DNA of 64,000 nt. Source: Fimbriimonadaceae bacterium. GTDB lineage: Bacteria; Armatimonadota; Fimbriimonadia; Fimbriimonadales; Fimbriimonadaceae. The stretch covers positions 1 through 64,000 of the forward strand of contig CP075365.1 of NCBI GenBank assembly GCA_019454125.1. The letters run 5' to 3'. A model generated the notes under the pieces. That model had not been told where the DNA came from, did not search any database, and was given only the letters and a program-made list of their open reading frames with translations. Made by a program: the position numbers and the translations under genes. This document shows, piece after piece, positions 1 through 64,000 of this stretch; position 1 is the stretch's first letter; every line of letters begins with the position of its first letter.

Positions 1-150
1 AGCCCCACGGGTAAGGCGGCAAACGCAAAAAAGCCGCAAATGGCAAACGCGAAACACATCATGGCATAGTGGTTAGGTCGATCCATAAACGTCAGTAAAA
101 TAACACCGCCAGTGGCCAGCCAGAAGGAGACTTTGAAGATCTCCAGATAT
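1..150 (-). other. Eukaryote-like exon fragment of an SLC49/FLVCR-type MFS transporter (partial)
   Basis: The minus strand is open from about 160 to the window edge. It encodes two hydrophobic helices, with key stretches FKVSFWLATGGVILLTF and CGFFAFAALPVG. The ending LPVG(L) resembles the conserved loop of metazoan FLVCR/MFSD7 (SLC49) transporters; that similarity is from memory, not from a search. At 151-152 the minus strand reads ...CTGACAG just before the exon-like part, which would serve as a 3' splice acceptor. Codon use is far less GC-rich than in the genes after 800. I infer foreign (animal) DNA joined to the contig end. A bacterial MFS fragment remains possible. Confidence 0.4.
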
Positions 151-210
151 CTGTCAGCACAGCAGTCGGGCACAGCCAATGTAAAATGGAATGACAGACA
201 CTCTTTTCAG

Positions 211-414
211 TTGCCCCACCCCACCCTCGTCTCCGTCGCCCACAGTTCTCCTCCTCCCCCACCTCAATTCCGTTGCCCACAGTTCTCCTCCTGCCCCACC
301 TCAATTCCGTTGCCCACAGTTCTCCTCCTCCCCCACCTCGATTCCATTTGCCCACAGTTCTCCTCCCCCCCCCCCCCGATTCCCCTTTGCCCCACACCCC
401 CCCCCCCCCCCCCC
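211..414. repeat. C-rich minisatellite, 37-40 bp unit, with long C homopolymers
   Basis: The unit starting CCCACAGTTCTCCTCC recurs at 239, 276, 313 and 351, and a decayed copy starts at 391. Spacing is 37, 37, 38 and 40 bases. The growth of the unit comes from lengthening C runs: 13 C at 365-377 and 18 C at 397-414. All apparent open frames across it are low-complexity products of the repeat. This kind of array is typical of eukaryotic introns and is a common point of assembly slippage or chimerism. Confidence 0.85.
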
Positions 415-585
415 TTTCGAGAGCTCAAACAAAATATGTTTGCGACCGGGCTCCCTTCCGATGGTGCCATCCAGATTGCCAAAGAAAAACTCAACGCGGA
501 TCCGATTTGTCCCTCCGGGTGCATTATGTCCACAATGACATAGACCTTCTGTAAACGTGTTGCCGTCAATCCTAACCGATGTTGG

Positions 586-777
586 ATGTACTACCACGAC
601 TTTACCGCCTACACCTGCTCGGGCCAAACGTACTATAACTGCAACGGCTACGTTTGGGAGACGGCTGAAGAGTCTTGTCTGTGCAGCATTCCGCCTCAAG
701 ACAATTTACCAACCGGTTGCGTTCCTCCGGTTCCTCCGGGCTATAAATTCTGCGTGCCTAATGGCGGCGGAAGTTAA
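586..777 (+). CDS. Small cysteine-rich protein, possibly the 3' remnant of a secreted protein
   Basis: This is a 63-residue frame rich in Tyr and Cys (CSGQTYYNCNGYVW, then CLC and a Pro/Cys tail ending VPPGYKFCVPNGGGS). It has no signal peptide and no clear ribosome site at the ATG. The same frame can be read further upstream to a stop at 541-543, so the ATG may be internal to a longer gene whose 5' part was lost near the foreign-looking repeat. It overlaps the start of the next membrane protein by 17 bases. I do not recognise a family. It could also be non-coding. Confidence 0.35.
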   Translation: MYYHDFTAYTCSGQTYYNCNGYVWETAEESCLCSIPPQDNLPTGCVPPVPPGYKFCVPNGGGS

Positions 778-1243
778 GGGCAAGTCGATTGAAGTCCCCT
801 TCCTGGACCGGTCTCTTGCTGGACTGTTGGGAGGGTTTCTCGGGGGCTGGCTCGTCGACGTCCTATCGAGGGCGACCCTTGGCCCGCTTCGCATGGCCTC
901 GCTCTCCATCGCCTCGGGAATCCGGCCTCCCTGGATTTATAGTCCCGGCCATTGGACGACCCTCGATTTGGCACCCTCTTCATACGTGCTCGTCGCTCTG
1001 ACCTCGGTCGCTTCAATTGTCGTGCTGGAGTTCGGTTTGCGACGCGCGTTCCCTGCCACCGCTATCGGCTTGGGACTGCTATGTCTTGTGCTTACGGCAA
1101 CCGCGGGCTATTTAGCGTACATCCTCCACTTACCGTTCTGGATCGACTTCTTGTGGAACTTGTTCGAACGGACCCTGGCGCTGTCCTTAGCGTGCCTTGG
1201 CGCATTTAGCGTCCAGACCCTGGTCAGGAGAATTTGGTATTGA
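761..1243 (+). CDS. Hypothetical integral membrane protein (160 aa)
   Basis: About four hydrophobic segments can be seen: one near residues 20-35 (LAGLLGGFLGGWLVDVL), one near 70-90, one near 95-115 and one near 120-145. An amphipathic end finishes LVRRIWY. The frame is open much further upstream, but that part has no hydrophobic pattern and overlaps another frame, so I chose the ATG at 761. Its TGA overlaps the TTG start of the pseudopilin gene, so the two are probably translated together. No recognised domain. A role next to the pseudopilin, such as in secretion or the envelope, is only a guess. Confidence 0.6.
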   Translation: MAAEVKGKSIEVPFLDRSLAGLLGGFLGGWLVDVLSRATLGPLRMASLSIASGIRPPWIYSPGHWTTLDLAPSSYVLVALTSVASIVVLEFGLRRAFPATAIGLGLLCLVLTATAGYLAYILHLPFWIDFLWNLFERTLALSLACLGAFSVQTLVRRIWY

Positions 1244-1851
1244 GAAAGGCTCTAAGCTTCGTCGAGGTCTTGGTGGTGATCGCCTTGCTTGCGGTCCTTG
1301 TCGCCATCATCTACCCTGTCTTTGGCAACTCGAGACGAGGGGCCCGGGAGACGAACTGCGTCAGCAACTTGCGGCAGCTCTATGCTGCTTGGGCCCTATA
1401 CGTCGATGCAAACGAGGGCCGGCTTCCGAGCAACATGGCTCAGTTTGTCGGCGAGAGCGCAAAGCCCGTAGCCCTTTGCCCTTCCGACCCGTTAGGCGGT
1501 GCTAACACGGAGTCCTCGAAAGCGCTTCAGAGCCCCGTCTCTTACTTCTACGTGCCGACACAGGACTACTTCCTAAACGCGATAGCCGCCGCCGATCCCA
1601 ATCACGGCATCCTGGTCGATCTCATGCACGGGGAGCGGAAGAAAGTGGTCAAGGATCCATTTCTGGATACGAAGGGTCTCGTCTTTCGTGGGCTCTTGGA
1701 CGGCTCCGTCCACCGCGCCCGCGTCGACCATATGTGCCTCAATACTGCCCGAGGAGAAGTCGTGGCGCGACCCCATTGGACCATCTTCACCGACGCCCTT
1801 CCGTGTCCTGAACCGTGGTGCCTAGCCGGTTCCACACCCTGCTCGCGCTGA
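1240..1851 (+). CDS. Type II/IV pseudopilin-like protein (prepilin-type N-terminus, H-X9-DG-like C-terminus)
   Basis: The N-terminus carries a class III signal: a short basic leader (LRKA) followed by LSFVEVLVVIALLAVLVAII, with Glu at +5 if cleavage is after Ala. The usual Gly at -1 is replaced. Further on, NCVSNLRQLYAAWALYVDA and FRGLLDGSVHRARVDHM are typical of the DUF1559-like pseudopilins that are numerous in Armatimonadota and Planctomycetes. I prefer the TTG at 1240, which overlaps the previous stop and has GGAG about 9 bases upstream; a TTG at 1234 is also in frame. The protein is expected to be cleaved by a prepilin peptidase and assembled or anchored at the inner membrane. Confidence 0.8.
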   Translation: MRKALSFVEVLVVIALLAVLVAIIYPVFGNSRRGARETNCVSNLRQLYAAWALYVDANEGRLPSNMAQFVGESAKPVALCPSDPLGGANTESSKALQSPVSYFYVPTQDYFLNAIAAADPNHGILVDLMHGERKKVVKDPFLDTKGLVFRGLLDGSVHRARVDHMCLNTARGEVVARPHWTIFTDALPCPEPWCLAGSTPCSR

Positions 1852-1863
1852 CGCCGCCCGTAG

Positions 1864-1979
1864 TCGCAGGCTGTCCGCAGGTCGGCGGCAGCCGACCGAA
1901 GGATCCCTGCGCTTATGCGACCGCTCGGACTCCGCAGGTATCGACCCATCGCTGCCGCACGGGCGGACAGCCTGCGCCC
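1864..1979. repeat. Palindromic intergenic repeat, copy 1
   Basis: CGCAGGCTGTCCGC at 1865-1878 is exactly complementary to 1963-1976. An inner hairpin pairs 1880-1886 (GGTCGGC) with 1891-1897. The element fills the gap between the convergent pseudopilin and hmgA genes. Related sequence occurs at 6126-6221 and 7745-7822, so it belongs to a dispersed REP/MITE-like family. It may also help end transcription on both sides. Confidence 0.75.
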
Positions 1980-1984
1980 ACGGG

Positions 1985-3142
1985 TCACCGCGTCTGCCAG
2001 CTCTTCCAATAGTCCGGGTCTTCGATCGCCACCGCGTCCTCGGTCATGTAGAGCGGGTGGAAGGTGTCGAGCATGACGGCGAGCTCCTCGGTCTTGGTAT
2101 GGCCGATGCTGCGCTCGACCGCGCCGGGCTGGGGGCCGTGGGGGATGCCGAGCGGGTGCATGGTGATCGAGCCCTCCTCGATGCCCTTGCGCGAGCCGAA
2201 CTTGTCGTTGCAGTAGTAGAGCACCTCGTCGCTGTCCACGTTCGAGTGGTTGTAGGGGATGACGATCGCCTCCGGGTGGAAGTCCAGCATGCGCGGGCAG
2301 AAGGAGCAGACGACGAAGTTGTGCCCGGCGAAGGTCTGGTGGATCGGCGGCGGTAGGTGGAGCTTGCCCGTGATCGGCTGGAAGTCCAGGATGTTGAACG
2401 TCCACGGGTAGACGTAGCCGTCCCAGCCCACGATGTCGAACGGGTGGAACTTGTAGTGGTACTTCGTGTACCGCCCGCGCGCCTTGACCACCACGTAGTA
2501 GTCGCCCGCCTCGTCGTACGTCTTCAGCTCGACCGGCGGATGGATGTCGCGCTCGCTGTAGGGCGCCTCCTCGAGGAGCTGGCCGTACTGGTTGCGGTAG
2601 TTCTTGGGGATCGTGACCGGCCCGTAGCTCTCGATCGTGAGCATGCGCACGGGCAGGCTGTCGAAGCGCAGCCGCCAGATCGTGCCGCGCGGGATGACGA
2701 TATAGTCGCCCGGTTTGAACGGCACGTCGCCGTACATCGACTCCAGCACGCCGCTGCCGTCGTGGATGAAGAGCACCTCGTCCGCCTGGGCGTTTTTGAA
2801 GAAGTCCTGCATCTGCTCGGCGACCAGGGCCTGGTTCCAGACGCAGTCGTTGTTGCCCATGAGCGGGATGCGCCCGGTGATGGCGTCGCCGCACGGCTTC
2901 AGCCGCGCGGTCTTGAAGTGCCGGTGCCGCAAGGCCTCGTCCTTGACGTAGCGCGGCTCGACCGGCCCCATGTCCTCCCACCCCGCGACCTCCGTCGGCA
3001 GGTTGATGTGGTACATGGTCGACATCATGTCGCTGAACCCGTGGGTGCTGAAGAGCTGCTCGGAGTAGAGCGAGCCGTCGGGCTTGCGGAACTGCACGTG
3101 CTTCTTGGCCGGAAGCTGGCCGAGTCGGTGATATCGCGGCAT
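1985..3142 (-). CDS. hmgA: Homogentisate 1,2-dioxygenase
   Basis: This Fe(II) enzyme opens the ring of homogentisate to maleylacetoacetate in tyrosine/phenylalanine breakdown. At 385 residues it is of the shorter bacterial type (the animal and proteobacterial form is about 440). Likely iron ligands are His299 and the acidic Asp305/Glu306 in PYNHSNVDSDEVLYY, and His335 in LGIPHGPQPG. GRIPLMGNNDCVWNQ and FIHDGSGVLES are typical cupin-fold stretches. No other genes of the pathway are adjacent, so it stands alone here. The ATG at 3142 follows a -10-like TAGAAT by 9 bases, so the mRNA may have almost no leader. Confidence 0.92.
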   Translation of the reverse strand: MPRYHRLGQLPAKKHVQFRKPDGSLYSEQLFSTHGFSDMMSTMYHINLPTEVAGWEDMGPVEPRYVKDEALRHRHFKTARLKPCGDAITGRIPLMGNNDCVWNQALVAEQMQDFFKNAQADEVLFIHDGSGVLESMYGDVPFKPGDYIVIPRGTIWRLRFDSLPVRMLTIESYGPVTIPKNYRNQYGQLLEEAPYSERDIHPPVELKTYDEAGDYYVVVKARGRYTKYHYKFHPFDIVGWDGYVYPWTFNILDFQPITGKLHLPPPIHQTFAGHNFVVCSFCPRMLDFHPEAIVIPYNHSNVDSDEVLYYCNDKFGSRKGIEEGSITMHPLGIPHGPQPGAVERSIGHTKTEELAVMLDTFHPLYMTEDAVAIEDPDYWKSWQTR

Positions 3143-3151
3143 CTTGGCTCT

Positions 3152-3157
3152 ATTCTA
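3152..3157 (-). promoter_or_regulatory. -10 box for hmgA (near-leaderless)
   Basis: On the minus strand TAGAAT lies 9 bases before the hmgA ATG, with no purine-rich ribosome site between them. It fits the short-leader promoter pattern seen at many genes in this window. Confidence 0.45.
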
Positions 3158-3320
3158 CGCTTAGCGCGCATTCCCCTGGGCAGTGCCGTGGGTGTTCACC
3201 GAACAGGGGGTGGCGGGGCACTACCATCCCGCCACCCTGGCCACCTGCCCCGTCGAATCACCTCCGAAAACCAATGGAACGCTCGACAAGAGGGCAAGTT
3301 GGCGGTATCTTGACCGTGGT

Positions 3321-4113
3321 ATGAGAATGGTTCTGTTTCTGGCTGCGATGCTTCCCGGAGCGGTCTTGGCAGGGGCAAGGGTCGAGGTTTTTCTGTGCAG
3401 CAACCGTTCTATTGGAGTGGCACAAACTGCCGAGCCAATGCAGATGCCGTCATAGAAGGGATTGGCACACAGGGCTTTACCGAGATCCGACTGTATGTGA
3501 ACGGCGAAGAGGTGGAAAGAAACACGTGCGAACCAGGGCTACCTTTCCTCCAGCACGTTTCGGTTGGGGACATGATTGACTCGACGCACTTCACCGACGG
3601 AACTCTAGCATCGCTCAGAGCTGAAGCGGATGGAACTGACGGCCTTACATACCATTCAGCGACAAAAACGATGCCGAATGGGTTGCAGGAAACCCAATGT
3701 CCGGTGAAAGGTACAGGCCAATCTTGCCGCTTCGTCAGGCGGCTAACGGATCGGGACTGCCCCCCTTCAACACTGGTTCGATACCGATTAACTTGGCATT
3801 TCTCCAGTGCTGCCACACTGGAGAAACGAATCAGTTTGCAGAGGGCTTCCTTTTCCCGTATGGCAATGCGTACGCAGGAATTTCTGAGTTCCCTGAGAAT
3901 CAGGCACAGTGCGGATACATCGGAGGTGTGCTCCTCAATCTGTATCGTCCGCTCGCGCAGGCGTTCTTCTTGGCGTTAAAGCAGGGCTACAATGTCCACT
4001 ATGCGAGGCTTGCGGCTGAGACTGTGTTTGGCCCAAGCGTGGATATCGACGATCCTGTTCCCCAAGGACAGGAGCACCGACTTATAATTTGGGGCGATCA
4101 TGCCACAAAATAA
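3321..4113 (+). pseudogene. Secreted protein split by two frameshifts; C-terminal caspase-like look
   Basis: Three frames join into one product of about 264 residues. Frame A (3321-3392) gives a signal peptide, MVLFLAAMLPGAVLAGARVEV. Frame B (about 3393-3640) gives VQQPFYWSGTNCRANADAV and LYVNGEEVERNTCEPG. Frame C (to 4113) gives NLAFLQCCHTGETNQFAEGF and GYIGGVLLNLYRPLAQAFF. Both shifts equal one missing base; the first falls in the five-T run at 3388-3392. The CCHTGETN stretch after a hydrophobic strand recalls the catalytic Cys region of clan CD (caspase/CHAT-like) peptidases, but I could not find a clear partner His. It is either a decaying gene or a consensus error. Confidence 0.6.
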
Positions 4114-4173
4114 AAGGCGTGTACGAGGGCGTAGTAAGTTCAACCCCTAATCTCAGTTGGCATCGGTAACATC

Positions 4174-5001
4174 ATGAAACTCACAATGCTTGGCCTCGTT
4201 ATTGCCGCTCTGGCTTTAGCGGTGATCTTAAGAGTCGATTCAGCGGATGTCACCGCCGAAGAGGCGGCTTCCAGGTGCCGAGCACTACTGAAGAAGTTGA
4301 AAATTGAGGCGCCCACCGATGCGTACACTTGCCGTAAGTTGGACGGTGGCGACTTCTGGCACTGGCAGTGCTCAGTCGTTGGTGGGGGGCGGGACCTTTT
4401 CATCCTCGTAACACCGAAGGGCGACGTCGTTCGGATCAACGATGGGCAGCTGAGCTACGACATAGCCCGAAACGTGGGAGCTAACAAGAGCAAGGCATTT
4501 GAAAGCGAACTTGAGGCGGCTACCAGGCTCAGAGAAATTGTGGACGCCGTCCGTGGAGAGTGCCAAGTTCGTCGAACCGACTTCAAGTTCGTGCAGAATG
4601 GTTCTGGCGACCCACCAAGGCGAACCAAGACCTATGCGGCTTATGAGGGGCTGACAGCAGGTTATCCAGTCGTGTCTGACGTCAGCGTAGGATGCAGGAT
4701 CACGCTGTGCGCCCAGACAGGACGTTTCATTGATTTCCACCAGAGTTGGCAAGAACCCGATCATAGAGACCCCGCTCGGCTCAACCTAGACGAAGCAGCT
4801 GCTCGATCCGCTTTGGCTAAGGTAGCGAAAGGCAAGCATTGGGCTCAGATCACGCCAAAAGTTGGGTGGGCAAAGGGCTCTGGCGGCAGGTACCGATTGG
4901 CATGGCGTTTTGTCGACAAGGGGGATCTTGACGCCGGGCGACATCCGTCGCAGTACTTCATCGACGCCGAAACAGGTTCCCTCTTACGCCGCGATCTATA
5001 G
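4174..5001 (+). CDS. Secreted PepSY/YcdB-like protein
   Basis: This 275-residue protein begins with a signal peptide or anchor (MKLTMLGLVIAALALAVILR). It contains what looks like two PepSY-type units. In the second, GYPVVSDVSVGCRITLCAQ leads to a helix (LDEAAARSALAKVA) and then YRLAWRFVDKG and YFIDAETGSLLRRD, the strand pattern of the YcdB/PepSY group. Such modules usually regulate or inhibit exported proteases; the role here is unknown. The upstream neighbour is the broken secreted protein. The start is supported by the signal peptide, but the ribosome site is weak. Confidence 0.6.
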   Translation: MKLTMLGLVIAALALAVILRVDSADVTAEEAASRCRALLKKLKIEAPTDAYTCRKLDGGDFWHWQCSVVGGGRDLFILVTPKGDVVRINDGQLSYDIARNVGANKSKAFESELEAATRLREIVDAVRGECQVRRTDFKFVQNGSGDPPRRTKTYAAYEGLTAGYPVVSDVSVGCRITLCAQTGRFIDFHQSWQEPDHRDPARLNLDEAAARSALAKVAKGKHWAQITPKVGWAKGSGGRYRLAWRFVDKGDLDAGRHPSQYFIDAETGSLLRRDL

Positions 5002-5044
5002 CGGCAGGTGGCATGCTCTTCTGGGTGGCTTCATCATGAGGGTT

Positions 5045-5297
5045 GGGTGGCATGGTTATGGCCCTCGCTGGGCGCTGGGTGAAGCCCACTGACGCCCGGA
5101 CCATAGCCATGGGCTCTCACCCCGTCGGAGCCGCCGCAACCATCGCCTCAGCCCAGCCCCTCTGACCACTCATGATAAACATCTTCCGGCGGCTAACAGC
5201 TCAGCCACGCGAGTGAAAGGGCTTGTCCCATGGCTATGACCCTTGTCCGTCCTTGATGTTTGACCGCCGCCACGGACGGGTCATAACCATGCCACCC
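5045..5297. repeat. Nested inverted repeats (MITE-like), 253 bp
   Basis: GGGTGGCATGGTTATG at 5045-5060 is perfectly complementary to 5282-5297. Inside, CATAGCCATGGG at 5102-5113 pairs with 5227-5238. The two arm pairs also resemble each other (CATGG-TATG core). No open frame or transposase lies between them. This fills most of the gene-free stretch 5002-5443. Confidence 0.7.
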
Positions 5298-5310
5298 GTA
5301 GGGCGCATTT

Positions 5311-5415
5311 CCCCTCAGGGGTCTTCGAGGCCTCTTGCAGGCCTCTTCGAGGCCCCTTAAGCGGGTTAAGAGGCCTTAAAGAGGCCTGATTAACCTCTCG
5401 AAGGCCCCTGAGGGG
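5311..5415. repeat. Long imperfect hairpin rich in GAGGCC motifs
   Basis: CCCCTCAGGGGTCTTCGAG at 5311-5329 pairs with 5397-5415 with one mismatch. The loop is packed with GAGGCC/GGCCTC words that can pair in several ways, plus TTAAG copies. It directly precedes the next gene and could act as a terminator, an mRNA stabiliser or part of a mobile repeat. Confidence 0.65.
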
Positions 5416-5443
5416 CGGACGGGGGGTGGCCGATAACTGTCGT

Positions 5444-6109
5444 ATGGCGCGGGCGCGGCCGGGGGTGTTGTTCGACTCGGTGCGGGGGCGGTTGGACCAG
5501 GTGGTCGTGGTGCAGACCCGCACGGGGCTTGGGGTGCGGCGGCGGCCGGTCTTCCGCAAGGTGCTGACCCCGGCGCAGCAGGCGGGGCGCGACCGGCTCC
5601 GGGTCGCGGCGGCGCTGTGGCACGAGCTGGAGCCCGCCGAGGTGGACGCCTGGCGCGACTACGCCGCGCAGGTCCGCCGCCGCCAGTCCACGACCCTCGT
5701 GGAGTACTCGCCCATCGCCTACAACGCCTTCACGATGCTCACCACCAAGTGGCTCCAGCTCAACGGCGGCGGCGACCCGCCCCGCACCCCGCCGATGGAC
5801 GACTTCATCTTCGAGCAACCGAAGCTGACGGTCGAGGCGGTCGAGGGAGGCGTCCGGTTCACGGCCGACTCGCCGACCGGGCCGGGCGAGGTGGCGGAGC
5901 TCATGCTGCAGCCGCTGGCCAACGTCAACCGCCGCCCCGGCAACCAGTACGTCGCCGCCGCCTTCACGCCCTTCCCGCCCGGCCAGCCCACCTATGACCT
6001 CCCTCTACCCCCCGGTGCTTACGCCTTCGCCTCGCGTTACGCCCGCGTGGCGACGGGCGAGCAAGCGGGTTTGGGGGTGGTGGGCAAGGTCGAGCTCCAA
6101 GGCACCTAG
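5444..6109 (+). CDS. Hypothetical protein (221 aa)
   Basis: I do not recognise the family. The N-terminal half has an Arg-rich strand region (VRGRLDQVVVVQTRTGLGVRR) followed by helices with LTPAQQAGRDRLRVAAALWH and EVDAWRDYAA. That order recalls short phage- or repeat-associated proteins whose second part counts samples or residues, for example DUF6266-like, but this is weak. The C-terminal half is beta-rich (VEGGVRFTADSPTGPGEVAE, YVAAAFTPF). A GTG at 5426 is in frame, but the ATG at 5444 gives the better N-terminus and follows GATAAC. The gene sits between repeat elements. Confidence 0.6.
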   Translation: MARARPGVLFDSVRGRLDQVVVVQTRTGLGVRRRPVFRKVLTPAQQAGRDRLRVAAALWHELEPAEVDAWRDYAAQVRRRQSTTLVEYSPIAYNAFTMLTTKWLQLNGGGDPPRTPPMDDFIFEQPKLTVEAVEGGVRFTADSPTGPGEVAELMLQPLANVNRRPGNQYVAAAFTPFPPGQPTYDLPLPPGAYAFASRYARVATGEQAGLGVVGKVELQGT

Positions 6110-6125
6110 GCAATAGCAAGGCGAT

Positions 6126-6221
6126 GGGCGCAGGCTGTCCGGAGGTCGGCGGCGCTAGCCGGTCGAAGGGTCCCTGCGCCGGCGCGGCCGTGCGGTCTCA
6201 CCGCAGGGATCGGCCTGCGCC
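6126..6221. repeat. Palindromic intergenic repeat, copy 2
   Basis: GGGCGCAGGC at 6126-6135 is matched by its complement at the right end (6212-6221). TGCGGTCTCACCGCA at 6191-6205 is an inner hairpin and is shared almost exactly with the copy at 7745-7822. The left part shares CGCAGGCTGTCCG and GGTCGGCGGC with copy 1 at 1864. Confidence 0.7.
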
Positions 6222-6285
6222 CCTCAAGAGTGGGGCTGTGGGCCGGAGACAAGGGCGCGGGCCCACGTCAGGGACAATAGCGCCC

Positions 6286-7734
6286 GTGGACGGCCTAGCG
6301 GGAATCAACGGCGCGCTGCTCGTGGCGGGCATGTTCCTGCTGCTCTGCGTCCTCGCGAGCAAGGCCTCGACAAAGCTGGGCGTCCCCGCGCTCGTGGTGT
6401 TCTTGGCGCTGGGCATGCTCGCGGGCAGCGACGGCCCCGGGCGCATCCCCTTCGACAACTTCGAGATCGCGTCCTACGTGGGGAGCGTCGCCCTCGCCTT
6501 CATCCTCTTCTCCGGGGGCCTTGACTCGAACTGGACGGACTTGCGCCGGGTAGCCCGTCCCGGGCTGCTGCTCGCGACGCTCGGGGTCCTCGTCACGGCG
6601 GGCCTCGTCGGACTCTTCGCGCACTTCTTCCTGGGGTTGCCGATCACCCTCGGCCTCCTGCTGGGCGCCGTCGTCTCCTCAACCGACGCCGCAGCCATAT
6701 TCGGGGTCTTGAGGGGCTCTGGCTTTCGGCTCAAGCACCGGATCACGCCGCTGCTTGAGTTCGAGTCCGGCGCGAACGACGCACTGGCCGTGTTCCTGGT
6801 CGTGGCCCTCACCCAGGTCGCGGTCGACCCGAACGCGACCGCTTGGGGAATGATTCCGAGCCTCCTCGTCCAGATGCCCCTTGGCGCGGCGATCGGCTAT
6901 GTGGTCGGCCTTGGCGCGGTCTGGGCGATCAATCGTATCCGGCTGGAATACGACGGGCTCTACCCGGTGGTGACCGTTGCGGCGGCGTGCCTGGCCTTCG
7001 GCGGCGCGGGGGCGCTGGGCGGCAACCCGTTCCTCAGCGTCTACGTCGCAGGGGTCGCCTTGGGCAGCCGCACCTTTGTCCACCGCATCTCGTTGCGGCA
7101 GTTCCACGACGCGGCGGGCTGGCTCATGCAGATCGTGATGTTCGTCCTCCTCGGTCTGCTTTCTTTTCCCAGCCAACTGCCGCCGGTGGCTTTGTCCGCC
7201 TTGGCCCTCTCGCTGTTCTTGATCTTCGTGGCCAGGCCCGTGGCGGTGGCCGCCTCGCTCGCGCCGTTTCGGATCGCGCGTCGGGCACAGGTCTTCGTCG
7301 CTTGGGCGGGGCTGCGCGGGGCCGTGCCGATCGTGCTCGCCACGATCCCCGTGGTTCGGGGCGTCCCGAACGCGGTCCACCTCTTCCACCTGGTCTTCTT
7401 TATCGTCCTGACCTCGGTGCTGCTGCAGGGCACGCTCCTGCGCCCTCTCGCGAGGGCCCTGCGCGTGCTCTCGCCCATAGGGCGCGAACCCGCTGAGGAC
7501 ATGCGCGAGGTCGGCGGCAAGAACCTGCTGGAGACGACCGTCGCGCCAGGCTCGCCCGCCGACGGGAGCCAGGTCGTGGAACTGCGGATGCCGCCGACCG
7601 CCCTGCTCGTCCTCCTCACCCGCGACGGCCGCTCGTACGTGCCGCGCGGGTCGACCGTCCTCGCCGCAGGCGACCGCATCCTCATCGCCACCCGCCGCGA
7701 CGACGAGGACGAAATCCTGGCGCGATTCGGTTGA
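6286..7734 (+). CDS. nhaP2: CPA1-family K+(Na+)/H+ antiporter with C-terminal RCK_C domain
   Basis: This 482-residue inner-membrane exchanger has about 12-13 helices followed by a cytoplasmic TrkA-C/RCK_C domain at about residues 400-482 (QVVELRMPPTALLVLLTRDG, then LAAGDRILIAT). The family signature is seen in GAVVSSTDAAAIFGVL and EFESGANDALAVFL, the ion-binding region of NhaP2/CvrA transporters. The open frame continues upstream through a palindromic repeat, so I chose the GTG at 6286. It begins the hydrophobic domain and sits 7 bases after GACAAT (6273-6278), a possible -10 box. Expected role: K+ or Na+ efflux in pH and osmotic balance. Confidence 0.85.
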   Translation: MDGLAGINGALLVAGMFLLLCVLASKASTKLGVPALVVFLALGMLAGSDGPGRIPFDNFEIASYVGSVALAFILFSGGLDSNWTDLRRVARPGLLLATLGVLVTAGLVGLFAHFFLGLPITLGLLLGAVVSSTDAAAIFGVLRGSGFRLKHRITPLLEFESGANDALAVFLVVALTQVAVDPNATAWGMIPSLLVQMPLGAAIGYVVGLGAVWAINRIRLEYDGLYPVVTVAAACLAFGGAGALGGNPFLSVYVAGVALGSRTFVHRISLRQFHDAAGWLMQIVMFVLLGLLSFPSQLPPVALSALALSLFLIFVARPVAVAASLAPFRIARRAQVFVAWAGLRGAVPIVLATIPVVRGVPNAVHLFHLVFFIVLTSVLLQGTLLRPLARALRVLSPIGREPAEDMREVGGKNLLETTVAPGSPADGSQVVELRMPPTALLVLLTRDGRSYVPRGSTVLAAGDRILIATRRDDEDEILARFG

Positions 7735-7744
7735 GGGGCCGTTG

Positions 7745-7822
7745 TCGGTCGGCGCAGGCGGCCGTGCGGTCTCACCGCAGGTTGTCGGCCCATCGCGGGT
7801 ACACGGGCCGACGGCCTGCGGC
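7745..7822. repeat. Palindromic intergenic repeat, copy 3
   Basis: Left GTCGGCGCAGGC is partly complementary to the right end GCCTGCGGC. Two inner hairpins are present: TGCGGTCTCACCGCA (7765-7779), and GTCGGCCC at 7784-7791 paired with 7805-7812. The element lies between the convergent antiporter and acetyltransferase genes. Confidence 0.7.
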
Positions 7823-7839
7823 TATGGGTGGCGGGCGGG

Positions 7840-8793
7840 CTAGATCGCCCGGTCGTAGTGGACGGAGGCGTACTCTTCACAGAACCCGAGGGCGACGTTC
7901 AGACCCAACATCGGGTTCTTCTCCTCGTTGTCGGTATAGAGCCGCTTGCCGCCCCGGCGCTTGGCCTCGGCGAGGTTCTGCACCTTCAGGGCGGTGGCCA
8001 ACCCTTGCCGCCGGTGGGCTTCGTGGGTGGCGGTCAGGCCGGTCGAAAAGATCGTGGTGTCCACTTGGTTGTGGAAGACCCCCGTCATCGCCACGATCTC
8101 CCCGTCCTTGAAGGCGTTGAGCTGGAGCGTCTCGTCGAGGCTGGGGTCCTCAAGGAACTTCAGCCAGTCCTCATAGGGGATGCCCTTCCACTCATAGGGA
8201 AGCGGCACCGTCTCCATCGCCACCATGTCGAACTCCCACCACTTGCGGCGGTAGTCAGGGTCGGTCTTGGCGACCTCCGCCCACGTCTTGAACTCGTAAC
8301 CGCGCGCCAGGGCCGCGTCGATCGTGGCCTGCCACGGGGAGGGGTCGAAGGCAGCGAGGTCGAGCGAGGTGACCGGGTTGCGCTGGCCCATCTTGTAGCC
8401 GCGGGCTTCCGCCACGTGCGCGGTCTCGGGGATGTCCGTGCGGGTCCAGACGGTGATGCGCTGGCAACCCAGGTCCTTGGCCGCCTTCTCGCCGATCTCG
8501 AAGAACTGGTCGGCAAGGGCCTCGGCATCGCCCTCACGGCTCGGATAGAGCCGGACGGAGAAAAGGCCTTCGTCCGCGCTCCAGAAGGCTTGCGTCACGT
8601 TGATCGCGCCGACTTCCGCTCCGTCGAGTTCGACGATGCAGCGCCGTCGGGGCACCCGCTCGGGCGTCTCGCTGGCCCAGTGGGCGAGCTGCTCGGGGGT
8701 CGAGGGGTTTTCAAGGGTATGGACGTTGCAAAACTTGGCGTAGACGCTCCAGTCCGCAGGCGTGGTGATGTCTCTTAAGGTGAGTGTTCGCAT
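7840..8793 (-). CDS. Tandem GNAT-family N-acetyltransferase
   Basis: The 317 residues form two GNAT folds, as in mycothiol synthase-like proteins. The first (about 1-150) is degenerate. The second (about 160-317) has the acetyl-CoA loop THEAHRRQGLATALK followed by YTDNEEKNPMLGLNVALGF. The acceptor is unknown: the family acetylates amines of small molecules or proteins. The only strong promoter upstream (8935-8964) is about 140 bases away, and a short frame with an excellent ribosome site lies between, so expression may be controlled through the leader. No operon partner is seen. Confidence 0.8.
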   Translation of the reverse strand: MRTLTLRDITTPADWSVYAKFCNVHTLENPSTPEQLAHWASETPERVPRRRCIVELDGAEVGAINVTQAFWSADEGLFSVRLYPSREGDAEALADQFFEIGEKAAKDLGCQRITVWTRTDIPETAHVAEARGYKMGQRNPVTSLDLAAFDPSPWQATIDAALARGYEFKTWAEVAKTDPDYRRKWWEFDMVAMETVPLPYEWKGIPYEDWLKFLEDPSLDETLQLNAFKDGEIVAMTGVFHNQVDTTIFSTGLTATHEAHRRQGLATALKVQNLAEAKRRGGKRLYTDNEEKNPMLGLNVALGFCEEYASVHYDRAI

Positions 8794-8862
8794 AGGGGAA
8801 GGCGCGGCAGGGCCGCTTTTAACGGTCGTGGGTGAGGCGAGGGTGCGGGCGCTCGGCTGCCG

Positions 8863-8907
8863 CTACTCTTTCGCTGCCTGGGTGGCGCTGTTCAGGATGT
8901 TCATCAT
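8863..8907 (-). CDS. Possible 14-residue leader peptide upstream of the GNAT gene
   Basis: The minus strand has AAGGAGGTGG (8913-8922) 5 bases before ATG ATG, the strongest ribosome site I saw in the window. The frame is MMNILNSATQAAKE followed by TAG. It lies 69 bases before the GNAT start and just downstream of a good promoter. No run of one amino acid is present, so this is not a classic attenuator. It could be a small protein or a translational leader. Confidence 0.45.
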   Translation of the reverse strand: MMNILNSATQAAKE

Positions 8908-8934
8908 TCGATCCACCTCCTTCTCCAATCGGCC

Positions 8935-8964
8935 ACTATACCCTCGGGCGTTGGCGACAGGCAA
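8935..8964 (-). promoter_or_regulatory. Sigma-70 type promoter for leader peptide and GNAT gene
   Basis: On the minus strand the -35 is TTGCCT (8959-8964), the spacer is 18 bases, and the -10 is TATAGT (8935-8940). The next 13-22 bases hold the strong ribosome site of the 14-codon frame. It backs onto the divergent thyX gene. Confidence 0.6.
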
Positions 8965-8997
8965 TGGACCGCAGCGCTTCTGGGCCAGAATGGGACG

Positions 8998-9888
8998 ATG
9001 GCTCATATCGTCGTGCCAGAGGCCGAAGCCCTGCTGGACCAGGAGATGAAGGTCCTCGATAAGGGCTTTGTGCGGCTGGTGGACTACCTGGGCGGCGACC
9101 AGCGGATCGTCCAAGCCGCACGGGTCAGCTATGGCGCCGGCACGAAGACGTACCGCCAGGATCGGGGCCTTATCCACTACCTGATGCGGAACGAGCACAC
9201 GTCGCCCTTCGAGCAGGTCGTCCTCACGTTCCATTGCAAGATGCCGATCTTTGTGGCGCGTCAATGGGTGCGGCACCGCACGGCGCGGCTGAACGAGATC
9301 AGCGGGCGCTATTCCATCATGCGGGACGAGTTCTACGTCCCCGAACCGGCGACCATGCAGCGCCAGAGCGACTCCAACAAGCAGGCGCGAGGCGAGGAGA
9401 CGGTGGCGGGAGCGGCCGGCCTCATCGAAGAGATGCAGCAGGACCAGCGCACGCTCTATGCCCACTACCAAGGGATGATCGAGCAGGGCCTGGCTCGCGA
9501 GGTCGCCCGGGCGAACCTGCCTCTAAGCCTCTATACAGAGTGGTACTGGCAGTGCGACCTGCACAACCTCTTCCACTTCCTGGCCCTCCGCCTGGACGCC
9601 CACGCCCAATACGAGATCCGCGTCTATGCGGAAGCGATGGCGCTGTGCGCCCGGGCGGTGGCACCGCTGGCCTACGAGGCGTTCGAGGAGCACAAGTTGA
9701 ACTCGGTGCGCTTCAGCCAGTCGGAATGCGCCGCGCTGGTCGCGATGCTGGAGGGCAGGGAACCGGCGCTCCAAGACCGGCCCCGACAAATGTTCGACGA
9801 GAAGATGGCGAAGCTCCGCGACGCCCACCCGGTCGAAACGCCCGAAGAGCTCGCACCCCCCTCTGAAACCGCTGTCGTCGAAAGTTAA
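8998..9888 (+). CDS. thyX: Flavin-dependent thymidylate synthase ThyX
   Basis: ThyX makes dTMP from dUMP using FAD, NADPH and methylenetetrahydrofolate, and replaces ThyA. The ThyX motif RHRTARLNEISGRYS is at about residues 92-106. HTSPFEQVVLTFHCKMPIFV and YTEWYWQCDLHNLFHFLALR are further family blocks. The 296 residues include a C-terminal extension beyond the usual ~220-250. It is divergent from the leader/GNAT unit. CAGAAT lies 6 bases before the ATG and no ribosome site is evident, suggesting little or no 5' leader. Confidence 0.95.
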   Translation: MAHIVVPEAEALLDQEMKVLDKGFVRLVDYLGGDQRIVQAARVSYGAGTKTYRQDRGLIHYLMRNEHTSPFEQVVLTFHCKMPIFVARQWVRHRTARLNEISGRYSIMRDEFYVPEPATMQRQSDSNKQARGEETVAGAAGLIEEMQQDQRTLYAHYQGMIEQGLAREVARANLPLSLYTEWYWQCDLHNLFHFLALRLDAHAQYEIRVYAEAMALCARAVAPLAYEAFEEHKLNSVRFSQSECAALVAMLEGREPALQDRPRQMFDEKMAKLRDAHPVETPEELAPPSETAVVES

Positions 9889-10007
9889 AGGGACGCCAAA
9901 ACTCATAGATTTACGTAGTCCTTAGACCGGGAACTGCTCCCGTATGGATTCCGGGACGCCTCCGGGATAAACCGCTCGATCAGGACTCAGGAACCAGAAT
10001 AATCAAA

Positions 10008-12140
10008 ATGCTCGTCAAACACACTATGCCCTTCTCGCACAAGGCCCTCGCCTTTGCGCCGCTGCTTCTCGCCGCGGCCGCACAGTCCGCGAGCCTCCAG
10101 CCGGACTGGTTCCAGCCAACCCTTCGGCTCCCCGTCAACTCTTCCCACTTTGTCGTGGGGCAGCTCGACGGCGATAGCGCACGCGAAGTCGTCCTTGGCT
10201 CGGACAACCGAATTTTCGTCCTCGACTACGCCGGCGCCGGCAACTACCAACTGCGCCACCTCGACAACGGCGACTTCGAGTACCCGCTGAGCGGCGTCGT
10301 CATGGGTGCCTACCGCAACCCACAGCTGACATGGGACAACCTGGTCTATCTCGACAACTCGAAAGTCGGCTTTATCAGCGGCTTCCCCGTCGTCCAAGAC
10401 GGACTGCTCCCCGGGCCGGTCCTGCTGGACAAGGTCTCTGCGGGCCCGCTCGCGGGGCCGAACACCCTGAACTTCTTCGGCACCGGCAACGGCCTCTTCC
10501 AGATCGTCAACGCCCAGGGCCAGCGGCTCTACGCCAACCGGCTCCTCGCCTCCCGCGAATACGCCTTTGGCCAGGTCGACACCGACCTGCAGCTTGAGCT
10601 GGTCTTCGCGCGGAACGACGGCACCGGCTTCGACGTCTATGACGGGGCCAGCCGCGCGCTCCAGCTGTCGCTCGACGCCTTTGGCACCGTCCACTCGTTC
10701 GTCCTTGCGGACCTCGACGCGGACGGCAAGGACGAGCTCGTAGTCAACCTCAGCGGCAACCTCGCCGTCTACGACCTGGACAACGGCAACCGCAAGTTCT
10801 TGCGCTCGGTGCCCGGCCGCAGCGCGAGCTATTCGATCGCGGTCGCGGACTTCGACGGCGACGGCAAGCTGGAAGTCGCGGCGCCGACGACGATCGGCCA
10901 GACAGAAGGCATTTCGCTCTACGACGGCGTGACCGGCGCCCTCAAGCGCCAGGTCACGATGCCCGGCCCGGCCGGACCGTGGACGCTTAGGGGCGGAGAC
11001 TTCGACGGCGACAACCAGGTCGAGTTGCTCCGCTATTCCGGGAGCTACGGGATCCGCACCACCCAGATCGATATCGCCGATCTGCGCAACCGCCGGGTTG
11101 AATGGTCGAGCAGCCACGTCAAGGGCCTTCCCTTCCACATCGCGGTCGGCGACATCAACGGCGACGGACAACAGGACATCGTCTATGCCGACCAGATTCC
11201 CAACTCGAGCCGGCCGCTGATGGCCCTCGACGGCAAGACGAAAAAGGAGATCTGGCGCGAGCAGCCCGGTTCCCTTCCGACCAACTTGCTGACCTTCCCC
11301 TATGTCACGCTCGCCAACATCGACGCGGACCCGCAGGACGAGATCATCGGCGTCGTCCACCGGTTGGACGGCGGCCACATCATCGCTTACGACGCCAAGG
11401 ACGAGGTTCTGAACATCGAGACGGCCCCCTTCAGCGGGCAGCCGCTCGCCATCGCCGTGGGCGATATTGACGCCAACGGCGTGATCGACCTGCTTGTCTC
11501 GACCTTGGAGGTCGGCACTCCGAACAAAGGCTACGTCTACGCGTTCCGTTCGGACACGGGCGCCCAGATCTGGAAGTCGCCGGAGCTTGTGGCCGGCGCC
11601 GGCATCCCGTCGTTCTTCCGCGTCGCGCAACTCGACCGGGACGCCCAGCTCGAGATCGTGGTCAGCGACAAATACACGCGGGCCTATGACGGAAAGACCA
11701 AGGGGGTCCAATGGAACGTCCGCAACACCTCGCCGACCACCGCCATCGCGACGGGCGACTACGATAACGACGGGCAGCCCGAGGTCTTCATCGCCAGCGA
11801 GAACGGGAGCCTGATCGGCCGCAACGGCCGCACCGGCCTCCAGGTCCGCACGATCGCGGGCAAGGTCTCCCCGGGCGAGAACGCCGGCACGGGTCTCGTG
11901 CTCTTCGACGCGTTCGCGGGCAACGCCAAGGACTTCATCTTCCTGGATGCGGGCAAGCTCGCCGCTGTCGCCTACGTCGGGGGCGGCGTCGGATTTGGCA
12001 AATGGACCCTGGACAACTTCCCGGTCTCCGCGCCGAGTTCGGCCCTATCCATCCCGATAGCCGACCTGGACGGTGACGGGATCCCTGAAGCCGTGCTCTC
12101 CGGCCCCTATGGCCTCGTCACGGTAGAACTGCGGCGCTAG
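10008..12140 (+). CDS. Secreted FG-GAP/VCBS repeat protein (710 aa)
   Basis: An N-terminal signal peptide (ALAFAPLLLAAAAQSASL) is followed by a chain of roughly 10-12 beta-propeller-type repeats. Many carry calcium-binding DxDxDG loops: ADLDADGKDELVV, ADFDGDGKLEVA, GDINGDGQQDIVY, GDIDANGVIDLLV, GDYDNDGQPEVFI and ADLDGDGIPEAVL. Such integrin-alpha-like domains usually bind ligands or help adhesion outside the cell. No sorting signal is seen at the C-terminus. An internal ATG at 10026 could be the true start and would give a shorter signal peptide. A terminator follows. Confidence 0.85.
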   Translation: MLVKHTMPFSHKALAFAPLLLAAAAQSASLQPDWFQPTLRLPVNSSHFVVGQLDGDSAREVVLGSDNRIFVLDYAGAGNYQLRHLDNGDFEYPLSGVVMGAYRNPQLTWDNLVYLDNSKVGFISGFPVVQDGLLPGPVLLDKVSAGPLAGPNTLNFFGTGNGLFQIVNAQGQRLYANRLLASREYAFGQVDTDLQLELVFARNDGTGFDVYDGASRALQLSLDAFGTVHSFVLADLDADGKDELVVNLSGNLAVYDLDNGNRKFLRSVPGRSASYSIAVADFDGDGKLEVAAPTTIGQTEGISLYDGVTGALKRQVTMPGPAGPWTLRGGDFDGDNQVELLRYSGSYGIRTTQIDIADLRNRRVEWSSSHVKGLPFHIAVGDINGDGQQDIVYADQIPNSSRPLMALDGKTKKEIWREQPGSLPTNLLTFPYVTLANIDADPQDEIIGVVHRLDGGHIIAYDAKDEVLNIETAPFSGQPLAIAVGDIDANGVIDLLVSTLEVGTPNKGYVYAFRSDTGAQIWKSPELVAGAGIPSFFRVAQLDRDAQLEIVVSDKYTRAYDGKTKGVQWNVRNTSPTTAIATGDYDNDGQPEVFIASENGSLIGRNGRTGLQVRTIAGKVSPGENAGTGLVLFDAFAGNAKDFIFLDAGKLAAVAYVGGGVGFGKWTLDNFPVSAPSSALSIPIADLDGDGIPEAVLSGPYGLVTVELRR

Positions 12141-12162
12141 GTCAAGCACGCGCACAAAGTAA

Positions 12163-12196
12163 ACGCCCCTCCTCGCGGACTCGCGGGGAGGGGCGT
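12163..12196. terminator. Bidirectional hairpin between FG-GAP gene and glyA
   Basis: ACGCCCCTCC (12163-12172) pairs with the complement ending at 12196, with a GC-rich inner stem. It separates two convergent genes. The U-tract is poor on both sides (TCTCTCGTT on plus, TTTACTTTG on minus). Confidence 0.65.
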
Positions 12197-12202
12197 CTCT
12201 CG

Positions 12203-13474
12203 TTACGGGGTCGGCAGGCTCGGGATCGGGAACCGGGCGCAAAGTGCCAGGACTTCCTCCTTCACCCGGGCCAGCTTCGATTCGTCCCCGTGGTCACGGA
12301 GGGCCGCCGCGATCCATCCTGCGATCTGCCTCATCTCGTCCTCGCCCATGCCCCTGGTGGTGGTGGCTGGGGTACCGAGCCGCACGCCGCTGGTGACGAA
12401 CGGCTTCTCGGGGTCGTTCGGGATCGCGTTGCGGTTCGTGGTGATGTGGACCTTCTCCAGCACTTCTTGGGCGAGTTTGCCGGTCACGCCGAAGGCGCGC
12501 AGATCGACCAACATCAGGTGCGAGTCGGTCCCTCCGCTCACGATGCGGAACCCCTCGGCGGTCAACGCCGCGGCCAGCGTCTGGGCGTTTCTCTTCACTT
12601 GCGCCGCGTACTCCTTGAACTCGGGCTGCAGGGCCTCACCGAAGGCGACCGCCTTGGCCGCGATGATGTGCATGAGCGGACCGCCCTGGATGCCGGGGAA
12701 CACGGACATGCGGATCGCCTTGTCGAAGGCCTCGTCGTCGTAGAGGATGATGCCTCCGCGCGGCCCGCGAAGCGACTTGTGGGTCGTCGAGGTAATGATG
12801 TGGGCGTGGCCGACCGGCGTGGGGTAGACCCCGCCCGCGATGAGCCCCGCGTAATGGGCCATGTCGCACAGGTGGATCGCGCCGACTTCGTCCGCTACTT
12901 GCCGGATAAAGGGGAAGTCGAACTCCCGAGAATAGGCGCTGGCGCCGCTCACGATAATCTTCGGCCTTTCCGCTAACGCCGTCTTCCGCAGCGCATCGTA
13001 GTCTATCGTTTCGTCAGCCTTTAACCCGTAGCTCACGATGCGATAGGTTTGGCCACTATGGGCGACGGGCGAGCCATGAGTAAGGTGACCCCCATCGGCT
13101 AGGCTGAGCGACATCAGCGTGTCGCCCGGCTTGAGGAACGCGTTGTATACGCAGAGGTTCGCCGAGGCGCCGCTGTGCGGCTGGACGTTGGCGAACGCCA
13201 CGCCGTACAGCTCCTTGAGCCTGGAGATGGCGAGGCTCTCGACTTCGTCGGCAAACTCGCACCCGCCGTAGTACCTTTTGCCCACATATCCCTCCGCATA
13301 CTTGTCCGTGAGGACGCAGCTCATGGCTTCGCGGACGGCGCGGCTCGCAATGTTCTCGCTCGCGATCAACTCGAGGTTCGTCTGCTGGCGCCGCTCTTCT
13401 TTGCTGATAATCTCGGCAACGCGGGGATCCGCATCTGTCAAAGGCCTAAAACGGCTGTTTTTTGAAGAAACCAC
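12203..13474 (-). CDS. glyA: Serine hydroxymethyltransferase
   Basis: This PLP enzyme converts serine and tetrahydrofolate to glycine and methylenetetrahydrofolate, which also feeds ThyX nearby. The PLP lysine lies in [14 protein letters not shown] (about residue 228). [17 protein letters not shown], the Gly-rich [13 protein letters not shown] and the serine-binding [11 protein letters not shown] are all present. The 423 residues match the family. The start is a GTG at 13474; TACACT lies 9 bases before it. Confidence 0.96.
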
Positions 13475-13483
13475 GACAAGAAG

Positions 13484-13489
13484 AGTGTA
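13484..13489 (-). promoter_or_regulatory. -10-like box close to the glyA start
   Basis: Minus-strand TACACT is followed by 9 bases and the GTG start of glyA. No Shine-Dalgarno sequence lies between, so translation may start from a very short leader. Confidence 0.35.
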
Positions 13490-13617
13490 CTACCCTTCCA
13501 ATCTGCGGCCACGACTGAGGTATTTTTTTAGACCTGTGTGACGTGTCAGCGGCCATCGGCCTTTGCCCTTCTAATTTCAGCCCAGAATCTTAGAAGAACA
13601 ACCACAGGTGGATATTT

Positions 13618-13941
13618 TTGGAACTTCCCAAACGTTTGAACGAGATCTTGCAGCTTGCCTCCGCAGGGAGGAGCGACAAAGAGATTGCTGCGATCCTTGA
13701 GATAAGTCCGCAAACAGTTGAATCGCACTGGAAGCGCCTCCGCGACAAGTTTGGTTTTTCTAGCCGGGCACAGATCATCGCCACAGCCTTGGGGGAGATG
13801 CTTCGAAGGGCCGAGGCAGAAAGGGACGAGCTGCGCAAGCAGCTTGAGGCGGAGCGCGCGAAAAACCGGGCGCAAGTTGACCGCGCCGTGGTCGACCTCG
13901 GTCCTAAGAAACCGGAGCCGACCCCCGTGGCCGAAGACTAG
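13618..13941 (+). CDS. LuxR-type HTH protein with C-terminal coiled coil (107 aa)
   Basis: Residues 1-60 form a GerE/LuxR DNA-binding domain (LASAGRSDKEIAAILEISPQ, then TVESHWKRLRDKFG). The usual N-terminal receiver or ligand domain is absent. Residues about 62-90 (EMLRRAEAERDELRKQLEAE) form a charged coiled coil, probably for dimerisation, followed by a Pro-rich tail. The start is TTG at 13618, preceded by CAGGTGG. Its TAG stop overlaps the stop of the convergent PLP gene (CTAG). Target genes are unknown. Confidence 0.75.
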   Translation: MELPKRLNEILQLASAGRSDKEIAAILEISPQTVESHWKRLRDKFGFSSRAQIIATALGEMLRRAEAERDELRKQLEAERAKNRAQVDRAVVDLGPKKPEPTPVAED

Positions 13942-15227
13942 GCTCGCGCCAGCGCCGATTCGATGTCGCGGAGGATGTCGCGAACGTCCTCCAGGCCAAT
14001 GGAAAGACGGACGCCGCCGGGGCTGATCCCTGCCTTCGCCTGGTCCTCCGGCGGGATCGCGGCGTGGGTCATCGAGGCCGGGTGCTCAACAAGCGTGCGG
14101 ATTTGGCCGAGCGAGACGGCCAGCGTCACGGACAGAGCCTCCGAAGCCAGGTGGTCGCAAACTTTGACCGCCGAATTGTAAGCTTCCTCCGGCGAGCCCT
14201 TCAGCTCGAAGAAGATCAGGGCGCCGGGGGCAAATTCACCGTCAATGTCGCGCATTTGCCGCAGGGCCAACTCCTTCTGGGCGAAGGTGTCCAGGCCCGG
14301 ATAGTGCACCCGGGCGACCTTCGGGTGCAAGTTGAGGAACTCGGCGACCCGCTGGGCGGCCTCTTGCTGGCGCTCGAGCCGCAGGGCCAGAGTCGGGACT
14401 CCATAGGTGAGGATGTGCCACGCCGCATCGGGCGTCATCGAGCCACCAAAGTCTTTGCGGTACAGCAAGAGGTCGGTCTCCGTCTTGCGGGGGCCGACGA
14501 CGACGCCCCCCATCGTCGCACCAAAGCCACTGATGTGCTTCGTCAGGCTGTGCACGACGTAGTCGATGCCGTGAGTCAAGGGCCGTTGCCCGTAGGGCGA
14601 GGCAAAGGTGTTGTCGATGACGGTCACGATCTTGCCGTCTTCTGGCCTGTCCGCGTTCACCTTCCGGACGAAGGAGGCGACGGCTTCCAGGTCGACCAGT
14701 TCCATCGTCGGGTTGCAGGGCGATTCAAAGTAGACCACGCGGGTTTCCGGCCGGACCGCCGCCTCCAGCGCCTGGGCTTCGGAAAAGCGGGCAGGGGTCG
14801 CCTCGACCCCGAACCGCGAGAGCCACCGCGTCAGGTGGCTGTAAGTGCACCCATAGACCGCCGGATGGTAGACCACGTGGTCGCCCGACCGGACATGGAT
14901 GCCGATGCTCGCCGCCACCGCCGACATCCCCGAGCCGAAGCAGACCGCGCACTCGCCCTTCTCGGCGAAGGCCAAGGTCTCCTCAAGGAGGCCGACGCAG
15001 GGCTCGTCGAGCCGGTCATAGATGTAGATGGGATGGGCGGTCGAGCGGTCGACGTCCGGGTTCGCGAACTGCTGGAACCCCTCGGCGCCCCGCTCCGCGC
15101 TGCGGAGCCGGAAACTCACGGCCGTCGTGATGGGGGGCAGGATGTGGTCTTGGAAGTCCCACTTCTCGCTCCGGAACTTTCCGTGGATCAGGACCGACCG
15201 GTCTCTATACGCCTCATCGCGGCTCAC
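13938..15227 (-). CDS. Cys/Met metabolism PLP enzyme (O-acetylhomoserine sulfhydrylase / gamma-lyase type)
   Basis: This 429-residue fold-type I enzyme has its PLP lysine in DYVVHSLTKHISGFG (about residue 228). CFGSGMSAVAASI binds the cofactor phosphate, and RVVYFESPCNPTMELVDLEA and VIDNTFASPYGQRPL are family signatures. It could form homocysteine from O-acetylhomoserine, or cleave methionine or cystathionine; sequence alone does not decide. The starting residues (SVLIHGKFRSEKWDF) are slightly longer than usual. The start is a GTG with TAGACT 6 bases upstream. I saw no SAM riboswitch in the 112-base upstream gap. Confidence 0.85.
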   Translation of the reverse strand: MSRDEAYRDRSVLIHGKFRSEKWDFQDHILPPITTAVSFRLRSAERGAEGFQQFANPDVDRSTAHPIYIYDRLDEPCVGLLEETLAFAEKGECAVCFGSGMSAVAASIGIHVRSGDHVVYHPAVYGCTYSHLTRWLSRFGVEATPARFSEAQALEAAVRPETRVVYFESPCNPTMELVDLEAVASFVRKVNADRPEDGKIVTVIDNTFASPYGQRPLTHGIDYVVHSLTKHISGFGATMGGVVVGPRKTETDLLLYRKDFGGSMTPDAAWHILTYGVPTLALRLERQQEAAQRVAEFLNLHPKVARVHYPGLDTFAQKELALRQMRDIDGEFAPGALIFFELKGSPEEAYNSAVKVCDHLASEALSVTLAVSLGQIRTLVEHPASMTHAAIPPEDQAKAGISPGGVRLSIGLEDVRDILRDIESALARA

Positions 15228-15233
15228 GCCGTG

Positions 15234-15239
15234 AGTCTA
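15234..15239 (-). promoter_or_regulatory. -10 box 6 bases before the PLP enzyme start
   Basis: Minus-strand TAGACT, then six bases, then GTG. The spacing implies transcription starting at or next to the start codon. Confidence 0.45.
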
Positions 15240-15339
15240 TCAAACTTCGGCCCAGCGAAGCCTAAGCCAACGCGATAAGACGCAGATGGCGTTAATTTCG
15301 AAAGATTCGTCTGCAAACCGCAGGAAACGCCTAAAGTTG

Positions 15340-15591
15340 TTAGCGGGGCTTCTGCTGCTGGTTGCCGTAGCGGCGCATAAACTTCTCGACGCGGCCGGCC
15401 GTGTCCACGATCTTCTTCTGGCCCGTATAGAACGGGTGGGTGAAGGCACTGATCTCGAGGCGGACCACAAAGTGCTCGACGCCGTCGATGCTGCGGGTCT
15501 CGCCGGACTTCATCGTCGAGACGCCCTGCCACTCGTGTTCGCCGTCGACGAAGAGCACAGGATGGTTCACGGGATGGGTTTCAGCCTTCAT
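15340..15591 (-). CDS. rpmE2: 50S ribosomal protein L31, type B
   Basis: The 83-residue product starting MKAETHPVNHPVLFVDGEHE has the L31 signature HPFYTGQKKIVDTAGRVEKF. It lacks the CxxC zinc pair of the A type, so it is the zinc-free paralogue (YkgM/RpmE2 class). An upstream in-frame ATG at 15639 would add 16 residues unlike L31, so I chose 15591. The zinc-independent L31 contrasts with the zinc-type S14 encoded at 28 kb. Confidence 0.92.
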   Translation of the reverse strand: MKAETHPVNHPVLFVDGEHEWQGVSTMKSGETRSIDGVEHFVVRLEISAFTHPFYTGQKKIVDTAGRVEKFMRRYGNQQQKPR

Positions 15592-15691
15592 AAGTCGTCT
15601 CGCGGGCAAGGATGATGGCACACGGGCGAAGCTAGGCAATGGGCCCGGCCGGGAACTGGGATTTTCAGGTCGGCCAGGCGATCTTCCAGGG

Positions 15692-15697
15692 TATAAA
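15692..15697 (+). promoter_or_regulatory. -10 box for the tRNA-Gly pair
   Basis: TATAAA lies 9 bases before the mature 5' end of tRNA-Gly(TCC). No clear -35 hexamer was found at the usual distance. Confidence 0.5.
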
Positions 15698-15706
15698 CCG
15701 GGCAGC

Positions 15707-15780
15707 GCGGGAGTAGCTTAATGGTAAAGCTCCAGCCTTCCAAGCTGGCCACGCGGGTTCGATTCCCGTCTCCCGCTCCA
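15707..15780 (+). tRNA. tRNA-Gly (anticodon TCC)
   Basis: The acceptor GCGGGAG (15707-15713) pairs with CTCCCGC (15770-15776), followed by T and an encoded CCA. The anticodon stem CCAGC/GCTGG encloses the loop CTTCCAA, giving anticodon TCC. The T arm reads GGGTTCGATTCCC. A second glycine tRNA follows after 18 bases. Confidence 0.95.
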
Positions 15781-15798
15781 AGACAACTGAAAAGACCG

Positions 15799-16777
<979 letters not shown>

Positions 16778-16834
16778 GCGCTAGAAATGGTGGCACGTCG
16801 GCAGCCCTCGGCCGCGACCATGCGACTAGGGGCG

Positions 16835-17044
16835 TCAAGTTTCGGGGACGTCTTCCGGCCGGGTCTGGCCCGCGGCCTCGTTCTCGGCCAGGATCTGGTC
16901 GTAGATCTCCTTTCGGTGGACGGCCACGTTGCGCGGCGCTTTGATGCCCAGCCGCACCTGTTCGCCCCGGACTTCCAGGACGACGACTTCGACGCCGTCG
17001 CCTATCACGATGCTCTGGTTTACTTTTCTGGTCAGGACCAGCAT
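16835..17044 (-). CDS. csrA: Carbon storage regulator CsrA
   Basis: This 69-residue RNA-binding protein starts [20 protein letters not shown]. The core includes [20 protein letters not shown], the region that contacts GGA motifs in mRNA leaders. It follows fliW, its protein antagonist, at the end of the flagellar operon. In other bacteria FliW and flagellin partition CsrA to time flagellin translation; the same arrangement is implied here. Confidence 0.96.
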
Positions 17045-17084
17045 GGACGCGCCCTCCTTGGCACCCCGTTCGAGCTCTGCCCGG

Positions 17085-17540
17085 TCAGGCCGCTTCCTTC
17101 AACCGTCTGAAGGCCGGGTAGCGCACCGGGTACGCGTCCGACTCCAAAACGATCTGGCGCGCCTTCCCGGTCGCGGTATTGATGACGATGGGCCCCGCGA
17201 GGTTCAACGTCATCCCGTTTGGATCGCCCGGCGGGATCGTGCAAACAGTATAGACGAGTTCCGTCGGTCCGTCCACTGGTTCACGGCCCAGCACCTTAAG
17301 AATCTGCGTGCTGTATCCGGGCTGATAGATCTCCGGGTCGACGGTCAAGACGGCGAAACCCGGCTCTTCCACGCTTTGCAGCCAGAAAAAGGGGCCGGCA
17401 GAGCGGTGCGGGATCACCAGGAACTGGCGCATCGCCGGAAGCCCGACGAGCCCTTCCGGAAACTCCAAGACATCGACCGGATCAAATTCGATCTCGCCGA
17501 AGCGGGGCGTGTCCAACGTCACGGTTTGGTGCTGCGTCAT
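17085..17540 (-). CDS. fliW: Flagellar assembly factor FliW
   Basis: The 151-residue protein carries [19 protein letters not shown], then [19 protein letters not shown] and [20 protein letters not shown], the FliW signatures. It binds flagellin and, when free, blocks CsrA. The start overlaps the flgL stop by 4 bases, and csrA follows 40 bases later. Confidence 0.95.
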
Positions 17541-18418
17541 CTTAAAAAGTCCATGAGGCTGAGCTGGTTCGCCCGGGAGGTGACCTGGAGCGCAGCCTGG
17601 TAGGCGGTCTGGGCCTGGGTCATCTGGGTGACGGCCTCGGTGAAGTCGACTTCCGAAAGCTCGGAGATCCTCTTCTTCGTCTCGTTGATGAGGCGGGAGT
17701 TGTTCTCCCGCAACGAGGCCACCGTCTGCAACTTGTTGCCGATGTTGCCGCGCATCACGAGCGACTCCTGGTGGCGGTCGGCCAAGGCTTGGACGTCGAG
17801 GTCGCCGAGCCGGGACTGGTTCGCGCCCAGTAGGTCGTTCTTCAGGTTCTCAAGGTCGCTGTACGCTCCCTGGAAAAATGTGTCGGCCTGCGTGTTCACC
17901 TGGGTCTGCTCGCCGATCCGCGTCTCGATCAGGATCGGGTTCTGGTCGCCGTTGTAGTCCAGCCCGGGCGGGTTCACGGTGAAGGGCTTCGTCGTGGTCT
18001 TCTGACCGGCAAAGATGTACTGGCCGTTCGAGCCCCGGCTGTTGGCGAGGTCCACGAGCCGGCGTTGGATCTCGGCGACCTCGGTCGCCATCCCGTCCCG
18101 CGCTTCCTTTGTTGTCGCGGCGTTCGCCCCGTTCAAGGCGAGCGTCCGAGCCCGCTGGAGCATCGTGCCCACCTCGCTCAAGGTGTTTTCCGTATTGCCG
18201 AGATAGTCGTCGGCGGCGAGGAGGTTCTTGTCGAGACGCTCGATGCGGCTCAGCAAAGTCTGCGCCGGGAGGAGCGACTGCATCGCGGCCGGGTTGTCGC
18301 TCGGCCGCTGGAAGGCCTTGCCCGTCGCCACCTGTTGCTGGGCGCTGATCCAGCGCGAATAGCTTTGCTGGATCTGCTTTGTCAGGGACTGGTACTGGTA
18401 TCCGGTGCTAATCCTCAT
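17537..18418 (-). CDS. flgL: Flagellar hook-filament junction protein FlgL
   Basis: The flagellin-like N-terminal coil (MRISTGYQYQSLTKQIQQSY, QVATGKAFQRPSDNP) and C-terminal coil ([18 protein letters not shown]) flank a middle domain, 293 residues in all. FlgL forms the second junction ring under the filament. It lies just after flgK, as in most flagellar clusters. Confidence 0.95.
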   Translation of the reverse strand: MRISTGYQYQSLTKQIQQSYSRWISAQQQVATGKAFQRPSDNPAAMQSLLPAQTLLSRIERLDKNLLAADDYLGNTENTLSEVGTMLQRARTLALNGANAATTKEARDGMATEVAEIQRRLVDLANSRGSNGQYIFAGQKTTTKPFTVNPPGLDYNGDQNPILIETRIGEQTQVNTQADTFFQGAYSDLENLKNDLLGANQSRLGDLDVQALADRHQESLVMRGNIGNKLQTVASLRENNSRLINETKKRISELSEVDFTEAVTQMTQAQTAYQAALQVTSRANQLSLMDFLR

Positions 18419-18426
18419 TCTTCACC

Positions 18427-19806
18427 TCACCTGCGGACCATGCTGATCAGGTCTTCCGCGACCTGGTCGAAAATCGTGAGCGCCCGAGCGGCCGCTTGGT
18501 AGCTCCGCTGAAACTTGACCATGTCCGCCATCTCATCGTCGATGGAAACGCCGGAAACCGCCTGGATCCGGTTCTGGATCTGTTCGTTGACCGACCGCTC
18601 GGTGTCGGCGAGCGAACTGTAGTAGTTGACCTCGCCGGAGAGCTTGCTGACGTTGTCCCGCCAGTAGTCGTGGAACGTGACGTTCCCCAGGCCGGTGATG
18701 GCCGTGTCGCGAAGTCCGGCCAGGGCTTGGGCCATCGCGCCGTCGCCCGGATTGGCGGTCATGCCCGCGGCGATGTTCTTGACGTCACTCTTGATCTCGG
18801 TCGTCAGGTCGAAGTCCGCAGCCCCGGTCTGGGGGACTCCGTCGTTGAAGAAGTTGACCCCGGTCGCGCCATAGGAGTTGTAACCGGTGGAGTGGATGCC
18901 GTTGATCTGCGACTTGAGCGAGTTCGCCAGACCGTCCAGAGTGGCCTTCTGGTTCTCATAGGCGGCGTGGGTCGAGAGGAGGCCCGCCAAGGTGCCGCCC
19001 CGCACCACGTAGTCGGCGCTGCCATCGTTCACGGTCCCGGTCGCGGAATTGTAGGTTTGGGGGAAGGGCCGGGAGCCGGCGCTGTCCACCAACGTATAGC
19101 CCGCCGCATAGACCGCGATCGAGCCGTCTGGGAAGGTCGAGGTGGAGACGTTGACCAGTCCCGCGAGGTCTCGGATCGCTTGGTCGCGCTGGTCCAGGAG
19201 GTCGCCGTTCTCGCCGTCCTGGCCCAAGGAGGCCCGCACCGCCTTGTTCAGCGTGTCGATCTTCTTGGCGAGCAGGTCGACCTGCTGAATAGCCGTCTTG
19301 ATCTGCTGGTGGGTGTCGATCTGCTGGCTCTGGAGGTCGCCATAGGAGTTGCGGATCCGGTCCGCCAGGACTTGCCCCGCCCCTCTCACGTCCACCCGGG
19401 CGGCCGTGTCCGAAGGGTTTGCGGCCAGGCCGCTCCAAGAATCGAAGAACTTGTCGAGGGCGCCTGAGATCGAACCCGCCCCAAGCTCGCTATAGATCTC
19501 CTCGATGCGGCCGAGGCCGCCCGAAGTCGTCTCAAGCCGGGCCAGTTCGGCCGTGCTCTTGTTTGCGGAGACCTCCAGATAGTTGTCGCGGATACGCTGG
19601 ATGCCCACGACGCTCACGCCCTGCCCCACGGCCCGCCAGCCCTTCTCAAAGAACTTGATCGGTTCGTTCATGGCAAAGGTGACACGCTGCCGGGAATAAC
19701 CCGGGGTGTTCACGTTCGCAAGGTTGTGGCCCGACGTCGCGAGCGCCCTTTGGAAGCTCCGAAGGGCCTGGCTCGCAACATTGAGTCCACCAAATGGGCC
19801 GGCCAT
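18427..19806 (-). CDS. flgK: Flagellar hook-associated protein FlgK
   Basis: The rod/hook N-terminal motif ALATSGHNLANVNTPGYSRQ and the C-terminal coil IDDEMADMVKFQRSYQAAAR are present. The intact 459-residue length is normal for a small FlgK. The ending DLISMVRR is family-like. It forms the first hook-filament junction. It lies between its chaperone flgN and flgL. Confidence 0.96.
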   Translation of the reverse strand: MAGPFGGLNVASQALRSFQRALATSGHNLANVNTPGYSRQRVTFAMNEPIKFFEKGWRAVGQGVSVVGIQRIRDNYLEVSANKSTAELARLETTSGGLGRIEEIYSELGAGSISGALDKFFDSWSGLAANPSDTAARVDVRGAGQVLADRIRNSYGDLQSQQIDTHQQIKTAIQQVDLLAKKIDTLNKAVRASLGQDGENGDLLDQRDQAIRDLAGLVNVSTSTFPDGSIAVYAAGYTLVDSAGSRPFPQTYNSATGTVNDGSADYVVRGGTLAGLLSTHAAYENQKATLDGLANSLKSQINGIHSTGYNSYGATGVNFFNDGVPQTGAADFDLTTEIKSDVKNIAAGMTANPGDGAMAQALAGLRDTAITGLGNVTFHDYWRDNVSKLSGEVNYYSSLADTERSVNEQIQNRIQAVSGVSIDDEMADMVKFQRSYQAAARALTIFDQVAEDLISMVRR

Positions 19807-19821
19807 GGCGTAATTGTCGGC

Positions 19822-20310
19822 TCAGGCCGCCTGGTTCATAACGACGTTTGTCACAGGTTCGGGCGGTCCGTACGGCCCTTGCTGTTCCGCGGCCGCCTTG
19901 GCGATCAAGGCGGTGGTGCCGTTGAAGTACTCGATCTCGTTCTCGATGAGGGCACGGTTCTTCGCCACGACGTCTTGAACGTTCCGGGCCACGACGATGA
20001 CGCGGTTCGCGACGGCTTGGAGGCTCATGCCTTCGGCGCGGTCAAGTCCCTGCACCAAGCTTCGAAGGTTGGGCTCGCGACCCAGTTCTTCGGCCAGCTC
20101 TTTGGCACAGGCAAGCGCACGGGCATCGATATCCTCCATCAGCGCCATCATCGCGTCCAGTTCGGGCTGGATGCGGGCGACCCGGTCCGGATCGCGCAAG
20201 GTGAGCGCCGCGGTCTGTTCGTGGAGGGATCGGAGCAGCCTCTCAGAGGTGCTGAGCCAATCCCACCAGAGGGCCTCGAGGGCCTTGGTCTTCTTTGTGG
20301 TCGTGGTCAT
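19822..20310 (-). CDS. flgN: FlgN-type chaperone for FlgK/FlgL
   Basis: The 162-residue all-helical protein has repeated leucine/charge heptads (LEALWWDWLSTSERLLRSL, LAEELGREPNLRSLVQGLD) and a conserved-type C-terminal region (VVAKNRALIENEIEYFNG). The fold and the position just before flgK support FlgN, which holds the junction proteins for export. It overlaps flgJ by 4 bases. Confidence 0.82.
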   Translation of the reverse strand: MTTTTKKTKALEALWWDWLSTSERLLRSLHEQTAALTLRDPDRVARIQPELDAMMALMEDIDARALACAKELAEELGREPNLRSLVQGLDRAEGMSLQAVANRVIVVARNVQDVVAKNRALIENEIEYFNGTTALIAKAAAEQQGPYGPPEPVTNVVMNQAA

Positions 20311-20798
20311 GGGTTGTTCTCGGTGGTCGGGGTCGGGCGGCTTGCGGCCGATTTGACGATCTGTCCGGCGGTTTGCACGAACACCATCTTCGCCATGCCG
20401 AGGCCGGGCGCCCGTTTGGCGACCGCGTCGGCGACGGCTTGGTTCATGAGGTCTCGGGCGAAGTCGCCCATCGGCGACTTGTCCTCGACAAACTTGACTT
20501 TCTGGGCCTGTTCCAGCAAGCCCTTGATGAAGAACCCTTCCAGGCCCTCGGCGGCGCTCTGGAGCTTCACCAGGTCACGGCGGGTCGTCTCCGAAAGCTT
20601 CGAAAGGTCGAGCTTGCCGCCCGAGGCAACCTGCTCCACCGCCTTCGCCGCACCGACGATCGGGGACCGGGAAACCTGCCCCAGCCAGCCGTTCAGCGCC
20701 GTCTCCAGCGACTGGCGGAAATCGCTGCGGAGCTCAGGGCCCGAATTCCGGGCCGCACCGATCGGGCCGCTCAGCGTGCCTTCTATGCGCGTCGTCAT
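20307..20798 (-). CDS. flgJ: FlgJ rod-binding protein (no muramidase domain)
   Basis: The rod-binding domain is visible as LVKLQSAAEGLEGFFIKGLL, then PMGDFARDLMNQAVADAVAK and GLGMAKMVFVQ. The 163 residues contain no glucosaminidase domain, so wall opening for the rod must use another enzyme; a lytic transglycosylase is encoded at 37.4 kb, but a link is speculative. It overlaps its neighbours by 4 bases on both sides. Confidence 0.88.
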   Translation of the reverse strand: MTTRIEGTLSGPIGAARNSGPELRSDFRQSLETALNGWLGQVSRSPIVGAAKAVEQVASGGKLDLSKLSETTRRDLVKLQSAAEGLEGFFIKGLLEQAQKVKFVEDKSPMGDFARDLMNQAVADAVAKRAPGLGMAKMVFVQTAGQIVKSAASRPTPTTENNP

Positions 20799-22036
20799 TG
20801 GACTTCGATCCTCGCTTTCAGGGCGCCCTGCTTTTGCAAGGCCATCAAGATGGCGATGACGTCCCGGGCGGAAACTTTCAGGGCCTGGAAGATCCGCGAG
20901 AGGTCTTCCAAAGTGGCGCCGGGCGGCACGAGCTGGACTTGGGCCCTCGTCTCGCCCGCATCCACCTGCGGCACTGCGATGACGACCGTCTCCCCCTGGG
21001 AGAACGGGGCGGGCTGGCTGATCACGTAGTCCGTCGTGATGCGGACTTCGAAAGAGCCGTGGGCGATGACTGCCGGGCCGAGCCGCACGTTGCCGCCGAC
21101 CACGATGGTGCCGGTCCGCTCGTTCACCACGACGCTGGCCGGCGTGTTCGCCAGGACTTCGGTCGCCTCGACCTGCTGCGCCACGAACGTCGGGCTCTCC
21201 CCGCTCGGCGCCACGATCTTCACCGTCGCCCCGTCCAAGGCCGTCACTTGATAGCCCGGGAACTGGTCGCGGAGGGTGGCCGCCGTTCGTTCCGCCGTCG
21301 TAAAGTCCGGCTTGTCCAGGTCGAAGTACATCACCCCCCCTTCGAAGACGAATTGGGTCGGGACGCTCTTCTCGACCGTCGCCCCGCCCGAGATCACGCC
21401 GACCGTCGGGTGGTTCTTCCGGCTGCCGGAACCCCCGGAAGAGGCGTCGAAGCCGCCGATGCTCACGGCACCGTAGCCCACCGCCATCACCGTGTCCGCG
21501 TCCGTCATGGAGGCGAGCGTCGTCGGCAGGAGCACGCCGCCTTGGAGGCTCTTGGCGTCGCCGTTCGAACTCACCGTAAGGTCGACCCGCGAGCCGGGCG
21601 CGATGAAGGGCGGAAGCTCCGCCGTCACCATAACGGTGGCGATGTTCTTGCCTTTCACTTGAGCCTGGTCCACGATCGTGCCCCAGCGGCTTAAGTAGTT
21701 ACTGATAAGCGTCTGCGTCCAGGGCGTGGACTTGGTGTCGCCCGTCCCGGCCAAGCCGACGACCAAGCCGATGCCCGTGAGGACGTTGCGCCGGGCGCCG
21801 CGGAACTGGCCGATATCGCCGAGCCGCACCCGGACGCCTTCCAGTTCCGCTTCGCGGACCGCTTGGCGCTCGGCCTTCTCCTTCTCCTCGAGGAGCTTCT
21901 TCACGTCGGCGATCTGTTGCGGGGTCAAGGGCGGGACCTGCCCTGTCGACTGCTGTCCTTGCGCGGCGGCGCCTTGCCCGATAGCCAGGGCACTGAGCAC
22001 GATGAGCGCAAGGGTCGTGGTGGTTCGCGTTTTCAT
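20795..22036 (-). CDS. flgI: Flagellar P-ring protein FlgI
   Basis: The signal peptide (LALIVLSALAIGQGAAAQG) is followed by the FlgI core: VRLGDIGQFRGARRNVLTGI, GLVVGLAGTGDTK and VVNERTGTIVVGGNVRLGPA. The C-terminus (LVPPGATLEDLSRIFQALKV) is typical. An insert after the signal peptide forms a helix (QQIADVKKLLEEKEKAERQA) that most FlgI lack. The protein forms the periplasmic bushing of the rod. Confidence 0.96.
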   Translation of the reverse strand: MKTRTTTTLALIVLSALAIGQGAAAQGQQSTGQVPPLTPQQIADVKKLLEEKEKAERQAVREAELEGVRVRLGDIGQFRGARRNVLTGIGLVVGLAGTGDTKSTPWTQTLISNYLSRWGTIVDQAQVKGKNIATVMVTAELPPFIAPGSRVDLTVSSNGDAKSLQGGVLLPTTLASMTDADTVMAVGYGAVSIGGFDASSGGSGSRKNHPTVGVISGGATVEKSVPTQFVFEGGVMYFDLDKPDFTTAERTAATLRDQFPGYQVTALDGATVKIVAPSGESPTFVAQQVEATEVLANTPASVVVNERTGTIVVGGNVRLGPAVIAHGSFEVRITTDYVISQPAPFSQGETVVIAVPQVDAGETRAQVQLVPPGATLEDLSRIFQALKVSARDVIAILMALQKQGALKARIEVQ

Positions 22037-22041
22037 AAGCC

Positions 22042-22641
22042 TTAGAAGAAGATGTCGAGAATCGTGGTGATCAAACCTTTGCGTTGGCGGTCTTGGATCA
22101 TTCCCTTGCCTTCCATGCGGATTTCCGCGTTGGCGATCTGGGTGCTCTTGACCGTGTTGTCCGGCTTGATGTCATAGGGCCGGATCTCGCCGGAAAGAAC
22201 GAAGGTCTGAGTCTCCTTGTTCGTGACGAGCGTCCGCTTTCCTTCGATCAAGAGGTTGCCGTTCGGCAAGACTTGCTTGACGAGCACGCTCATCCGGGTC
22301 TGCATCGTCCCCGTCTGGTTCGTCTTGCCGTCCCCCTTGACGCTGCTGCTCGCCGAAGCGGACAACGGCCGGAAGAGCCGGTTCAAAATGTTGTTCACGA
22401 AGCTGAAGCTGAACGACGTCTTATCGTTCTTGGTCGCCTCGGTACTGGCCGTGTAGTTCGCCGTGTTCTGCTCGTCGACGATGACGGTGAGGAGGTCGCC
22501 TACCCTCCGGGCCACTCGGTCCAGATAAGGGTTCTGGTAGCTCGGAGTCACAAGCGAACCCGGGTTCGTCTTTTCCTCGGTCTGCTGCGCGCCCGCCAAA
22601 GTGGCCAGCAAGGCCGCAGCCAGGAAGAGAGCCTGCCTCAC
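22042..22641 (-). CDS. flgH: Flagellar L-ring protein FlgH, without lipobox
   Basis: The core signatures ANYTASTEATKNDKTSF, GTMQTRMSVLVKQVLPNGNL and LSGEIRPYDIKPDNTV fit FlgH. The GTG at 22641 overlaps the flgA stop (GTGA), so I use it instead of a longer upstream frame. The 199-residue product starts RQALFLAAALLATLAGAQQ, a type I signal peptide with no cysteine. E. coli FlgH is a lipoprotein, so outer-membrane anchoring must differ. Its presence means a diderm envelope. Confidence 0.93.
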   Translation of the reverse strand: MRQALFLAAALLATLAGAQQTEEKTNPGSLVTPSYQNPYLDRVARRVGDLLTVIVDEQNTANYTASTEATKNDKTSFSFSFVNNILNRLFRPLSASASSSVKGDGKTNQTGTMQTRMSVLVKQVLPNGNLLIEGKRTLVTNKETQTFVLSGEIRPYDIKPDNTVKSTQIANAEIRMEGKGMIQDRQRKGLITTILDIFF

Positions 22642-23822
22642 GCCTGCACCTCCACGACGCCGTCCGCGGCAAGCTTGCCGACAAGCAAGGCGTTCGTGTC
22701 TTGGGTGCGCACGGTGACCTGGCCGGTCTTGGCGTCCGCCTGTACGACCGTGCACTTGGTCGTCACTTGCACCCCGCCCGCGTTCACCCGGACGTTCACG
22801 ATCGTGCCCGGGCGCAGGTCGACGATCGGGGCCGTGTTCTTCAAGCGAACCACACGCGAATTGAAACGGCGGCCGTCGACATAGACGGCGACCGTGACCG
22901 AGCCCTCCGAACGGCCAAGTTCCACGCCTTCCACGACGAGGCGCAGCGACCCGGTCGGCACGCTCATTTCAACGTCGTCCTTGGCCGCCGTCCAAGACCC
23001 CGCCTGCTTCGCCGCGACCGCGTCCAAGGCGGCCTTAAGAAACATGTCGTGCGTCAGTTTTTGGCCCTTGCGGACCACCTTGCCGCGCGTGGGGCCGATC
23101 AACCTGAGCTTGTCCACCTTGAGACCCGCCAGCCGCAGTCGGCTGACCACCCAGGTGCGGTCGACCGTGAACTTCACGCCGAAAGCGGGGGTCTTCCCCA
23201 GCTCGGCCGCGCTCAACCTCGGGGCCATGTCTGCCTTGGCGTAGACGGTCGCGATCTGGCCGAGCGTATAAGTCTCTGTGTCGAGCTCGGTCTCCGGGTT
23301 CAAGGCGACCTCGATGCCGCCCTCGGCCAGGTAGGCCGGGTCGGGAAGGACTTCCGGTAGGGCGTCCGCCGTCGCCGGTTCGGCGGGCGGGGCGGTCACG
23401 ACGGTCGGCGCGACCGTCTCTTGCGGCTTCGGCGTGGGGCCGGACGAGAGCTTGGCGTCGCCGACCACCAACCTCAGCGGGGCTGCTATCGGCACCGTTC
23501 GGGGCCGTTCGGGCGACCGGTAAAACCCGTTCTCGTCAGGGCTCGGGGCCCCGTTAAAGACGTACGCCTGGAGCCGGCCGGCGACGACGCCCTTACTCGT
23601 GACAGTGCCGTCCTCCGCGATGGAAAAGTCGTCTCCGACGAAGACTGCCGGAAGGAGGGCGTCGCCACCCACGGTGGAGAGCCGGCCCTCGCGGGAGCAG
23701 AGGGTCGCGGTGCGCACATAGGCCACGCGCCCTTCGTGCAAGACCTTCAGCAGGAAGCCGCCCTCGGTCGCGACGGCGACCTGGTTTGGACCACTAAGCA
23801 ACCCAAGCAGTGCCAGCATCAT
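22638..23822 (-). CDS. flgA: P-ring chaperone FlgA with an unusual N-terminal half
   Basis: The C-terminal half (about 200-394) is FlgA: a first domain with LRLAGLKVDKLRLIGPTRGK, then the SAF-type region IVDLRPGTIVNVRVNAGGVQ, TVRTQDTNALLVGKLAADG. The N-terminal ~110 residues contain DDFSIAEDGTVTSKGVVAGR and LQAYVFN, a pattern that matches the middle of FlgF/FlgG rod proteins (IxxDGTV...GxIxLxxF). A Pro/Thr-rich linker (about 125-155) separates the halves. Usual FlgA is 140-240 residues, so this 394-residue form is a fusion or extension. Confidence 0.9.
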   Translation of the reverse strand: MMLALLGLLSGPNQVAVATEGGFLLKVLHEGRVAYVRTATLCSREGRLSTVGGDALLPAVFVGDDFSIAEDGTVTSKGVVAGRLQAYVFNGAPSPDENGFYRSPERPRTVPIAAPLRLVVGDAKLSSGPTPKPQETVAPTVVTAPPAEPATADALPEVLPDPAYLAEGGIEVALNPETELDTETYTLGQIATVYAKADMAPRLSAAELGKTPAFGVKFTVDRTWVVSRLRLAGLKVDKLRLIGPTRGKVVRKGQKLTHDMFLKAALDAVAAKQAGSWTAAKDDVEMSVPTGSLRLVVEGVELGRSEGSVTVAVYVDGRRFNSRVVRLKNTAPIVDLRPGTIVNVRVNAGGVQVTTKCTVVQADAKTGQVTVRTQDTNALLVGKLAADGVVEVQA

Positions 23823-23828
23823 TCTTCG

Positions 23829-24617
23829 TTACCTCTTCATCCCGTTCAGGATGCTGAGCATGTCGTCGGCGGTCTGGATCGCCTTTGAGTTGATCTCATA
23901 GGAGCGTTGCGCCGTGATCATGCGGACCATTTCTTCGACAACCTGCACGTTCGACCCTTCCAGCGCGCCCTGGTAGATCGTGCCCGCCCCCTGGTCGCCC
24001 GGGTTCAAAGCGGTCGGGTCGCCCGACCCTCCGCCTGCGCGGAAGAGGTTCTGCCCGACCCGGGTCAGACCGGCCGGGTTCGGGAAAACGGCAAGCTGCA
24101 GCACGCCGATCTCGGTGGGTTCTTGGGAGCCCGGGAGGATGGCCGTGATCTGCCCGTTGCCGGCGATCGTGACCGCGCTCGCCCCGGTCGGAACGTTGAC
24201 GGGCGGCTCGACAAGGTAGCCGTCGACCGTGACCAGGTTGCCGCTGGCGTCGGTCTTAAAGCTGCCGTCCCGTGTGTAGAGCACCGTGCCGTCCGGGTGC
24301 GTCACCTGGAAGAAGCCGTTGCCGTTGATGGCCAAGTCGTAGGGGTTGCCCGTACTCTGGATCGAGCCCAGGGAGAGCGAGGTCGAGTTGCCCGAGAAGC
24401 GGGAGCCCAGGCCGATCTGGGCGGGGCCCGGAAGGGTCGATTCCCCGCCGGTCGGGGCGCCGGAAGCCCGGATCGTCTGGTACATGACGTCCTGGAACTC
24501 TGCCCTTTGGCCCTTGAATCCGTAGGTGTTTGTGTTCGCGAGGTTGTTCGCGATAACGTCCAAGTTCGTCTGCTGGGCGACCATGCCGGTGCCTGCAGTG
24601 TTCAGTGCTCTCATCAT
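23829..24617 (-). CDS. flgG: Flagellar distal rod protein FlgG
   Basis: The 262 residues begin MMRALNTAGTGMVAQQTNLD and VIANNLANTNTYGFKGQRAE, and end EEMVRMITAQRSYEINSKAI, all typical of FlgG. GNGFFQVTHPDGTVLYTRDG is the core. It follows flgF and precedes flgA with 6 bases between, so one operon. Confidence 0.96.
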   Translation of the reverse strand: MMRALNTAGTGMVAQQTNLDVIANNLANTNTYGFKGQRAEFQDVMYQTIRASGAPTGGESTLPGPAQIGLGSRFSGNSTSLSLGSIQSTGNPYDLAINGNGFFQVTHPDGTVLYTRDGSFKTDASGNLVTVDGYLVEPPVNVPTGASAVTIAGNGQITAILPGSQEPTEIGVLQLAVFPNPAGLTRVGQNLFRAGGGSGDPTALNPGDQGAGTIYQGALEGSNVQVVEEMVRMITAQRSYEINSKAIQTADDMLSILNGMKR

Positions 24618-24721
24618 TGGCGGCGCGTTCCTTTCAGTTGCTTTGCGCCTCTTCCGGTCTCCCGCCTGCCGCTTTCTGCGGCGGGGCGGCTCGCTCCTGC
24701 TTCCAAAAAGCAGTCCAGCGT

Positions 24722-25447
24722 TTAGCGACCTTGGAGGCTCTGGATCAGTCGGTCAGTGCTTGCGTCCTGGCTCTGCACGCTGCGTTGGGCCAGTTCGAAA
24801 GCTCGGTTGAGTCGGATCATCGCGATCATCTCGCTGACAACGTTCACGTTGCTCATTTCGAGCGTGCGTGGGAGGAGTTCGGGCGCGGCGATAGGCCGCG
24901 CGTCGTTCGATTCGAAGAGTCCAAAACCGGCCTTGGCGAAGCTCCCGGAGAAGACGCCGATCTTGCCGACGACATGGTCCTGCACCTTGACGGAGCCGTC
25001 CGCCTCGATCGAAGGCTCGCCCCGCGGCAAAGTGATCGGCTGGCGGTTCTCGTCCAAGACGAGGCGTCCCTGTTGGTCGGTGAGCTGCCGGGCCGTGTTG
25101 ATGCTGAAGCTGCCGTCGCGGGTGAAGCGGACGCCTTGCGGGGTTTGCACCGCGAAGGCTCCGTTGCCACTCTTGATGGCGACGTCGAGCGGGTTGCCCG
25201 TCATCGTCTCGGGGCCGGTGCTGAAATCGGTCGCGATGCCTTTGGCGACCGCGCCCGCCCCGATGCTGCCGAGAAGGGCGCCCGATCCACCGTCCGCCCG
25301 TAAGTAGCGGACGAGTCCGTCGTCGAACGAGGCCACGTCGCGCTTGTAGCCGACGGTCGCCGCGTTTGCCAGGTTATGGGAAACCACGTCCAGCCATTGC
25401 TGGGCGCTTTCCATCGCCGTGGCCGCGGAATAAACACCCCTTTGCAT
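24722..25447 (-). CDS. flgF: Flagellar rod protein FlgF
   Basis: This is a second FlgG-like protein of 241 residues: MQRGVYSAATAMESAQQWLD, VVSHNLANAATVGYKRD, GAFAVQTPQGVRFTRDGSF and the ending NVNVVSEMIAMIRLNRAFEL. Its place as the first gene before flgG and its shorter length suggest FlgF (proximal rod). It is the 5' gene of the minus-strand flagellar operon; the 104-base gap to flgG holds nothing I recognise. Confidence 0.9.
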   Translation of the reverse strand: MQRGVYSAATAMESAQQWLDVVSHNLANAATVGYKRDVASFDDGLVRYLRADGGSGALLGSIGAGAVAKGIATDFSTGPETMTGNPLDVAIKSGNGAFAVQTPQGVRFTRDGSFSINTARQLTDQQGRLVLDENRQPITLPRGEPSIEADGSVKVQDHVVGKIGVFSGSFAKAGFGLFESNDARPIAAPELLPRTLEMSNVNVVSEMIAMIRLNRAFELAQRSVQSQDASTDRLIQSLQGR

Positions 25448-25538
25448 CCCGCATTGTCTATCGGCAGGATTGCGGGGCCCATAAGGGGATCAACCTCGCA
25501 TTCGACTTCAGGTTTGGGCGCGGGCAACGCCCCTGGGC

Positions 25539-26693
25539 TTACTTAGGCGAACTCAAGCGCCAAACCCGCAAAACCTTGTCCAGCCCGCCCGCCGAGACGT
25601 GGCGGCCGTCGGGGCTGAAGGCCACCGCGGAAAGCGGTTGGAGCGAGGCTTCCGCCCGCCCGTGGTTGACGCCGTGCACGACGTTCCAGAGCCCCATGCT
25701 GCCGTCCCGGCTCGCGCTGGCGAGCAGCCAAGATCGAGGGTGGAAGGCCAGCGCCTCGACCGGGCGGTCGTGGCCGAAGAAGGTCTTGCGCAATTGCAGC
25801 TTGTGGACGTCGAAAACGCGGATCGAGAGATCGACCGCCGCCACCGCGATCCAGTGCCCGTCCGGACTGAACGCCAGCGAGGTCACGGTCGAACGGACTT
25901 GGTCGAACGTATAGACCAGGGAACCCGTCCGCCCGTCCCAGAGCTTAACGGTCGCGTCGGCCGAGCCCGAGGCCAGGTAGCGGGAATCCGACGACCAGGC
26001 CAGCGCCGTCACCGCGTCGGCGTGCCCGTCGCACGTGAACCTCACCGCTCCGTCACGGCTGCCGACCACCCGCGCCTGGCGCGTCACCGTCCCGAGCGCC
26101 AGCGAGTTGCCGTCAGGCGAGGGGAGCACGGTCACGACCCAATCCTTCGGGACTTGGCGCCAGACCTCAAACTTAGTGCCGTCGATGCGCCAGCAGCCGA
26201 GTTGCTGCTCGGTGCAGCCCGCGACCACCGCCCGGCTGTCGTCAAGCGCCACTACGGAGCTGACGACGCCGCCTTCCAGACGCATCGACCGCTCCGCCGC
26301 GGTCATCTCTTCGTTCCACCAGAAAATCTCGTTGTCGAAAGAGCAACTGAGAAGCCGCCCGGTTCCCGGAGCGTAGCTCAGGCCATAGATCGGGGTCTTG
26401 TGCCCACGGGCGCGGTGGATGATGGTGGCCCGGATGGCGTCCGGATTCCGGCCCGCCGTCTCGCCGCTCGGCTCTTCGAAGGTGGCCGTGCCGATTAAGG
26501 CGTCGTACTCCATACGGCGCACGGGGTCACTGAGCACCTCGAACGCCGCGTTGATCTTCGCCATCTTGTCGTGCGAAGCCGGGTCATCGTTGACGTCCGG
26601 GTGGTAGGTACGGGCGAGCCGACGATAGGCGGTTCGCACTTCCGCGGGCTGGGCTTTCGTCTCAAGGCCCAGAATTTCGTAGAGCGTCGGCAA
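25539..26693 (-). CDS. J-domain protein fused to WD40 repeats
   Basis: Residues 1-65 are a DnaJ domain (LYEILGLETKAQPAEVRTAY, ARTYHPDVND with the HPD triad, INAAFEVLSDPVRRMEYD). Residues about 95-384 hold about six WD40 repeats, for example ALAWSSDSRYLASGSADATV, KLWDGRTGSLVYTF and ALAFHPRSWLLASASRDGSM. No Gly/Phe or zinc domain is present. The likely role is to bring DnaK to a partner bound by the propeller; the partner is unknown. The start is TTG, with TATAAT 8 bases upstream. Confidence 0.9.
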   Translation of the reverse strand: MPTLYEILGLETKAQPAEVRTAYRRLARTYHPDVNDDPASHDKMAKINAAFEVLSDPVRRMEYDALIGTATFEEPSGETAGRNPDAIRATIIHRARGHKTPIYGLSYAPGTGRLLSCSFDNEIFWWNEEMTAAERSMRLEGGVVSSVVALDDSRAVVAGCTEQQLGCWRIDGTKFEVWRQVPKDWVVTVLPSPDGNSLALGTVTRQARVVGSRDGAVRFTCDGHADAVTALAWSSDSRYLASGSADATVKLWDGRTGSLVYTFDQVRSTVTSLAFSPDGHWIAVAAVDLSIRVFDVHKLQLRKTFFGHDRPVEALAFHPRSWLLASASRDGSMGLWNVVHGVNHGRAEASLQPLSAVAFSPDGRHVSAGGLDKVLRVWRLSSPK

Positions 26694-26701
26694 GGCACCC
26701 C

Positions 26702-26707
26702 ATTATA
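26702..26707 (-). promoter_or_regulatory. Consensus -10 box 8 bases before the J-domain/WD40 gene
   Basis: Minus-strand TATAAT, eight bases, then the TTG start. No ribosome site fits in between, so a leaderless transcript is likely. Confidence 0.55.
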
Positions 26708-26833
26708 GTTCGCTGGACGAAGGGCCCAGGGCTGTTTTCCAGCCCAAAGCGCGCCGATTCCAGCCAAAACCCTGAAGGCGGCGTTCCATCCGCCCGCCTT
26801 CTCCGTTCAACTCGCCCAAAATGAGGGCGCTGG

Positions 26834-27367
26834 ATGGTGAAAGCCGAAAAAAGAGGGCCGGGGTGGCAGGAATGGCTTTTGTCCCTTTCCTGCACCTTGT
26901 TGATCGGCTACGAGCAACTTGTCCGGCGGGAAATGGAGACCCCCCAGACCGCCGAGCGTTACTACAGCTTGGAGGCAGGGGTCACGACCCTGCACTTCCT
27001 GGGGCAGGCCGTCGCGCTGGCTTGCACGGCCGCCACCCTGCTCTGGATCATTCTGGCAAATAAACGGGTCTTTCAAACCACGATCTTCGCTTTGGCGGGG
27101 ATCGGGATCATCTTGTGCTGGATCGAGGTCCTCAGAGCGATCGGAACCCAGCCCAACTCCGTGTACATCCTCACAGAGCTGCCCTACCGACCTTTGAACA
27201 ACATGGGCATCGTCGGGGCGCAGGTGTTCGGCACTTACCTCATCCTTCGGGGCAGGGACCTTCCCGGGCCGGTCTGGCGATCGCTCCTCACCAAAATGGG
27301 GCTGGCCGCCTGCCTGTTCCTATTCCAACTGATCGCCTGGGAGCTGTTAAGCCGTAGAATGGGTTAG
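26834..27367 (+). CDS. Hypothetical membrane protein, about 4 TM (177 aa)
   Basis: Hydrophobic helices lie near residues 16-27, 50-75 (LGQAVALACTAATLLWIIL), 80-103 (TIFALAGIGIILCWIEVL) and 150-172 (LAACLFLFQLIAWELL). I know no family for it. A following gene for a single-pass protein begins 2 bases after its stop, so the two are probably one unit. Both precede the ribosomal protein operon but are separated from it by a 250-base leader region. Confidence 0.65.
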   Translation: MVKAEKRGPGWQEWLLSLSCTLLIGYEQLVRREMETPQTAERYYSLEAGVTTLHFLGQAVALACTAATLLWIILANKRVFQTTIFALAGIGIILCWIEVLRAIGTQPNSVYILTELPYRPLNNMGIVGAQVFGTYLILRGRDLPGPVWRSLLTKMGLAACLFLFQLIAWELLSRRMG

Positions 27368-27369
27368 GC

Positions 27370-27819
27370 ATGACGCCGCAACGGAACCAGTCCAGAATCG
27401 CCATCCTGGCCACGGCCGCCTTCATGTTGGGGTTCCCGGCGCTCGGCCTGGTGTGGTTCTGGCTGGACGGCCACCGGCGGATCCAAGAATCGGCCGCACC
27501 CGCCGCGCACCGGATCGCGGAAGAGGCGCTCGCCCGCTGGGACGTCAACGTCCTCGACGCGGCCGGCACCTCCGAGTTCCGCCGGAGCGACGTCGAGAAG
27601 GCGTTCGAAGAGGCCCACGTGCGGCTCGGCCCGCTCAAGAGCCTCGGCGAGTTCCATTCGAACCGGTCGTGGGCAGGCGGCCGCGACGATATGGTGTGGC
27701 AGTTCGCCGAGTGCAACGGCAAGGCCAGCTTCCAAAACGGCCCCGCGGAGATCAAGATGACGGTCGCCCGCCGGACCATGAACCCGGAATGGCGGGTCGA
27801 GAAGTTCGAAGTCCGATGA
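27370..27819 (+). CDS. Hypothetical single-pass membrane or exported protein (149 aa)
   Basis: One N-terminal helix (IAILATAAFMLGFPALGLVW) is followed by a soluble periplasmic-type domain of mixed helix and strand (AAHRIAEEALARWDV, DMVWQFAECNGKASFQ). The shape resembles small DUF4019-like or cystatin-like exported proteins, but I cannot assign one. It is co-directional with and 2 bases after the preceding membrane protein gene. Confidence 0.65.
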   Translation: MTPQRNQSRIAILATAAFMLGFPALGLVWFWLDGHRRIQESAAPAAHRIAEEALARWDVNVLDAAGTSEFRRSDVEKAFEEAHVRLGPLKSLGEFHSNRSWAGGRDDMVWQFAECNGKASFQNGPAEIKMTVARRTMNPEWRVEKFEVR

Positions 27820-27872
27820 GGACGATGCCTCAACCGGTCCCGATTTAGGCGGCGGCGAACTCGGAGCCCGGG

Positions 27873-28029
27873 TATATTTCGCCTTCGTCCTTGGAGCTTT
27901 CCAAGGGCTCAAAACCGAGCCACAGGCAAGGTGCAACGGGTCTTTCCCGCTTACGAGAGTCTAGACGTCCCGTCTTGCCCTCCCGGTGCGGGGCTCAGTC
28001 AAGGAGCAGACAGGCGGCCGGAAACGGCC
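27873..28029 (+). promoter_or_regulatory. Promoter-like box and structured 5' leader of the ribosomal protein operon
   Basis: The gene-free stretch 27820-28070 holds TATATT (27873-27878) and then several hairpins. CCTTGGA/TCCAAGG (27889-27895 with 27900-27906) has a GCTT loop, GGCTC pairs with GAGCC just after, CGGG pairs with CCCG around TCTTT, and GGCCG-GAAA-CGGCC at 28016-28029 has a GNRA tetraloop. Such a leader suggests translational feedback by a ribosomal protein, but I cannot match it to a known r-protein leader class. Confidence 0.45.
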
Positions 28030-28070
28030 CTCGCCCGGAGCAAACCGGCCCGGGAACGGCGGGGTACCGA

Positions 28071-28256
28071 ATGCCAAAGACCTGTCTAATCGTAAAGCAA
28101 AAGCGCAAACCAAAGTTCAAGGTGCGCGCCTACACCCGTTGCAGCCAGTGCGGCCGCCAACACGGGTACATCCGTTATTTCGGCGTCTGCCGAATCTGCT
28201 TCCGTGAGATGGCCCACAAGGGCCTCCTCCCCGGCGTGGTGAAGTCGAGCTGGTGA
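28071..28256 (+). CDS. rpsZ: 30S ribosomal protein S14 type Z
   Basis: The 61-residue zinc-binding form reads [20 protein letters not shown], then [15 protein letters not shown] and [15 protein letters not shown], with two CxxC pairs. The upstream frame is open but unlike S14, so I use the ATG at 28071. It is the first gene of the truncated spc cluster; normally rplE would precede it. Confidence 0.97.
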
Positions 28257-28264
28257 GCTGAGTT

Positions 28265-28660
28265 ATGCATAGCGACCCAATTGCCGACCTTCTGACCCGC
28301 ATCCGCAACGGGATCATCTCCCGTGCGATGAACGTGGACTGCCCCGTGAGCAAGATCAAGCTCGAGGTCCTTCGCATCCTGAAGGACGAGGGGTTCATCA
28401 CCGGGTTCGAAGTCATCACTGAATCGAAGTTCCCCAGCGTCCGGGTGCACCTGCGCTACGACGACCGCCGCAAACCGGTCATCCACAGCATCATGAGGGT
28501 GAGCAAACCCGGGCTGCGCGTCTACAAAGGGTCCGGCGAGCTACGGCCCATCCGCAGCGGCTTGGCGACCCGGGTGATGACGACCAGCCAAGGCGTCATG
28601 ACGGACCGTGAAGCCCGGCGGCGCAAAATCGGAGGCGAGGTCCTCTGCGAGGTTTGGTAA
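28265..28660 (+). CDS. rpsH: 30S ribosomal protein S8
   Basis: The 131-residue protein starts MHSDPIADLLTRIRNGIISR and ends with the S8 signature GVMTDREARRRKIGGEVLCE. S8 binds helix 21 of 16S rRNA and is the translational repressor of the spc operon in E. coli. It lies 8 bases after rpsZ. Confidence 0.97.
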   Translation: MHSDPIADLLTRIRNGIISRAMNVDCPVSKIKLEVLRILKDEGFITGFEVITESKFPSVRVHLRYDDRRKPVIHSIMRVSKPGLRVYKGSGELRPIRSGLATRVMTTSQGVMTDREARRRKIGGEVLCEVW

Positions 28661-28663
28661 GCG

Positions 28664-29218
28664 ATGTCACGAATCGGATTTAAACCCATCAAGGTGCCCG
28701 GCACCGTCACCGTCACGTCCGAAAAGGGCCATATCGCGGTCAAGGGGCCGAAAGGCGAACTCGCGGTGCGGGTCGCGGAGAGCCTCACCCTCTCGCAGGA
28801 GGACGGCGTCCTGAAGATCGACCGGCCGGACAACGACCGGTTCCACCGGAGCCAGCACGGCCTCGCCCGGACCCTGATCGACAATATGGTCACCGGTGTC
28901 ACCGAAGGGCACAAAAAGACCCTGGAGATCCACGGCGTCGGCTACCGCGCGTCGATGGAGGGCAAGACCCTCGTCCTGAGCGTGGGCTACTCCCACACCG
29001 TCAAGATCACCCCGCCGGAAGGCATCGACTTCAACATCGCACCGGACGAGAAGACACGCGTCACCACGATCACCGTCAGCGGCATCGACAAGGCCGTCGT
29101 CGGACAGATCGCGGCGGACATCCGCAAGGCGCGAAAGCCCGACCCCTACAAAGGCAAGGGCGTGCGCTACAAAGGTGAGGTCGTGAAGCTACGGCCTGGC
29201 AAGAGGGCAGGTAAGTAA
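28664..29218 (+). CDS. rplF: 50S ribosomal protein L6
   Basis: The start [20 protein letters not shown] and the C-terminal signature [20 protein letters not shown] identify L6, 184 residues. It directs assembly of the base of the L7/L12 stalk region. It sits 3 bases after rpsH. Confidence 0.97.
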
Positions 29219-29220
29219 TC

Positions 29221-29574
29221 ATGGCCACCAAGACAAGAAGCGACATGCGGGTCGTGCGGCACGACCGTCTGCGGAAGAAACTCCGCGGGACGGCCGAGCG
29301 ACCGCGCCTCGCGGTTTTCAAGAGCACCAAGCACATCAGCTGCCAGCTCATCGACGACGTGGCCGGCCACACCCTGGCCGCGGCCAGCAGCCTGGAGAAG
29401 GGGCTCGAAGCGACGGACAACATCGCCGGGGCCAAGAAGGTCGGCCTGGCACTGGCCGAAAGGGCGAAGAAAGCGGGTGTGAGCACGGCGGTATTCGACC
29501 GAGGCGGGTTCCAGTACCACGGCGTCGTGAAGAGCCTCGCCGATGGCGCCCGAGAAGGAGGGTTGGAGTTTTAA
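29221..29574 (+). CDS. rplR: 50S ribosomal protein L18
   Basis: The 117-residue product has [19 protein letters not shown]-like sequence near the start (here [20 protein letters not shown]), then [20 protein letters not shown] and the ending [20 protein letters not shown]18 binds 5S rRNA with L5. It is followed directly by rpsE. Confidence 0.96.
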
Positions 29575-30162
29575 ATGGCTAGAGGACCAAGACTCGTCGG
29601 GCGACGACAGCCGAGCGCCCCGCGCGACGGCCGGCAACCGGAAGGGCCGCAACTCGACGTCCGCGTCATCCGCTCCAACAAGGTCTTCAAGACCCACAAG
29701 GGCGGCAAGACGGCCAGCTGGTCGATCCTCGTCGTGGTCGGGGACAACAAAGGCAGCCTCGGCGTCGGCCTGGGTAAAGCCCGGGGCATCCCGGACGCCA
29801 TCCGCAAGGCGGAAGAGGCGGCCAAGAAGAGCATGTTCAAAGTGCCGATGATCGGCACCACGATCCCGCACGAGGTGCGAGGCAAGTGGGGCACGGCCGA
29901 AGTCGTGCTGAAACCGGCCTCGCCCGGTACCGGCGTCAAGGCCGGCTCCGCCGTCCGCATGTGCCTGGAAGCCGCCGGCATCCACGATGTGCTCGCGAAG
30001 TGTCTCGGCAGCAGGAACGGCACCAACGTCGCCTATGCCACGGTGAGCGCCTTCAAGGAACTCGCCGCGCCGGAAACCATGGCCCAGCGCCGTGGGGCCG
30101 ACGTGAACGAACTCGTGCCCTGGCTCGCCAAGGCCCGTAAGGAGGAAGCGGACCATGCTTAA
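29575..30162 (+). CDS. rpsE: 30S ribosomal protein S5
   Basis: The S5 signature VVVGDNKGSLGVGLGKARGI and the C-domain KPASPGTGVKAGSAVRMCLE are clear, 195 residues. The start ATG follows the rplR TAA without a gap. The end overlaps the rpmD start by 8 bases. Confidence 0.97.
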   Translation: MARGPRLVGRRQPSAPRDGRQPEGPQLDVRVIRSNKVFKTHKGGKTASWSILVVVGDNKGSLGVGLGKARGIPDAIRKAEEAAKKSMFKVPMIGTTIPHEVRGKWGTAEVVLKPASPGTGVKAGSAVRMCLEAAGIHDVLAKCLGSRNGTNVAYATVSAFKELAAPETMAQRRGADVNELVPWLAKARKEEADHA

Positions 30163-30520
30163 GATCACGCTCGTCAAGAGCAAGTTCGGCAACACGCCCC
30201 GGAACCGGGCGATCGTCCAGTCGCTCGGCCTTAACAAAACGGGCCGGAGCGTGCTGCAGCACGACACACCCTCGATCCGAGGCATGATCCACAAGGTCAA
30301 GCACCTCTTGGAAGTCGAGGAAGTCGAAGAACAGCCCAAGACGCCGAGGGCGAAGGGCCACAAGGCCGCCGCCCGGATCGGCAGCGCCGCTGCGGCCGAA
30401 AAGAAGCCGAAGGCGGCAAAGCCAAAGCAAGAGGCCGCCGGCGAAGAAACCGCCGAAAAGCCCAAGACCACCCGGGCCAAGAAAAAGGCCGAACCGGAAA
30501 CCAAGGAGTCTGAAGAGTGA
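30155..30520 (+). CDS. rpmD: 50S ribosomal protein L30 with a long charged tail
   Basis: Residues 1-58 are normal L30 ([40 protein letters not shown]). The usual length is about 60, but this frame runs to 121 residues, with an Ala/Lys/Glu/Pro-rich tail ([40 protein letters not shown]). The tail keeps the local codon bias and its stop overlaps the rplO start by 4 bases, so it is likely real. Its role may be RNA contact on the ribosome surface. Confidence 0.93.
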
Positions 30521-31035
30521 ACCGACACGACTTGCGCCCCGCAAAGGGCAGCACGAAGCGCCGACGCCGCGTCGCCCGAGGCATCGGCAGTGGCATGGGC
30601 AAGACCGCGACCCGAGGCACAAAGGGCCAAAAGGCGCGACGCCAGATCCCGCCGTGGTTCGAAGGCGGCCAGACCCCGATCCACCGCAGACTGCCGGTGA
30701 AGAAGGGCTTCCGCAACATCAACCACAAGGAGTACGCGATCGTCAACGTCTCCTCGCTCGACAAGTACTTCGACAAGGAGGCGGGGCCGGAAGACCTGAT
30801 GAAGGCGGGCCTCATCCACGGCGAGATGGACGGCGTGAAGATCCTGGGCCACGGCGAGGTCACGAAAAAGCTCACCGTCACCGCCCACTTCTTCAGCAAA
30901 GCCGCCCGCGAGAAGATCGAGAAGGCCGGCGGAAAAGTCGTCGTGCTGGAACGGCCGGAAAAGACCCAGCCGCAGAAGAAGGATAAGAACAATAGCGACG
31001 CGAAAGGCGTGAAGAAGACCAAGAAAGGTGAATAA
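30517..31035 (+). CDS. rplO: 50S ribosomal protein L15
   Basis: L15 is shown by [39 protein letters not shown] and [20 protein letters not shown]. At 172 residues it is longer than usual (~145) because of a Lys-rich end ([18 protein letters not shown]). It precedes secY by 3 bases. Confidence 0.96.
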
Positions 31036-31038
31036 ACA

Positions 31039-32391
31039 GTGAGTGCGATCGCCAGCCTGGGCGGAGGCCCGGGAGACAAAGGGTTACGGTTAGGACTGCT
31101 CGAGACCCTGCGTCTCGCATGGTTGGACGAAGACCTTCGGGCACGAATGGTCTTCGTCCTCATGTGCTTCGGTGTCTACGCGCTCGGCGTGCACGTCCCC
31201 GTTCCCGTCCAAGGGCTCGACCCCGAACGGCTGACCTCGCTGCTGAAGGACAACAACTTCTTCATGCTGCTGAACACGCTCGGCGGAGGCGCCTTCCGGC
31301 GACTCTCGATCCTCGCCCTCGGCCTCGGCCCCTACATCACCGCCTCGATCATCACCCAGGTCATGACCCTGGCCGTGCCGGAGTGGAAGAAGGAGCTGCA
31401 GGAAGGCGGCGAATACGCCCGGCGACAACAGAACAAGCGGACCCGCTTCCTCGCCCTCGGCCTCTGCGCCTTCCAGGGCTGGGGCCTCATCACACTGATG
31501 GCCGGCTCCGTGCCGGAGCTTGCGGCCATGGGCTTTATGCCCAAGCTCAGCATGGTCCTCTTCTGGACGGCCGGATCCATGGGCCTCCTCTGGATGGGCG
31601 AGCAACTCAGCGAAAGAGGGATCGGCAACGGCATCTCGCTCCTGATCTTCGCGGGCATCGTCATCTCGATCCCGAACATCATCAACCTGGTCGGCACCAC
31701 AGTCGCCCAAGGCACGATCGGATGGTGGCAAGCCGCCCTGATCTTGATTCTGTTCGTCCTCATCACCTGGTCCATCGTGCTCTTCACCGTCGCCCAACGG
31801 CGGATCCCGATCCAGCACATGAGGCGGAACTATGGGACGAAGTCCCTCGGGGGACAGACCAGCTATCTGCCGATCTCGGTCAACATGGCGGGCGTCATCC
31901 CGGTCATCTTCGCGATCTCGCTGGTCTACATGCCGGCCCAGTTCGCGGCCGCGTTCCCGCCGACCAGCCCGATCCACCAGGGGCTTATGACCGTCGCCAA
32001 CCTCTTCGCGCCGGACTTCACCCGGCCGGTCGGCTACATCGGCGCCCTGCTGTACATGGTGCTCATCTTTGTGTTCACCTATATGTGGAACGCGATGATG
32101 TACAACGTCGAGGACATCGCCGACAACCTGAAGCGCGCCGGTTCTTACATTCCCGGCATCCGGCCGGGCAAGCAGACCAAGGACTTCCTTGACGGGGTCA
32201 TCTCCCGGGTGACCTTCGTCGGCGCCGCATTCTTGGCCGGCGTAGCCTTGACGCCCTACCTCTTCCCGCTTATCGCGCCGATCCAGGGCCTCGCCCTCAT
32301 CGGCGGCACCTCCCTGCTCATCATGGTGAGCGTGGCGCTGGAAACAATGCGGCAGATCGAGGCGAACCTGCTCGTCAAGCAATACGAATGA
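31039..32391 (+). CDS. secY: Protein translocase subunit SecY
   Basis: The 450-residue channel has ten expected helices. Signature stretches are GLGPYITASIITQVMTLAVP, QNKRTRFLALGLCAFQGWG and the C-terminal IRPGKQTKDFLDGVISRVTF. It forms the SecYEG pore for exported proteins, such as the flagellar ring proteins here. The start is GTG at 31039; its stop overlaps adk by 4 bases. Confidence 0.97.
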   Translation: MSAIASLGGGPGDKGLRLGLLETLRLAWLDEDLRARMVFVLMCFGVYALGVHVPVPVQGLDPERLTSLLKDNNFFMLLNTLGGGAFRRLSILALGLGPYITASIITQVMTLAVPEWKKELQEGGEYARRQQNKRTRFLALGLCAFQGWGLITLMAGSVPELAAMGFMPKLSMVLFWTAGSMGLLWMGEQLSERGIGNGISLLIFAGIVISIPNIINLVGTTVAQGTIGWWQAALILILFVLITWSIVLFTVAQRRIPIQHMRRNYGTKSLGGQTSYLPISVNMAGVIPVIFAISLVYMPAQFAAAFPPTSPIHQGLMTVANLFAPDFTRPVGYIGALLYMVLIFVFTYMWNAMMYNVEDIADNLKRAGSYIPGIRPGKQTKDFLDGVISRVTFVGAAFLAGVALTPYLFPLIAPIQGLALIGGTSLLIMVSVALETMRQIEANLLVKQYE

Positions 32392-33044
32392 CACCGGTCC
32401 GACTCATCTTAATCGGCCCCCCCGGAGTCGGGAAAGGCACCCAATCCGCCCTCCTCGAAGAGCGGCTCGGGCTTAAGCCCTTTTCGTCCGGCGTGATCTT
32501 TCGCAAAGAGATCGAGGCCGAGACCGACCTTGGACAGCTCGCCAAGTCGTACATCGACCGTGGCGAGCTTGTTCCGAACGGGATCACGATCCAGATGATG
32601 CTGAAGAGGATCCGCTCCGACGAAGTCCGACGAAAGGGCTTCGTCCTGGACGGCTTTCCGCGAACCGTCCGCCAAGCGGAAGCCCTGACGGAAGAACTCG
32701 CCCGGGCCGAGCTTGAACTCACCGGCGTCGTGAGCCTGGAGGTCGAGGACGAGACCGTCATCGAGCGGCTCAGCGGCCGGATGGGCTGCACCAAGTGCGG
32801 CGAGATCTACCACGCAGACCACAAACGACCGAAGCGGGAAGGGCTCTGCGACCTCTGCAACAGCCCCCTCATCGTCCGCGAGGACGACAAACCGGAAACG
32901 ATCCGCGAACGCCTCCGCGTCTTCCATGAGAACACGCAACCCGTCGTCGACTACTACCATAGGCAGGGGCAGCTCCTGCGTGTGAACGGCGACCAAGGGC
33001 CCGAAGAGGTCTATTCGGAGATCATCGCGGGGTTGGGCGTTTGA
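32388..33044 (+). CDS. adk: Adenylate kinase with zinc-type LID
   Basis: The P-loop GPPGVGKGTQSALLEERLGL, the NMP region GFVLDGFPRTVRQAEAL and the LID with two CxxC pairs (CTKCGEIYH and CDLCNSPL) define a zinc-binding adenylate kinase of 218 residues. It interconverts ATP, ADP and AMP. It sits between secY and map, as in many bacteria. Confidence 0.97.
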   Translation: MTPVRLILIGPPGVGKGTQSALLEERLGLKPFSSGVIFRKEIEAETDLGQLAKSYIDRGELVPNGITIQMMLKRIRSDEVRRKGFVLDGFPRTVRQAEALTEELARAELELTGVVSLEVEDETVIERLSGRMGCTKCGEIYHADHKRPKREGLCDLCNSPLIVREDDKPETIRERLRVFHENTQPVVDYYHRQGQLLRVNGDQGPEEVYSEIIAGLGV

Positions 33045-33078
33045 CCGGCCTCGGGCGGCCGCGCCAAGGGGCCGCACA

Positions 33079-33834
33079 GTGATCCACCTCAAGAAAGACT
33101 CCGAGATCGCCAAGATGCGGGAATCCGGGCGCATCGTCGCCCGCACGATCCGTCTGCTGAGCGAAGCCATCGTCCCCGGCAAAACCACCACGAAGGAATT
33201 GGACGACCTGGCCGAGAGGTTGATCCGCGAACAAGGCGGCGTCCCAAGCTTCCTGAACTACCGCGACAGCTACCCGGCTTCGGCCTGCATCAGTGTCAAC
33301 GAGGTCGTGATCCACGGCATCCCGAACGAGCGGGTCCTGCAAGAGGGCGACATTATCGACATCGACCTTGGCGTGTGCAAGGACGGTTACCATGCGGACA
33401 GCGCCTGGACCTTCGCGGTCGGCACGGTCTCGAGCGAGACCCAGCGCCTCCTGAACGTGACCCAAGAGGCGATGTGGCAGGGCATAGCCAAGGCCCGACC
33501 CGGCAACCGCATCGGGGACGTCTCCGCAACAATCCAGCGTTATGTCGAGTCCAACGGCTATTCCGTCGTCCGCGAACTGCTGGGCCATGGCATCGGGCGC
33601 AACCTCCATGAGGAGCCGAACGTGCCCAACTACGGCCGCCCGAAGGAGGGCCCCTGGATCAAACCAGGATTGACGATTTGTATCGAGCCGATGGTGAACC
33701 AAGGCACTCGCAAGATCGTGACTTTGGACGATGGCTGGACTGTGGTGACCGAAGACGGTAAACTGTCGGCACACTTTGAGCACACTGTGGCCGTCACCAA
33801 AGACGGCCCCGAAATCCTCACAGTGGAAAATTAA
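33079..33834 (+). CDS. map: Methionine aminopeptidase type I
   Basis: Metal ligands are visible in [20 protein letters not shown] (two Asp), [18 protein letters not shown] (His), TICIEPMVN (Glu) and [15 protein letters not shown] (Glu). The 251-residue length is normal. It removes N-terminal Met. The start is GTG at 33079, 34 bases after adk. Confidence 0.97.
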
Positions 33835-33842
33835 CCCCATCT

Positions 33843-34127
33843 ATGGCTAGAGGACGCGGACGCGGAAGAGGCCGGCAGTACGTACCGCCGGAGATTAAAG
33901 AAGATTCCGAAAAGGAAGAAGGCATAGAGCTTGACGGGACGGTCATTGAGAACCTCCCCAACGCCCAGTTCCGCGTCAAGCTCGACGAGACTGACGGCGA
34001 GATCCTCGCCTATATCAGCGGCAAAATGCGCCGCCACTGGATCCGAATCCTGAACGGCGACCGCGTGCGGGTCAGCATAAGCCCCTACGACCTGAACCGA
34101 GCACGGATCGTCTACCGCTACCGCTAA
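33843..34127 (+). CDS. infA: Translation initiation factor IF-1 with basic N-terminal extension
   Basis: The S1-like OB fold is clear: [40 protein letters not shown] and [17 protein letters not shown]-1 is normally ~72 residues; here 94, because of an N-terminal segment [20 protein letters not shown] with an acidic follow-up. The canonical next genes (rpmJ, rpsM) are missing; instead a convergent Usp gene overlaps its stop by 4 bases. Confidence 0.95.
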
Positions 34128-35020
34128 CTTCGCGGTCGCAGCAACAAAAGGTTCTGCGGGGCGTTCTCGACCATGTCGAAAGCCACGCTCCCCACGAAGA
34201 GCCTTTCCAAGAACCCGTGCCCTTGGGCGCCGACGATGATCAAATCCGCGTTGCGCTCCTGGGCCAGTTCACGGATCTTTAGGTTCGCGTGCCCCTCAAG
34301 CACGACCGAATCGACATCCGCCACCCACGGCTTTAGCCTTTCGACCAGCGCCTGGTTCATCTCTTCGACGCGTTGGCGCAAGTTGCCGATCGCGTCAGAG
34401 ACCTTCAGCATCGCGTCGCCGTCGAGCCCCGCCAGGTTGCCGCCCGGGCCCCGGTAGACCGCGACCACAGTCACCTTGCCGATCCCCGTGGGCCGGTCTT
34501 CCAGCAAAGTCTCGATGCAACGGTTCGTGTAATCCGAGTGGTCGGTGGCCAGCACCACGTTCAGGGGCCCGTCGTGGGGGACGTCCTTCTTGGCGATGAG
34601 CAGCGAGCAGGGCGAACGCATTGCCAGCCCACGGGAAACCGAGCCCCCCAGGAACGCGGTGAACGCGTCGTCGTGCTCGAACCCGACCACGATCAGGTCG
34701 GCCTTCTTCTTCTCGGCCGCGTGCCGGAGCACGGTGACCGAGTCCCCAAACCCGACCTCACCTTCCGCCTTGAAGCCCATGGACTCCAAGGTCTCGACGG
34801 CCTGCCGCGTCGCCCGAAGACCGTTCTCCCGCAGCTGGGTCAAGATGTCCGCCATCGGGTGGGTCGCGCCAAGCTCGGGGAAGCTGCCGTCCGAAAGCAC
34901 GGGCTCCACCGAATTCACGACGTAGGCGTGGACGTCACCATAACCGATGCGCTTGAGCAAGCCCATCGCCGGCTGACAAGAACCGCCCAGATCGATGCCC
35001 ATGACCACGCTTTTCGGCAT
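34124..35020 (-). CDS. Tandem universal stress protein (UspA x2)
   Basis: Two Usp folds fill the 298 residues. Each ends in an ATP-binding type loop: [20 protein letters not shown] and [20 protein letters not shown] (GxxG-9x-GS/T pattern, better kept in the second). The N-terminus [20 protein letters not shown] is typical. Usp proteins help survival in starvation or stress by unclear means. TAACTT lies 6 bases before the ATG. Confidence 0.9.
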
Positions 35021-35026
35021 GCCCCC

Positions 35027-35032
35027 AAGTTA
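35027..35032 (-). promoter_or_regulatory. -10 box 6 bases before the usp gene
   Basis: Minus-strand TAACTT, six bases (GGGGGC), then ATG. The spacing fits a leaderless transcript. Confidence 0.4.
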
Positions 35033-35122
35033 CCAGGACCCGGCGTCTCGGCCCTTACGGCCGACTCCAATGGGCCGTCTGCGAACACCGGCGTCCCCCG
35101 TTGCGTAGACTCCCGGCGAACG

Positions 35123-35887
35123 ATGTTGCAGATTAGAAACCTTCACGCAAAGGTGGCGGAGGAAGAGCGGGAGATCCTCAAGGGCGTGGCCCTTTCCGTG
35201 AACCCGGGCGAGGTGCACGCCGTCATGGGCCCGAACGGGAGCGGCAAATCGACCCTGGCGAACGTGATCGCTGGCCGGGAGACTTATGAAGTCACCGACG
35301 GCGACATCCAGTTTGAGGACAAGAACCTTCTGGAAATGGAGCCCGACGAACGCGCCCACCACGGCATCTTTATGGCCTTCCAATATCCGGTCGAGATCCC
35401 GGGCGTCTCCAACACCTACTTCCTGCGGGCGGCCGTCAACGCAAAGCGGAAGGCGCATGCCGAGCCCGAAATGGACGCGTTGAACTTTATGAAGTTCATT
35501 CGAGAGAAGGTCAAGGCGCTCGGGCTGACGGACGACATGCTCCAGCGATCCGTCAACGAAGGTTTCAGCGGCGGCGAGAAGAAGCGCAACGAGATCTTTC
35601 AGATGGCCGTTCTGGAGCCCAAGCTGTGCGTTTTGGACGAGACGGACTCCGGGCTGGACATCGACGCCTTGCAAACCGTCGCCAACGGCGTCAATTCGCT
35701 CCGCTCACCCGACCGGGCGTTCATCATTGTCACCCACTACCAGCGGCTCCTGAACTACATCGTGCCGGACCATGTGCACGTCATGATGGGCGGGCGCATC
35801 GTTCGCAGCGGTGGCAAGGAGCTGGCCTTTGAGCTTGAGGAGCGCGGCTACGGCTGGATCGAGCAGGAGGTCGGCGTCACGGCATGA
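35123..35887 (+). CDS. sufC: Fe-S cluster assembly ATPase SufC
   Basis: This 254-residue ABC ATPase has Walker A GPNGSGKSTLANVIAG, the Q-loop FMAFQYPVEIPGVS, the signature NEGFSGGEKKRNEIFQM and Walker B CVLDETDSGLDIDAL. That is the SufC pattern. The frame is open far upstream but without family sequence, so I use the ATG at 35123; TAGACT ends 11 bases before it. It overlaps sufD by 4 bases. Confidence 0.97.
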   Translation: MLQIRNLHAKVAEEEREILKGVALSVNPGEVHAVMGPNGSGKSTLANVIAGRETYEVTDGDIQFEDKNLLEMEPDERAHHGIFMAFQYPVEIPGVSNTYFLRAAVNAKRKAHAEPEMDALNFMKFIREKVKALGLTDDMLQRSVNEGFSGGEKKRNEIFQMAVLEPKLCVLDETDSGLDIDALQTVANGVNSLRSPDRAFIIVTHYQRLLNYIVPDHVHVMMGGRIVRSGGKELAFELEERGYGWIEQEVGVTA

Positions 35888-37221
35888 CGGCGACCCTTCG
35901 CTACCAGGCGTCGCTGGCCGACAAGGTCGTTCCGGCGCTTCCCGCAGGCGAACCAGATTGGCTCGCCCAGCTACGCCGGCAAGCCCTGGGGGCCCATCGG
36001 GAGATCGGGGTGCCGACTCCAAAGCACGAGGAATGGAAGTACACCCCCCTGCGCCTGGTCGCCGAGACGAATTGGCGGGCGGGCGAGCCCGGCCCCGCCG
36101 TCTTCGACCGACCGCTCCCGCGTTACGAGGAGGAGTCCCTCCAAGTGGTGCTGGTCAACGGCCGTTTTGACCGCAATCTCTCGCTCTCCGGCGCGCCGAA
36201 GCTGCCCCCGGGCGTCGTCATCCAGAGCCTGCGGGACGCGATCCAAGAGCGGCCCGACTTCGTCTTGCCCTACCTTGCCCAAGTGAAGCCGGAGACCACC
36301 TCCGCGGTCGGGCGGGTGATCCGACCGGACGTCCACCCGTTCGCCGAGCTCAATACGGCCGCCTTCGTGGACGGGCTCTTCATTTCCCTCTCGCGGGAAG
36401 CTACCGTCGACCAGCTCATCGAGATCGTGCACGTGGCGACCGGCGAGGGCCAAGCTTTCTTTCCCCGCCTCCTGGTCGTGGCCGAGACTGGTTCTTCGGC
36501 CCGGATTGTCGAAAGCTACATTGCCCATGGCACGGAGCGGACGCTGACGCTGCCCGTCACTGAAGTCGTCGTGCGCGAGGGCGCGAACATAGAGCACGTC
36601 CGGGTTCAGGACGAGAGTGTGGACAGCGTCCACATCGCCTCTTGGCAGACGGCCCAATCCCGAGACAGCTCGTACCACTCCTACAACGTTTGCTTTGGAG
36701 GCTCGATCGCCCGCGTCGACCAAGGCATCTGGCTTGGGGGCGAAGGGACGACCACCCGCCTCGACGGCGTGGTCTGTGCCGACGGCGGCCAGCACATCGA
36801 CAACCACACGCGGCTGGACCATGCCTTCCCGAACGGCAACTCGTTCGAGGTCTATAAGCAAGTCGTCGACGACGAGGCGACGGTCGTCTTCAACGGCAAG
36901 ATCTTCGTCCACCAAGATGCCCAGAAGACGGACGCGAAGCAGACGAACCAAGCCCTGCTCCTCAGTCCCCGCGCCACGATCGACTCCAAGCCGCAGCTCG
37001 AGATCTTCGCCGACGACGTGAAATGCACGCACGGGGCGACGGTCGGCCAGCTGGAGGACCTTCCGCTCTTCTACATGCGCTCCCGAGGGATCCCCAAGGC
37101 GCAGGCAGAAGCCGTACTGGTCTACGCCTTTGCGGCGGAAGTCATGGAGCTGATCTCGATGGATTCTGTTCGGCAGGCACTGGAGCGCCGACTGTACGAA
37201 AAGCTCGGGATCAGCGACTGA
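35884..37221 (+). CDS. sufD: Fe-S cluster assembly scaffold subunit SufD
   Basis: The N-terminal PKHEEWKYTPLRLVAETNWR separates SufD from SufB. The beta-helix core (TLPVTEVVVREGANIEHVRV, DNHTRLDHAFPNGNSFEVYK) and the end KCTHGATVGQLEDLPLFYMR follow, 445 residues. It works with SufB and SufC as the scaffold. sufB, sufS and sufU are not next to it, which is unusual because they are normally in one operon. Confidence 0.94.
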   Translation: MTATLRYQASLADKVVPALPAGEPDWLAQLRRQALGAHREIGVPTPKHEEWKYTPLRLVAETNWRAGEPGPAVFDRPLPRYEEESLQVVLVNGRFDRNLSLSGAPKLPPGVVIQSLRDAIQERPDFVLPYLAQVKPETTSAVGRVIRPDVHPFAELNTAAFVDGLFISLSREATVDQLIEIVHVATGEGQAFFPRLLVVAETGSSARIVESYIAHGTERTLTLPVTEVVVREGANIEHVRVQDESVDSVHIASWQTAQSRDSSYHSYNVCFGGSIARVDQGIWLGGEGTTTRLDGVVCADGGQHIDNHTRLDHAFPNGNSFEVYKQVVDDEATVVFNGKIFVHQDAQKTDAKQTNQALLLSPRATIDSKPQLEIFADDVKCTHGATVGQLEDLPLFYMRSRGIPKAQAEAVLVYAFAAEVMELISMDSVRQALERRLYEKLGISD

Positions 37222-37288
37222 GGAAAGGCTCACGGACCTTTCGTGGCGGCCGCGACGTCCAACTATGGATAATAATGGGGCAGAACGC

Positions 37289-37379
37289 GGACAGATGGCT
37301 GAGTGGACGAAAGCGCCCGCCTGCTAAGTGGGTAGGGGATTATATCCCCTCTCGGGTTCGAATCCCGATCTGTCCGCCA
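37289..37379 (+). tRNA. tRNA-Ser (anticodon GCT)
   Basis: The acceptor GGACAGA (37289-37295) pairs with TCTGTCC, followed by G and an encoded CCA. The anticodon loop CTGCTAA in the stem CCGCC/GTGGG-type region gives GCT. A long variable arm (AGGGGATTATATCCCCT) confirms class II. GATAAT at 37268-37273 is a likely -10 box. Confidence 0.95.
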
Positions 37380-37388
37380 GATTTTCGT

Positions 37389-38414
37389 ATGCACGGCCGA
37401 GCCCTTCTCCTGATCGGAACGCTCCTGGCCGTCGTCACGGCGCCGGGCCAGACCCTGGAGGGCTACATGAAGCTCCGCCGCCAGTACGGGATCGAGCAGG
37501 CCGCAGACCCGGACGCCTTGACGAGCTTCGTCGGGCGAAAGGTCCTCGAAGTCCGCGGCACCGTGAACGGTGTCGTCGGCGGCCCCGACGGCTCCAAACT
37601 CCTGATCCTCTCGGGCTCGAGCGGCCAGATCTTTGTGAAGTCGGACGCGCCGCCCAACTGGCTGGTCGGGAACTCCACCCCTGCCCGGCTGCTGATCGAA
37701 GCGAAGCGGGCCACGGAATCGGGAATGCTCGAAGCCACCCTGCTCGGAGCGGCCACCGAGGGCCAGGTCGCGGCAAAGGAAGCCGCCGCACGGCCCAAGC
37801 CGACCGCTGCGCCGGCCCGAGGCAAAGGCTCCACCACTTCGCGTAAGGGTGGCCGGCCCTCGCCGATCCCGGGTGACATCCCGTCCACGGGCGTCCCCCG
37901 AGCCACCGCTTCCCCCGCGAACCTTTCGCCCAGCCTGGCGCAGCTCGTGCCGGCCTACACGAATTTTGCAAAGAGGATGAACCCGCGCCTGGGCGACGCA
38001 AAGGCCCGCCAGATCGCCGAAGGCATCCTCGCCATGAGCGCCCACTTTGGCGTGGACGCCCGGCTCATCGTGGCCATTATCGTCGCGGAGAGCACGTTCG
38101 ACCCGAACGAGACCAGCCACGCAGGCGCGATGGGCCTCGGGCAGCTTATGCCGGGAACCGCCAAGATGCTGGGGGTCAGCAACGCGTACGACACGGACCA
38201 GAACATCTATGGCACCGTCAAGCTGATGCGCGACCACTTGGACACCTATACGGCCAAGACGGGCGACGACTTCGAGGGCCTTGTGCTCGCCCTGGCCGCC
38301 TACAACGCCGGGCCGGGAGCGGTCCGCAAGCACGGCGGCGTGCCGCCCTATCAAGAAACCCAGCGCTACGTGCGCAAGGTCATTGCGATCTACCGCCAGC
38401 TCTGCGCGAAGTAG
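37389..38414 (+). CDS. Secreted lytic transglycosylase (SLT, Slt70/MltE-like C-terminal domain)
   Basis: The signal peptide (LLIGTLLAVVTAPGQT) is followed by an OB-like domain (about 45-125: VGRKVLEVRGTVNGVVGG, PARLLIEAKRA), a Pro/Ser-rich linker and the SLT domain at about 200-340. The catalytic Glu is in LIVAIIVAESTFDPNETSHA, followed by GAMGLGQLMPGTAKMLG and ALAAYNAGPGAVRKHGG. It cleaves peptidoglycan glycan strands. The ATG is 9 bases after the tRNA-Ser 3' end, so the tRNA promoter may also serve this gene. Confidence 0.9.
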   Translation: MHGRALLLIGTLLAVVTAPGQTLEGYMKLRRQYGIEQAADPDALTSFVGRKVLEVRGTVNGVVGGPDGSKLLILSGSSGQIFVKSDAPPNWLVGNSTPARLLIEAKRATESGMLEATLLGAATEGQVAAKEAAARPKPTAAPARGKGSTTSRKGGRPSPIPGDIPSTGVPRATASPANLSPSLAQLVPAYTNFAKRMNPRLGDAKARQIAEGILAMSAHFGVDARLIVAIIVAESTFDPNETSHAGAMGLGQLMPGTAKMLGVSNAYDTDQNIYGTVKLMRDHLDTYTAKTGDDFEGLVLALAAYNAGPGAVRKHGGVPPYQETQRYVRKVIAIYRQLCAK

Positions 38415-38420
38415 GGGCCC

Positions 38421-38891
38421 CTAGAAAAGCTGGCCCTGCTCCTTGTGCCCGTGCGGGAGGACTGTCCCGTCTCCCATGATGTGCCACACCTCGTGGCCCC
38501 GTTCCACGAGCACAGGCGTGACGAGGCGCCCACGGTGGCAGGAATCGGGCGAGAGGCACCCGCACAGGAGGCACGGAACGCCCGGCAGCCCCTCCAAGAC
38601 GGCCACCCCCTCGGCAAAGACGCTTGAAGCGCGGATCTTCTCGTAGTCAGGGCGTCCGTCCGTCTGCAAGGCCGGGTCGTTGGGCTTCCCTCCGAGTTCG
38701 CGGCCCAGAAAGACGTAGGCGAGCCCAGCTGCCTCGGCCAAGCTTCGGAGAGTGTCCCGACGGAAATCGGGCGAGTGGCGGGAGAAAGGGTTGGTCCGCA
38801 CGTCCACCAGGTGGGTGACGGAGTGCGCCGTCAGTCGCGCCAGAGTCCGTTCCCAGCTCTGGTTGCCATATCCGACGGTCAAGACCTTCAT
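38421..38891 (-). CDS. DUF488 family protein
   Basis: This 156-residue protein has the family marks VLTVGYGNQSWERTLARL, HLVDVRTNPFSRHSPDFRR, FLGRELGGKP and the Cys-containing CLLCGCLSPDSCHRGRLV. The biochemical role of DUF488 is unresolved; some members sit near DNA repair genes. It is divergent from csaA, with only 20 bases between the two starts, and TATTCT lies 8 bases before its ATG. Confidence 0.88.
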   Translation of the reverse strand: MKVLTVGYGNQSWERTLARLTAHSVTHLVDVRTNPFSRHSPDFRRDTLRSLAEAAGLAYVFLGRELGGKPNDPALQTDGRPDYEKIRASSVFAEGVAVLEGLPGVPCLLCGCLSPDSCHRGRLVTPVLVERGHEVWHIMGDGTVLPHGHKEQGQLF

Positions 38892-38899
38892 TCCTCGTC

Positions 38900-38905
38900 A
38901 GAATA
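38900..38905 (-). promoter_or_regulatory. -10 box 8 bases before DUF488 gene
   Basis: Minus-strand TATTCT precedes the ATG by 8 bases in a 20-base divergent spacer shared with csaA. A GAGGA just before the ATG could instead be a ribosome site. Confidence 0.4.
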
Positions 38906-38911
38906 CGTCTG

Positions 38912-39247
38912 ATGGAAACGGTAAGTTGGGATGAGTTCGCAAAGGTCGAGGCCCGGGTCGGGACGGTCGTGCGGGCGGAGCCCTTTCCTGAAGCGCGCAA
39001 ACCGGCGGTCAAGCTCTGGGTGGACTTTGGAGAGCTCGGCGTCTTGGCCTCTTCGGCCCAACTCACGGTCCACTATACGCCCGAGTCGCTGGTGGGGCGA
39101 CAGGTCGTCGGCGTCTTGAACCTCGGGCCGCGCCGGATCGCCGGGTTCGAAAGCCAGTTCCTTACGACCGGGTTTCCGGACAGCGACGGGGCGGTCGTGC
39201 TTTGCGTGCCGGACAAGCCCGTGCCGAACGGGGCAAAGTTCTTCTAG
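38912..39247 (+). CDS. csaA: CsaA-type tRNA-binding domain protein
   Basis: The 111 residues are one tRNA_bind OB fold: FAKVEARVGTVVRAEPFPEA, KLWVDFGELG and VVGVLNLGPRRIAGFESQFL. CsaA has been described as a chaperone-like, tRNA-binding dimer. The stop overlaps the convergent A-type carrier gene (CTAG). Confidence 0.9.
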   Translation: METVSWDEFAKVEARVGTVVRAEPFPEARKPAVKLWVDFGELGVLASSAQLTVHYTPESLVGRQVVGVLNLGPRRIAGFESQFLTTGFPDSDGAVVLCVPDKPVPNGAKFF

Positions 39248-39594
39248 GATGCCTCTTCGGCCTTGGGCGTGAAGCTGGTTCCGCACCCGCACGAGCGGGC
39301 GGCGTTGGGGTTTTCAAACGAGAACCCGCCCGTCAGCAAGTTGCCCGTCCAGACCAGCTTCGCCCCTTGCAGGAACTCGGCCGAGCGAGGGTCGCAGAGC
39401 AGGGTCACGCCCGCCAACTCAAGCACGAGGTCGCTTTCGCGCGCCGCTTCTTCCGGCCGCACGACGTATTCCAGGCCCGAGCACCCGCCCCCTTTCACCC
39501 CGACCCGGAGGAAGGCGACGCCCTTGCGCCCAGCCGCACGCACAAGCTCTGCCGCGGCGCGCTCCTCGATCTCAAGGGGGAATGGGGTCGTCAT
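39244..39594 (-). CDS. A-type Fe-S carrier (IscA/ErpA/HesB)
   Basis: The three cysteines are in VGVKGGGCSGLEYVV and SCGCGTSF, at the usual positions for a 116-residue A-type carrier. GGFSFENPNAARSCGCG is the family end. It passes Fe-S clusters to apoproteins. It follows sufT by 10 bases on the same strand, so the two form a small Fe-S unit. Confidence 0.93.
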   Translation of the reverse strand: MTTPFPLEIEERAAAELVRAAGRKGVAFLRVGVKGGGCSGLEYVVRPEEAARESDLVLELAGVTLLCDPRSAEFLQGAKLVWTGNLLTGGFSFENPNAARSCGCGTSFTPKAEEAS

Positions 39595-39603
39595 GCGATG
39601 CTC

Positions 39604-39963
39604 TTACCAGTAAAGGCCCAGCTCTAGGCGGATGTGTTCCGGGATTCGGTCGATCGTGAAGGGCGGGTCCCAGACCAGTTCGAGGTTCGCACTTCGGACG
39701 CCCGGTGTGCTCCGGACGGCCTGCTCGACCTCGCCGGGAAGCGTCCCGGCAACGGGACAGGCCGGGCTCGTCAAGGTCATCTTGATGTCGACCGTGGCAT
39801 CGTCGTGGACCATCACCGAATAGATCAACCCGAGGTCGTAGACGTTGACCGGGATTTCCGGGTCGTAGACCTGGCGGATAGATTCGATGACGTCCCCTTC
39901 GAGGATCGACTTCGCGATCGGGTTGAGCGGGGGTGCCTTCGTGGGCGGGATTTTTTCCGGCAC
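39604..39963 (-). CDS. sufT: SufT-like MIP18/DUF59 Fe-S maturation protein
   Basis: The DUF59 core is VYDPEIPVNVYDLGLIYSVM, then MTLTSPACPVAGTLPGEVEQ with the conserved Cys, and WDPPFTIDRIPEHIRLELG. Family members help Fe-S protein maturation. I chose GTG at 39963 because TACTAT lies 8 bases upstream; a TTG at 39972 would overlap that box. The A-type carrier follows directly. Confidence 0.9.
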   Translation of the reverse strand: MPEKIPPTKAPPLNPIAKSILEGDVIESIRQVYDPEIPVNVYDLGLIYSVMVHDDATVDIKMTLTSPACPVAGTLPGEVEQAVRSTPGVRSANLELVWDPPFTIDRIPEHIRLELGLYW

Positions 39964-39971
39964 TCCTTCCA

Positions 39972-39977
39972 ATAGTA
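39972..39977 (-). promoter_or_regulatory. -10 box 8 bases before sufT
   Basis: Minus-strand TACTAT, eight bases (with GGAAGGA), then GTG. It borders the candidate plus-strand RNA, so the two transcripts would start back to back. Confidence 0.4.
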
Positions 39978-39990
39978 CGCCCCGGGCGAA

Positions 39991-40172
39991 GCGTTCTCAC
40001 ACCGGCCAGGCCAAACCCGAGCAAAAAGACCTTGTGCAACCCTGTTGCCGCCGATTCGTGCTCCCGAGAATCCTTGCAGAGCTACCGAAAAGGCAGCCAC
40101 GAGACTTGCCGAGGGCAAGACGCAAGCGAGATAGGGTTCGGGCGACCTCCAACGAGAGGCGCCCATTTTTTT
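39991..40172 (+). ncRNA. Candidate rod-shaped small RNA (6S-like fold)
   Basis: The sufT-lipB gap holds no gene, yet the plus strand ends in a hairpin plus seven T. Five short helices nest in order: 39991-39998 with 40154-40162, 40014-40018 with 40134-40138, 40031-40036 with 40121-40126, 40045-40049 with 40114-40118, and 40056-40060 with 40098-40102. They form one long interrupted rod with an asymmetric central loop, the general shape of 6S RNA. No SRP, tmRNA or RNase P signature is seen. The promoter was not found with certainty (AATAGT at 39971-39976 is near). Confidence 0.4.
40140..40172 (+). terminator. Rho-independent terminator on the plus strand
   Basis: GGGCGACCTC pairs with GAGGCGCCC (one bulge) around a short loop, and ATTTTTTT follows at 40165-40172. 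No plus-strand protein gene ends here, and the minus strand lacks a T run after the stem. Confidence 0.65.
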
Positions 40173-40185
40173 CGCCACGGCACGC

Positions 40186-40827
40186 CTAGAAGAAGACACT
40201 CTGGAAGGCGTCGCGGAGCGGGGCCTTGTAGTCTTCCACCGTCACCCTGCGGCCCGTCGCCTCGGTTAAGGAGGTGACCCCGTAACCCGGGATGCCACAC
40301 GGCACGATGAGGTCGAAGAGGGAAAGATCGTTCTCGACATTGACCGCGATCCCGTGGGTGCTGACCCATCTTCGCACCTTCACGCCGATCGCAGCGATCT
40401 TGCGGGGCTCTCCCTCCACCTGCACCCAAACCCCGGTGTGCGGCGGGAACCGGTACCCCTCGAGGCCATAGGCGGCCAAGCTGCGGATGACAACCTCCTC
40501 GAGGTCGCGAAGCCACTTGTGCAGGTCACGCCCATGCTGGGCGACGTCGAAGACGGGATAGGCGACAAGCTGCCCGGGGCCGTGGAAGGTGACGTCCCCT
40601 CCCCGGTCCACTCGCTCGACCGCAATGCCCCTACGGGCGAACTCTTGCGGCGGGACGAGCAGATTCTCCAAGTGGTGACTGGCCCCGAGGGTCACGACCG
40701 GGTCGTGCTCGACCAGGAAGAGCGTGTCTTGCCGGAAGGGCTCCGCCGCCCGCCGTTGCTCTTCCCAGGCCGCAAGAAACCCCATGCGGCCGAGGTCCAC
40801 GACGTGCAGGGCCGTTGCGTCAGCCAA
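40186..40827 (-). CDS. lipB: Octanoyl-[ACP]:protein N-octanoyltransferase LipB
   Basis: LipB moves octanoyl from ACP to lipoyl domains. The motif VDRGGDVTFHGPGQLVAYPV, the lysine in RKIAAIGVKVRRWVSTHG and the catalytic Cys in FDLIVPCGIPGYGVTSL are present, 213 residues. It overlaps lon by 8 bases. Downstream LipA would use Fe-S clusters, in line with the nearby SUF genes. Confidence 0.96.
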   Translation of the reverse strand: MADATALHVVDLGRMGFLAAWEEQRRAAEPFRQDTLFLVEHDPVVTLGASHHLENLLVPPQEFARRGIAVERVDRGGDVTFHGPGQLVAYPVFDVAQHGRDLHKWLRDLEEVVIRSLAAYGLEGYRFPPHTGVWVQVEGEPRKIAAIGVKVRRWVSTHGIAVNVENDLSLFDLIVPCGIPGYGVTSLTEATGRRVTVEDYKAPLRDAFQSVFF

Positions 40828-43174
40828 GGGCGATCGCCAGAGCTTCCTCCGCCGTCGCCACGGGGTGGAACTCGATGTCTTTCCGCACGCTCTCGGGCAG
40901 GTCGTCCAAGTCCCGGAGGTTCTCCTCCGGGAGCACGACCTTCTTGATCCCCGCGCGGTGGGCGGCGAGGATCTTCTCCCGCACCCCCCCTACCGGCAAC
41001 ACGCGGCCCCGGAGCGTGACCTCGCCCGTCATCGCCACGTCCCGCCGCACCGGCTTGCCGGTAAAGGCGCTCACCAGGGCGGTAAGGATCGTAACCCCGG
41101 CCGACGGCCCGTCCTTAGGCACCGCCCCCTCTGGCACGTGCACATGGAGGTCGCAACGGAACTCTTTATCCGGGCTGAACCGCTCTTGGTTGGCGCGGAG
41201 GTAGGTCATGGCCGTGTACGCGGACTCCTTCATGACGTCCCCCAGCGAGCCGGTGAGGCGCACTTGAGGCTGGTCGCCGAAGGGGGTTGATAGGGAGACC
41301 TCGATCGTGACGATGTCGCCCCCGTACTCGCTATAGACGAGGCCCGTCGCGACGCCGATCTCGTCCCGCTTGCCGCGGACTCCGTATCGATAGCGCGGCT
41401 TGCCGAGCAGCCTTCCCAATTGGTCCGGGGTCGCATGGACGCAGTCCGTCTCGCCCTCGGCGATCTGGCGGGCGGCCTTGCGGCAGATCGTCGCGATCTC
41501 GCGCTCGAGACCACGCACGCCGGCCTCACGGGTGTACTCCCGCACTAAGACCTCCAACGTGGCCTTCGGCACCTTGAACTGGGCCTTGGTCAACCCGTGC
41601 TCGACGAGCTTTTTCGGCACGAGGTACTTCGTCGCGATCTGGAGCTTCTCCTGCTCGGTATAGCTGGGGAAGCGGATCACCTCCATGCGGTCGCGCAGGG
41701 CGGCCGGCACGTTCTCCAGGAGGTTCGCGGTGGCGACGAACATCACGGCCGAGAGGTCGAACGGCACCTCGAGGTAGTGGTCGCTGAAGTGGGCGTTCTG
41801 CTCCGGGTCGAGAGCCTCAAGGAGGGCCGACGTGGGGTCGCCCCGGAAGTCGTAGCCCATCTTGTCGATCTCGTCCAGCATGAACACGGGGTTCCGCGTC
41901 CCGCAACTCTTCAGGCTCTGGATCAGTCGGCCCGGCATCGAGCCGATGTAAGTCCGTCGGTGGCCCCGGATCTCCGCCTCGTCGCGCACGCCGCCGAGAG
42001 AGATGCGGACGAACTGGCGGCCCAAGGATTCCGCGATGGAGCGGCCGATCGAGGTCTTGCCCACCCCGGGGGGTCCGACAAAGCAGAGGATCGGGCCGCG
42101 GAGCGACTGCGAAAGCTGGCGCACGGCGAGGAAATCGAGGATGCGGTCCTTCACCTGGGCCAGTCCGTAGTGCTCGCGCTCCAGGATCGCGGACGCCTTC
42201 CGGACGTCGATGCGATCCTCGCTGAGGATGCCCCAAGGCAGGGCCGCGAGCCAGTCCAGGTAAGTCCGGATGACCATGCCTTCCGGCGAACTGGATGGCG
42301 CCCGCTCAAGCCGTCTCAGTTCTTGGACGGCCCTGTCCAGCGTCTCGGAGTCCATGCCCGCGTCCTCAAGGCGCTGCCGGTACTCCTCGCCCTCTTCGCT
42401 CAGTACCGCCTCTCCGCCGAGCTCCTGCTGGATCGCCTTGAGCTGCTCCCGCAAGTAGTACTCACGTTGGGTCTGGCCAAGTTCGCGCTCGACCCGGGTG
42501 CGGAGCGTCGCCTGCATCTCCAACACCTGGCGCTCCTTCACGAGGATGCGGACCAGCTCCTCAAGCCTGGCCATCGCGTCGATCTCTTCCAGGAGGCCCT
42601 GCTTGACCGCGGCATTGCTCGGGAGGTGGTGGGAAAGGAGGTCGGCCAGGTAGCGGGGGTCTTCGACCGAGGCCACCGACTCCACCAGTTCCGGCGGCAC
42701 CGAGAGCCCGAGCGCCACCGCCTCTTGGAAGGTCGCGACGCATTCCCGCATCAATGCGGCGACATTGTCGCCCGTGGGCACGGGCTCTTCGATCAGGGTC
42801 AGCTCCGCATTGAACGACCCTGCTCGGTAAGTCATCTTTTCGACCCGGGCACGGGCGAGCCCGCGGAGCACGACCCGCATCGTGCCATCCGGGAGGGGCA
42901 GGACGTGGAGGACTTCGCTGAGCGTCCCCGTGCGGTAGAGGTCGTCGCCTGTGGGCTCGTCGACCCCCTGGTCCCGCTGGCCCAGCACCAGAGCCTCGCG
43001 GTCGCGCTTCAGAGCCGCCTGGAGCGCTTTGACGGACATGTCCCGGCCAATGAGGAGCGTCTGAATGACGCCAGGAAAGTGCACGGTGTCCCGAACGGGG
43101 AGGACGGGCGCTTTTGAAACGACGGCTTGGGACTGGCGTCGGGCTTTCGTTTCCGCCATCTCTTGAAAGTTCAC
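40820..43174 (-). CDS. lon: ATP-dependent protease La (LonA)
   Basis: The 784 residues include the LON substrate domain (about 20-210: VLPVRDTVHFPGVIQTLLIG), a coiled region, the AAA+ module with Walker A FVGPPGVGKTSIGRSIAESL and Walker B FMLDEIDKMG, and the S16 protease domain with catalytic Ser in VPKDGPSAGVTI and Lys in GIKKVVLPEENLRD. It degrades misfolded and regulatory proteins. Its start overlaps the stop of the GbsR-type regulator by 4 bases. Confidence 0.97.
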   Translation of the reverse strand: MNFQEMAETKARRQSQAVVSKAPVLPVRDTVHFPGVIQTLLIGRDMSVKALQAALKRDREALVLGQRDQGVDEPTGDDLYRTGTLSEVLHVLPLPDGTMRVVLRGLARARVEKMTYRAGSFNAELTLIEEPVPTGDNVAALMRECVATFQEAVALGLSVPPELVESVASVEDPRYLADLLSHHLPSNAAVKQGLLEEIDAMARLEELVRILVKERQVLEMQATLRTRVERELGQTQREYYLREQLKAIQQELGGEAVLSEEGEEYRQRLEDAGMDSETLDRAVQELRRLERAPSSSPEGMVIRTYLDWLAALPWGILSEDRIDVRKASAILEREHYGLAQVKDRILDFLAVRQLSQSLRGPILCFVGPPGVGKTSIGRSIAESLGRQFVRISLGGVRDEAEIRGHRRTYIGSMPGRLIQSLKSCGTRNPVFMLDEIDKMGYDFRGDPTSALLEALDPEQNAHFSDHYLEVPFDLSAVMFVATANLLENVPAALRDRMEVIRFPSYTEQEKLQIATKYLVPKKLVEHGLTKAQFKVPKATLEVLVREYTREAGVRGLEREIATICRKAARQIAEGETDCVHATPDQLGRLLGKPRYRYGVRGKRDEIGVATGLVYSEYGGDIVTIEVSLSTPFGDQPQVRLTGSLGDVMKESAYTAMTYLRANQERFSPDKEFRCDLHVHVPEGAVPKDGPSAGVTILTALVSAFTGKPVRRDVAMTGEVTLRGRVLPVGGVREKILAAHRAGIKKVVLPEENLRDLDDLPESVRKDIEFHPVATAEEALAIALG

Positions 43175-43737
43175 CTTACCTTCTTCATTTCAAAGCCCAG
43201 GTCGCCATCGTTCAGGAGCCGGACGGCCTGCCGAAAACCGTCGTCGGAAAGGAACACCTGGTCATAGATTCGGTCGATCGTGCCAAAGATCTCGAGGATC
43301 GCCCTCAGTCTTTCCTTAAGTTTTTCCGCTTCGCCGGATTCGTCCTCGGTCGGCACCATCGCAAGGCACTCCCGCAGGGCGTCAACGGTCGGATCGATCT
43401 CCCGCCTCTTCCGCTCACGGATCACCCGGGCGAAGACCTGGTAGACGTCAGCCTCGCTCTGATAGGTGTCCTTCCGGTCTCCCGGGTTGCGCGAGCGGCG
43501 GATGATGCCCCAGTCGACGAGATCCCGCAGGTTCATGCTCGCGTTGCCACGGCTGATGTGGAGCCTTTCGATCAGTTCCTCGACCGTGAAGGGCCGCCCG
43601 GTCAAAAGGAGCAAGGCGTGGATCTGAGCCATCGTACGGTTGATGCCCCAACTGGAGCTCATCCGCCCCCACTCAACGACGAAGCGGTCTTCGACCTCGC
43701 TCACGTCGTGGCCGGCGTCTCGATCACGTGAATCCAC
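43171..43737 (-). CDS. GbsR/MarR-type transcriptional regulator
   Basis: The N-terminal winged helix (about 15-85) reads SSSWGINRTMAQIHALLLLT, FTVEELIERLHISRGNASMN and LRDLVDWGIIRRS, the GbsR pattern. The C-terminal half is helical, with LKERLRAILEIFGTIDRIYD. It is probably co-transcribed with lon and may control it or membrane functions; the ligand is unknown. The GTG start has TAGAAT 7 bases upstream. Confidence 0.85.
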   Translation of the reverse strand: MDSRDRDAGHDVSEVEDRFVVEWGRMSSSWGINRTMAQIHALLLLTGRPFTVEELIERLHISRGNASMNLRDLVDWGIIRRSRNPGDRKDTYQSEADVYQVFARVIRERKRREIDPTVDALRECLAMVPTEDESGEAEKLKERLRAILEIFGTIDRIYDQVFLSDDGFRQAVRLLNDGDLGFEMKKVR

Positions 43738-43744
43738 TGGTGTA

Positions 43745-43754
43745 ATTCTAGACT
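43745..43754. promoter_or_regulatory. Overlapping divergent -10 boxes (GbsR-type gene and PilZ gene)
   Basis: On minus, TAGAAT (43745-43750) precedes the GTG of the regulator by 7 bases. On plus, TAGACT (43749-43754) precedes the PilZ gene. The two boxes share two bases, so the polymerases would compete. Confidence 0.4.
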
Positions 43755-43798
43755 GAAATTTGTGGCGGAACGGCTTGAGCGCGGCCCCGAATCAGCCA

Positions 43799-44464
43799 AT
43801 GATTCATACGGTGCCCCGGTATACGCCCAAGGACTTCATAGGAACGAGGCTGCGACTGCACCGGGTTAAAGACGCGGCGATCTTTAACGGTTGGCTGCGG
43901 TCCTTCTTCGGGTCTAGGGTCGAGGCGGACGTGAACGCCTCAAAGGTCCTCGAGATCGGGGACACCTTCCGAATGGAAGCGAACGGCCAAAGGGGGAACT
44001 TCATCTTCGAGGCCACACTCCAGTCGGTGGAGCAACTCGACATGGGGGCTAACGGAGTGGTCGCCGCGATCGAAGGCACGTCTGCCCGGCTCCTCGAAGC
44101 GCGGATGGTGACGCTCGTCTTGATGATCGGCCCGCAGCCCCGCTACGCCCCGACACCCCAGCCGTTCCGCATCCGTGTGACCGGCATAGACGGAATGGTC
44201 AACTCTAGCGGATCCGCACTTGAAGCGAGCCTTCTCGACGTCTCCAGCGAGGGTTTCGCCCTCTTCTCGAAGCGTGAGATCCGGCTCGGCGACACGATCC
44301 GCTTCGAGATTGCGACCCCGCTCGGCATGGTTCGAGGCGATGGCCAAGTGATGAACTGCCGGCCCGCCCCAGACCATCCCGGCTTTCACCGCGTAGGCGT
44401 GAAGGTTATCGACTTGGGGCGGCTCGATGCGCCCCGTTGGGCGAGGGTCGTCCAGGAATACTGA
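43799..44464 (+). CDS. PilZ-like domain protein, degenerate RxxxR
   Basis: The 221 residues have an N-terminal beta domain similar to YcgR_N (about 10-115) and a C-terminal PilZ-like barrel. LLDVSSEGFALFSKREIRLG holds the D-x-S-x-x-G half of the c-di-GMP motif, but the RxxxR half is not intact (PFRIRVTG). The next gene is a paralogue. A TTG at 43760, 5 bases after TAGACT, could be the true start and would add 13 residues. The binding of c-di-GMP is doubtful. Confidence 0.65.
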   Translation: MIHTVPRYTPKDFIGTRLRLHRVKDAAIFNGWLRSFFGSRVEADVNASKVLEIGDTFRMEANGQRGNFIFEATLQSVEQLDMGANGVVAAIEGTSARLLEARMVTLVLMIGPQPRYAPTPQPFRIRVTGIDGMVNSSGSALEASLLDVSSEGFALFSKREIRLGDTIRFEIATPLGMVRGDGQVMNCRPAPDHPGFHRVGVKVIDLGRLDAPRWARVVQEY

Positions 44465-44467
44465 TCC

Positions 44468-45046
44468 ATGGGCAAAGGCAATCCTTACGAGGGCAACCGA
44501 GCCAGGCTGCAGAGGCTTTCCGACGCTAAGTTCTTTGGCGGCTGGGTCTTGCGCATAGCGGATAAGGCGATCGTCGTCAAGGCGCCGGACGCCCCCGGAT
44601 TCCAGACCGGCGAGACGTTCCACTTCCAGGTCTTTGGCCAAGACGCGAGCCTCGTGTTCCAGGCCCGTTTCGCCAGCGCCATCGGCGACCAAGCGGTGTT
44701 CGAACTCAGCCAGAACCCACGACAGATCCCTTCAAACGAGCAGGCGAGGCGCACCGTGCGAGGCATCACGGCCAACCTTGCCCATCCGTCCGGCTCGGTG
44801 GAACTTGAAATCTTCGACGCCAGTTACGACGGCCTGGGCGTCCTTTGCGCCTTGGAACTTCAGAACGGCGAGACCTACCAGGTCCAGATGCAGTCGCCGG
44901 TCGGCGACCTTCAGGTCTCGGCCACCGTCCGGCACTGCAAACCTGCCGGCGACCGACTCAACCGGTACCGCGTGGGCTTCCAGATCCAGGCCGACTCGCG
45001 GACAGAGCTCGCCCGCTGGCGCTCACAACTCGGGCTCGCCGCCTAG
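44468..45046 (+). CDS. PilZ domain protein (c-di-GMP receptor-like)
   Basis: This 192-residue paralogue of the preceding gene keeps both PilZ marks: RRTVRG near residue 97 and [16 protein letters not shown] near residue 118. The N-terminal half is a beta domain ([18 protein letters not shown]). It likely senses c-di-GMP. It starts 3 bases after the first paralogue and its stop overlaps the convergent ferredoxin gene (CTAG). Confidence 0.72.
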
Positions 45047-45291
45047 CCGCCGCTGATTTCGGCGGACTTGACCTGGTTCTTTTGGACGTACTCGCGCCAC
45101 TGCTCGGGCACGTCGGTATCGACGAAGATGGCGGAAACGGGGCACTCCGGCTCACAGAGGCCGCAATCGATGCACTCGTCCGGGTGGATGTAAACCATGT
45201 CGTCCCCTTCGTAGATGCAGTCTACGGGGCAGACGGTGATGCAGGATTTGTCCTTGACTCCGATGCAGGGTTCAGTGACGACGTACGGCAT
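45043..45291 (-). CDS. fdxA: Ferredoxin, 7Fe type (3Fe-4S + 4Fe-4S)
   Basis: The 82-residue product starts [20 protein letters not shown] with a C-x7-C-x3-CP pattern, then [17 protein letters not shown] as the second cluster site. The spacing fits the FdxA class. The frame is open for seven more residues upstream, but the ATG at 45291 matches the family start. It is a low-potential electron carrier, partner unknown. Confidence 0.94.
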
Positions 45292-45301
45292 TCGAGGGCG
45301 G

Positions 45302-46051
45302 TCAGTGTACACCGAGCGAGCGAGCTTCGCCGGCCGTCCCGTTCGGACTGGACAACGGCTGTGACCCTCCGGGGACCTGGCTCAACGCCGCAAGCCACGC
45401 CTCGATCGCGGGACGAGACGGTTGCTCCCCAAAGTAATTATTGCGGGACGATGCCATCGCGTTCACGATCAGTTTTGCAAGGCCCGCTTCCCGCCGCTGG
45501 CCCTGACCCAAAGCCGCCTCGACCGGTCTGTACACCTGTTCTTCCAGGAGCCTCAGGGCTTCTTCCCTGCCGTGCGGTGAGAGGTCCTCGCAGTCCCGCC
45601 AGACCGCAAGCACGTCCGGGCTGTCCTCGGCAGTCAGCGCCCGGTGAAGCCGCACGAGCGTTTCTGGCAATGGGAGCTCCTCCCCGACCAACGCGGAGAG
45701 CTCGGCGCCCAGCCTTTTGAGCGAGACTTGGAGCCAAGTCGAATAAATGCCTTCCTTGTCGCCAAAGTGATGGTAAAGGGACGGGGCCTTCAGCCCTCCT
45801 TCCGCAAGGATCTCGGCGACGCTGACGCGCGAGTATCCCGAGGCCGTGAACAAACGGTCTGCGGCATCGAACAGGGCTTGGCGCCCACCTTGCCTCCTTC
45901 CCCTGCCCGGGGACTGCCTTTCCACATAGGATGCGAACGAGGTCCGGGCGGGCTTAGTGCCCAGAATTGTCACCTTTCGGGACTTGCGTACGTGGGAAAG
46001 GGGGCAGCGGTAGGCCACAGCGTCCCAGAGCCCCTTTTGGCTATGGCACAA
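45302..46051 (-). CDS. TetR-family transcriptional regulator
   Basis: The DNA-binding domain is at about residues 55-105 ([40 protein letters not shown]). The C-terminal ligand domain is weakly like TetR_C regulators of drug or fatty acid genes. The N-terminal ~45 residues do not look like the family, so the true start is likely further in; a GTG at 45973 is one option. It is divergent from the A-type carrier gene at 46085 with little space. Confidence 0.8.
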
Positions 46052-46084
46052 TGCCCTTAGCGATCCCGCCGCTGGAGCAAAACT

Positions 46085-46462
46085 ATGTCCATCATTCTCA
46101 CTCCTCGAGCCGCATGTGAACTGAGAGAGCTTATGGTCAGCCAGGGCAAACAGGCTGCCATGCTGCGTGTTTGGGTGCAGGGCGGCGGTTGCTCCGGCCT
46201 CAGCTATGGCATGGCCCTCGACGACGCCCCGGCGGACGATGACGACCAGGTCTTCACTTCCGAAGAGATCCAGGTGGTCGTGGACGGCATGAGCCTGCAG
46301 TATATGGCCGGCGCCACGGTCGACTACGTCGACGACATCATGGGCGGTGGCTTCAAGATCGACAACCCCAATGCGGTGTCATCCTGCGGCTGCGGCTCGT
46401 CCTTCAAGACGGCCGAATCCGAAGGCGGCGCCGGGTGCGGCGGCTGCTGCGGCAGCAACTAA
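46085..46462 (+). CDS. A-type Fe-S carrier with Cys-rich tail
   Basis: The first Cys is in VWVQGGGCSGLSYGMALDD and the paired ones in NPNAVSSCGCGSSF. Unlike the 39.2 kb paralogue, this 125-residue protein ends in GGAGCGGCCGSN, with three extra cysteines. The ribosome site GGAG precedes the ATG. The tail could hold a metal or a cluster on its own; this is an inference. Confidence 0.93.
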   Translation: MSIILTPRAACELRELMVSQGKQAAMLRVWVQGGGCSGLSYGMALDDAPADDDDQVFTSEEIQVVVDGMSLQYMAGATVDYVDDIMGGGFKIDNPNAVSSCGCGSSFKTAESEGGAGCGGCCGSN

Positions 46463-46483
46463 AGGGCGCCCGCCAAGAAGAAG

Positions 46484-46527
46484 CTGGCCTCCTGGGCTCC
46501 CGGGTTCTCCGGAGGACAGGAGGCCAG
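46484..46527. terminator. Bidirectional terminator between A-type carrier and PilZ gene
   Basis: CTGGCCTCCTG (46484-46494) pairs exactly with CAGGAGGCCAG (46517-46527); a second inner stem fills the loop. CGTTTTGG follows on plus, and CTTCTTCTTGG on minus. Confidence 0.75.
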
Positions 46528-46549
46528 ACTCGTTTTGGCTTTGGCTTTC

Positions 46550-46921
46550 TCAGCCCGTGAGCTGTTCGCCCTGGCGCTGGAAGATGGCGTGGACGTAGTC
46601 CACCCATTCCATCCTTTCGCCGCCCGTGGTCGGCAGGCATTTGAAGCCGGTGGCGAAGAGGTCGGAGTCTTCAATCGGAATGCAGTACCGGGCCTCCGCT
46701 TGTACGACAAGCGGCTCCTCGGTCATACGGCCGATCTGCAGAGTGAAGATCTCGCCGACGGCGAACTTGTTGCGAGAGCGGACCTGGAGGCCGCCCAAGC
46801 TCACGTCGATGATCACGGACCGGACAGGCTCAAGCTTCCCCTGCTGGCGCACGATCGCGTACTCAAGAAGTTCGAACCTGGCGTGCCGCCTCTGGTCGCT
46901 GTTTTGCCCTTCAGTGCTCAT
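46550..46921 (-). CDS. PilZ domain protein (123 aa)
   Basis: This is a single PilZ domain with both marks: RRHARFELLEYAIV (RxxxR) and IIDVSLGGLQVRSRNKFAVG. It ends with VDYVHAIFQRQGEQLTG. It probably binds c-di-GMP. It lies just downstream of the HD-GYP phosphodiesterase gene on the same strand (75 bases between), a sensible pair for control of motility. Confidence 0.85.
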   Translation of the reverse strand: MSTEGQNSDQRRHARFELLEYAIVRQQGKLEPVRSVIIDVSLGGLQVRSRNKFAVGEIFTLQIGRMTEEPLVVQAEARYCIPIEDSDLFATGFKCLPTTGGERMEWVDYVHAIFQRQGEQLTG

Positions 46922-46995
46922 GGTCTCGTCCCTACAAGTCGGTCTTGTTCAAAGCCTAGTGGAATAGTCGGAACCTAGAATCTGTGTCATTAGGT

Positions 46996-49272
46996 TCAGG
47001 CCGCCTCAGCCAGGCCGTCCTGCCTTTGAGGGATCACGCCGTGCCGCTCCACGACCTTGATGAGGGCGTTCAGGGCGGCCGGGTCGATCTTCCCTTCCAT
47101 CACCTCACTGAGCATGATGTCCAACACCTCCTGCGTCTCGATCTTCTTGCGATAAGCACGGCTGGAGGTCATCGCGTCGAAAATGTCGGCCACGGTGGCG
47201 ATGCGCACGCTCACGGAGATTTCGTCGCCCTTCAACCCGTCGGGGTACCCGCTTCCGTCCAGCTTCTCGTGGTGGCCGCGGATAATGGGGATGCACTCTT
47301 CGAACGGCTTGATGCCGCCCATGATGTTCGCGCCCAGAACCGGGTGGAGCTTGATGATGTCGAACTCCTCGTTTGTGAGGCGGGCCGGCTTGGTGAGGAC
47401 GGCGTCGGGGATACCGATCTTGCCGATATCGTGCACGAGCAGGCCCATCTCCAAGATCCGGAGTTCATACGGGCCGAGGCCCATTTCCTCCCCGACCCAG
47501 ACGCCGTACTGCATGACCCGCTCGGAGTGGCCCGCCGTATAGATGTCCTTGGCTTCTATGGCCCTCACCATCGCGCGGACGACTTCGCCCAAGTTGTCCT
47601 CAAGTTCGGCAAGGGCACGGGATAGCAGGGCGTTCTTCTGGGTCACCTCGGCGTTCATGGTGCGCAGCTCCTGTTCCGCCTTCCGCTGTTGGGTCATGTC
47701 CAGACAGAAGGAGAGCATGTGCCGGAAGGCCCCGTCCGGCCCCGTCACGGGCGCCACGCGGGTCTCGACCACCTGGTTCTTCCCCTTTGACCCCACCACG
47801 CGGCAGTCAAAGGTCGTGGACGTCTGGCTCCGCTCCGCGCCCTCCAGCTCCTGCTGGACCCGCCAGCGGTCCGCCGGATGGACGCGGGCGACAAACGCCT
47901 CGATCTGGTTCTCGCCCGGCTTCGCGTCAAAAAACTCCTGCCACGTCCGGTTGCTGAAGAGACCCGCCCCACGGGCATAGGCGAAGAGGCTGATCGGCAT
48001 CGCTTCCACCAGGTTCCCATAGTCGTTTTGAACCTGGTTGCTCTCCTCCACCGCCTCGACCAAGCGCTCGTCCTGCCCGGACGTCACCCGAAGCACCACG
48101 ATACAGCCGATCGCCAAGACCAGGGCCACGATCGAGATGCGGGCATAGCGCTGCACCGCCTCACGCTGCGAGGATTGCAGGCGGGCGATCTCTTCCTCGG
48201 TGTTCGCAGTCTCGTTATTAAGCCGCACGAGGACTGGCCGGGCTATTTCGGCCGCTCGGGCAGGGTCCGTGTCTTTGATCTTATCGAGGGCGTGGATCAG
48301 CCAAGCCTTCTTCTGCTGGACCAAGAGCTTCCCGAGTTGCCCGGCCTCCCTTTCCCAGTTCGGCGTCCCCAGGACGACCTGCTCCAACGTCCACTCCGTC
48401 CTGCGTAAAACCTCCCAGCCCGCTCGCTCCCGATCCAGGCTCTTATCGATCGCGGCTCCAGAGAGGCCGGCATAGGTGGATTCCACGACCACGATGCTCA
48501 CGCCGATCACGAGGCCGGAGATGAGCAGCCTGCGGCGGAACCGACGGACTTCCGCCGTCTGGCTCGAGTGGGCCGCATTGTAGTCCGGGCGGCTGGTCGC
48601 CAGCGAGACCAAGAACGCGAGGATCGTGACCACGATGCACCCGACAAGGGTGATCGAATTGGTGTGGTCCAGCTCCTCCTTCAAGTAGCTGTAGGGACGG
48701 TCCACACCGACGAGTCCCACGATCTGGCCCTGGGCGTCCCGGATCGGGGCGAAGGCCGAAATGGCGACGCCTCGACGGCTCCCGATCGGCCGCAACTCAA
48801 CGCTGCCCATTCCGTTCCGGTAGGCCTCGGACATTGCCGACGGGTCGCGCAGCACCTTGTCCAGAAAGGGCGACCGGTCCTCCATGCCATCGTGGTTGGC
48901 GTCCCCCACCGGGGTCGTGTCCAGCACGTAGATAAAACCGCTCTTTGACCTGCGGACCGTATAGATGGCGCTGACGTTCGCAGTGGCCGAAAAGACCTGG
49001 GCGAGGCGGTCGATCTGCTGCCAATAGGAGTCAAGCTTCGCGTCGCTGGGCGACTTTAAGGCATCGTGGGCGACCGGGTCGATTTGCTGGGCCGCGAGCC
49101 GCGCGATGCTTGAGAGTTCGTCCGCATGGGAACTCTTGGTCGCTTCCAGGGCTCGGTTCGAGACGAAAAGGCACGCGAAGACGCCGACGGCCGAGAAGCA
49201 AAGGCCGTTCACGAACTTGGCCTTCGTCACAAACGTTTTGGCGAACCGGAAGCCCTTCAGTAAAAATGACAC
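46996..49272 (-). CDS. Membrane sensor with PAS and HD-GYP phosphodiesterase domains
   Basis: The 758 residues have a TM near 20-40, a Cache-like extracellular domain (about 45-195: VSAIYTVRRSKSGFIYVLDT, GVAISAFAPIRDAQGQIVGL), a TM near 205-225, a second TM pair with a four-helix region (about 245-395), a PAS domain (about 415-535), and HD-GYP (about 550-740) with VHDIGKIGIPDAVL and IIRGHHEKLDGSGYPDGLKG. The catalytic residues look intact, so it should degrade c-di-GMP. The GTG start touches a strong hairpin. Confidence 0.9.
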   Translation of the reverse strand: MSFLLKGFRFAKTFVTKAKFVNGLCFSAVGVFACLFVSNRALEATKSSHADELSSIARLAAQQIDPVAHDALKSPSDAKLDSYWQQIDRLAQVFSATANVSAIYTVRRSKSGFIYVLDTTPVGDANHDGMEDRSPFLDKVLRDPSAMSEAYRNGMGSVELRPIGSRRGVAISAFAPIRDAQGQIVGLVGVDRPYSYLKEELDHTNSITLVGCIVVTILAFLVSLATSRPDYNAAHSSQTAEVRRFRRRLLISGLVIGVSIVVVESTYAGLSGAAIDKSLDRERAGWEVLRRTEWTLEQVVLGTPNWEREAGQLGKLLVQQKKAWLIHALDKIKDTDPARAAEIARPVLVRLNNETANTEEEIARLQSSQREAVQRYARISIVALVLAIGCIVVLRVTSGQDERLVEAVEESNQVQNDYGNLVEAMPISLFAYARGAGLFSNRTWQEFFDAKPGENQIEAFVARVHPADRWRVQQELEGAERSQTSTTFDCRVVGSKGKNQVVETRVAPVTGPDGAFRHMLSFCLDMTQQRKAEQELRTMNAEVTQKNALLSRALAELEDNLGEVVRAMVRAIEAKDIYTAGHSERVMQYGVWVGEEMGLGPYELRILEMGLLVHDIGKIGIPDAVLTKPARLTNEEFDIIKLHPVLGANIMGGIKPFEECIPIIRGHHEKLDGSGYPDGLKGDEISVSVRIATVADIFDAMTSSRAYRKKIETQEVLDIMLSEVMEGKIDPAALNALIKVVERHGVIPQRQDGLAEAA

Positions 49273-49305
49273 GGTGCCCTACCCGTGTTTTCGGATAGGG
49301 CACCG
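49272..49305 (-). terminator. Hairpin at the start of the HD-GYP gene (terminator or RBS-blocking stem)
   Basis: CGGTGCCCTACCCG (49272-49285) pairs with CGGATAGGGCACCG (49292-49305), one mismatch. On the minus strand it follows the copper-amine-oxidase-N gene and is followed by TGTCATTTTTAC, so it could end that transcript. It also covers the ribosome site and first base of the HD-GYP GTG. Confidence 0.6.
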
Positions 49306-49336
49306 CGAAAAGCAACGTGCCGAAGCAGCCTTTCCC

Positions 49337-50836
49337 TTACTTTTTGTCGCTTTTTGTGACGACGACGTGTCGGGTCTCGGGGTCGAACTGTACGTCGAGG
49401 CCGAGCGCCAACTTGATGAAGCTGAGCGGGACGATCGACCGTCCAAGCTCGAGGAACGGCTTGCGCTCCATGCGGAGGCTCTTGCCGTCCAGCTTCGCGT
49501 TGGCATCGCCGATCGTGAAAGTGAGTTCCACGCCCTGACCCTTCGCGTCGACCCGCTTAGCCTCGTGGTCCCACTTGACCTTGCCCCCTTCGTGCTCGAA
49601 GAGGTGACGGAAGGGGGCAAGGGCGACCCCGTCCTCAGCCCTCGGGGAAACGTCGAAATCGACCTTGTCGCCGTCGATGTAAACGTCGAAGGTTCCGCTG
49701 TAAGGCAGCTTCTTCCCGTATTCGACGCTGAGTCTGGCCGGTTTCGGCGAGATAACGGCCTTCGGCGCGGTCTTCGGCGCGGTCTTCGGCGCGGTCTTCG
49801 GCGCGACCACCGCTTTCGGCGCAGTTTTCGGCGTGATCACGGCCTTCGGTGCAGTCTTCGGTCCGACGACGGGTTCCGCCAGCGGCTTCACCTCGACGGC
49901 CGGTTCTGCCGCGGGCTTCACTTCAACGACGGTCGGTTCGGATTCGAGGGCGATGGCCCCCGGCTGGCGAGGAGCAATGGTGGCGGGCTTAACCGGCTTC
50001 GCTCCGACGACCCGCTTGCCCGTCGGGAGCATGGTCCGCAAATCGGAGATCATGGCCCCGTCCTTGGGAACCTTCGGCGGCGCGACCTTCTTCGAAACGA
50101 CGGCGGTCCCGACGTTCTCGGCGAGTTCCAGGGCTTCAGGCTTCGCCTTCGGAGCGACGACGGCTGCTTCCGGCTCGGCGGTGATGGGCGGTTGGCGGTT
50201 CGTGCGGCCGCCGGGGTTGTTCACGTAGACCCGCATTCTCTGGGTCTTGTGGGTGCGGCTGGCCTCGTCGACCACCCACGCCTCGACCTCGTGCCATCCG
50301 TTGCCGACCGCTGTGGTGTCCCAAAGGAAGGTGTACGGCGGGTAGTTGCGGAGCGACTTGAACTGGTCGTCCACGAAGAAGCTGACATAGACGTTCTTCA
50401 TGTCGACCTTGAAGCCGACGCTGATCTCGACGTCGCCTTGCACCGTCGTCCCGGCCTTGGGCTGGGCGAGGAAGACCTGGCCGCCGGCCAAGCGGTCGAC
50501 TTGGACGCGCATCCGCTTGGAACCCAGCACCTTGCCGGCCGCGTCGTAGAGCCGAATCTCGATCTGGTTCTCGCCGTCGGGGAGCTTCGCCTCTTCCATG
50601 GTGAAGCTGACTTCGCCCGAGGTCGAGTTATCCGTGACCGGCTTGGTGGCAAAGCTCACGCCGTTCACACGGAGTTCCACGATCGCGGCGGCGGCACCGC
50701 TATAGCGCACGGAAAGGGTCTTCGAGTCTGGACGTTGGACGACGACGGTCGCCTCCTGGGCGGTCGCCCAACCGAGCCCCGCCATTCCGGCGAGCACAAC
50801 CATCAAGTAGAGTCGGGTGATCCGTTTCCTCAGCAT
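49337..50836 (-). CDS. Secreted protein with copper-amine-oxidase N-like domain and Ig-like domains
   Basis: The signal peptide (LYLMVVLAGMAGLGWATAQE) is followed by one or two Ig-like domains (about 30-215: ELRVNGVSFATKPVTDNST, NGWHEVEAWVVDEASRT), a long Pro/Ala/Lys linker with PKTAPKAV repeats, and a C-terminal Cu_amine_oxidN1 domain (about 380-499: AEDGVALAPFRHLFEHEGGK, FLELGRSIVPLSFIKLALGL). That domain is a wall- or protein-binding module, not an enzyme. I use the ATG at 50836 because AAGGA lies upstream; the frame is open 21 codons further. Confidence 0.8.
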   Translation of the reverse strand: MLRKRITRLYLMVVLAGMAGLGWATAQEATVVVQRPDSKTLSVRYSGAAAAIVELRVNGVSFATKPVTDNSTSGEVSFTMEEAKLPDGENQIEIRLYDAAGKVLGSKRMRVQVDRLAGGQVFLAQPKAGTTVQGDVEISVGFKVDMKNVYVSFFVDDQFKSLRNYPPYTFLWDTTAVGNGWHEVEAWVVDEASRTHKTQRMRVYVNNPGGRTNRQPPITAEPEAAVVAPKAKPEALELAENVGTAVVSKKVAPPKVPKDGAMISDLRTMLPTGKRVVGAKPVKPATIAPRQPGAIALESEPTVVEVKPAAEPAVEVKPLAEPVVGPKTAPKAVITPKTAPKAVVAPKTAPKTAPKTAPKAVISPKPARLSVEYGKKLPYSGTFDVYIDGDKVDFDVSPRAEDGVALAPFRHLFEHEGGKVKWDHEAKRVDAKGQGVELTFTIGDANAKLDGKSLRMERKPFLELGRSIVPLSFIKLALGLDVQFDPETRHVVVTKSDKK

Positions 50837-50979
50837 CGATCGAGATCCTTGGCAAGCGCCAAACATGCCTATTCTCCTCATCAGGGACGGGTCCGTCAAG
50901 GCCCTAGGTGCGATATTCTGTTGATAAAGGCGTATTAGACTCGATTTCTAGACTCCTAGGACTCTCGAAAGCAAAAATC

Positions 50980-52146
50980 ATGGGGGCATTAGCGGACTAC
51001 GTCGCAAAAGAAGACGGCGGTTTTCAGTGGCGTCTTGCGGGGCCGGACTGGATCCATTTGCAAAGCCATAACTGGAAAGGGTTCCTTTGGTCGCACGACC
51101 TCGTGTGCAAATGGCCACAAGACGGCCAAGGCCGCGGCCCCGTCTTTTTGCACGTCACCGGTGGGGAGCCGAACCCGACAGACCTTGACTGGGCGCAGCG
51201 CCTCGCCGACATTTCCGGTTGCGGCGTCGCCACCCTTTTCCAAATTCCAAACCAGCCCCTTTTCGACCGGGTCGAAGACGATTTGATCGCGCATACGTTC
51301 GAGCAATTCCTGGATTCCGGCGACCCCTCTTGGCCGCTGCTCTTACCGATGGTCAAGAGCGCTTTCGCGGCGATGCGCGCGCTCCGCGAGCACAAACCAG
51401 ACATCGCGAGTTTTGTGGTGGGCGGGGCCAGCAAGCGCGGATGGACAAGCTGGCTGTGCTCTGCCGTCGCGGACCTCGACCTTGTCTCCGGCATTGTGCC
51501 GATGGTCTTCGACAACCTCAAGTTTCGGGAACAGCTCGAAAAGCAGATGAGGGACTGGGGGTGTTTCAGCCCGATGATCGAGGACTATACAGGCCGAGAA
51601 CTCGATTTAAGCCTTGACGAGGATGAAGGCTCCGAACTCTTAAGGATCGTGGACCCTGCCTCCTACCTCCCCTCCATAAAAGCCCCCGTCCTCATGGTCC
51701 ATGGCGCGAACGACCCGTACTGGACCACCGATGCCTTAAGTCTCTATTGGGACGCAATCTCTGCCCCGAAATCGGTCGTGGTCGTCCCCAACATGGGCCA
51801 TGGCTGGGGCGCCACGGAGTTTTGGACGCCGACCGTCGCGAAATTCCTCCAGCTTCAAGGAGCCCTGCCCCGAGTCGATTGGGACGCCGAGCCTGCTGCA
51901 AAGTCCGGCCCATGCACCCTACTGAGGTCAGAGGTGTGGGCCGCCACGAGCGAGACCCGAAACTTTTCTCAATCAGAATGGAGCCCCATTCTCGACCACT
52001 TCCAGCTCTTAGAACTTTATGAGGCCCGTGAATGGCCGAGCCTTCCGACGGCCGTCTTTCCCCTCGCCCACTATGGGCACGAAGGAACGAGCTTCCCCGT
52101 CTCTGCCCCCGTTAAAGTGTTCATGCCTCGGCGCTCTCAGCCGTGA
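50980..52146 (+). CDS. PhoPQ-activated pathogenicity-related (PqaA-like) alpha/beta hydrolase
   Basis: This 388-residue protein has the PqaA nucleophile region [20 protein letters not shown], an acid region in [20 protein letters not shown] and a His in [15 protein letters not shown]. The N-terminal [20 protein letters not shown] is family-like. The natural role of PqaA proteins is unclear. No secretion signal is present from this ATG. The frame is open upstream to a GTG at 50908. The last 26 bases overlap the convergent queF gene. Confidence 0.82.
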
Positions 52147-52525
52147 CCACGCTGCTGATCCCGCCACGGACGTTAAACCGCCCGGTCACCTTCATCCGTC
52201 GCGGTTTGCACGCCGCCACAAGTTCGTCAAGGATCCGGTTCACCACCCCTTCGTAGTAAATCCCTTGGTCGCGAAAGCTGTAGTAGTAAAGCTTTAAGGA
52301 CTTGAGCTCAAGGCACACTTGGTCCGGCACGTACTCCAGCTCAATCGTGGCAAAGTCCGGCTGGCCCGTCTTCGGGCAGACGCTGGTGAATTCGGGGCAG
52401 ACGTGAAGGATCGTGTAGTCACGCCCGGGGTTGGGGTTGGGAAAGGTTTCGAGGATGTCCGACACGGGTTCCCCAGCATACCGAGGCTCGCGCAACGTGC
52501 GGGCTTTTGGTACAGTGACACCCAA
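52121..52525 (-). CDS. queF: NADPH-dependent 7-cyano-7-deazaguanine reductase QueF
   Basis: QueF makes preQ1 for queuosine in tRNA. The catalytic Cys is in [20 protein letters not shown] and the QueF motif in [20 protein letters not shown]. At 134 residues it is the short unimodular type. The TTG start at 52525 abuts the fabD ATG on the other strand; a shorter N-terminus is possible. No other queuosine genes are present. Confidence 0.93.
52511..52516 (+). promoter_or_regulatory. -10 box 8 bases before fabD
   Basis: TACAGT (52511-52516), eight bases, then the fabD ATG. No ribosome site is seen, so the fab operon mRNA is probably leaderless. Confidence 0.5.
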
Positions 52526-53472
52526 TGTACGCCGTCGTCTTCCCCGGACAAGGGTCGCAACACCCCGGCATGGGGCTGGACCTCTATCAAAACTCCCCTG
52601 CCGCCAAGGCCGTTTTTGAAGAGGCGGGCCAAGCCACTGGGATCGACCTCCCCCACCTGATGTTCGAGACTCCCGAAGAGGTCCTGCGCGAAACGCAGAA
52701 CGCCCAACTGGCCCTCTATGTCGTCGGTTTGGCCGCTTGGAGGGCCTTGCGCGAGGAAGTCTCGGTGGAGCCGGCCGCCTTCGCGGGCCACAGCCTTGGC
52801 GAATATACGGCGATCGTCGCCGCCGGCGTCCTCCCGATCGGCGAGGGCGCGCGCCTGGTGCGGCGGCGCGGCGAGCTTATGGCGACCGTCGGGCGCAGCC
52901 GCCCCGGCACCATGGCCGCCGTCCTCGGAATGGACGGCCCGGAGATCGACGTCATCTGCCGCGAGGTGGAGGCGTGCGGCGAGGTCGTGGTGGCCAACGA
53001 CAACAGCCCGGGACAGGTCGTTATCAGTGGCGACCTCGACGCAGTGCAAAGCGCCAGCGCGACCCTCCTGGAGCGGGGGGCGCGCCGTGTGGTGCCGCTC
53101 AACGTCAGTGGCGCCTTTCACAGCCCCCTTATGGAGGAAGCCGCGACCCAGCTGGGCGAAGCCCTGCGCGCCGCGCCCTTCGGCCAAACGCCGCAGAAGA
53201 CCCCGGTCTACGCAAACGTCTCCGCCGAGAAGGTCACGGACCCGATGGACTGGCCTAGCCTCTTGGAGCACCAGATGTCGCGGCCGGTCCGCTGGACAGA
53301 AAGCATCCGGGCCATGGTGGAGAGCGGGATCGACAGGTTCGTCGAGTGCGGCTCCGGCGAGGTCCTTTCGAAGCTCGTGAAACGGATCGAGAAGGCGGTC
53401 GAGTGCTTCCGGGTGGTCGATATGGCGACCCTCGCCCAGACGACTGCCCTGCTCAAGGAGGCGCGGGGTTGA
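52525..53472 (+). CDS. fabD: Malonyl-CoA:ACP transacylase
   Basis: Start [20 protein letters not shown], active Ser in [18 protein letters not shown], then the His region [20 protein letters not shown], 315 residues. It loads malonyl onto ACP. It is the first gene of fabD-fabG-acpP-fabF. Confidence 0.97.
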
Positions 53473-54197
53473 GGCTTCACGAGAAGATCGTCGTGGTCAC
53501 GGGCGCGAGCCGCGGCATCGGCCGCGCCGTCGCCACCGCCTTCGGCCACGAAGGGGCGGTGGTCGTCTGCGTGGCAACGACCCAGGAGAACGCGGACTCT
53601 ACCGCGATCGGGATCGAAGGGGCGGTCGGCTTCGGGTGCGACGTCTCCGACGCGGGTGCCGTGGAGACGCTCTTCTCGCGCATCGAGAAAGAGGTCGGGA
53701 CACCCTATGCCCTCGTCAACAACGCGGGCGTCACCCGCGACGCGCTCATGATCCGCATGAAGGACGAGGACTGGGACCGAGTGCTCGCGGTCAACCTCAA
53801 AGGCGCCTTCCTTTGCACCCGTGCCGTCGCCAAGCCGATGATGAAAGCACGCGAGGGACGCATCGTGAACGTCTCCAGCGTGGTTGGGGTTTCCGGCGCG
53901 GCCGGCCAGGCGAACTACGCGGCGAGCAAAGCGGGCCTGATCGGCCTGACCAAAGCCACCGCCAAAGAACTCGGCGGCAGGGGCATCACGTGCAACGCGG
54001 TCGCGCCAGGGTTCATCGAGACGGACATGACCTCCGGGCTCACCCCCGAGTTCCGAGAGCACGTGGAAAAGACGTCCGCGCTCGGAAGGTTGGGCACGCC
54101 GGAAGACGTGGCCGCCGCCATCCTCTTCTTCTGCGCGCCGGAATCGGCCTATATCACGGGACAGGTCCTCTCGGTGGACGGCGGCCTCCCGCTATAA
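53469..54197 (+). CDS. fabG: 3-oxoacyl-ACP reductase
   Basis: The NADPH loop VVTGASRGIGRAVATAFGHE and the catalytic triad in VNVSSVVGVSGAAGQANYAA followed by SKAGL mark FabG, 242 residues. The start is TTG at 53469, overlapping the fabD TGA (TTGA). The end ITGQVLSVDGGLPL is typical. Confidence 0.96.
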   Translation: MRLHEKIVVVTGASRGIGRAVATAFGHEGAVVVCVATTQENADSTAIGIEGAVGFGCDVSDAGAVETLFSRIEKEVGTPYALVNNAGVTRDALMIRMKDEDWDRVLAVNLKGAFLCTRAVAKPMMKAREGRIVNVSSVVGVSGAAGQANYAASKAGLIGLTKATAKELGGRGITCNAVAPGFIETDMTSGLTPEFREHVEKTSALGRLGTPEDVAAAILFFCAPESAYITGQVLSVDGGLPL

Positions 54198-54291
54198 AAC
54201 TCGCGCGCGTTCCCAGGGCAGGGCAACGCGCCGCGCCCGGGTCGTGTAATATCGCCAGACCCTGGTAACAGGGCTTAGGTGCACGAAGAGC

Positions 54292-54534
54292 ATGTCCGAA
54301 GACATTTTCGAAAGGGTCAAAAAAGTCGTTTGCGAGGAACTGGGCGTCACTGAGGCCGAGGTCAAGCCCGAGGCTTCCTTCACGGAAGACTTAGGCGCCG
54401 ACTCGCTGGACGTCGTTGAACTCGTTATGGCCTTGGAAGAGGAATTTGGGATCGACATCCCCGACGACGACGTTCCGAACTTGAAGTCGGTCGGCGACGC
54501 CGTCAGCTACATCGAAGGAAAGCTCTCAGGCTGA
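54292..54534 (+). CDS. acpP: Acyl carrier protein
   Basis: The 80-residue acidic protein has the phosphopantetheine serine in [18 protein letters not shown]. It carries acyl chains for the fab enzymes and, via octanoyl-ACP, for LipB. The 94-base gap after fabG holds TAATAT and a CCCTGGTAACAGGG hairpin, so it may have its own control. Confidence 0.97.
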
Positions 54535-55790
54535 TGGAGCGACCAGCCCGGTCAGGTCGGGTCGTGATCACGGGCCTCGGGGCGGTCACCCCCATTGGGA
54601 TCGGGACCGATGCCTTCTGGAACGCGGCGCTCTCTGGCAAGAGCGGCGGGGGGCCCGTGACGCTTATGGACGCCACGGACTACCCCACCAAAGTCGCGGC
54701 CGAAGTCCGCGATTTTCAGGCCGAGAACTGGCTCGACAAGAAGGAGGCGAGGCGGGTCGACCGGTTCCTCGCCCTTGCCGCGGCCGCGGCCCAGATGGCG
54801 ATGGACGACGCTTGTTTCCCGGCGGATCCCGACGTCCGGCTCAACACCGGCGTCTTGATCGGCTCTGGAATCGGCGGCTTGACGCTGCTCTCCGAGCAGT
54901 CGCGCAAGCTCCATGCAGAAGGACCGGGGCGCATCACGCCGTTCCTCGTCCCCTACATGATCCCGGACATGGCGAGCGGTTTCGTCTCGATCATCCACGG
55001 GCTGAAAGGGCCGAACACGTGCGTCGTCTCCGCCTGCGCGACGGGCGCCGACGCGATCGGCACGGCCGCGCGCACCATCCAGCACGGTGACGCCGTCGCC
55101 ATGGTCTGCGGCGGCACCGAGGCCCCGATCAACGAGATCGGAATGGCCGGGTTCTGCGCGGCGCGCACGATGACCACCCGCAACGACGATCCCGAGCACG
55201 CCTCGCGGCCGTTCGATAAAGACCGCGACGGTTTCATGATGGGCGAGGGAGCGGGCGTCTTCGTCCTGGAGGACTTGGACTTTGCCAGAGCCCGGGGCGC
55301 GCGGATCTATGGCGAGATCGTCGGCTATGGCATGAGCGGCGACGCCCACCACATCACCGCCCCCGACCCGAACGGCGACGGCGCAGTCCGCGCCATGCGC
55401 AAGTGCCTTGCCGAGACCGGCGCGGAACTTGAAGACGTGGGCTATATCAACGCCCACGGTACGTCCACGCCGCTTAACGACAAAACCGAGACGCTCGCGA
55501 TCAAGACCGTCTTCGGGGAGCACGCCTACAAGGTGCCGGTGAGCAGCACAAAGTCCATGATCGGCCACACTCTGGGCGCGGCCGGAGCCATCGAGGCGTT
55601 GACGTGCGTCCTCGCCTTGCGCGACCAGGTCCTGCCGCCGACCATAAATTACGACCAAGCCGATCCCGAGTGCGACCTCGACTATGTGCCAAACCATGCC
55701 CGAAAGACCGCCTTCAAGCTCGCGATCAGTAATTCTTTTGGCTTCGGCGGGCACAACGTAACCCTGGCAATTCGTACATACGACGAATGA
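54534..55790 (+). CDS. fabF: 3-oxoacyl-ACP synthase II
   Basis: The Cys of the triad is in NTCVVSACATGADAIGTAAR. The two His are in YINAHGTSTPLNDKTETLAI and STKSMIGHTLGAAGAIEAL. The end ISNSFGFGGHNVTLAI is typical, 418 residues. It elongates acyl-ACP. The ATG overlaps the acpP stop by 1 base. Confidence 0.97.
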   Translation: MERPARSGRVVITGLGAVTPIGIGTDAFWNAALSGKSGGGPVTLMDATDYPTKVAAEVRDFQAENWLDKKEARRVDRFLALAAAAAQMAMDDACFPADPDVRLNTGVLIGSGIGGLTLLSEQSRKLHAEGPGRITPFLVPYMIPDMASGFVSIIHGLKGPNTCVVSACATGADAIGTAARTIQHGDAVAMVCGGTEAPINEIGMAGFCAARTMTTRNDDPEHASRPFDKDRDGFMMGEGAGVFVLEDLDFARARGARIYGEIVGYGMSGDAHHITAPDPNGDGAVRAMRKCLAETGAELEDVGYINAHGTSTPLNDKTETLAIKTVFGEHAYKVPVSSTKSMIGHTLGAAGAIEALTCVLALRDQVLPPTINYDQADPECDLDYVPNHARKTAFKLAISNSFGFGGHNVTLAIRTYDE

Positions 55791-56656
55791 ACACCGGACT
55801 GGACTCACTTGTCCAGGCATACCTCGACCGTTTGAGCGCGACCCGTTCGCCTCACACGGTGCGCGCCTATGGGGCCGACCTCTCCCAACTCGTCGTCTCG
55901 TTGGGAGACGAACCCATCAGTGAGGCGACGCTCGCCGAGTACCTGCGGCGCTACGGCACGACCCCGGTGACCCGTGCGCGAAAACTCGCGACGTTGCGAG
56001 GATTTTGCAAGTACCTTCGGACTATGGGATTGATGGACGCGGATCCCACCGTACACCTCGCAAGCCCCATCAAGCGACGCCAAGTCCCTAAAACTCTCAG
56101 CCAAGACCAGGCGGCGGCCCTGCTGGACCAGGCCCCGAACACCCGGAACCCCTTGCGCGACCGCGCCCTGCTGGAGCTCGCTTACTCCGCTGGACTCCGC
56201 GCCAGCGAGCTGGTCGCCGCCAACCTCGCCGACATCGATTGGCGGGAGCAGACGATCCTCGTCCGCGGCAAGGGCAACAAGGAGCGGCTCACCCTCTTTG
56301 GCGCGACCTGCGCCGAGGCGCTCCGCGCCTATATAGACCACGAGCGCTTCCCCTCAACCTTCGAGAACCCGGTCTTCACGACCCCGCGGGGCAGGCGCAT
56401 CGCGGCGCGCACGATCCAATACGTGGTGAAGCGGTGGGCCCTGCAGGCAGGCCTCCCGCCGAGCGTCTCGCCCCACACGCTGCGGCACAGCTTCGCTACC
56501 CACCTGCTGGACGGGGGCGCCGACCTCAAGACCGTGCAGCAACTTCTCGGGCACGAAAGCCTGGCCACGACCCAGATCTACACGCACGTCAGCGTCGAAC
56601 GCCTCCGAGACGCGGTCGGCAAGGCCCACCCGAGGGCCAAGCGCCCGAAACACTAG
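55787..56656 (+). CDS. xerC: Tyrosine recombinase XerC/XerD type
   Basis: The SAM-like N-domain (RLSATRSPHTVRAYGADLSQ) is followed by the catalytic domain with Arg in ELAYSAGLRASELVAANLAD, HTLRHSFATHLLDGGADLKT, LLGHESLATTQIYTHVS (His and the Tyr nucleophile), 289 residues. It probably resolves chromosome dimers at dif; whether C or D is not decided here. It overlaps fabF by 4 bases, which is an odd operon partner. Its stop overlaps the convergent gene (CTAG). Confidence 0.9.
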   Translation: MNTGLDSLVQAYLDRLSATRSPHTVRAYGADLSQLVVSLGDEPISEATLAEYLRRYGTTPVTRARKLATLRGFCKYLRTMGLMDADPTVHLASPIKRRQVPKTLSQDQAAALLDQAPNTRNPLRDRALLELAYSAGLRASELVAANLADIDWREQTILVRGKGNKERLTLFGATCAEALRAYIDHERFPSTFENPVFTTPRGRRIAARTIQYVVKRWALQAGLPPSVSPHTLRHSFATHLLDGGADLKTVQQLLGHESLATTQIYTHVSVERLRDAVGKAHPRAKRPKH

Positions 56657-57018
56657 ATCCAGGTGGTCGCCCGGCGGAACAGCTTATAGCTGAGCGGACG
56701 GCGCAAGTGGGCGAAAACGAAGTTCGGCCAACCCACCATGAAGTCCATCTCGTAGTCGTCTGGCGCGGCGATCAGCACCAAGGGCACCGCGGCTCCTTGG
56801 GGATGCGCCATCTTGACCCGGGCGAACTTCTCGTAGCCCGACACTTTATGGGGCACCTCGAGCGTAGCGAGGAGATCGACGAAAAGAAGGTCCGCGTCGG
56901 CGCACTCGTCCAACGCTTCTTGCCAGTCCTCAAAAATCACCAGGGTGTCATCCGGTTGAAAGGCCCCGTCCGTGGCACTTCGGACATCCGGATCTTTCGT
57001 CACTAGGACGAACTTCAT
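56653..57018 (-). CDS. Hypothetical protein, receiver-like fold (121 aa)
   Basis: MKFVLVTKDPDVRSATDGAF, then TLVIFEDWQEALDECADADL and LLFVDLLATLEVPHKVSGYE look like the first strands of a response-regulator-type alpha/beta fold. The usual DD pair and Lys are not convincing, so it may be a pseudo-receiver. I chose the ATG at 57018 since TATCCT precedes it by 9 bases; the frame is open 27 codons further. Confidence 0.6.
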   Translation of the reverse strand: MKFVLVTKDPDVRSATDGAFQPDDTLVIFEDWQEALDECADADLLFVDLLATLEVPHKVSGYEKFARVKMAHPQGAAVPLVLIAAPDDYEMDFMVGWPNFVFAHLRRPLSYKLFRRATTWI

Positions 57019-57027
57019 GTTCCGCGT

Positions 57028-57033
57028 AGGATA
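57028..57033 (-). promoter_or_regulatory. -10-like box before the receiver-like gene
   Basis: Minus-strand TATCCT, nine bases, then ATG. It helps select the shorter start. Confidence 0.35.
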
Positions 57034-57131
57034 GACCTGGAAGCCTAACGATTGCAAGCTAGTCCCCACTTTCACCATTGCCGGCCCGTGCCCAGCCATG
57101 GGACTAGGGCGGAAGTATCAGAAAAGAATGA

Positions 57132-57137
57132 TATAAT
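57132..57137 (+). promoter_or_regulatory. -10 box for the ECF sigma factor gene
   Basis: A consensus TATAAT lies 29 bases before the GTG start, which has a GAGGTAGGG ribosome site. No good -35 was seen. Unlike many genes here, this one has a normal leader. Confidence 0.5.
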
Positions 57138-57166
57138 GGCGTATAAGGAATCAGAGGTAGGGAAAA

Positions 57167-57751
57167 GTGATCGACGACACCCAGCTCAGAACCGGCCCCC
57201 GGACGCAAGAAGAGTTCGAGGCGATGCGCAAAGGGACGGAGCGACGGGCGTTCTCGGTCGCACTGAACCTCACCCGGAACCCGGTTGAAGCCGAGGACCT
57301 CGTCCAAGACACCTATCTCAAGGCGTGGCGCGGGTTCGACTCCTATATGCCGGGGCGCCCGTTCCTAAACTGGCTGCTCCGCATCATGCAGCGGGCCTAC
57401 CTTGACCAGCGCCGCCGCGAGAACCCAATCCGCAAGGCCGACTCCCTCAATGCGATGGTCAGCCCGAACGACGGGGAGGTGCAGGAGATCCCGATCGCCG
57501 ACGAGGCCCGAAACGCGGAAGAAATTCTCCTTATGGAGGAGTTCTCGGCCGAGCTGCGGAACTCGCTCACCGAGCTCCCGACCGTATACCGCAGCGCGAT
57601 CGTGCTGTGCGACGTCGAGGGCCTGAGCTACGAGGAGATCGCCGAGCGCCAAAAGACGACGATCGGCACCGTGCGCTCCCGGATCCACCGGGGCCGCAAG
57701 CTCCTTAGGGAAATCGTCCAGAAGAAGGGGCTGACGATCCCCGTCCGATAA
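57167..57751 (+). CDS. ECF-type RNA polymerase sigma factor
   Basis: Region 2 (AFSVALNLTRNPVEAEDLVQ, DTYLKAWRGFDSYMPGRPFL) and region 4 (LTELPTVYRSAIVLCDVEGL, SYEEIAERQKTTIGTVRSRI) are complete, 194 residues. No anti-sigma gene of the usual membrane type is next to it. Three small genes follow: one is YjfB-like, one is membrane-bound, and one is a zinc ribbon that could act as a ZAS-like factor. Confidence 0.92.
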   Translation: MIDDTQLRTGPRTQEEFEAMRKGTERRAFSVALNLTRNPVEAEDLVQDTYLKAWRGFDSYMPGRPFLNWLLRIMQRAYLDQRRRENPIRKADSLNAMVSPNDGEVQEIPIADEARNAEEILLMEEFSAELRNSLTELPTVYRSAIVLCDVEGLSYEEIAERQKTTIGTVRSRIHRGRKLLREIVQKKGLTIPVR

Positions 57752-57783
57752 AGACGCCCGGCCAGGCGACCGACAATCCCCCT

Positions 57784-57957
57784 ATGAGCGTCTCCGGGCC
57801 CAGTCCTGCGACTCACCCCGCGCCGACCGCGGAAGTCGACAAGGACGCTTATAAGGCCGCCATCTTGAAGAAAGCCCTGGACAACCAGAAGGCAGAGGCA
57901 GCCGAGGTGCTCAAGGTTCTCCAGCCAAAGGGCCGTGTCTTGGACATCCGGGCCTGA
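57784..57957 (+). CDS. Small YjfB-like putative motility protein (57 aa)
   Basis: The 57 residues start MSVSGPSPATHPAPTAEVDK and contain YKAAILKKALDNQKAEAAEV and LKVLQPKGRVLDIRA. The central LKKALDxQ...A..LL pattern recalls the YjfB family of small proteins linked to motility in Bacillus-like bacteria. The match is from memory. It lies 32 bases after the sigma factor gene, and a link to the flagellar genes is only suggestive. Confidence 0.5.
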   Translation: MSVSGPSPATHPAPTAEVDKDAYKAAILKKALDNQKAEAAEVLKVLQPKGRVLDIRA

Positions 57958-57982
57958 GTGGCAGCGGGTATCTTCATAGCCT

Positions 57983-58240
57983 GTGCTAGGTCGGCAGCCT
58001 AAGCAACCCAAAAAGCCCGTCTTTTGGAGGAACTCGTTTGTTTGGTACGCGGCCGCTATGGTCGTCGTGGCCACTCTTGGCCTTGTCAAAGGCCAAGAAG
58101 CGATCCGCGACCCGGGCCAGACCCGGGAACAAGTGAACCTCAGCCTGCTTTATATAGTGGGGGCGCTCGTTATGGCCGTTCACGGGCTTATCAGCCATCG
58201 GCAAGCCGTCCAAGCCTACGACGAAGCCCTGGAAGACTAA
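57983..58240 (+). CDS. Hypothetical two-helix membrane protein (85 aa)
   Basis: Two hydrophobic helices (FVWYAAAMVVVATLGLV and LLYIVGALVMAVHGLI) are joined by a charged loop; the C-terminus is acidic. The start is GTG at 57983. It is 25 bases after the YjfB-like gene and abuts the zinc-ribbon gene with no gap, which suggests co-expression. No family is recognised. Confidence 0.6.
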   Translation: MLGRQPKQPKKPVFWRNSFVWYAAAMVVVATLGLVKGQEAIRDPGQTREQVNLSLLYIVGALVMAVHGLISHRQAVQAYDEALED

Positions 58241-58453
58241 ATGGTGACCTGCTCCCTATGCCAAAAGCCAATCGACAAGGTTCCCGAGTGGCTTAACTCG
58301 GTCAAAGTGAACTTTGTCTGCAACAACTGCCCGAACCGATCGGTGAAGTCGATAACGCAGGTGACCCTCGAGACGGCGCAAGAGCCGTCGCAAGGTAAGG
58401 ACCACACCGTCGAAGGCGCGATGGACGAGGCCGAAGAAGACCTCGAAGACTAA
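58241..58453 (+). CDS. Small zinc-ribbon protein (70 aa)
   Basis: MVTCSLCQKPIDKVPEWLNS and VNFVCNNCPNRSVKSITQV contain two CxxC knuckles, followed by an acidic tail (AMDEAEEDLED). It may bind nucleic acid or protein. The ATG follows the previous stop directly; its own stop overlaps a convergent gene (CTAA). Confidence 0.65.
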   Translation: MVTCSLCQKPIDKVPEWLNSVKVNFVCNNCPNRSVKSITQVTLETAQEPSQGKDHTVEGAMDEAEEDLED

Positions 58454-58698
58454 GCCGCCGGCCTGAGCGCTCTCCGGAAGAGGATCATCTGGGGAGCCTG
58501 GTCCGGGCCGAGCGCGGTCCGGCATTCGTCGATCAGCTCCTCTTCGCCGTAGCTGGCGAAGTCCATGAGCGTGACGGAAGCAAGCACAGTCCCGCGCGAG
58601 ATCCAAGCGCTGGCGTCAAGCACGCCTTCTTGGCTCAGCAGGAAACGCTCGAGGGTGTTGGTGTCGACATCGACGACCTTGGACACAGACAGGTGCAC
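58450..58698 (-). CDS. Hypothetical protein (82 aa)
   Basis: The 82 residues read like a small alpha/beta domain (MHLSVSKVVDVDTNTLERFL, AWISRGTVLASVTLMDFASY, PQMILFRRALRPAA). No family is recognised. The gene is 3 bases after the nucleotidyltransferase gene on the same strand, so it is likely co-transcribed with it and ispE. Confidence 0.55.
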   Translation of the reverse strand: MHLSVSKVVDVDTNTLERFLLSQEGVLDASAWISRGTVLASVTLMDFASYGEEELIDECRTALGPDQAPQMILFRRALRPAA

Positions 58699-58701
58699 AG
58701 G

Positions 58702-59448
58702 TTAGAGTTCGGCATGCGTCCTGACCTTCTTTAGGCCGATCAAGTGGGAATACTGGTCGGCGTCGTCAATATCTGTCCCAATTTCCGGGTACCGGGAGAC
58801 AATCCCCCTCACCCTTGTCCCCATGAACCGGCCAATGGCTGTCTCCAAGGCCGATATGGGCAGGGTCCCAGGGATTATCTTCCCGATCACGACGCGTGCC
58901 AACAGGCCGATCCCGACCATTCCCGCAAGCTTTAGCGGGCTCTTTCGGGCAAGATAGGCGGCCTCGAGCTTGGGCAGCGCGCCTCGGAACGCCTCCGTCC
59001 GCAGCACCGCGAGGTTGCCTCCCGTAAAACGGCCCTCGCGCACGGCAAGGGTCGTCCGCTTCAGCCCCGGGTACGCCCGCTCGCACTCCTCCATCGGCAC
59101 GATCGGGTAGTTGAACCCTGCGGCAAGGTCGCACCGGGCGACGAAGTCGGCGACGGCCTCCTTCGAAAGGTCGGGGAGGTCGCTGGTCGCGAGGAGCAGA
59201 CTGTCGGTCTGGACCGCCTCCAGTCCTGCCTTTACACTCCCCAGGAAAGTGGCCGCAGACGGCACGCGCTCAATCCCGGAGACCTCCGGCCCGCCGACTT
59301 GAACGATCCTGCCCACCCCGCCCACCGCACCAAGGACGATATCGATGAATCGGCGTCCCTCGTACGGCACTTCCGCCCGCCATTCGCAGCCGGTGAGGTC
59401 CCGGAACCGTTGGTCCGTCTTTCCGCCCGCCAAGACTATGACGTCCAA
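58702..59448 (-). CDS. MobA-like NTP transferase domain protein
   Basis: The start MDVIVLAGGKTDQRF gives the nucleotide-binding LAGG loop. LLLATSDLPDLSKEAVADFV holds the metal-binding SDLP, and FTGGNLAVLRTEAFRG fits the family. The C-terminus (VRGIVSRYPEIGTDIDDADQ) resembles GlmU/MobA-like endings. I chose TTG at 59448 because GGAAGGAGAG lies just upstream. The sugar or cofactor substrate is unknown. It overlaps ispE by 13 bases. Confidence 0.78.
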   Translation of the reverse strand: MDVIVLAGGKTDQRFRDLTGCEWRAEVPYEGRRFIDIVLGAVGGVGRIVQVGGPEVSGIERVPSAATFLGSVKAGLEAVQTDSLLLATSDLPDLSKEAVADFVARCDLAAGFNYPIVPMEECERAYPGLKRTTLAVREGRFTGGNLAVLRTEAFRGALPKLEAAYLARKSPLKLAGMVGIGLLARVVIGKIIPGTLPISALETAIGRFMGTRVRGIVSRYPEIGTDIDDADQYSHLIGLKKVRTHAEL

Positions 59449-60251
59449 AGGCTCTCCTTCCGGGTGAGCGTCCGGCACGCCCATGCCCGCACTCCGTCTT
59501 CACCCTCCAGTCGCGAGGCGGCCTCAGCCGCCGCTGCCTCGTCCGAGAAGACCCCGAACGACGCCGATCCGGAGCCGGTGAGCCCGGCTTTCGCGCCAAG
59601 GTCTCGAAGTCTCTGGGTCAGCTCGAGCGCCGCCGCTGGGACGACGCGCTCGAAGTCGTTGTAAAGCTCCCAGGGGTCTTCCGGAAAGCTTCGCCACTCG
59701 TAGTCCAGTGCGTCGAGCCGGGCGAAGGCTTCCGGCGTGGAGGAGCCGATGGACGGCATGGCCACCACCAAGTGGCGCGGCGCCCCGTCCGGCAACGGGG
59801 TCAGGCACTGGCCGTAAGCCTCGCCCCTGGCCGCTCCGCCCATTAAAAAGAAAGGGACGTCCGCGCCGACCGCCAGGGCGATCTCGCTCGTCTCTCGCCG
59901 CGAGAGCGCGCCCTTGGAAAAGACCTCGAGGGCGCGCAAAAGCCCGGCCGCGTCGGAGCTTCCCCCGCCCAAGCCGCTCAGGGCCGGGACCCGCTTGGTC
60001 AAAGTCACCGAGAGAGGGGGAAAGCCGACGTACTCTCGGGCCAAGCGCCAAGCGCGGGTCACCGTGTTCTCGGGAGGGACGCCGGGGTCCTCGCAGACGA
60101 AACCGTCTTCATCGGCCTGCTCCACCACCAATTCGTCGGCCAGGCTTACCGCATGGAAAACCGTCCGCAAGGGGTGGTAGCCGTTCGCGTCTAGACGTCC
60201 CACCGCCAGAAACGTGTTGATCTTGGCGGGACAGATCGTGCGGACGGTCAA
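59436..60251 (-). CDS. ispE: 4-diphosphocytidyl-2-C-methyl-D-erythritol kinase
   Basis: This GHMP kinase of the MEP isoprenoid pathway has CPAKINTFLAVGRLDANGYH, the ATP loop VPALSGLGGGSSDAAGLLRA and GLTGSGSASFGVF, 271 residues. It overlaps the preceding coiled-coil gene by 4 bases and the next gene by 13. Confidence 0.95.
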   Translation of the reverse strand: MTVRTICPAKINTFLAVGRLDANGYHPLRTVFHAVSLADELVVEQADEDGFVCEDPGVPPENTVTRAWRLAREYVGFPPLSVTLTKRVPALSGLGGGSSDAAGLLRALEVFSKGALSRRETSEIALAVGADVPFFLMGGAARGEAYGQCLTPLPDGAPRHLVVAMPSIGSSTPEAFARLDALDYEWRSFPEDPWELYNDFERVVPAAALELTQRLRDLGAKAGLTGSGSASFGVFSDEAAAAEAASRLEGEDGVRAWACRTLTRKESLWTS

Positions 60252-61093
60252 TTCTCCGACTCCAGCGGTTTTTGGTGCTCTTCGCGCACGGGCGGCGGCC
60301 CCAAAAGTTGCTCCCGAAGCTGCGGGGAATCTGGCATGACCGAGATCGTCTGTGGGAACGGGGTCAGTTCCAGTTCCACCAAAGTCTTGTCGATCGCGTC
60401 GAGTTGCATCCGCGCTTCCGTGATCGCGGCGAGGAAGTCTTGCGAGGGGGTTTCGGCGCTACGAATCGCCAACCGATAGCCGAGCAGCCTCATCCGCAGG
60501 GTATCGAGGGTGGTGGAGAGCACGGCCGCCTGGGCCTCGGTCCGCTCGACCCCTGCCATCACCCCTTGGTAGTGCGAGCGGTACTCGGCGATGTTCTTGT
60601 CCGCCAGGCGGTAAAGCTCCTGGGCTTGCCGGTCGCGGCTGGCGACGCCGGGCAGAGGGGGTGCTGAGGCGGTCAACCACCCCTCGCTGGCGAGCACTTC
60701 CGTCGCCACCGTGTCCGCCCTGCGAAGGGCGACATAAAGCTGCTGTGCCGTGAGCTCGATGGTGTGGGGAAGCTCGCGCAGGTCCGCGATCTTGCTCCGC
60801 TTCAGGCCCTGCAGCGCGAGGCGCAGGCGCCGGCGCCGGTCCACCACCGATTCCCAAAGGAAACGGTAGCGCTGCGAGCGGAACCGCTTCGGGACGCTGG
60901 CCTGATAGGCCGAGACCCCCAGCGCCGTGAGCAGGCTCGCCCAACCGAGAATGAGCATCCACAGGGGGATCACATCCCCGACTTGGTACGCGAACCAGGT
61001 GATGAAGCCCGAGGCCCCGATGACCGTGAGCCGCCCGAGCGAGAAGAATTCCTGCAGGAAGACAGTGAGGTCTCGGCGGCGGATGTCGTCCAT
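60248..61093 (-). CDS. Hypothetical membrane-anchored coiled-coil protein (281 aa)
   Basis: Two hydrophobic segments near residues 18-60 (LTVIGASGFITWFAYQV, LWMLILGWASLLTALGV) precede a long helical cytoplasmic part with many Gln/Arg/Glu (RADTVATEVLASEGWLT, ITEARMQLDAIDKTLVELEL). No known domain. It lies between gatA (7 bases upstream) and ispE in one minus-strand run. Confidence 0.65.
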   Translation of the reverse strand: MDDIRRRDLTVFLQEFFSLGRLTVIGASGFITWFAYQVGDVIPLWMLILGWASLLTALGVSAYQASVPKRFRSQRYRFLWESVVDRRRRLRLALQGLKRSKIADLRELPHTIELTAQQLYVALRRADTVATEVLASEGWLTASAPPLPGVASRDRQAQELYRLADKNIAEYRSHYQGVMAGVERTEAQAAVLSTTLDTLRMRLLGYRLAIRSAETPSQDFLAAITEARMQLDAIDKTLVELELTPFPQTISVMPDSPQLREQLLGPPPVREEHQKPLESEN

Positions 61094-61100
61094 CTTGGGG

Positions 61101-62549
61101 CTAGGGCAGCGGCGGTCGGCGATAGGGGCCGAACGCCTGCTCGATCGCGTAGGCTTGCTTTAACAGACGCTCGTCCTCGTTCACCGGTGCGGTGAGGAGC
61201 AACCCGACAGGCAGCCCCTGGACCAAGCCACAAGGGACGGAAATGCTGGGAAACCCCCCCATGTTCGCGGGGATCGTGCAGAGGTCGAGCATCTTGAGGG
61301 CGAGGGGGTCGCCGCCATAACCGCCCGCCGGGAACGCGGGCACTGGGCACCCGGCCGAAACCACGGCGTCGACCTCCCCAAACTCCCGCTCGAACTCCGC
61401 GACCATCAAACCGCGCACCTGTTGGGCCCGATGGTAATACGCGTCGTAGTAGCCCGCAGACAGGGCATAGGTGCCGACCATGATGCGCAACTTCACCTCG
61501 TGGCCGAACAGCCGCCCTCGCGTGACGGCGACGTTCCCGATATGGCCGTCGCCCTCGCACTGGGGGCCAAACCGGATCCCGTCGAAGCGCGCCAGGTTGC
61601 TGCTCGCCTCCGCAGGAGCGATGATGTAGTAGGTAGTCACTCCGACCGAAATGCTGGGGAGGCTGATCTTTCGAACCTCGACGCCCTCCTTTTGCAGGGT
61701 TTCGATGGCGGCCTCCAGCGCGGCACCGACCGAGGGGTCGACGCTGTCCCCAACCAGTTGCTCGGGGATGCCGAGCCGGAGCCCCTTGAGCGAGCATGAT
61801 TTCAGCTCGTCCAAGCGGATCTTTGAATCGGGCAGCGATGTACTGTCGAGCGGGTCGTGGCCGGAAATCGCCTGGGCGAGCATGGCCGTGTCCTCCACGG
61901 TTCGCCCGAACGGGCCGATCTGGTCCAGGCTCGAGCCGAACGCGATCAAGCCATACCGGGAAACCCGGCCATAGGTGGGTTTGAAGCCGACAATGCCGGA
62001 CATCGCGGCCGGCATACGGATCGAACCGCCCGTGTCGGAGCCGAGCGAGAGCGGCGCCATCTCCGTTCCGACCGCCGTCGCGGACCCGCTCGAGCTGCCG
62101 CCCGGGACCCGCCCGGCGTCCCACGGATTGCGGCTGACGCGGAAGGCGGAGTTCTCGCCGCTGGTGCCCATGGCGAACTCGTCCAAGTTCGTCTTGCCGA
62201 GCATCACGAGCCCCTCCTCCCGCAACTGCCGCACGACCGTGGCGTCGAAGACGGGGCGATAGCCCTCCAGGATCCGTGAGGCGCACGTCGTCGGAACCCC
62301 GCGCGTGGAGAGGTTGTCCTTTAGCGCGACGGGCACGCCCGCGAGCGGCCCCCCGTCCCCGGAGTCGATCAGATCCTGCGCGGCCTGGGCTTGGGCGCGG
62401 GCGCCCTCTTCGTCCACATAGAGGAAGGCTTCGTAGGTGCCGTCAAGCTCCTTGATCCGGGCCAGGTGGGCCTCGCAAAGTTCAAGGGCGGAAATTTCAC
62501 GGGCGCGCAGGCGGGCGGCCATTTCGGCCGCGGTCCACTGGGTCGCCAC
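61101..62549 (-). CDS. gatA: Glu-tRNA(Gln)/Asp-tRNA(Asn) amidotransferase subunit A
   Basis: The Ser-cisSer-Lys amidase site is seen in ALKDNLSTRGVPTTCASRIL and GGSSSGSATAVGTEMAPLSL, followed by GSDTGGSIRMPAAMSGIVG, 482 residues. It frees ammonia for tRNA-dependent Gln/Asn synthesis. It starts 3 bases after gatC; gatB is not in the window. Confidence 0.96.
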   Translation of the reverse strand: MATQWTAAEMAARLRAREISALELCEAHLARIKELDGTYEAFLYVDEEGARAQAQAAQDLIDSGDGGPLAGVPVALKDNLSTRGVPTTCASRILEGYRPVFDATVVRQLREEGLVMLGKTNLDEFAMGTSGENSAFRVSRNPWDAGRVPGGSSSGSATAVGTEMAPLSLGSDTGGSIRMPAAMSGIVGFKPTYGRVSRYGLIAFGSSLDQIGPFGRTVEDTAMLAQAISGHDPLDSTSLPDSKIRLDELKSCSLKGLRLGIPEQLVGDSVDPSVGAALEAAIETLQKEGVEVRKISLPSISVGVTTYYIIAPAEASSNLARFDGIRFGPQCEGDGHIGNVAVTRGRLFGHEVKLRIMVGTYALSAGYYDAYYHRAQQVRGLMVAEFEREFGEVDAVVSAGCPVPAFPAGGYGGDPLALKMLDLCTIPANMGGFPSISVPCGLVQGLPVGLLLTAPVNEDERLLKQAYAIEQAFGPYRRPPLP

Positions 62550-62552
62550 CGC

Positions 62553-62843
62553 TTATTCCTCGATGATCGTCGGCACGATGAAAAGGCCGGCGCGAGAGAC
62601 GGCCGCGTTGGACAAGGCGTCCGTGCGGCTCAATCCAGGGGCCGCCACGTCGTCCGCCCAGACGTTTCGCAGCGAGACGGCGTGCGGCTTCGGCTCGGCG
62701 TTCGACACGTCGATGTGCTGGATGTCCTGAAAGTGGCCGAGCAGGGCGTTCAGTTCGCCTTGGAAAGCCATAAGTTCCTTCTCATCCAGCTCGAGCCGGG
62801 CCAGGCGCGCGACATGGCGCACCTCGTCCAGGGAAATCGACAT
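62553..62843 (-). CDS. gatC: Glu-tRNA(Gln)/Asp-tRNA(Asn) amidotransferase subunit C
   Basis: The 96-residue product reads MSISLDEVRHVARLARLELD, then LNALLGHFQDIQHIDVSNAE and a C-terminal tail. GatC holds GatA and GatB together. TATAAT lies 7 bases before the ATG. Confidence 0.95.
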   Translation of the reverse strand: MSISLDEVRHVARLARLELDEKELMAFQGELNALLGHFQDIQHIDVSNAEPKPHAVSLRNVWADDVAAPGLSRTDALSNAAVSRAGLFIVPTIIEE

Positions 62844-62850
62844 CTGCTTG

Positions 62851-62856
62851 ATTATA
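62851..62856 (-). promoter_or_regulatory. Consensus -10 box 7 bases before gatC
   Basis: Minus-strand TATAAT, seven bases, then the gatC ATG. TTGGAG about 15 bases upstream is a weak -35. A leaderless start is likely. Confidence 0.6.
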
Positions 62857-62862
62857 ACCTTG

Positions 62863-62868
62863 CATAAT
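62863..62868 (+). promoter_or_regulatory. -10 box 8 bases before the DUF255-like gene
   Basis: CATAAT, eight bases, then ATG, in a 33-base divergent spacer shared with gatC. The layout gives two leaderless transcripts back to back. Confidence 0.45.
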
Positions 62869-62876
62869 CCTCTCCA

Positions 62877-64000
62877 ATGCCGATCTGGGGACCACGGGAG
62901 CAGTACCCGATGGTCACCGCCACCGTGACTGCCTTGGTGGCCGTCTTCGCCGTGACCTCGGCGATCCGCCCGTTCATCCCCGAACGGGCCGAAGGCCCAC
63001 TCACGAATTCATCCGGCGACTTCCTTCGCGCGGGGGCAAAACAGCGCATCGGCTGGCGCACCTTGACCGACGACCCGTTCCGGGAAGCCCTGCGGCGCGA
63101 CAAACCGATCTTTATGGTGCTGGGCACCAACATGAACGCGACTGCCCGCGAAGTCGACAGGACGATCCTGATGGAAAGCGAGGTCGCAGAAAGGATCAAC
63201 CGCGACTTCATCGCCGTCCGCGTCGACCTTGACCAGACTCCCGAGTGGCGCAACGCCTACCGTCCCCTCGCCTGCGCGGTCGACGGCGCCGACCCAGGCT
63301 GGCAGATCGTGGTGCTCGGCTCGCGTGGGGAGCTCCTCAGCCAGATCTTCCGCTACGACCGGCGACAAGAGCTCAACCCGACCTTCCTGCTCCGCGTCCT
63401 GCGCGAAGCCCAGCAAAGGGCGGTCCACAAAGTGGACGTCTTTGAAACGACGCTCGCCGACGGCCAAGCGTCGGAACGCAAACTGCTGCTCGACGGGAAG
63501 TTGGCGGACCACATCGACGCGTCGGCTTACGCCAACCGCCTTCGGGCGCGGCTCGACCCTCGGTACGGCGGCTATCCGCAGGGGGGCATGCAGCGGCTCT
63601 ATCCCTGGGAGTGGCGGTTCCTGGCCGCCTCCGGCGACTTGGACGCGTTGCGCGCCTCGCTTGCGCCGCTCATGCGCACGGCCCTGGTCAACTGGCTGGA
63701 CGGCGGCTTCTACCGCTATTCGATCGACCTCGGGGGATTCGTGCCGAAGTTCGAGGCCAGCGCGGAGCAAAGCGCCGACATGGCCGCCACTCTGGCCTTG
63801 GTCGCCACCCAGACGCGCGACCCGATCGTGCGCGAGCTCGCCCTGGAAACCTTCGACGGGACCTTGGAGAGCTTCGACCGGCCCAAGGGCTTCGCCGCCC
63901 ATTGGTACGAGAACTCGGGCACCATGGCGCGCGGCAAACGCTATAGCTTCCCGCCGCGGGAGCTCTCCTCGCGCCTCTCCGCGGCCGACGTCGAGTGGCT
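62877..64000 (+). CDS. DUF255/YyaL-like thioredoxin-fold protein lacking the active cysteines (partial)
   Basis: The frame runs past the window edge. A membrane anchor (TATVTALVAVFAVTSAIRPF) precedes a thioredoxin-like domain. KPIFMVLGTNMNATAREVDR and SEVAERINRDFIAVRVDLDQ align in pattern with DUF255 proteins (SSP411/YyaL), which have CHWCHVM at the NMNATARE place. Here both cysteines are missing. The next part (WLDGGFYRYSIDLGGFVPKF) resembles the alpha-toroid region of YyaL. Function unknown; the thiol role must be lost. Confidence 0.7.
   Translation, partial: MPIWGPREQYPMVTATVTALVAVFAVTSAIRPFIPERAEGPLTNSSGDFLRAGAKQRIGWRTLTDDPFREALRRDKPIFMVLGTNMNATAREVDRTILMESEVAERINRDFIAVRVDLDQTPEWRNAYRPLACAVDGADPGWQIVVLGSRGELLSQIFRYDRRQELNPTFLLRVLREAQQRAVHKVDVFETTLADGQASERKLLLDGKLADHIDASAYANRLRARLDPRYGGYPQGGMQRLYPWEWRFLAASGDLDALRASLAPLMRTALVNWLDGGFYRYSIDLGGFVPKFEASAEQSADMAATLALVATQTRDPIVRELALETFDGTLESFDRPKGFAAHWYENSGTMARGKRYSFPPRELSSRLSAADVEW

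Follow-up and report, generated by a model that had tools for sequence, protein, structure and literature searches.

In E. coli, the sRNAs that depend on sigma-28 include UhpU, MotR, FliX, and FlgO (PMC10578931). Campylobacter, a genus that also uses CsrA-FliW, has CjNC1 and CjNC4, which are free-standing, sigma-28-dependent ncRNAs (PMC4626219). The FliA consensus of Bdellovibrio, TTAAG-N16-CCGATA (PMC3627812), has the same gap of 16 as the promoter element discussed below. A literature search found no paper that joins Fimbriimonas with small RNAs, no description of an sRNA from the Armatimonadota, and none of a 6S RNA from the Armatimonadetes. Judged from its sequence and from that of its relatives, the locus described here, which lies in a genome of the Fimbriimonadaceae, can be read with reasonable, though not high, probability as encoding a free-standing, trans-acting sRNA of about 95 nt that would belong to the flagellar regulon under sigma-28.

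The window, that is, the whole stretch of DNA analyzed, comprises 64,000 nucleotides (contig CP075365.1, positions 1 to 64,000), and its features are collected in Table 1. The plus strand of the sufT-lipB interval contains no convincing gene. A preliminary description had drawn a rod of some 170 bases over positions 39991-40172 and had likened its shape to that of 6S RNA. RNAfold indeed stacks helices over these 182 bases, with a value of -59.5 kcal/mol. Relative to dinucleotide shuffles, z for this fold is -1.4, with 18 of 200 shuffles being equally stable, so that its stability does not exceed that expected by chance, and for the structure of the minus strand over the same stretch z is -0.5. 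When the DNA is compared with that of 60 relatives, the alignment starts only at query base 122 or 123 (window ~40101 onward), the same genus included; the 5' half of the rod is not conserved, even within the genus. Because conservation is confined to the 3' part, the rod merges unconserved upstream DNA and a promoter-like box, which sits inside it, with what is predicted to be the real RNA, a conserved unit of about half the length that had been claimed.

A 6S RNA at this locus is now extremely improbable. A rod can be drawn by RNAfold, and a diverged 6S RNA could be missed by the Rfam model, which finds none in the family: a search with RF00013 returned nothing from the window's own genome or from 41 family genomes. 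Against this stand the architecture and the promoter. The conserved unit of ~95 nt has three separate hairpins, rather than the conserved single rod of ~180 nt with a central bubble that defines 6S RNA; the promoter box, and with it the predicted start, falls within the rod; the 5' half is unconserved, as noted; and in Rfam as a whole, no family matches the stretch, either at gathering thresholds or at E values up to 10. What survives of the preliminary description is an independent plus-strand small RNA with a terminator, which is backed by conservation, covariation, and promoter spacing. The GC-rich hairpin followed by seven Ts on the gene-free strand is present (40140-40172). Hairpin 1 and the terminator covary in relatives; the 5' half of the proposed rod is not kept.

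Table 1. Features of the sRNA locus and of the surrounding window (positions are those of the window).
Feature	Position	Strand	Basis or remark
Intergenic stretch examined	39991-40172	+	between sufT and lipB, both on the minus strand
sufT-like Fe-S assembly gene	39604..39972	-	divergent neighbor; PF01883, 69.4 bits
lipB	40186..40827	-	convergent neighbor; PF21948, 147.6 bits
Expected -35 position, TGTTG	40043..40047	+	N16 upstream of CCGA; degenerate, 2 of 5 bases match family TAAAG
Putative -10 box CCGAGAAT, sigma-28 type	40064..40071	+	aligned copies, spacing test; nearest relatives have CCGACAAT
Predicted sRNA, ~94 nt (about 95)	40079..40172	+	covariance-model match 40081-40171
Hairpin 1 (GCU-A-CC / GG-C-AGC)	40081..40097	+	both-sided changes in 6 of 6 pairs, 21 copies
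Conserved core ACTTGCCGAGGGCAAGACGCAAGCGAGATAGGG	40104..40136	+	36-base identity with a second genus of the family (DNA comparison, 60 relatives); pattern matches
Hairpin 2 (CUUGCC-GAG-GGCAAG)	40105..40119	+	folds; invariant in 7 species
Hairpin 2' (alternative: same 5' arm with GCAAG)	GCAAG at 40122-40126	+	folds
Two GGG boxes of the core	40113-40115 and 40134-40136	+	
Terminator hairpin	40140..40164	+	sequence, fold, covariation
T7 tract	40166..40172	+	sequence
Flagellar cluster: csrA, fliW, flgL, flgK, flgI, two flgF/G-type genes	16835-25447	-	

Covariance models of the sRNA, built in three rounds, detect a copy in 22 of 291 Armatimonadota genomes. All of these belong to the Fimbriimonadaceae, where they are spread over 9 genera with one copy each, and the E values reach down to 1e-15 to 1e-24. 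Among 21 aligned copies, 94.0% of the pairing cells are paired, vs 70.3% after shuffling and at most 48% with slid partners, and the covariation score is 0.51 vs 0.15 (shuffled) and <= 0.12 (slid); such counts are inflated by fitting the alignment to the structure of the model, but hairpin 1 is also plain in single sequences. Common to the copies related to that of the window are the box CCGACAAT, a hairpin that varies, the core ACTTGCCNNNGGCAAGANGCAAGCGAGATAGGGT, and a terminator hairpin with its T tract. In other genera the core differs and typically reads ATCCAGGGAAAACAGAAGCTGAAAGAGGGTAT, with the order of the parts unchanged: hairpin 1, an AGGG box that is usually in or beside hairpin 2, GGGTA, and the terminator. 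A hairpin and a T tract end every confirmed copy. Together, these sequence comparisons show a homologous structured RNA family with a covarying hairpin, conserved GGG boxes, and a predicted intrinsic terminator. The family is undescribed and absent from Rfam; the kind of RNA is already known.

Weak model matches without the conserved core were excluded (L029, L031-L033, L073-L077, and L079-L082). Those numbered L029, L031-L033, L073-L075, and L079-L082 resemble chance terminators or coding DNA. L076 and L077, at 1501-1578 in two species of genus g21, have a hairpin-1-like stem and a terminator and no core; they are possibly a reduced relative. A pattern match in Rhodospirillales (L018) lacks the flanks and the terminator and looks like chance, and the viral contigs searched gave no match.

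That the scattered copies are homologous is supported by their overlapping synteny: sufT is a divergent neighbor both in the window and in genome G025, sufC/sufD lie beside the copy in G104, and fabI is downstream in others. In genera g2, g5, g8, g15, and g25, and in one g16 species (G083), the element is directly 5' of fabI on the same strand, where it could be a cis-acting leader or attenuator of that gene. This function is very unlikely. In the window, fabI is 170 kb away, and in other g16 species, too, the element does not precede fabI. Moreover, fabI has its own CATAAT box and no plus-strand gene follows the element in the window, which argues against a cis role. Throughout the family (L034-L063), a CATAAT-like box lies a few bases before the ATG of fabI, suggesting a leaderless mRNA.

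Along the RNA, a covarying hairpin is followed by a hairpin with the AGGG box, a conserved linker with the second GGG box, the terminator, and the T7 tract. The transcript would start 7-10 nt past the -10 box CCGANNAT and end at the T tract. In the folds, the GGG linker is mostly unpaired. In place of the CUUGC/GCAAG stem of hairpin 2', other genera have UUCAGC/GCUGAA and GUCAGC/GCUGAC. A speculative and rather doubtful extension is that the arm CUUGC pairs with either repeat, GGCAAG or GCAAG, so as to toggle the first GGG box between a hidden and an exposed state in this lineage-specific, putative sigma-28 sRNA. If this were true, the dual-pairing constraint would account for the 33-36 bases that are near-invariant in seven species.

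The copies in the family have a TAAAG-N16-CCGA pair upstream. When the match to TAAAG and CCGA is summed for the upstream regions of 20 non-redundant copies, it amounts to 150 at gap 16, whereas other gaps give 118.8 +/- 3.4 (z = 9.3) and 200 shuffles of these regions give 113.6 +/- 2.9 with a maximum of 124. The peak at gap 16 appears in each subgroup alone (genus g30, z = 6.0; the rest, z = 7.0), and the same gap is found upstream of the family gene for FlgM anti-sigma-28 (L128). TAAAG-N15-16-CCGATA followed by T occurs 45 times in 41 family genomes vs 22 for the reversed pattern, about four overlapping matches being counted twice; among the genes downstream of such sites are those for a prepilin and for FlgM anti-sigma-28 (42.3 bits against a cut-off of 25). 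The predicted TAAAG-N16-CCGA element is of the sigma-28 (FliA/WhiG) promoter type. For the copy in the window itself, sigma-28 control is deduced from the relatives and the -10 box, because its -35 is poor, and this degenerate -35 is the main weakness of the sigma-28 reading. A generic sigma-70 promoter scan gave no match.

Alternatively, the trans-acting sRNA of this family could be transcribed with the housekeeping sigma and be unconnected with flagella, in which case CCGACAAT would supply a -10 of the sequence GACAAT. The copy in the window and several in g1, g8, and g16 do keep GACAAT or GAGAAT despite a degenerate -35, and the family fabI genes likewise carry -10 sequences of the CATAAT type without an evident -35. 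However, the gap-16 peak persists when genus g30 is left out, and the CCGA ahead of the AT-rich part is kept, although a housekeeping -10 does not need it. This alternative is rather unlikely, and sigma-28 is the preferred factor.

The genome encodes a sigma of the FliA/WhiG type (TIGR02479, 236.5 bits, cut-off 189.6) and also Hfq (98.3 bits). Within the family, the FliA/WhiG model is matched in 85 of 85 genomes searched, 80 of them over the cut-off, and most family genomes with FliA have no detected copy of the sRNA. Therefore, the RNA is either dispensable for some sigma-28 regulons or diverged past the model.

Sequences resembling this promoter also occur elsewhere. In the window, an ECF sigma gene is directly followed by a perfect TAAAG-N16-CCGACAAT site at 57749-57780 (plus strand). 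The 57-codon gene downstream of this site bears a weak likeness to YjfB motility proteins that stays under the Pfam cut-off (E = 0.002). A second site, TAAAG-N16-CCGA at 58733 (minus strand), is upstream of a 78-codon gene without a Pfam family. A TAAAG-N16-CCGAGAA sequence lies 322 bases 5' of the genome's own fliA/whiG (L134, minus strand from 9453; G000:C1 near 1063452), possibly reflecting autoregulation.

In the favored reading, sigma-28 would transcribe the sRNA, transcription would stop at the RNA's own terminator, and Hfq would hold or stabilize the product by its U-tail. The unpaired GGG (AGGG) boxes would then pair with mRNAs, a pairing that may couple the expression of some flagellar or non-flagellar genes to the state of flagellum assembly. 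Of the traits of sigma-28 sRNAs, the promoter is present at the level of the family (the copy in the window being good only at -10), and the genome has the sigma-28 factor and flagellar genes. Of the traits of Hfq-dependent sRNAs, the T7 tail, the Hfq gene, and the mostly unpaired linker are present; a target search in six genomes for sequences complementary to the conserved linker showed no enrichment relative to the reversed pattern (44 vs 41 in G000, the others similar).

The same boxes might serve to sequester a protein, for example CsrA, instead of pairing with mRNAs, which we regard as quite improbable. The GGG box is repeated, in genus g30 one of the two lies in the loop of a hairpin, and both csrA and fliW are present in the window. 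However, CsrA binding requires GGA. The copy in the window has no GGA at all, most copies have 0-2, and the relatives range from 0 to 3; a CsrA sponge of the CsrB/RsmZ type, with its several loop GGA motifs, was rejected on these counts. The favored reading remains an sRNA that would act on mRNAs.

The work provides a testable new RNA family together with its covariance model and the promoter class and regulon inferred for it. It also suggests that sRNAs controlled by sigma-28 exist far from the Proteobacteria and Campylobacter. Like 6S RNA (RF00013), the Fimbriimonadaceae RNA is terminator-ended and can be drawn as a rod, but it differs in length, conserved architecture, and covariance model. 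With the attack-phase sRNAs and merRNA of Bdellovibrio (PMC3627812), it would share a restriction to one lineage, the N16 gap, and a programme dominated by FliA; unlike merRNA, which contains a c-di-GMP riboswitch, it matches no Rfam riboswitch. CjNC1 and CjNC4 are paralogous, with 37/44 nt shared, whereas the Fimbriimonadaceae RNA is single-copy and has three hairpins; the targets of the Campylobacter RNAs rest on prediction and a reporter, and the RNA described here is without a supported target. The sigma-28 sRNAs of E. coli resemble it, as proposed, in being of the Hfq type, in acting on mRNAs in trans, and in having expression tied to FliA, a tie that for the Fimbriimonadaceae is a predicted one; kinship in sequence with the E. 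coli RNAs would not be expected. Unlike those sRNAs, which are derived from UTRs, the Fimbriimonadaceae RNA would have its own promoter and its own terminator between genes.
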